Source: Ruminococcus sp. UBA4385 (lineage in GTDB: Bacteria > Bacillota_A > Clostridia > Oscillospirales > Ruminococcaceae). Taken from it: a stretch of 19,030 nucleotides of DNA. The stretch covers positions 1 through 19,030 of the forward strand of contig DGRP01000020.1 of NCBI GenBank assembly GCA_002391065.1, read 5' to 3'. Positions within the stretch are counted from its first letter, which is position 1; each line of letters begins with the position of its first letter. The notes beneath the pieces were generated by a model. It made no database searches and was not told the DNA's origin. It was given only the letters and a program-made list of their open reading frames with translations. Shown in pieces: positions 1-19,030 of this stretch. The translations under genes were made by a program, and so were the position numbers.

Positions 1-269
1 CAAAACAGGAGCTTGTTACTGCACAGTACGGCATACCTACTCCTGACAATAAGCCTAAGAAGCCTTCTGTTCCTGTAAAAACTAAAGCCCAATCCTTCGA
101 CATTTCAAAAGTTAAAGTCGGAGTTAAGGTTTCGCATAAAATGTTTGGTGTTGGCACAATTGTCAAGAAGTATAAGTCCAATAAGTATGTTATAGTTCAC
201 TTCAAGGAAGGCGAGAAACAGTTCTTGCTGCCTGATGCGTTTGCTAAGGGATTTCTTAATATGGTATAA
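1..269 (+). CDS. 3' end of an unrecognised gene with a small C-terminal beta-barrel-like domain (partial)
   Basis: An open frame enters from the left edge (first full codon at base 3) and ends at TAA 267-269, giving about 88 C-terminal residues. A Lys/Pro-rich linker precedes a compact segment with VSHKMFGVGTIVKKYKSNKY, then VIVHF, LLPDAF and GFL. This pattern (V.H..FG.G.I, then a basic turn and V.V.F) is what one sees in the small Tudor/SH3-like domains at the C-termini of UvrD/PcrA-type helicases and many Firmicutes nucleic-acid proteins. The function of the missing N-terminal part cannot be told. It converges with the kinase gene at 367-1419 across a shared terminator. The frame is clear; the domain assignment is tentative. 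Confidence 0.6.
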   Translation, partial: KQELVTAQYGIPTPDNKPKKPSVPVKTKAQSFDISKVKVGVKVSHKMFGVGTIVKKYKSNKYVIVHFKEGEKQFLLPDAFAKGFLNMV

Positions 270-271
270 GT

Positions 272-313
272 AAAAAGCTGCTATGTACATGATTGTATAT
301 AGCAGCTTTTTTT
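272..313. terminator. Bidirectional intrinsic terminator between convergent genes
   Basis: A 13-bp perfect stem (272-284 with 299-311, core AAGCTGCTAT/ATAGCAGCTT) closes a 14-nt loop. It is followed by T's on the plus strand and, read on the minus strand, by a shorter T-run. It lies between the TAA at 267-269 and the end of the kinase gene, so it can serve both. Confidence 0.85.
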
Positions 314-366
314 ATTACAGCAACATAAGCAATAGAAATCGCTTGATACATTCTCCTTATCAAATA

Positions 367-1419
367 CTAAATTAGATTGTTGACTAACTGTGATACTTGT
401 TTTTTTACATCGGCATTTTTTATTTTGGCTTTACAAAACTTACTTGCTTTTGTTTCTCTTCCACTTTTAATATTTTTTTGATATACATAAAAATCATAAA
501 GATTTTTGTCTGTTTCTTTGACTTCATATCTATACTCTTTATTTCCTGATATAAACACAATATTACCGTTACTATTTGCTGCGCAATAACCTTTTATTGA
601 TAGTTGTTCTAAATCCCTTCGCATAGCTAAAGCGGTTTGATAGCGCTTATTTGGGTCTATATCAATCGCCTTATTGATAATATGTCTGATTTTTCTCGGA
701 ACATACAACTGATAATCAGAATCGTTAATAAGCACTCCATTAGACACATTCTCTTTAAACCTGATTGGGTCACTCTGAAATTTATCACTAATTTCTGAAA
801 TACCATTAAACAATCTGAATGCCGTTAGCCCTACTTGATAAATGTCCGTTCTTATATCGTAGACATCCTCTTTAAGGGTTTCGGGAGAAACGTGGGTCAA
901 ATATATCTGCTTAGGCTTTATTGCTTCATGATTTGGCGAAAAACATGTTATACCATAATCCGTCAATATAAACTCATTATTATCTCCAACTAAAATATTA
1001 TTAGGTTTGATATCACAATGATAATAATCATTTTCATGCAAGTATTCTAAACCACGTAAAACATCTATCAAACACTTTATCGCTAAATCTGTTTGTAAGA
1101 AATTGCAACTATTCACCATATTTATTACAGAACCTTTTTCATAATAAGGCATAGCTATTGCAACTAATGAAGAATTAAATCCATATTCTACGACATCTGC
1201 ATACTTTATATTTACTACATTTACATGGTTAAGCTTATTACCTATTTTTGCTTCCAAAAGTCGATCGTCAACACTTGTACGATTTGGCGGTATAAGTTTT
1301 AATGCACATTCAGTGTTTAAAGATAGATCCTTAGCTCTCCATACTTCTCCAAAGTTGCCTCCACCAATATAATCTAAAAGAATATATTTATAAATTTTGT
1401 CATTCTTATTAAAAATCAT
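367..1419 (-). CDS. Eukaryote-like Ser/Thr protein kinase, last gene of the IetAS-type operon
   Basis: This 350-aa soluble protein is a Hanks-type kinase with all main catalytic elements: Gly-rich loop GGGNFGEV (19-26), ATP-binding Lys41 (ALKL), a likely alphaC Glu56, catalytic loop HCDIKPNN (134-141; Asp136, Lys138, Asn141), metal-binding Asp154 in DYG, an APE-like SPE (178-180) and the Asp192 of subdomain IX (DIYQVG). The HRD arginine is Cys135, so this is a non-RD kinase and should not need activation-loop phosphorylation. After about residue 275 comes a small domain of about 75 residues that I do not recognise. There is no membrane segment and there are no PASTA repeats, unlike housekeeping PknB. 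The start overlaps the preceding gene by 11 nt, with a GGGGA ribosome site, implying translational coupling. Presumably it phosphorylates an operon partner or a host target; Stk2 of staphylococci is precedent for a defence kinase. Confidence 0.92.
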   Translation of the reverse strand: MIFNKNDKIYKYILLDYIGGGNFGEVWRAKDLSLNTECALKLIPPNRTSVDDRLLEAKIGNKLNHVNVVNIKYADVVEYGFNSSLVAIAMPYYEKGSVINMVNSCNFLQTDLAIKCLIDVLRGLEYLHENDYYHCDIKPNNILVGDNNEFILTDYGITCFSPNHEAIKPKQIYLTHVSPETLKEDVYDIRTDIYQVGLTAFRLFNGISEISDKFQSDPIRFKENVSNGVLINDSDYQLYVPRKIRHIINKAIDIDPNKRYQTALAMRRDLEQLSIKGYCAANSNGNIVFISGNKEYRYEVKETDKNLYDFYVYQKNIKSGRETKASKFCKAKIKNADVKKQVSQLVNNLI

Positions 1420-1873
1420 TTTCTAATCCCCTATAAGCCACTAGCATTGCATCAGCCATTGTGTTGTCCCAGTACTTATCAGTTTTTCCTAACAGACCTT
1501 CACATAACACTTTAACTCTGCTAGATGAAGTCCCAAGCTGATTGTACAATTTCTTCTCAACAGGAATAGTGTGTTCTTTTGCTGATAGTAATATTAATGC
1601 ATCAATATATGTTGTCTCTCTCTTACTGCTGTTTTCATTTCCGTTAAATTCATTTGTTTTCAGATAGATTTTCTTAATTGTCGAATTGATCCTGAGAATT
1701 CTATCTATCTCACTCTTGGCCCAGTACAGTTTATCTTCGATATTGATTATCGATGTTGGAAACTTTATAAGATTCTCACTATCCTTATTTAAGAAAGCAA
1801 TCGAGTTATCCCTCTTTTCTAAAACTGCATACCTTATCTCTTTAGTTGATACTCTAAATCCAATAACAGTCAT
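1409..1873 (-). CDS. Small RNase H/RuvC-fold protein (DUF3010-like), third gene of the IetAS-type operon
   Basis: This 154-aa protein has the layout of an RNase H-like/RuvC-like fold: an opening strand MTVIGFRVSTKEIRYAVLE, then a hairpin, a strand at IKKIYLKT, and a closing helix NTMADAMLVAYRGL that resembles the final DA.A..A helix of RuvC-type resolvases. The first catalytic Asp of that fold (usually I.GIDpG) is absent here, so nuclease activity is doubtful and a binding role is as likely. It begins 42 nt after the protease gene, with a GAGGTG ribosome site, and its end overlaps the kinase start, so it is a stable member of the operon. The fold assignment is from pattern only and needs a profile search. 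Confidence 0.55.
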   Translation of the reverse strand: MTVIGFRVSTKEIRYAVLEKRDNSIAFLNKDSENLIKFPTSIINIEDKLYWAKSEIDRILRINSTIKKIYLKTNEFNGNENSSKRETTYIDALILLSAKEHTIPVEKKLYNQLGTSSSRVKVLCEGLLGKTDKYWDNTMADAMLVAYRGLENDF

Positions 1874-1915
1874 TTTATCTACACCTCACAAACCCATTAT
1901 TCTCACATTATATAT

Positions 1916-4144
1916 TTAATCAAACTCTACATCTTCCTCAGCAACGTTATAAATATCAATCCTATTATCGATATCGATACGATTGACTATCCATCCATTA
2001 AGCTGACACATTTGAATAAAATCATTTATTCTGTTTTTTCCATGCATTTCCTTTAATGTTACTACTACACCAAATGGCATAGGAGTGTCATGCTTTGATT
2101 TCAGTCGTTCCTTAGTTTTTATACTAAGTCCCCACATACCTGCTTCATATTTTTTCTTTGGAATCGCTCTGCTTTTTATTTGATCGCTAATATGTTTGAT
2201 ATTGTCCCATTTGCGATAAAGAGTTCTTGCGACACCTTCATATAGACCAGCTCCGGACGAATCACCTTGCGTATTATTGTTTAACGACTTTATTGAAACC
2301 TTGCCTTTACTTAAATGAATTCTTCCAAAATGAATATCCATTTCTGTGTCAGTATAATCTACACCTTGATTTCTCGAACAAGTCGGGTAATAGCATAAAG
2401 TTGCTCGTGCATAGTATGGATGAGCATCGTTTTCATATGGCACTGGTAATCTATAGGTATAGGTTTCATATGATTCTGTTAATCCAGTCATTATAAATCG
2501 AATTTCATCGTCAGGTGTATTAACAATATCCTCAATTCTAACCGGAACAACTCCAAATCCTATAGAGTGTGTAGTATCATCTCGACGATTCCATCCAGCT
2601 GCGGAATCAACTATCAATGCCTTAGCAATTTCTCTGCTGAAACCCATTTTATAAATTAAAAAAGCAAGCTTGCGTGCTATCCATGGAGCTGCAAATGATG
2701 TGCCTATCTTTTTTCCTTCACCATTTGGTAAACAGACTGTGATACATTCTCCTTTATCACCGCCATAATAGCTTACATCTGGTTTGTTGAAAAAAGACAG
2801 AACAGGACCTACTCGATGATATGAAGCGGGGTTATTCTTAAAGTCAACCGCATTAACCACTAAAGAATTAAGTGAATCAGCAGGGGCACCAATTTTCATT
2901 GTTTCCTTTGTTCTGCTGCCTTTATTTGTTCCCGCTACAACAAAAACTACATCATATAAGCTTTGTAATTCATCAAGAATTGCAGCTTCAGGAGACATAT
3001 AATTAGGATTGATCTCCAATGCGGAACCAAGAGATAAATTCCAGACTTTTATATCAGGGTTTGCCTTAACTATCTCTCGAATGCTACGCATTATTGTAAA
3101 TGAACTGAATCTTCCATGAGTTGCAACACCAAAATGCTTAACTCTAAATCTTCCACAACCATCATCCAAGTTTTTATTAAATGAAGGCCCATCAACAATG
3201 ATTGAAGAAACCGCAGTTCCATGTTCATAATCAATACTATCAACTTCTATATCATCGGAAATCATTCTTTTGTATGTAACCCATTTGCCAAAATAAACAC
3301 TATCATCAAAGAGAGTATCAATAACGCCTACAAAAGGCTCGTTTGATGGATCTGGTATGGATAATGGTTCAAAATCATCATATCCTAATATATCTTCTTT
3401 TGCAATCTCTCTCATATCCACAACTTTCATAGATATTAGATAAGGCACGTTCATCTTGAGTTTTGCAAAATCCTCTGGTGATACTCTTAAAGTTTGATCA
3501 TCTATCATTTTAGTTTCGGCTATATCAATACCGATTCTGTCTAAAAGATCACGTGTAGAGATATTGGTCTTATACAGAGATATTATTACAGCCTCTTCTA
3601 CATCCTCAACTTTTGTATCAACTGCAAATTTACTAACATAATAAGCATCAACCAGTGTATTTACAAATACACTTCTTTTGATATCTTCACACTCATAAAC
3701 CTTTTCGTTATTGTTAATAGTATCAATTATATCGTGAGTAATACAACCATTATACTTATTTTTTATATACGAATTGACGATAGATAATTTGCGTATAGCT
3801 TCATATAATACTTCTTCGCTTATGAAGTGAATAAACACATGCTTTTGAGGAGTTCCTTCAAAACGGGAGCCTCTGATTGTATCGTTAGATGATATTTTCC
3901 CTTTTTTAAACAATGAATTGATCCTATTGCTTTTGGCTATTACATCGATATAATATACACTGAGCAGGATTCCGCCTATAGTTCTGTCTTTTTGCCAATA
4001 TGCAGCAATAGCTTTTAATTGCTCTATAAGTTCAGACAAATGCTTTGAATCAACCTTTCTTCCTTTTGGAATATTTCTGGCTCCAGGTTTATTGGGATTA
4101 GGTTTATGCTCGAATTTTCCTTTTAACTGCAATGTAGGATTCAT
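1916..4144 (-). CDS. ietS: Subtilisin-like serine protease, IetS type (S8 family)
   Basis: This 742-aa protein has no signal peptide, so it should act in the cytoplasm, unlike most subtilases. The S8 catalytic set is complete and correctly ordered: Asp276 in GVIDT, His308 in DYEHGTAV, the oxyanion Asn407 in VVAGTNKG and the nucleophile Ser483 in GTSFAAP. About 265 residues precede the catalytic domain and about 200 follow it. The gene starts 4 nt after the stop of an AAA+ ATPase gene, with an AAGGAG site inside that gene's end. A cytoplasmic S8 protease of this size directly behind a single AAA+ ATPase is the IetAS arrangement, first described as a toxin (IetS)/antitoxin (IetA) pair stabilising an agrobacterial Ti plasmid and later as an anti-phage system. 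The family call is strong from domain plus context; the target is unknown. Confidence 0.85.
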   Translation of the reverse strand: MNPTLQLKGKFEHKPNPNKPGARNIPKGRKVDSKHLSELIEQLKAIAAYWQKDRTIGGILLSVYYIDVIAKSNRINSLFKKGKISSNDTIRGSRFEGTPQKHVFIHFISEEVLYEAIRKLSIVNSYIKNKYNGCITHDIIDTINNNEKVYECEDIKRSVFVNTLVDAYYVSKFAVDTKVEDVEEAVIISLYKTNISTRDLLDRIGIDIAETKMIDDQTLRVSPEDFAKLKMNVPYLISMKVVDMREIAKEDILGYDDFEPLSIPDPSNEPFVGVIDTLFDDSVYFGKWVTYKRMISDDIEVDSIDYEHGTAVSSIIVDGPSFNKNLDDGCGRFRVKHFGVATHGRFSSFTIMRSIREIVKANPDIKVWNLSLGSALEINPNYMSPEAAILDELQSLYDVVFVVAGTNKGSRTKETMKIGAPADSLNSLVVNAVDFKNNPASYHRVGPVLSFFNKPDVSYYGGDKGECITVCLPNGEGKKIGTSFAAPWIARKLAFLIYKMGFSREIAKALIVDSAAGWNRRDDTTHSIGFGVVPVRIEDIVNTPDDEIRFIMTGLTESYETYTYRLPVPYENDAHPYYARATLCYYPTCSRNQGVDYTDTEMDIHFGRIHLSKGKVSIKSLNNNTQGDSSGAGLYEGVARTLYRKWDNIKHISDQIKSRAIPKKKYEAGMWGLSIKTKERLKSKHDTPMPFGVVVTLKEMHGKNRINDFIQMCQLNGWIVNRIDIDNRIDIYNVAEEDVEFD

Positions 4145-4148
4145 GTAC

Positions 4149-5183
4149 TCACTCCTTTAATTCCCTTGCAACTTGACTTTTAGAAATACCTGTGAGAATT
4201 TCTATTTCTCTAACAGTAAGCCCCTGACTATTTAAGGTTTTAACATCTAATTCTGAGTTATTAGTTATGTTTTGGTATATTCTTTTGAGATAATTATACT
4301 CTTCGCCTGGATTACTAAAGGCTATTGAGGTTTTAATGACATTCTTCAATTCTCCTGGCATCAACAATGGATTCATCAAAGAAATAATCTTTTTAAATAA
4401 ACGGATATTCCTTCCCGCAAATTTGAATTTATTAAGGTAATCATTTAGCAATATTTCCGCAATATCAACTAAATCTTCTTTTGTGTATCTATCAAAACTT
4501 ATTATAGAATCAAAACGTCTGGTCAACGCTCTGTCGAAATGCCCATAAAGGTTTGTGGTTGCAATTATTACTATACGTTCATCAAGATTATCTAAGCCTT
4601 TCAATATTGCTGAAGTAGCTCTTCCCATTTCTCTTAAATCATTAGAATTAGTCCGATCTAAGGCTATTGAATCAATCTCATCAAAAAGAATAATAACCGC
4701 ATCTGGATTAGAGAAGTTATTAATCTCACTAAACAGTTCAGAAATGTTCTTTTGCGTTTGGCCAAGTTTGCTATCGACAATTAACGAAAAATCAACTATA
4801 TATAATTCTCGTTCAAGTATTCTTGCAATCTGCTTTACTGTTTCTGTCTTTCCTGTTCCCGGCATCCCTTCAAACAGGAACTTATTAACGCCAACTCGAT
4901 GATTAATGGCGTTAATAATTCCAATTACATCTTGTTGAATCTGCTCTGGAAGAGGAAGCGGCTCATTATTTATAGCTACTTTCTCTAAAAATCCTGTTTC
5001 CACTTCGTTCATTTGTGGAACAAAAGTATTTGCATTTGATAGAAGTGCCATAATATATTCTGCTAATTGATAGTCTCCACTTGCATCAAAATCTTTAGCG
5101 ATTTCATACGCCTCATTTCTAAAACCAACATCATTTTTATCAGAATAATACTTTATGAGGTTCAATATATTCTTCTTCTTCAT
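4149..5183 (-). CDS. ietA: AAA+ ATPase, IetA type, with C-terminal helix-turn-helix-like segment
   Basis: I place the start at ATG 5181-5183 (344 aa) because a GGAGG site lies 8 nt upstream. The open frame runs back to 5264, but that stretch holds the promoter and lacks a ribosome site. The protein is a classic single AAA+ ATPase: Walker A GMPGTGKT (106-113), a SKLGQTQKNI segment typical of the second region, Walker B ILFDE (Asp168, Glu169), sensor-1-like ATTN and an arginine-finger region with ALTRRFD. The last 23 residues (LTVREIEILTGISKSQVARE) look like a DNA-binding helix-turn-helix. In IetAS pairs the ATPase partners the S8 protease and counters or controls it. The promoter carries paired repeats, so the protein may repress its own operon. 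Confidence 0.87.
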   Translation of the reverse strand: MKKKNILNLIKYYSDKNDVGFRNEAYEIAKDFDASGDYQLAEYIMALLSNANTFVPQMNEVETGFLEKVAINNEPLPLPEQIQQDVIGIINAINHRVGVNKFLFEGMPGTGKTETVKQIARILERELYIVDFSLIVDSKLGQTQKNISELFSEINNFSNPDAVIILFDEIDSIALDRTNSNDLREMGRATSAILKGLDNLDERIVIIATTNLYGHFDRALTRRFDSIISFDRYTKEDLVDIAEILLNDYLNKFKFAGRNIRLFKKIISLMNPLLMPGELKNVIKTSIAFSNPGEEYNYLKRIYQNITNNSELDVKTLNSQGLTVREIEILTGISKSQVARELKE

Positions 5184-5207
5184 AACAACAACCTCCAATT
5201 CAATTAT

Positions 5208-5236
5208 ATTATATATCACCTTGGGACAAATGTCAA
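5208..5236 (-). promoter_or_regulatory. Consensus promoter of the ietA operon
   Basis: Read on the minus strand: TTGACA (5231-5236), a 17-bp spacer and TATAAT (5208-5213). Transcription would start near 5201, about 18 nt upstream of the start codon at 5183, leaving room for the GGAGG site. Confidence 0.85.
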
Positions 5237-5251
5237 TAGTTTTGGGACAAA
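5221..5251 (-). promoter_or_regulatory. Two direct repeats (TTTGTCCCAA) flanking the -35 box: likely operator
   Basis: On the minus strand TTTGTCCCAA occurs at 5242-5251 and again at 5221-5230, exactly 21 bp apart (two helical turns), same orientation. The upstream copy sits just before the -35 hexamer and the other fills the spacer beside it, so a bound protein would block RNA polymerase. The candidate ligand is the ATPase of this operon, which ends in a helix-turn-helix-like segment; this is inference. Confidence 0.65.
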
Positions 5252-5292
5252 AATTATCAGGCATATGATTTTATCCTAATCAGTCAAACAAC

Positions 5293-5328
5293 AAAGAACC
5301 GCTTAGGAGTAATCCTAAGCGGTTCTTT
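5293..5328 (-). terminator. Intrinsic terminator of tRNA-Thr
   Basis: A 16-bp perfect stem (5293-5308 with 5313-5328) and a 4-nt loop begin 3 nt after the tRNA 3' end. On the minus strand it is followed by a T-rich tail (CTTTGTTGTTTG). Confidence 0.85.
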
Positions 5329-5330
5329 GG

Positions 5331-5403
5331 AGCTAGTGACCCGGCTCGAACGGGCGACCTGCGCATTACGAATGCGCTGCACTACCAACTGTGCTACACT
5401 AGC
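5331..5403 (-). tRNA. tRNA-Thr (anticodon CGT)
   Basis: The minus strand folds into a complete 73-nt cloverleaf: a perfect 7-bp acceptor stem (GCTAGTG/CACTAGC), a D arm with GTTGGTA, anticodon stem GCGCA/TGCGC around the loop TTCGTAA (anticodon CGT, reading ACG = Thr), and a T arm with loop TTCGAGC. The discriminator is T and CCA is not encoded. It marks the edge between the AT-rich accessory block (below 5290) and the more GC-rich host-like region. Confidence 0.95.
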
Positions 5404-5446
5404 ATATTAAATTTTTGAATTTGTAAGGTGCTGCACGGCTGTCGCT

Positions 5447-5476
5447 TTATAATCAGTCCGAGACCTCATATTACAA
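5447..5476 (-). promoter_or_regulatory. Possible promoter of tRNA-Thr
   Basis: On the minus strand TTGTAA (5471-5476), an 18-bp spacer and TTATAA (5447-5452) lie about 45 bp upstream of the mature tRNA 5' end. The boxes are imperfect, so this is a guess from position and shape. Confidence 0.35.
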
Positions 5477-5487
5477 TAAAGCAAAGA

Positions 5488-5509
5488 TCCCGATACAACT
5501 GTATCGGGA
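5488..5509 (-). terminator. Candidate terminator of the hydrolase operon
   Basis: TCCCGATAC pairs with GTATCGGGA around a 4-nt loop, 87 nt beyond the hydrolase stop codon. On the minus strand TCTTTGCTTT follows; the T-tract is broken, so it may be a moderate terminator. Confidence 0.5.
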
Positions 5510-5595
5510 ATCATTGTCCTATTCGGTTTGATTTAGTATTCTGCGTTAAAGACATCTTACATCAGAAAGGTTTTCCCCAACAAGTCACGCAGGCA

Positions 5596-6408
5596 CTATA
5601 GCAGTTTTTCTATCTCTGAGGCGAATTTGGCGGGGTTTTCTCTGATCAGCTTATGGGTACTGTTCTTAAATGACACTGAGGAAAACGGCGCTTGGGAGTT
5701 TTCCTTATACCAGTCGGCAAGCTTCGGCGTAAACAGAGTGCCGGGAATTGCATAAAAATAAGTAAGAGGAACAGTAATCTGTCCGACCACATTTCTGTAA
5801 TCCTCTTCCTTGAGGGAGCGTGCAAGGCTTTCAAGCACCTTTATACTGAACCTGTGAAGCTTTTTTCTCAGCATAATATAGAGTATAAACTTCGGGAGCT
5901 TTCTGTATTTCGGCACAGCCCCGAGGGTAAACATCATATATAGCTGCATAAAGGATTTGCCCTGATTATTCTTCATCGTGTCCTTGGTGTAGCGCCCCTT
6001 GTAAAGACCCATGCTCCAGCTTTCATCATTGAGCTGTTTTGGTGTCATATCACAGAGCACAACCTGTTTCAGCGCCTTGCAGCCGTAGTCACGGATATAG
6101 GTCATTACAGCGCCTGCGCCCATAGACCAGCCTACCAGAGTTATATCCGACAGTCCCAGCCCTGTAATAAGCTCATTAAGGTCGCTTGCGAGTGTCTCCA
6201 TAGTGACCTTTTCTCTGTGAGCCGACTTGCTTTTTGCGTGACCTCTGTGATCGTATGAAATACAGCGGGCTTTGTCTTTAAGCAGCTTTATCGGTTCGGC
6301 ATAAACATCGTGACTGCTTGCCCAGCCATGCAGAAAAACAACAGTCGGACCTTTGCCCGTATCCTCATAGTACAGCTTCATTCCGTTTTTTAGTGTGTAG
6401 TAGCTCAT
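5596..6408 (-). CDS. Alpha/beta hydrolase
   Basis: This 270-aa cytoplasmic protein has the alpha/beta-hydrolase hallmarks: the oxyanion-region HGW (27-29), a YDHRGHAKS segment (52-60) and the nucleophile elbow GWSMG with Ser95. The likely general base is His252 in NSTHKLIREN. The usual acid after strand 7 (in G..D) is not visible: the matching stretch reads YAIPGTLFTP. Asp120 after strand 6 (LCDMTP) is the best candidate and would give the alternative triad geometry known in some members. The substrate cannot be told; esterase, lactonase and haloperoxidase-like enzymes share this shape. It starts 17 nt after the flavoprotein gene, with an AAGGCAG site, and both are probably transcribed from the promoter near 7130. 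Confidence 0.88.
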   Translation of the reverse strand: MSYYTLKNGMKLYYEDTGKGPTVVFLHGWASSHDVYAEPIKLLKDKARCISYDHRGHAKSKSAHREKVTMETLASDLNELITGLGLSDITLVGWSMGAGAVMTYIRDYGCKALKQVVLCDMTPKQLNDESWSMGLYKGRYTKDTMKNNQGKSFMQLYMMFTLGAVPKYRKLPKFILYIMLRKKLHRFSIKVLESLARSLKEEDYRNVVGQITVPLTYFYAIPGTLFTPKLADWYKENSQAPFSSVSFKNSTHKLIRENPAKFASEIEKLL

Positions 6409-6425
6409 TTAAGTCTGCCTTAAGC

Positions 6426-7043
6426 TTATCTGATAAAGTGAGTAGCCACCCAAGGCTCTTTTTCAGGAAGGCCGTACTTCTCTTTTCCGAGGGCTATCGA
6501 CTTCATAAGAAAGCTCATGTTTCTTGCAAGTGCCCTGACAGTCTGCAAGCCTTCAAGGTCCTGCTTAGCCTCTCCTGCCTGTCTGCCGTGAACGCTGTTC
6601 CAGTACTGGCTTGAAGCCACAGGCATACCTGTGATAGTAAAATACTTGTTTAGCTCATCAAATGTGGCTGAACAGCCGCCTCTTCTTGCAACAACAACGC
6701 TTGCACCCACCTTCATAGTCTTATCAAAGCTTGTGCTGTAGAAGAGCCTGTCAAGACAGGCAACAAGAGTTGCATTTGCAGAAGCATAGTAAACAGGGCT
6801 TGCGACTACAAGACCGTCAGCTTCCTCAAACTTCGGGGCGAGCTCATTCACAGTGTCATTAAACACACAGTGACCAAGCTCCGAGCACCTGTTGCAGGCA
6901 ATACAGCCCCTTATGTCCTTGCTTCCGATCTGACAGACCTCAGTCTCAACGCCTTCGGCTTCAAAGACCTTTACCATTTCATCAAGCGCAACAGATGTGT
7001 TTCCGCCCACTCTGGGGCTTCCGTTTAATATAAGAACTTTCAT
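6426..7043 (-). CDS. Flavodoxin-fold NAD(P)H:FMN reductase, iron-sulfur-flavoprotein-like
   Basis: This 205-aa protein opens with MKVLILNGSPRVGGNTS (FMN phosphate-binding loop), followed by GCIACNRCSELGHCVFNDT. The Cys47, 50, 53 and 59 spacing (CX2CX2CX5C) is that of iron-sulfur flavoproteins, where it binds a 4Fe-4S cluster next to FMN; related flavodoxin-family reductases keep the motif without proof of a cluster. VASPVYYASANATLVACLDR is the usual second flavin-contact segment. It should catalyse electron transfer to quinones, oxygen species or small aromatics in the cytoplasm. A GGAGG site precedes the start. It is first in a two-gene operon with the alpha/beta hydrolase. Its leader contains a dispersed repeat hairpin. 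Confidence 0.88.
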   Translation of the reverse strand: MKVLILNGSPRVGGNTSVALDEMVKVFEAEGVETEVCQIGSKDIRGCIACNRCSELGHCVFNDTVNELAPKFEEADGLVVASPVYYASANATLVACLDRLFYSTSFDKTMKVGASVVVARRGGCSATFDELNKYFTITGMPVASSQYWNSVHGRQAGEAKQDLEGLQTVRALARNMSFLMKSIALGKEKYGLPEKEPWVATHFIR

Positions 7044-7061
7044 AAAAGATACCTCCGATAC

Positions 7062-7122
7062 AATTGCCCGATATGCATATCTGTAAGGGCATTAATAATG
7101 AACGCTATGCTTCATTATACCA
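7062..7122. repeat. Dispersed palindromic repeat, copy 1, in the leader of the flavoprotein gene
   Basis: This 61-bp unit shares AATTGCCCGATATGCA, TATCTG-AAGGGC and TTCATTATACCA, in the same order, with the copy at 15794-15886. As minus-strand RNA it can form GCCC/GGGC plus GATA/TATC around a TTACA bulge. Its right end supplies the -10 of the flavoprotein promoter. Confidence 0.75.
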
Positions 7123-7143
7123 CATTTCTGAATGATCTGTCAA
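7114..7143 (-). promoter_or_regulatory. Promoter of the flavoprotein/hydrolase operon
   Basis: On the minus strand TTGACA (7138-7143), an 18-bp spacer and an extended -10 TGGTATAAT (hexamer 7114-7119). The leader to the start codon at 7043 would be about 64 nt and would include the palindromic repeat. Confidence 0.8.
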
Positions 7144-7169
7144 TCATATAAGCTGAAACAGGATCACAA

Positions 7170-7197
7170 AAACGACTGCGGTTTTCCGCAGTCGTTT
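7170..7197 (-). terminator. Intrinsic terminator of the clpP/virD4-like/clpX-like operon
   Basis: A 12-bp stem AAACGACTGCGG/CCGCAGTCGTTT with a TTTT loop lies 3 nt past the stop codon of the ClpX-like gene. On the minus strand a TTTTTG tail follows. Confidence 0.9.
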
Positions 7198-7200
7198 AGT

Positions 7201-8925
7201 TTATGCGCTCATACCCTCCAGAGGGTCTGCAATCTCTTTAGGTTTGAACCTTGTGCGTCCCTTTGCGTCGATAATGAGCATCTCATTGTCCCTGTCAAAG
7301 CTGCCGCTGCGAAGCTTTTCAGCAAGAGATGTTATTATCAGCTCGTTGATGCGGTTCATAGGTGCCCTCACTCCGAGAGGTGTATATGCTTTGTCAACAA
7401 GCTCCTTGAGAGCCTTTGGCGTAAGTCTGACCGTAATTCCTTTCTCCTTTCCTAACTGCTCTGCTTTGTCTTTGATAAGACAGCGCATATCCTTTTCCTT
7501 GATCTTGTGGAAGTTTACCGCAAGGGTTATCCTTCCTGCGATCTCCTGAAGCATTCCCTGCTCCATCATGTCATTCATGGTGAGTTTTTCAAAGAAGAGC
7601 TCATCGGGCTCATCAAGCTCATCATCGTCATCTCCGAAGATAGCACGCATTGCTGCTCCGTTTTCACGCTTGTCGTTTCTTAAGTCCTGGAATGCACCCA
7701 TGTACACAAACATCGTTTTTGCAGAATCTACAATTCCCGACAGATCCTCCTGATCTATCTTTACATACTGAGCTGAGCCCTCAACTATGGTAAGGAGATT
7801 TGCCTGTACTGCCGCGTTGAAGTTGCGTTTGTTGCTGTCTATGCTGGGCATGAACTTCTTGTCTGCTTCATCGAGGAATACTATTGCAGTTCCGATATCG
7901 GAAAAGCCCTTGCGATTCATATCAAGGCTGTCGGAAGCTATGAGAATATCCTTGAGGATTTCTTCTGCCTCCGCACCCTTGTAGCCTGCTTCGGTTATGC
8001 GGCTGAGGTCTCTCTGGATAACGGGTATGGGAACATCATGCATAGCGAAGAAGTCTCTTACAGCCCTGAAGAACTCTGTCTTGCCCATTCCGCTGGGCGC
8101 AGTGAGGATCCAGCTAGGAGGTGTGAACTTCTTTTTATATGCAGTGTTTTCGACGTACTCATAAACGAGGTAAACTGCCTTTATGAGCTCATCGTCCTGT
8201 CCTACTATACGGCTGCGGCAGTACTCATAAAGCTCATTCATGGAAAAGTCAATATGGAAAATGCAGTCTTTTTCCTGCTTTCCCTTTTTTCTGCCCGAGC
8301 AGAACACCACCTTGTGTCCCGACTCTGCAAGCAGAGTTCTTGCAAGTCCCATAGTATCTGTAGGGCAGCTCTCAAAGTATACAGGTATGTCCTTATTGTA
8401 AGAATCAAGCCTTCCGATGGCATTCTGAAGAACAGAATATGTCTGTGCGGGTGAATCGGTCTTGAAGAAGATATATGTTCTGTTCGACATACGTGACTTC
8501 CTCTCCATGACCTTTACATTAGAACCCTGAACAAGCTTTGCCTGCCTGAAAAGGTCATCGTCAGTGTTCAGGAGCTCCTCAAGAGGGCGTTCACGGGGAG
8601 TTTTATCGTAGAGCTCAACAAATATGATACCGTTACGCTTAATAGTCATTCTGTTCAGAGTTCCGTCAACATTGATGATGTTTTCAGCGTGCTCTGATGC
8701 CTGTATTTTACTATATATATTAGCGTAGTTGTTCTCATCAAGGACAAGGGCGGCAGTGCCGTCGTCCTTGTTGATGTAGGTGTATGCAAATTTCGGCTTG
8801 TTTTCCTTTGCACAGTCCTCGCAGTAATAGCCTGCGATCTCATTTCCGACTATTACTATGCTGCTGTTAAGGTTACAGCTGCAGCAAGCGCACTTATTTT
8901 CTGATAAATTGATTGAATACAACAT
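7201..8925 (-). CDS. ClpX-like AAA+ unfoldase with N-terminal zinc finger and extra domain
   Basis: I choose ATG 8923-8925 (574 aa), which has AGGAAG 7 nt upstream; a GTG at 8941-8943 overlapping the previous stop codon is the alternative. Cys14/Cys17 and Cys35/Cys38 form a ClpX-type zinc-binding domain. About 190 residues of unknown fold follow. The AAA+ module has Walker A APSGMGKT (Lys282), pore-loop segment EAGYKGAEAE (ClpX has EAGYVGEDVE), Walker B IVFLDEADK (Asp352, Glu353), arginine-finger-like IAGRI and sensor-2-like GVRAP. It is longer than ClpX (about 420 aa) because of the insert. Where ClpX has the IGF loop that docks ClpP, this protein reads AIFG followed by a strongly acidic run. 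It most likely unfolds proteins for the ClpP-like peptidase of the same operon; docking chemistry must differ. Housekeeping clpX is an unlikely identity. Confidence 0.85.
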   Translation of the reverse strand: MLYSINLSENKCACCSCNLNSSIVIVGNEIAGYYCEDCAKENKPKFAYTYINKDDGTAALVLDENNYANIYSKIQASEHAENIINVDGTLNRMTIKRNGIIFVELYDKTPRERPLEELLNTDDDLFRQAKLVQGSNVKVMERKSRMSNRTYIFFKTDSPAQTYSVLQNAIGRLDSYNKDIPVYFESCPTDTMGLARTLLAESGHKVVFCSGRKKGKQEKDCIFHIDFSMNELYEYCRSRIVGQDDELIKAVYLVYEYVENTAYKKKFTPPSWILTAPSGMGKTEFFRAVRDFFAMHDVPIPVIQRDLSRITEAGYKGAEAEEILKDILIASDSLDMNRKGFSDIGTAIVFLDEADKKFMPSIDSNKRNFNAAVQANLLTIVEGSAQYVKIDQEDLSGIVDSAKTMFVYMGAFQDLRNDKRENGAAMRAIFGDDDDELDEPDELFFEKLTMNDMMEQGMLQEIAGRITLAVNFHKIKEKDMRCLIKDKAEQLGKEKGITVRLTPKALKELVDKAYTPLGVRAPMNRINELIITSLAEKLRSGSFDRDNEMLIIDAKGRTRFKPKEIADPLEGMSA

Positions 8926-8939
8926 AATTATACTTCCTT

Positions 8940-10253
8940 TCACTTTTCAATGTTATGATTTACCGGTTTTCTTGTCTTGCATTCAGGGGAATGTGCTCCC
9001 AGATCGTAGCTGTCAAGGAGCAGTGTATCTGCAAACCTTGCTATGCCCCCCTGACGGACATAGAGGTGTCTGAGCATAGGCATTGAGAGTATCTTCTCAA
9101 CAGGCTTGTTAGCCAGCAGAGAGAAGTATCTCGCTGTGTTATAGTCACAGCCGCCCATGTAGATTTTTGTCGCACAGTTTGCAAGTATCGTATTTGAGCC
9201 TGCGCCGTAGCCCTGTTCAAGCTGAGAAAGCGTCTGCAATGCAAACTGTACGGAAATACCTCTTGAACGTATATTTGAGATCATGTTCTCAAAGCCCTGT
9301 ATTTTTACATTTGTGCCGAAGTCATCAAGAATGAAGCGCACAGGCACAGGCAGATGCTTGTCCTCAAGGCTGTCAGCATAACGGCAGAGGGTGTCCATAA
9401 GCTGGGTGTAGAAGATGTTTACAGCAGGGTCTTTTGAACGGTCTGTATCGGAGACCTTGATGAAAAGCGCAGTCTTCCTGTCAGCAATTGACTTGAGGTC
9501 GATATCGCTGTAGCTGCTCATTTCACGCATTTCGTCAGTGTCGAAGCACTGCAGTGCAAGAGCTGCTCTTACAATGGCTGTGCTGAGCAGATACCCCGGG
9601 ATCTTAATAAGCTTATTGAACTGCTCGCAAGCCCAGCTTGATTTCCCTGTTCTCTTTTCGTATAGCTCCTTGTGCCTGTTGAATATCCTCTCTGCGTTGC
9701 CGGTTTCGCCCTTTTCAAACGCTTCGGGCTTGAACATACCTATAAGCTTAGTAAGCCCCTCAATGTTCGCAGTGAATCCCTTTCCGCCCTCTTTGAGATA
9801 CCCGATACAGCACTCCAGCAGGAGCTGTTCGGCTTCAAGCTGGATATTGTCATTGACATTGTCACGGTTTATACCGTTGTATACAACGATATGCGCTGCT
9901 TTCTGATAATCATTCGGTGTTTTTGCCGAATCAATTAAGTTATAGTGTATACCTCTGAAACCCACTGTATCGTATAGCATAACATCATAGTTTTCTTCTT
10001 CAAGCGTGGCAGCGCATAACTCATAAAGTGTGCCCTTAGGGTCAGAGATGACCATACTGCCTCCGCCGCCGCCCGAGAACACAGTCTGGGCGAGGTTGCC
10101 GAAGGTCTTTCCTGTGCCTGAGCCGCCTATTAGAACGGTGTTGCTGTTTTGTCTGCCCTCCCTGCCGAAGTTCTCCGTGAGAGTGCCGTCAGGGTTGATG
10201 AATGCGCCTGTCTGTCTTGCAGTAAGTATGCTTTTGCTAAGTTCGTTATTCAT
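8940..10253 (-). CDS. VirD4/TraG-like ATPase without membrane segments
   Basis: The start is taken at ATG 10251-10253 (437 aa), with GAGGAGG 6 nt upstream, giving an 8-nt overlap with the ClpP-like gene; the longer frame from 10283 lacks such a site. Features of type IV coupling proteins: Walker A GGSGTGKT (43-50), VISDPKG (68-74), Walker B RFILDDFG (Asp310, Asp311) and the segment SNIRSRGISVQFALQTLSQL followed by ANCATKIYMGG and TARYFS. Canonical members have Asp-Glu in Walker B; here it is Asp-Asp. The N-terminal transmembrane helices of VirD4 are missing, and no relaxase, VirB4 or channel genes are nearby, so a conjugation role is unlikely. The soluble ring ATPase may move DNA or protein to the neighbouring ClpX/ClpP-like pair. 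The family is clear; the function is unknown. Confidence 0.85.
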   Translation of the reverse strand: MNNELSKSILTARQTGAFINPDGTLTENFGREGRQNSNTVLIGGSGTGKTFGNLAQTVFSGGGGGSMVISDPKGTLYELCAATLEEENYDVMLYDTVGFRGIHYNLIDSAKTPNDYQKAAHIVVYNGINRDNVNDNIQLEAEQLLLECCIGYLKEGGKGFTANIEGLTKLIGMFKPEAFEKGETGNAERIFNRHKELYEKRTGKSSWACEQFNKLIKIPGYLLSTAIVRAALALQCFDTDEMREMSSYSDIDLKSIADRKTALFIKVSDTDRSKDPAVNIFYTQLMDTLCRYADSLEDKHLPVPVRFILDDFGTNVKIQGFENMISNIRSRGISVQFALQTLSQLEQGYGAGSNTILANCATKIYMGGCDYNTARYFSLLANKPVEKILSMPMLRHLYVRQGGIARFADTLLLDSYDLGAHSPECKTRKPVNHNIEK

Positions 10254-10911
10254 ATTGATCCTCCTCATTTGTGATGTCCTCAAAGCCTGTTGCTATCGCA
10301 TCGCAGAGACCGAATTCGATAGCCTCCTCAGCATTGAAGAAATTGTCGTAAGCTGTTTTCTCGTTGATCTCCTCGACAGATCTGCCTGTGAACTCAGCCA
10401 GCAGACCGTTGAGTGTTTTTTTAGTTTCGATGATAGATTCCGCAGTTCTCTGGATAGATGTTGCCGAACCTCCCACTCCGCCTGCGATAAGGGGCTCGTG
10501 AATCATCACCTTTGAGTGTTCAAGTATGAACCTGTGACCCTTTTCTCCTCCTGCGAGAAGCACTGCCGCCATTGAAGCCGCAAGACCCACACAGTAAATA
10601 TCAATACCGTAACGGTAATGCTTCATAGCATCAAGTATTGCCAGACCTGCATTGACCTCGCCTCCGGGGCTGTCGATAAAAAATCTGAGCTTTTTCTTTT
10701 CCCTTGCGGCAATCCTCATAAGTATTATAACGAGACTTGCCACATCGCTGTCAATGGGAGTTGTTATCCAGACATCTCCGTTTTCAAAGCTGATCGCTGA
10801 TATGTGAACAGGTGACGAGCCGCTTGCACTGTCGTGCATCACATAGGTCGGAAGAAGGGGGTGTCTTACAGAGCTTCCGTCTCCGCAGAAAATTTTGTTG
10901 TTATTTGTCAT
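10246..10911 (-). CDS. ClpP-like serine peptidase
   Basis: This 221-aa protein has a complete ClpP-type triad: Ser113 in GLAASMAAV, His138 in MIHEPL (25 residues apart, as in ClpP) and Asp189 in TAYDNFF. IDSPGGEVNAGLAI (79-92) is the usual oxyanion/handle region. Compared with ClpP there are about 40 extra N-terminal residues and a two-residue insertion after the catalytic His (IAGGVGG). It should form a cytoplasmic barrel peptidase. AGGAGGT lies 7 nt before the start. It is the first gene of a three-gene operon with 8-nt overlap to the VirD4-like gene. It is too divergent, and in the wrong company, to be the housekeeping clpP; related ClpP-like proteins also occur as phage head-maturation proteases, but no phage genes are present. 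Confidence 0.9.
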   Translation of the reverse strand: MTNNNKIFCGDGSSVRHPLLPTYVMHDSASGSSPVHISAISFENGDVWITTPIDSDVASLVIILMRIAAREKKKLRFFIDSPGGEVNAGLAILDAMKHYRYGIDIYCVGLAASMAAVLLAGGEKGHRFILEHSKVMIHEPLIAGGVGGSATSIQRTAESIIETKKTLNGLLAEFTGRSVEEINEKTAYDNFFNAEEAIEFGLCDAIATGFEDITNEEDQYE

Positions 10912-10987
10912 AGTGATTACCTCCTGTGGTATCGTGTTGTTTTTCTTCTGTGACTATAGTCTAGCATAAAATTTCAGCCCTGCCTAA

Positions 10988-11003
10988 CCCCAAGTATGGG
11001 GAA
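10988..11003. promoter_or_regulatory. Inverted repeat CCCC-N6-GGGG upstream of the ClpP-like operon
   Basis: CCCCAAGTATGGGG lies about 80 bp upstream of the ClpP-like start codon. On the minus strand possible -10 hexamers (TATGCT, TATAGT) follow 30-40 bp later but without a good -35, which fits activator-dependent transcription. This is speculative. Confidence 0.3.
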
Positions 11004-11016
11004 ATGACAAAAAAGT

Positions 11017-11050
11017 CCCCCAAAACCACGAAAATACGCGGTTTTGGGGG
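11017..11050 (-). terminator. Intrinsic terminator of the 436-aa gene
   Basis: CCCCCAAAACC pairs with GGTTTTGGGGG (11017-11027 with 11040-11050), 5 nt after the stop codon. On the minus strand the stem is followed by ACTTTTTTG. It separates this gene from the ClpP-like operon. Confidence 0.88.
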
Positions 11051-11055
11051 TATCA

Positions 11056-12366
11056 TCAGTAAAAATTATAATTCTCACGGAAGCCTTTAAAATCATGCTC
11101 CATATCATCTATCATATCTTTAATATCACTCAGCCTGACCGTATTGAGCAGAGTGGGGTGGTATATATTTCTGAGTGATTTTATACATTCCTCGATATTG
11201 ACTTCTCTTGTACCGAAGGGGTATATCTTTCCGATATCCATAGAAGATATAAAAATCTTTCTGTCTCTCTCATCAAGGTTCATAGCTACCGCTAAGCTGA
11301 TAAGCATATCACGGGAGCAGGACCTCGGCTTTTTGCCTCTGAGATCAATGGGGAGCTTATTTCTTCTGTATGCAGCCAGCTCTTCCAGTATGCCGAGATA
11401 GTTTTTTTTGCCGTATCTCTTCTCATATTCTTCGGGCTGTTCTGTGTGCAGCCTTTCCATTTCTTCTGTCCATTTATTATAATAATAATCAATTATAGTC
11501 AGTCCGAAATCCTCCGCACTTTTATCGGGGTTTTCTTCGATATACTTAGTATACCTCTGCATAAGCTCTTCCTGAATGCTTTTAGCTTCTCTCTGTTTGT
11601 TTATAAAGTCGGGGAAACGCTTGGTGATCCTTGCAAAGTTTGTTATTTCGTACAGGAAATGAACCTTTCCGGCTTCCCATGTTCTGAGGAGCTTTTCAAT
11701 ATCTCCTTCAAACTTTATCAGCCATTCAAGATCGGTTCTCAGCTTATCCACAAGATTCGTATATAATTTGCCCGCTTTTTGAAACACATAGAGATCATGG
11801 TTTATAAACGGTGTATCCGATGTGATTTCTTTAAGATCAAGATAGATGTAGATGTTCCTTATACAGCTTTTACGCTTGCTGCGCTCTGTCAGGTCAAGGA
11901 GGAGCTCCTTCATCACAAAAAACTTCACCGCCAAAGGAAGCTTGGTGGTTTCATCGGGAAAAAGGAGAATGTCTATGCTTTCGTGACCCTCTGCCTCGGC
12001 AAAGTCAATGAGCTTTTTGCAGCAGTCCTGCAGGAGCAGTATCTCCTGATCGTAGCCGATGCCGACCATTTTCGGCATTATCATAAAGGCATAGCTTCTG
12101 TTTTTTCCAAGGTCGTCCTCCCTGTCAAAGGTGTAGATGTCACCGTAGTTTGCCTTTTTATATGCATCGCTTTGCATAACGGAGTTGTATTCTTTTTCGT
12201 CATTACCGCATATAGAGATAAAGCTGTTTCTCAGATAGTCTGAGACAGGCTCGTCATAGCTGCCTGTAAACAATGCTGTCAAGGAGCCCATACTCTTTCG
12301 CAGAGGTTCCTTGGCCTCTGTATGTACTTCCAGTATAGAATGAATTATCTCTGATTCTTTTTTCAT
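11056..12366 (-). CDS. Unknown 436-aa protein; possible degenerate macro domain and XRE-associated-like C-terminus
   Basis: I do not recognise this as a named family. Roughly residues 70-175 run GDIYTFD, then SYAFMIMPKM, then LLLQDCCKKLIDFAEAEGHE, SIDILLFPDE and a strand near IRNIYIYLD. This order (GDA..T, a strand, a helix ending A...G..SI..P, then a final strand) resembles the second half of a macro (ADP-ribose-binding) domain, although the Gly-rich ligand loop is not seen. A charged middle region with likely coiled-coil helices follows. Near the C-terminus SRDMLISLAVAMNLDERDRK and IYPFGTRE resemble the RD.LI.L..AL.L...E...L....G..PLYP..R helical unit often fused to XRE-type regulators in Firmicutes. 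No signal peptide or membrane segment. AGGTGAG precedes the start. It has its own promoter and terminator. Confidence 0.8.
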   Translation of the reverse strand: MKKESEIIHSILEVHTEAKEPLRKSMGSLTALFTGSYDEPVSDYLRNSFISICGNDEKEYNSVMQSDAYKKANYGDIYTFDREDDLGKNRSYAFMIMPKMVGIGYDQEILLLQDCCKKLIDFAEAEGHESIDILLFPDETTKLPLAVKFFVMKELLLDLTERSKRKSCIRNIYIYLDLKEITSDTPFINHDLYVFQKAGKLYTNLVDKLRTDLEWLIKFEGDIEKLLRTWEAGKVHFLYEITNFARITKRFPDFINKQREAKSIQEELMQRYTKYIEENPDKSAEDFGLTIIDYYYNKWTEEMERLHTEQPEEYEKRYGKKNYLGILEELAAYRRNKLPIDLRGKKPRSCSRDMLISLAVAMNLDERDRKIFISSMDIGKIYPFGTREVNIEECIKSLRNIYHPTLLNTVRLSDIKDMIDDMEHDFKGFRENYNFY

Positions 12367-12389
12367 TTGCTCACCTGCTTTCTGCTTTT

Positions 12390-12418
12390 ATTATATAGTA
12401 TCGGAGAGGCTTTTTCAA
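12390..12418 (-). promoter_or_regulatory. Promoter of the 436-aa gene
   Basis: On the minus strand TTGAAA (12413-12418), a 17-bp spacer and TATAAT (12390-12395), with about 20 nt from the predicted start site to the ATG. Confidence 0.85.
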
Positions 12419-12449
12419 GTAATTTTTTCTGCACACACGGGTTTATCTA

Positions 12450-12478
12450 TTGCAATTTGGAGCATTCTGTGTTATAAT
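12450..12478 (+). promoter_or_regulatory. Promoter of the secreted lipase-like gene
   Basis: TTGCAA (12450-12455), a 17-bp spacer and TATAAT (12473-12478) precede an AAGGAGG site and ATG 12510. It is divergent from the promoter at 12390-12418, with only 31 bp between the two -35 boxes. Confidence 0.85.
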
Positions 12479-12509
12479 AATTGTTAATAAACCACAAAGG
12501 AGGTAATTT

Positions 12510-14762
12510 ATGAAACAAATTAAACTTTTAACAAAAGCTGCGGCATTAGTGCTCAGTGCAGGAGTGCTGATATCAGCCCTGCCGATGAGTGCCATAGCTG
12601 ATGAGATCGAGCCCGTCAAGGCTGTAACAGGTACCTTCACCTATGTAACAGCGGGCAGCGAGAACGCCCTCGGAGAGAAGTATGAGAAGACCGAAAAATT
12701 CTATTACAGTGATGACTTTTTCTCTGAGCCGTCATCTGTTATGAATGAGCATCTGAGGACTATGTCTGCCGCCCTTGCCTTAACGGCATTCGGTTCTCTC
12801 GGTGAGGACAATTCTGCAAATATATCAGATCTGTTTATGAAAATGCAGTATGACCCGAAGGTTGATGCTCAGGACGTTGAAGGCGAACCCACAAAGGACA
12901 CTATAGGCTCATATATTTCCTACACTGCTACTGTTGATGATGAGAATATCGTCGCAGTTGCGCTGAGAGGAAGCCGCTATGGTGCAGAATGGGCAAACAC
13001 CCTTCTCTCGGGCGCCGAGGGGGATATACAGGGTCTTTCCGAGGCAGCTCTGAAGGTAGCTGACCGTATAAAGGCTTTCTGTGAGAGCCATGAGATCACA
13101 GCCGACAAGATATGGATAACAGGCTACAGCCGTTCGGGTGCAGTTGCTGACCTTACAGGCAAGTACATAAACGAGCACCTTGATGAGTTCGGCATAACGG
13201 CCGACGACCTTTATGTGTACACCTTTGAGGCACCCCGTGCAAGTGCTGAGAATACACAGTATGCAAATATTCACGATGTTATAAATCCGAATGATATTAT
13301 ACCTATGGTATATCCCGAGCAGTGGGGCATTTACCATGCAGGCGTTGAGGAGTACCTCAGCTGTGAGGATAAAACAGTACAGCCCATGCAGATAGATGCC
13401 GCAAGTCTTTCAAGCGGAAAGATCGGCTTCCTTCCGATAGAGACACGCACAGAGCCTGAATCTATGAAGGACTTTGAGAAGAGCTTCATTGATTTTCTTA
13501 CTCAGAGCATAGACAGAGCAGGCTACAGCAAGAACAGCGAGGCAATCGGAAATATAGTTGCAATGTTTGTCGGAATGAGCAAGGAGCAGATGTCTGCACT
13601 GGGTGCGTTTGCAAAGAGTGCGTTCAGCAATATCGGGCTTATGGACCTTGCAATGAATGTTCTGCCTGTTATTGCGGGCGACCCGACCTCGGCTGATTAT
13701 CCTGCAGCTGTTGATAATCTTGCACAGTTCGTGATAAGCAAGTTTGATGCCGCAGACCACAGTGCCTGCCTGACCGATGAGCAGTACGCAGGATTAAAGG
13801 CAGCTCTGCCTGATCTTCTGCAGCTTGCGGCTCCCGTTATTTCAAGAGATGCCACAGCAAAGCATGGCGGTGAAGTGCTTGAAATGATATCCACCTTTGC
13901 AGGAAACGCCCGGAACATTATCAGGGAGCATATTCCTGAAAACGTTCTTGAAATGGTAAAGGCCGAGGACTCATACTACACCGACAATGTACAGGTAGAG
14001 AGAGGTAATGCGTTCTATTTCGGAACAGTCAGCGCAGAGGATAAGGCTGACGATGACAAGCTCAGAGAAATAGGCTTTGATGACACCGATATAGAGTTCC
14101 TTAAAAACGGCTATGATGTTTACTATTCGGTATTCGGCCGTACTATCTCAAAAGACGACCCCGATGATGACGCTTATTCCGAACAGGTACAGGCAGCGCT
14201 TGATGAGTACTGCAACGGTAAGAACATCGACATAAACCATGAGTTTTCCGTACTGGGAGAGTCATGGGCAGTAAGAAACAGGGGCTATGAGCCTATTGAG
14301 GCTGTTGACATCGAGAACATTGTGGTCGAATATATGGCAGGCGCTTATGATGTTGACGCATCGCTGTATAAAGACCTTCTCGAGAAAGGCACCTTCCATT
14401 ACCTGTATTTTGATCCCGAAACGAACGCCTTCAAGGAAAGCACGATCACAGATATGAGGATAGAATTCCCCGACAGTGATACTGTAGAGCTGTATTTCAA
14501 TGCGCAGTTCTATAAAGCAGGAGTTTACGCTCTGCTTTATGAGCCTGATGAGGTCGTAGTACCTGCTGACGAGAGCAGCGAGCCTGTCAAGGAGGAGAGC
14601 TCCAAGGCAGATGAAAGCTCCAAAGCGGCTGAAAGCAGCACTGCTGCAAAGGCAGTAAGCGAGCAGAGTGCAGCAAACCCCGGAACAGGTGCTCCTGTAG
14701 TAATGAGCGTTGTTGTTCTTGCCGCTGCGGCTGCAGTCATCACAAAGAAAAAGAGTAAGTAA
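12510..14762 (+). CDS. Secreted class-3-lipase-like protein with sortase-type C-terminal anchor
   Basis: This 750-aa protein has a Sec signal peptide (KQIK, then a hydrophobic stretch, cleavage probably after SAIA at residue 30). The body resembles class 3 lipases: VALRGSRYGAEW, nucleophile elbow GYSRSG with Ser207 (usual form GHSLGG), FEAPRAS, Asp262 in NPNDIIPMVYP and His276 in YHAGV, together a plausible triad. About 400 further residues are not recognised. A Ser/Ala/Glu/Lys-rich stalk (about 690-722) leads to NPGTG (723-727), a hydrophobic helix and a KKKSK tail, the layout of a cell-wall sorting signal with a variant of LPXTG. It therefore probably hydrolyses esters at the cell surface. 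An AAGGAGG site supports the start. Confidence 0.85.
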   Translation: MKQIKLLTKAAALVLSAGVLISALPMSAIADEIEPVKAVTGTFTYVTAGSENALGEKYEKTEKFYYSDDFFSEPSSVMNEHLRTMSAALALTAFGSLGEDNSANISDLFMKMQYDPKVDAQDVEGEPTKDTIGSYISYTATVDDENIVAVALRGSRYGAEWANTLLSGAEGDIQGLSEAALKVADRIKAFCESHEITADKIWITGYSRSGAVADLTGKYINEHLDEFGITADDLYVYTFEAPRASAENTQYANIHDVINPNDIIPMVYPEQWGIYHAGVEEYLSCEDKTVQPMQIDAASLSSGKIGFLPIETRTEPESMKDFEKSFIDFLTQSIDRAGYSKNSEAIGNIVAMFVGMSKEQMSALGAFAKSAFSNIGLMDLAMNVLPVIAGDPTSADYPAAVDNLAQFVISKFDAADHSACLTDEQYAGLKAALPDLLQLAAPVISRDATAKHGGEVLEMISTFAGNARNIIREHIPENVLEMVKAEDSYYTDNVQVERGNAFYFGTVSAEDKADDDKLREIGFDDTDIEFLKNGYDVYYSVFGRTISKDDPDDDAYSEQVQAALDEYCNGKNIDINHEFSVLGESWAVRNRGYEPIEAVDIENIVVEYMAGAYDVDASLYKDLLEKGTFHYLYFDPETNAFKESTITDMRIEFPDSDTVELYFNAQFYKAGVYALLYEPDEVVVPADESSEPVKEESSKADESSKAAESSTAAKAVSEQSAANPGTGAPVVMSVVVLAAAAAVITKKKSK

Positions 14763-14772
14763 TTCAGCTTAG

Positions 14773-15729
14773 CTATTTTACATCAAAGCAGCCGAGAAAG
14801 CGCATTTTAAGCTCGGTGCTTTCGGTTAGCTTGATATATTTTTCGTAAGAGCACTCAGCACATTCTATCACATACTGATATTCACCGAGCTCGGTTTTAT
14901 TCGGGCGGTCGTGTATCGTTACAAGAGTTATGCCCTGTGCATCAATTGCGCTCATAAGCTCGGGAAGATCGTCTGCGCTGCCATCTGCAATAAACGCTGT
15001 GCGCTCAGCCTTTGCAGTGGCAGGCTCCTGCATAGACAGCACATAGAAACGTGTTTTGTTGCTGTCATTATTCTGAATAGCAGCGGCGAGGACTTCAAGT
15101 CCGTAAACATCAGCGCAGGCAGCAGATGCTATCGCCGCACATGAATGGTCTCCGTTTTCGGAGACCATTTTTGCTCCCTCGGCAGTACTGGAGACCTCTA
15201 TCACTTCGGCATTCGGGAGATTAGCTTCGAGCCACTCCTTTCCCTGTGCGATACCCTGTTTGTGGGAATAAACTGTCTTAATGTCGGAAACCTCGGTTTC
15301 GGGAAGAACGAGAAGATTCTGGTTTATCGGCAGCTCTACCTCGCCCACTACGGAAACCGTTGTATCAGCTATAAGAATATCGACATAGTCCGTGACCGCA
15401 CCGCCGATAGTGTTTTCCTGAGGGATAACCGCAAAGCCGCTGTCTCCGCTTATCAGCGCATCGACCGCATCTCCGACTGTTTCATAAGGCACATAGCTGC
15501 CCTTGCCGTCAAAGAAAACGCCGCAGGCTTCCTGAGTGTAGGTACCCTCAGGGCCAAGGTAGCTGACCTTAGCAGTATCGGCATTTATTTCGGCAGAGAC
15601 TTCAGGGAGCTCCTCTGCCGCCGATGAGCTGACAGCCTTGCTTTCCGAAGAGCTGTCTGCTGTATTGTCGCCGCAGCCTGTCAGAATAAAAGCCGCAGCA
15701 ATAGCAGTAATGAGAATTTGTTTTTTCAT
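14773..15729 (-). CDS. Lipoprotein with prephenate dehydratase and ACT domains
   Basis: This 318-aa protein starts with a lipoprotein signal peptide (KKQ, hydrophobic core, LTGC with Cys19) and a Ser/Glu-rich linker to about residue 53. The rest is prephenate dehydratase of the PheA type: YLGPEGTYTQEA (57-68), IPQENTIGG, SHKQGIAQGKEWL and the catalytic NKTRF (Thr226). An ACT domain follows, in which the usual GAL and ESRP motifs that bind phenylalanine read DDL and HDRP. The family normally converts prephenate to phenylpyruvate in the cytoplasm; export as a lipoprotein is very unusual and the altered ACT motifs suggest loss of Phe feedback. A role as an external binding protein is also possible. 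It ends 10 bp from the lipase-like gene (convergent). Promoters come from a repeat array upstream. Confidence 0.88.
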   Translation of the reverse strand: MKKQILITAIAAAFILTGCGDNTADSSSESKAVSSSAAEELPEVSAEINADTAKVSYLGPEGTYTQEACGVFFDGKGSYVPYETVGDAVDALISGDSGFAVIPQENTIGGAVTDYVDILIADTTVSVVGEVELPINQNLLVLPETEVSDIKTVYSHKQGIAQGKEWLEANLPNAEVIEVSSTAEGAKMVSENGDHSCAAIASAACADVYGLEVLAAAIQNNDSNKTRFYVLSMQEPATAKAERTAFIADGSADDLPELMSAIDAQGITLVTIHDRPNKTELGEYQYVIECAECSYEKYIKLTESTELKMRFLGCFDVK

Positions 15730-15761
15730 AATGAATCACCGTCCAAAAGCTTTGCAGCAGT

Positions 15762-15770
15762 ATTATACCA
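15762..15770 (-). promoter_or_regulatory. Extended -10 (TGGTATAAT) closest to the prephenate dehydratase lipoprotein gene
   Basis: The minus strand reads TGGTATAAT (TG-N-TATAAT), giving a leader of about 26 nt to ATG 15729. No good -35 is seen, as is tolerable for an extended -10. Another copy lies at 15878-15886. Confidence 0.5.
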
Positions 15771-15793
15771 TATAAGCGTAAGCGTTATGGTAT

Positions 15794-15886
15794 AATTGCC
15801 CGATATGCAGGGAGCAGAACTTTGTTCTGCGTATCTGCAAGGGCGTTTAGATAAATTATAATGAATGTTTTGCATTCATTATACCA
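15794..15886. repeat. Dispersed palindromic repeat, copy 2, with internal hairpin
   Basis: Same element as 7062-7122, with 22 extra bases inserted between ATATGCA and TATCTG; the extra bases form their own hairpin (GCAGAAC/GTTCTGC). The outer pairing GCCC/GGGC and GATA/TATC is kept. With the flanking bases, the ends are TGGTATAAT (15788-15796) and ATTATACCA (15878-15886), a 9-bp inverted repeat. Confidence 0.78.
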
Positions 15887-15897
15887 TATAAGCGTTC

Positions 15898-15931
15898 TGG
15901 TATAATTGTCCGCTATGCGTTCATTATACCA
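15898..15931. repeat. Shortened copy of the palindromic repeat
   Basis: TGGTATAAT and ATTATACCA enclose only TGTCCGCTATGCGTTC, as if the centre of the unit were deleted. It follows copy 2 after a short ATATAAGCG spacer also present at 15770-15778. Confidence 0.65.
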
Positions 15932-15950
15932 TATCATTATTATTTGTCAA
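15923..15950 (-). promoter_or_regulatory. Upstream promoter in the repeat array (minus strand)
   Basis: TTGACA (15945-15950), a 16-bp spacer and TATAAT (15923-15928) within TGGTATAAT. Transcripts would cross the whole repeat array, about 185 nt of leader, before the prephenate dehydratase lipoprotein gene. Confidence 0.65.
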
Positions 15951-15954
15951 CCGA

Positions 15955-16140
15955 AAGAGAAAAAAGAGCAGCTATCTCCGTTTGGGGATAGCTGCTTCAG
16001 TCTGTCGATAAACTCAAAATAGTGCAGATTTTGCCTCGTCAGGTCTGTACATTCGGCAGGGAAAACCCTGCACCGCCTTACGCCGATACTCAGTTGTATC
16101 TTTTCAATTGCAGCCGCTGAGCAGAATAGTGCAGACTAAT
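15955..16140 (-). ncRNA. Candidate small structured RNA (unassigned)
   Basis: No gene is visible between 15730 and 16306. On the minus strand this part holds a weak promoter-like TTGCAC-19-TATTCT (about 16125-16155), a GCAGGG-TTTT-CCCTGC hairpin near 16060 and ends at a good intrinsic terminator (15967-15996, then TTTTTT). AATAGTGCAGA occurs twice (about 16018 and 16126). It matches no RNA family I know; it could equally be a dispersed intergenic repeat. Confidence 0.3.
15967..15996 (-). terminator. Intrinsic terminator downstream of guaA / candidate small RNA
   Basis: AGCAGCTATC pairs with GATAGCTGCT around a short loop; on the minus strand it is followed by CTTTTTTCTC. Confidence 0.8.
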
Positions 16141-16180
16141 AAGTCTAGTGCAAGACAGACTCGGCTGGAGTGAGGGGAGA

Positions 16181-16222
16181 TGGGGCTTCGCCCCATTTGC
16201 CCCACTGGGGCTATCGCCCCAG
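16181..16222. repeat. Pair of GC-rich hairpins (TGGGGC...GCCCCA)
   Basis: TGGGGC-TTC-GCCCCA (16181-16195) and CTGGGGC-TATC-GCCCCAG (16205-16222) stand side by side. Such GGGGC/GCCCC hairpins look like intergenic repeat sequence rather than coding DNA. Confidence 0.55.
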
Positions 16223-16254
16223 ACCCCTTTTAAAAGAACTTTTGCAACAAGCAG

Positions 16255-16282
16255 AGCCTTGCCTGATTTGTCAGGCAAGGCT
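16255..16282. terminator. Strong hairpin just after guaA
   Basis: AGCCTTGCCTGA pairs perfectly with TCAGGCAAGGCT around TTTG, 24 nt past the guaA stop codon. The T-rich tail is on the plus strand only (CTTTTGGCTTTTTA), so on the guaA strand it may act as an RNA-stabilising or weak terminator hairpin. Confidence 0.5.
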
Positions 16283-16305
16283 TTTGGCTTTTTATAGGGG
16301 GAGGG

Positions 16306-17850
16306 TTATTCCCACTCCACCGTTCCCGGCGGTTTAGATGTGATATCATAAACTACCCTGTTTACGTGCTCAACCTCGTTGCAGAGACGGTTCGATACTC
16401 TTGCGAGCACCTCATAGGGTATGCGTGCCCAGTCAGCGGTCATGAAGTCATCGGTTGTGACTGCTCTTATCGCCACAAGATGATCGTAGGTACGGTGGTC
16501 GCCCATGACGCCCACTGTACGCACATCGGGCAGGACTGCAAAGAACTGGCTCAGTTCAGGCTCAATACCGCTTCTGGCGATCTCATCACGCATGACGGCA
16601 TCAGCTTCCTGGAGTATCTTTATCTTCTCTTCAGTGATCTCACCGATGATACGGACACCCAGTCCCGGCCCCGGGAAAGGCTGTCTCCATACAAGCTCCT
16701 TCGGTATGCCAAGCTTCTCTCCGACTTTTCTGACTTCGTCTTTGAAAAGGTCGGCCAGCGGCTCTATAACACCGTCAAAGTGAATGTCCTTAGGCATTTT
16801 TACCTGATTGTGATGCGTCTTTATCGTGGCTGCATCACCCTTGCCGCTTTCGATGCGGTCAGGGTAAATTGTGCCCTGTGCAAAGAATCCCTCAGCGGCT
16901 TCCTCTCTTATCTTGTCCCAGAATACTTTATAGAACTCAGTTCCGATAATGTTTCTCTTTTTCTCAGGGTCGGTCACGCCTGCAAGCTTCGAGATGAACT
17001 CCTTCTGACAGTTCACTCTTACAAATCTCATGTCGAAAAGTGAGGTGAAGGTCTTCTCAACAAAGTCGCCCTCGTTTTTTCTCATAAGTCCCTGATCTAC
17101 AAACACGCAGGTAAGCTGATTCCCGACTGCACGGCTCAGAAGTCCTGCCGCTACCGATGAATCAACTCCGCCCGAAAGCCCGAGCACTACCTTCTTGTCC
17201 CCGATCTGCTCCCTGAGCTTTCTAACTGTATTCTCGATAAAGTTATCCATGACCCAGTCGCCTTTGCAGCCGCAAACATCATAAAGGAAATTCCTGAGTA
17301 TCACCTTTCCGTATTCACTGTGAGTGACCTCGGGGTGGAACTGTACGGCGTAGAGATTCTCCGCCTCGTTTTCCATAGCTGCACAGGGGCAGTCCGCCGA
17401 GGCTGCCGTTATGCTGAAGCCCTCAGGCACACGGCTGATATAGTCAGTATGGCTCATCCAGACAACGTTCCTGTCGGGAACACCCTTAAACAGTTTGCTT
17501 TCAGCCTTTATATCTATCTCTATCTTTCCGTATTCGCTCTTCTCGCAGGAGGAAACCTTGCCCCTTCTCATCCATGCCATAAGCTGACAGCCATAGCAGA
17601 TTCCGAGCACAGGTATGCCAAGGCTGAGTATCTCAGGGTCATAGTGCGGCGAAGTCTCATCATATACAGAATTCGGTCCGCCAGTAAAAATGATACCCTT
17701 GTAGTTCTGAGCCTTTATCTCCTCAAGTGGAGTGTCGAAGCTTTTTATCTCGGCATATACCGAGTGGTCTCGTACTCTTCTTGCGATTAGCTGATTATAC
17801 TGACCGCCGAAGTCAAGCACAAGTATTTTCTCATGCTGAATTTCCGCCAT
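16306..17850 (-). CDS. guaA: GMP synthase (glutamine-hydrolysing)
   Basis: This 514-aa protein converts XMP, ATP and glutamine to GMP in the cytoplasm. The N-terminal class I glutamine amidotransferase has FTGGPNSVYDE, the nucleophile Cys85 in GICYGCQLM, and His172/Glu174 in QFHPEVTHSEYG. The ATP-pyrophosphatase domain starts with LSGGVDSS (226-232), and the C-terminal dimerisation domain carries RQPFPGPGLGVRI and ends VYDITSKPPGTVEWE, as in full-length GuaA. The length is normal for the family. AAGGATG lies upstream of the ATG. It is a single-gene unit with its own promoter. The leader is only about 25 nt, so no purine riboswitch fits. Confidence 0.98.
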   Translation of the reverse strand: MAEIQHEKILVLDFGGQYNQLIARRVRDHSVYAEIKSFDTPLEEIKAQNYKGIIFTGGPNSVYDETSPHYDPEILSLGIPVLGICYGCQLMAWMRRGKVSSCEKSEYGKIEIDIKAESKLFKGVPDRNVVWMSHTDYISRVPEGFSITAASADCPCAAMENEAENLYAVQFHPEVTHSEYGKVILRNFLYDVCGCKGDWVMDNFIENTVRKLREQIGDKKVVLGLSGGVDSSVAAGLLSRAVGNQLTCVFVDQGLMRKNEGDFVEKTFTSLFDMRFVRVNCQKEFISKLAGVTDPEKKRNIIGTEFYKVFWDKIREEAAEGFFAQGTIYPDRIESGKGDAATIKTHHNQVKMPKDIHFDGVIEPLADLFKDEVRKVGEKLGIPKELVWRQPFPGPGLGVRIIGEITEEKIKILQEADAVMRDEIARSGIEPELSQFFAVLPDVRTVGVMGDHRTYDHLVAIRAVTTDDFMTADWARIPYEVLARVSNRLCNEVEHVNRVVYDITSKPPGTVEWE

Positions 17851-17882
17851 TGGATCACATCCTTAGAAAAAATGTCGGAAAT

Positions 17883-17912
17883 ATTATAGCACATTTTCCG
17901 CTGTTTTGTCTA
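17883..17912 (-). promoter_or_regulatory. Promoter of guaA
   Basis: On the minus strand TAGACA (17907-17912), an 18-bp spacer and TATAAT (17883-17888), followed by a short leader with AAGGATG before ATG 17850. Confidence 0.8.
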
Positions 17913-18020
17913 TAGTTTTTTTCATACTTCCCGTTAATTTTTTATTTCGGACACAAAAAAAGGCTTTCCGTCCTTTTTCCAAACTGTAATCAAAGAGACA
18001 CCAAAGTTATTAAAATGTAA

Positions 18021-18049
18021 TTGACATTAACTGTTCTTTGTGCTATAAT
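18021..18049 (+). promoter_or_regulatory. Perfect consensus promoter of the small lipoprotein gene
   Basis: TTGACA (18021-18026), exactly 17 bp, TATAAT (18044-18049). Transcription would begin near 18056, leaving a leader of about 45 nt with AAAGGAG before the start codon. Confidence 0.9.
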
Positions 18050-18101
18050 GCAGGCAGAAAGCGGGAAACGCTGAAATATAAACAACAAAGGAGATAATAA
18101 T

Positions 18102-18917
18102 TTGAAAAAGATACTTACCGCACTTATTGCTCTGTCGCTTGCAGCTGCGATGACTGCCTGCGGCTCTACAGACGATTCAAGCTCCGAGAGCGCAGCTCCC
18201 AAGGCTGCTGAGCAGACCTCTTCCGCAGCTGCCGAGGACAACACAGCAGAGAAAGAAGAGGACAAGCCCGAAGAATCTGCGGCTGAGAATACCGCTGCCG
18301 AGGATACCGCTTCCGAGGATACATCTGAGGCAGAAGCCGAGACCGATGCTGCTTCCAATGAGGAGCTTCATAAGCAGGCTGTTGAGGCAATAAAGCCCTT
18401 TGCAGATGTAGAATTCACTTCAGGCTTTGATGAGAAGTACACTTTTATGCAGCTTTATGATATGGGCCTTGCAAACATCACAGCCGGTATGCCTTATTGT
18501 CTCGTTCCCGAGGGCGCATCGGCAGGCTCTTCGTACTATACTCTGCATTACACCGAAGACGGTCAGGAGTGGAAGGTATCAGAAACCTTCTTCCAGACGC
18601 TTGCAGGCAAGAACTTCTATTTTGCAGCCGATGACGGAAACATAGTAAAGATCGAGTGGCAGACAGCGGAGACAAATGCTCTTCCGAAGGCAATTGTTTA
18701 CAGCCTTGATGTCAGCGACTACACTATGACACCCTCTAAAACGTATGATACGCTCTTTAATGAGCTTGTTAAAAAGCCTGACGGAGGTGAATATACTACA
18801 CCGACCGCATATCAGTTTGATGTTACCTATGACGGCGGCAAGACCTACTCCTGTGTGTTTATGGACATCGAGACAGAGCAAACTCTCTTTGACGGTCAGA
18901 TCACTCTGCCCGATTAG
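18102..18917 (+). CDS. Lipoprotein of unknown function (TTG start)
   Basis: The 271-aa frame starts at TTG 18102-18104, placed 8 nt after AAAGGAG; no ATG fits. MKKILTALIALSLAAAMTAC is a lipoprotein signal peptide with acylated Cys20. Residues about 21-90 are a low-complexity Ser/Ala/Glu/Asp/Thr linker, expected to hold the domain away from the membrane. The rest, about 180 residues, looks like a folded beta-rich domain with Tyr/Thr-rich strands (FMQLYDMG, SYYTLHYTEDGQEWKVSE, QFDVTYDGGKTYSCVFMD). I do not recognise the family. It has a very strong promoter but a weak start codon, and its own terminator. Confidence 0.85.
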   Translation: MKKILTALIALSLAAAMTACGSTDDSSSESAAPKAAEQTSSAAAEDNTAEKEEDKPEESAAENTAAEDTASEDTSEAEAETDAASNEELHKQAVEAIKPFADVEFTSGFDEKYTFMQLYDMGLANITAGMPYCLVPEGASAGSSYYTLHYTEDGQEWKVSETFFQTLAGKNFYFAADDGNIVKIEWQTAETNALPKAIVYSLDVSDYTMTPSKTYDTLFNELVKKPDGGEYTTPTAYQFDVTYDGGKTYSCVFMDIETEQTLFDGQITLPD

Positions 18918-18935
18918 AGGTTATATAGAAAAACA

Positions 18936-18969
18936 GAGCCTCGGGATTTTTCCCGAGGCTCACTTTTTG
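18936..18969 (+). terminator. Intrinsic terminator of the small lipoprotein gene
   Basis: GAGCCTCGGGA pairs with TCCCGAGGCTC around TTTT, then ACTTTTTGC. Confidence 0.92.
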
Positions 18970-19030
18970 CTATAGGCAACACCGCACGACCTTTGTGCAT
19001 CAGATGCGCCGTCCAGATTTTCGTCAGATT

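Follow-up and report, generated by a model that had tools for sequence, protein, structure and literature searches.

A conserved clpP–VirD4 gene pair as a candidate ATP-driven proteolytic module

Organization of the locus

The window, the whole 19,030-nucleotide stretch of DNA analyzed, carries on its minus strand three consecutive genes whose reading frames were all confirmed. The first is a clpP-family gene (10246..10911) encoding a 221-residue protein (PF00574, E = 2.1e-48). The second encodes a membrane-free VirD4/TrwB-type ATPase of ~ 437 residues with a Walker B Asp-Asp (8940..10253), and the third a ClpX-like AAA+ protein of ~ 574 residues, termed AAAX (7201..8925; PF07724, E = 3.2e-8). 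The VirD4 reading frame is open from 10283 and the AAAX frame from 8943, and internal ATG codons were chosen as starts to fit the lengths of the nearest homologues (P0127, 437 residues, and P0001, 574 residues). With these fitted starts, at 10253 and 8925, the VirD4 gene overlaps clpP by 8 nucleotides and AAAX begins 14 nucleotides past the VirD4 end, which reproduces the three-gene operon of the original prediction. The predicted terminator is also present: a hairpin directly 3′ of the operon's last stop codon (7170..7197, minus strand) has 12 of 12 positions paired and ends in TTTTT. It is the probable operon terminator, and is absent from the terminator-scan output.

Upstream lies a minus-strand gene for a 436-residue protein with no Pfam family (11056..12366). 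An intrinsic-terminator-like hairpin with a 14-bp stem and a T-rich tail (11017..11050, minus strand) separates it from clpP, so that this gene probably forms its own transcript. The window also contains IetAS defence genes (1916-5264). Their nearness was considered as support for a defence role of the operon and rejected, as positions 1920-5466 are 99% identical in another genome (G001) where the operon has no DNA match. Pfam searches of eight window proteins detected no relaxase or VirB4-type gene, the other window reading frames being judged by eye.

Conservation of the clpP–VirD4 pair

The window VirD4 belongs to a lineage with 51 members in the family, from 37 of 396 genomes. A ClpP gene lies upstream on the same strand in 48 of the 51, and in 46 of those 48 no same-strand gene intervenes. 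Outside the family, all five new lineage VirD4s, four of them independent, also have ClpP upstream. VirD4 loci outside the lineage, by contrast, are without ClpP in 67 of 68 cases; these comprise 29 loci, L243, a further 18, and 20 short-framed ones from a linkage-blind check, 19 of which have no ClpP. All 13 VirD4s behind the lineage profile (A5) have ClpP upstream, and L132, a 644-residue VirD4 without ClpP, was left out of it, so that the profile carries a risk of circularity. Three later checks were made for this reason, on the five new members outside the family, on the 120 nearest database proteins and on 20 short-framed VirD4s.

The two proteins co-diverge (Mantel r = 0.89, 0 of 2000 permutations, n = 56), and both adjacency and co-divergence persist down to 21–24% pairwise identity. 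Sequence comparison thus shows a pair, carried by gut bacteria, that is conserved, adjacent, co-diverging and distinct from ordinary VirD4 and housekeeping ClpP. By the same comparison, clpP and VirD4, core genes 1 and 2 of the module, are the conserved unit, and AAAX is an optional accessory. The three-gene set had been proposed as the unit; a co-occurrence search finds the trio uncommon, with AAAX near only 3 of the 51 family modules, and the trio was rejected as a unit. Nevertheless, the set is not confined to one strain, nor does each gene map to an ordinary conjugative or phage context, the two outcomes named beforehand as counting against a new system. The distribution of the module is patchy, which fits a possible role in defence and fits other accessory roles as well. 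DD-type VirD4s (with the Walker B Asp-Asp) accompanied by ClpP also occur at two distinct places on IMG/VR contigs (L281, identical to L112, and L289).

The VirD4-type motor

The window VirD4-like protein matches PF02534 (E = 6.5e-32) and scores 245.3 bits against the NCBIfam CD1115 family, narrowly below the cut-off of 250. Fold matches indicate a complete TrwB-type fold, consisting of a motor and an all-alpha domain. This fold is shared with type IV coupling proteins, namely TrwB of R388, VirD4-like CD1115, Cag-beta (8dol) and DotL, from which the module protein differs in its missing membrane anchor, its Walker motifs and the ClpP alongside it. The original prediction that the anchor is lost agrees with the sequence, in which the 19-residue Kyte-Doolittle mean peaks at 1.42 and no segment is transmembrane-like. 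Such a segment is found in none of the 51 lineage loci and in 20 of 30 other VirD4s, although several short VirD4s with a Walker B Glu also lack it, and its absence is therefore not unique to the lineage. Walker A lies near residue 42 (lineage median) rather than 145 (median of other VirD4s). The second Walker B acidic residue is Asp in 56 of 56 lineage members and Glu in 47 of 47 outside it (DD versus DE), a change that could slow ATP hydrolysis.

Among database proteins, the best 120 nearest the lineage, picked blind to linkage, are all of the DD type; 115 have at most 480 residues and none has a transmembrane-like segment. Of 20 short-framed VirD4s (315–542 residues) scoring in the ordinary range, the 19 readable ones are all of the Glu type, L327 being unreadable. 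Since these short proteins are of the Glu type and 19 of the 20 are without ClpP, the sequence mark of the lineage is DD and not short length alone. The comparisons support assignment of the window motor to a distinct membrane-free VirD4 lineage that is nearly always beside ClpP in the sampled chromosomes, in keeping with the earlier view that it is no ordinary conjugation remnant. A plasmid search with VirD4 returned 1468 records, all below 60% identity and 1098 of them predicted conjugative. A short VirD4 with a Walker B DD and ClpP upstream would offer a signature for such genes; current annotation of gut genomes lists some of them as conjugal transfer proteins.

The module ClpP

The Ser/His/Asp triad of the window ClpP is intact in the alignment columns, as originally claimed. 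Across the module ClpPs, Ser and His are kept in 56 of 56 and Asp in 48; the remaining eight have Asn (seven) or Glu (one). The ClpP family and its catalytic residues are shared with ClpXP and ClpAP. However, the module ClpPs form a separate branch from housekeeping ClpP (support 1.0), and the window ClpP scores 145.2 bits against the ClpP equivalog TIGR00493, below the cut-off of 308.6. They also differ at the oligomerization sensor, an acidic residue together with an Arg before the catalytic Asp, whose role is described in passages of PMC9035409. The Arg is present in none of 56 module ClpPs and in 20 of 20 host ClpPs, and the acidic residue in 1 of 56 and 20 of 20, respectively; the window ClpP has neither sensor residue. 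Loss of the sensor Arg and a separate branch are what would be expected if the module ClpP has another partner.

The ClpP family is also shared with phage head-maturation proteases. The window ClpP matches the corresponding PHROG families (best E = 2.3e-32) less well than cellular ClpP models (3.9e-49), and a phage packaging cluster is not favoured. Inspection of the loci by eye revealed no capsid, portal or terminase genes.

The ClpX-like protein

Against ClpX structures, the AAAX family profile reaches at best E = 5.3e-34. The window protein has an N-terminal CxxC...CxxC motif and scores 59.2 bits against the ClpX equivalog TIGR00382, far below the cut-off of 370.75. At the position of the IGF loop it reads AIF. 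The IGF motif, which docks ClpX to ClpP, is missing in all five module-linked AAAX proteins and kept in 25 of 27 readable unlinked relatives, which weakens the notion of the ClpX-like and ClpP-like proteins as an obvious pair. The five are those of the window, of L003 and of the three family modules mentioned above (L193, L196 and L197, judged by length to be on the contigs of L004, L027 and L002). Near the other 48 modules neither an AAAX- nor a ClpX-type gene turned up, in fetched flanks that often ended at contig ends; because of these ends, AAA+ genes may lie elsewhere in the genome, as in the one that holds both L001 and L125. The usual neighbor of the module ClpP is a VirD4-type motor and not the AAA+ ring of ClpXP or ClpAP.

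AAAX is a wider family, found mostly without the ClpP–VirD4 pair. At six AAAX loci the gene sits behind one for a 360–416-residue protein, and the three of these that were scanned are HTH proteins. True AAAX genes occur in 3 of 125 genomes of the genus sample and 1 of 394 of the order sample. Many further matches at ~ 90–132 bits in these samples are taken to be housekeeping ClpX by their sequence, as 56 of 56 checked sequences in this range carry [ILMV]G[FY]. Plasmids and phages gave distant matches only, none covering 80% of the query.

Upstream genes and neighborhood

The genes upstream of the module vary and encode Macro, weak-HTH or helical proteins. A C-terminal profile of the 436-residue protein, built from the window protein, L003, L004 and L128, also finds L127. 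The predicted structure has a pLDDT of 58 and its best Foldseek matches are macro domains (E = 0.13), with no Pfam match to Macro. Going by the profile, alignment A6 and this model, the C-terminal region is HTH-like and a degenerate Macro domain is possible. Relatives carry Macro-domain proteins in this slot, and the 436-residue protein is a candidate for a sensor or regulator. Inspected by eye, L003 and L004 have MmeI_N domains that appear degenerate at what we take to be the catalytic residues.

A neighbor scan covered 95 of 221 listed genes and partly omitted genes already typed, so that Macro and N3 proteins are understated. Among the 25 of 65 Pfam families listed none has more than four members (HTH_3 has four, Macro two). 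No recurrent defence family was seen in these neighbors, PADLOC giving one member each among the 25 of 34 families listed. Of the four operon proteins only VirD4 matches a PADLOC model (MAD8, 41 bits), and none matches a nuclease or NADase effector; the motor's partner is ClpP.

A proposed proteolytic machine and its alternatives

The window holds one copy of an accessory clpP–VirD4 module, and we regard it as an even call whether the pair forms a single ATP-driven proteolytic machine. In such a machine the motor ring, free of the membrane, would select a substrate and feed it to the ClpP chamber, thereby taking over what AAA+ rings do for ordinary ClpP. The protein encoded upstream would sense a signal and control expression or supply the substrate. 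In the window the extra ClpX-like ring, with its changed docking loop, may act as a second loader or remodeler. Direct threading and the biological role are what we infer for the machine, and the host's own ClpX could alternatively feed the module ClpP.

Counting against the machine, TrwB-family proteins are known chiefly as motors acting on DNA. More tentatively, a coupling ATPase freed of the membrane may have become the unfoldase of a self-compartmentalising protease, with the ClpP ring-ring interface rebuilt; a ring that in conjugation forces protein-DNA substrates through to a secretion channel would now push proteins into ClpP. Every ClpP partner known to us is an AAA+ ring docking via IGF-type loops, and we know of no earlier ATP-dependent protease with an FtsK/HerA/VirD4-superfamily motor in its place. 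No description of the ClpP–VirD4 pair was recognised in searches of open-access PMC literature. If correct, the proposal would define a new class of energy-dependent protease in which ClpP is tied to a coupling-protein motor, and would suggest that coupling proteins move polypeptides on their own.

A less probable reading, which nonetheless deserves weight, is a DNA-sensing conflict system. As HerA does in HerA-effector defence systems, the VirD4-type ring would work on DNA (incoming plasmid, phage or broken DNA), and on engaging it would license ClpP to destroy a protein such as the regulator encoded upstream or the partner of a toxin. In those systems (HerA-DUF4297 and SIR2-HerA/Nezha) a soluble FtsK/HerA-superfamily ring with a related motor fold also lies beside a second gene; however, the module motor is of the coupling-protein lineage, and its partner is a peptidase and not a nuclease or NADase. 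The superfamily fold matches do not tell DNA motors from protein motors, the single PADLOC matches among the neighbors reveal no recurring nuclease or other toxic effector, and in four genomes of one genus (L214, L216, L218 and L219) the pair sits beside the same downstream gene set, unlike a fast-turnover defence gene.

It is rather unlikely that the two genes are merely co-regulated, with host ClpX or AAAX feeding ClpP and the VirD4-like ATPase having a task of its own. Consistent with this arrangement, 40 of 56 module ClpPs have an aromatic residue (Y in 32, F in 8) at an alignment position that we take, from the numbering, to be the hydrophobic docking site, and some loci do have AAAX. DD-type VirD4s without ClpP also exist, which indicates that the motor can act without it: three chromosomal lineage members (L221, L227 and L235), which retain a helical N3 protein, and two on viral contigs (L111, identical to L275, 431 residues; and L113, identical to L114, 615 residues), the remaining IMG/VR contigs having no ClpP near VirD4. 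Against separate tasks stand the absence of the IGF motif from module-linked AAAX proteins and the persistence of co-divergence and adjacency to such low identity, hard to maintain without joint function.

Improbable, in our estimate, is a mobilisation accessory, in which the motor would move element DNA via a helper's secretion channel while ClpP degrades a protein of transfer or replication. The kinship to CD1115 coupling proteins, the DD-type VirD4s on a few IMG/VR contigs, a Mob_Pre relaxase adjoining the pair in L128 and a DUF3991 protein beside L238 all point that way. However, a search of 59 loci for relatives of the L128 relaxase, the single type sought, found just 2, of which one is weak; the motor has no membrane anchor, and one genus keeps its copies at one chromosomal place. 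Decay of a conjugative element or chance neighborhood, for which it can be said that each protein falls in a known superfamily, is refuted as far as sequence can do so by the conserved Walker motifs and catalytic residues, the 48/51 linkage and the invariant Walker B change, and we hold it to be very improbable.

As for the motor–ClpP pairing itself, L339 is the sole VirD4 outside the lineage (1 of 68) with a ClpP gene. This gene lies on the downstream side, overlaps VirD4, keeps the sensor Arg and looks canonical. By its sequence, L339 appears to be a separate case in which ClpP and a coupling-protein motor came together independently, a hint that such pairing arose more than once.

Operon organization and recurrence of the trio

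The minus strand of the window carries, in the direction of transcription, a 436-aa open reading frame followed by the operon genes for ClpP (10246-10911), a VirD4-like ATPase (8940-10253) and a ClpX-like AAA+ protein, termed AAAX (7201-8925). Domain searches confirmed the three families assigned to the trio in the original prediction, and the predicted 8-nt overlap and 14-nt gap are reproduced with starts fitting the lengths of the nearest homologues. A hairpin was located 3' of the last gene, where a terminator had been proposed. A terminator-like hairpin also sits ahead of clpP, and the 436-aa gene therefore probably has its own transcript.

A genome scan with an AAAX profile built from 28 members yielded 36 loci. 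The order ClpP, VirD4, AAAX recurs in L002, L003 and L004, whose VirD4 and ClpP proteins are 40-55% and 55-59% identical to those of the window, respectively; an additional gene encodes an HD-domain protein in L003 and a 111-116-aa open reading frame in L002 and L004. In L027, AAAX precedes ClpP and VirD4. The remaining loci contain no ClpP or VirD4 within the available stretch, except for a ClpP ~8 kb away in L035 (Parcubacteria). The trio, predicted to act as one proteolytic system, is thus a real gene arrangement but an uncommon one among the 36 AAAX loci. In six loci devoid of the ClpP-VirD4 pair (L010, L011, L012, L016, L029 and L033), AAAX lies 3' of a 360-416-aa protein of a single family, which adds a second type of gene association for the ClpX-like proteins. 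The three such partners that were scanned (L010, L011 and L016) are HTH proteins.

Conservation of the ClpP-VirD4 pair

A VirD4 profile was run on 13 genomes from the AAAX loci and nine regions were read. Eight VirD4s of 411-515 aa have ClpP upstream and no AAAX, with one gene separating the two in L128 and L129, and the sole 644-aa VirD4 (L132) has no ClpP. A search across the family (396 genomes) found 52 matches, spread over 38 genomes, and the regions around all of them were fetched. The open frames span 389-542 aa for 51 matches (37 genomes) and 617 aa for one. A same-strand upstream ClpP accompanies 48 of the 51, 44 identified by labelling and four (L210, L220, L226 and L229) by six-frame search; one gene intervenes in L195 and L226. 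At the three loci without ClpP (L221, L227 and L235), a helical protein of the N3 family occupies its place.

The pair is conserved and co-inherited, its catalytic and ATP-binding residues are intact, and both partners carry characteristic changes. Among 56 module ClpPs (the 48 sampled loci, the window and seven further loci) the catalytic Ser and His are invariant, and the catalytic Asp position holds Asp in 48, Asn in seven and Glu in one. The Arg immediately before this Asp is one of two oligomerization-sensor residues described in a published study (PMC9035409). It is present in none of the 56 module ClpPs, whereas all 20 housekeeping ClpPs, taken from 20 genomes that are identical or related to those carrying the module, retain it; the acidic residue ahead of it occurs in 1/56 and 20/20, respectively. 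Module and housekeeping ClpPs form separate groups with a split support of 1.0. The ClpP and VirD4 identity matrices correlate with r = 0.89 (0 of 2000 permutations; lowest pairs 24% and 21% identity), which signifies co-inheritance rather than binding because shared ancestry of the whole locus yields the same signal as contact.

VirD4 proteins outside the family and the lineage

The sampled VirD4s of this lineage carry a Walker B Asp-Asp (DD type), while the ordinary VirD4s compared with them are of the Glu type. In a class-wide sample of 30 loci, ClpP accompanies the one lineage member, L134; the 1.5-kb flanks of the other 29 VirD4s, all outside the lineage, contain none. The VirD4 of L243, also outside the lineage, has none. 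Order- and phylum-wide searches added five lineage members from outside the family, in genomes G225, G345, G349, G1191 and G1471, the first two being almost identical; all five have the DD Walker B and ClpP directly upstream, and no ClpP was found at the 18 other VirD4s from these searches. Of 20 short-framed VirD4s with ordinary scores, the 19 that were readable are all Glu type, and only L339 has a ClpP nearby. At L339:639-2752 the 3' end of a Glu-type 512-aa VirD4 is overlapped by a downstream, canonical-looking ClpP with the sensor Arg kept, which is a second, different VirD4-ClpP pairing. On IMG/VR contigs, DD-type VirD4s are accompanied by ClpP at two distinct places, and two others, L111:8347-9639 (431-aa frame) and L113:2567-4414 (615-aa frame), lack it. 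Since DD-type motors occur without ClpP, some with N3 and some on viral contigs, ClpP is a usual and not an obligatory partner.

The IGF motif in AAAX

The [IL]GF of the family was aligned by profile with the IGF of a PDB ClpX, and [ILMV]G[FY] is kept in 56/56 sequences of the ClpX score range. The distant AAAX of L035 and L036 were left out of this comparison. Among 30 AAAX loci unlinked to the module, [ILV]GF is present in 25, unreadable in three and absent in two: L001, whose genome (G518) carries a module not linked to it, and L028, from whose genome no VirD4 match was obtained. The motif is absent from all five linked AAAX (the window, L002, L003, L004 and L027), the position reading SGF in L003 and L004. 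Four of the five fall in one clade, so these cases represent few independent events.

Upstream slot and neighboring genes

Macro-domain proteins occupy the slot upstream of the pair in L002, L127, L128 and L199, those of L127 and L128 with HTH_3 matches slightly under the cut-off. The 436-aa protein of the window can be aligned with this group, with weak model support. The upstream proteins of L003 and L004 combine MmeI_N with the same C-terminal region, those of L195 and L209 (500-630 aa) have sub-cut-off HTH matches, and in a large subclade the slot is filled by N3 proteins. Macro-type genes mostly lie ~150-310 nt from clpP, a spacing that would suit a separately transcribed regulator; the distance is 59 nt in L199, which has a long clpP frame. 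N3 genes directly adjoin clpP. Small proteins of one family in pair loci (L130:8218-8649, L236:938-1609, L238:1428-1907 and L242:9831-10250) may, together with N3, constitute a third component of the module.

A Mob_Pre relaxase gene (L128:7331-8518) lies immediately downstream of one module VirD4. Another module neighbor (L237:5741-7492) is, judged by eye, the likely source of the CARF-HEPN (Csx1-like) match in the PADLOC tally, which gives no member name.

Proposed function

The module is accessory and patchy in most genera; in one genus, four genomes retain the pair beside the same downstream genes. We consider it probable that ClpP and the VirD4-like motor form a physical complex. Within it the motor would thread substrate directly into ClpP, a tentative step that we rate as possible at best. 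DNA sensing by the module is an unlikely alternative role. A search limited to the open-access literature returned no report of a ClpP-VirD4 pair. The novelty lies in the composition of the module, in which ClpP is coupled to a motor of the coupling-protein type; the mechanism is a proposal.

Other features of the window

The region 1916-5466 holds the IetA/IetS anti-phage pair (PADLOC IetS 3.8e-64, IetA 5.5e-38) beside a tRNA-Thr gene (5328-5403). A stretch 99% identical to positions 1920-5466 is found in genome G001, where the tRNA region is partly repeated in tandem, which together suggest a recent transfer at the tRNA site. Downstream of IetS and on the same strand (367-1873) are genes for a Ser/Thr kinase related to the MAD6 and PD-T4-6 kinases and for a 154-aa protein without a known family. 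A short intergenic element at 15760-15912 has several copies in G001 (C2, C4 and C6) with 82-89% identity.
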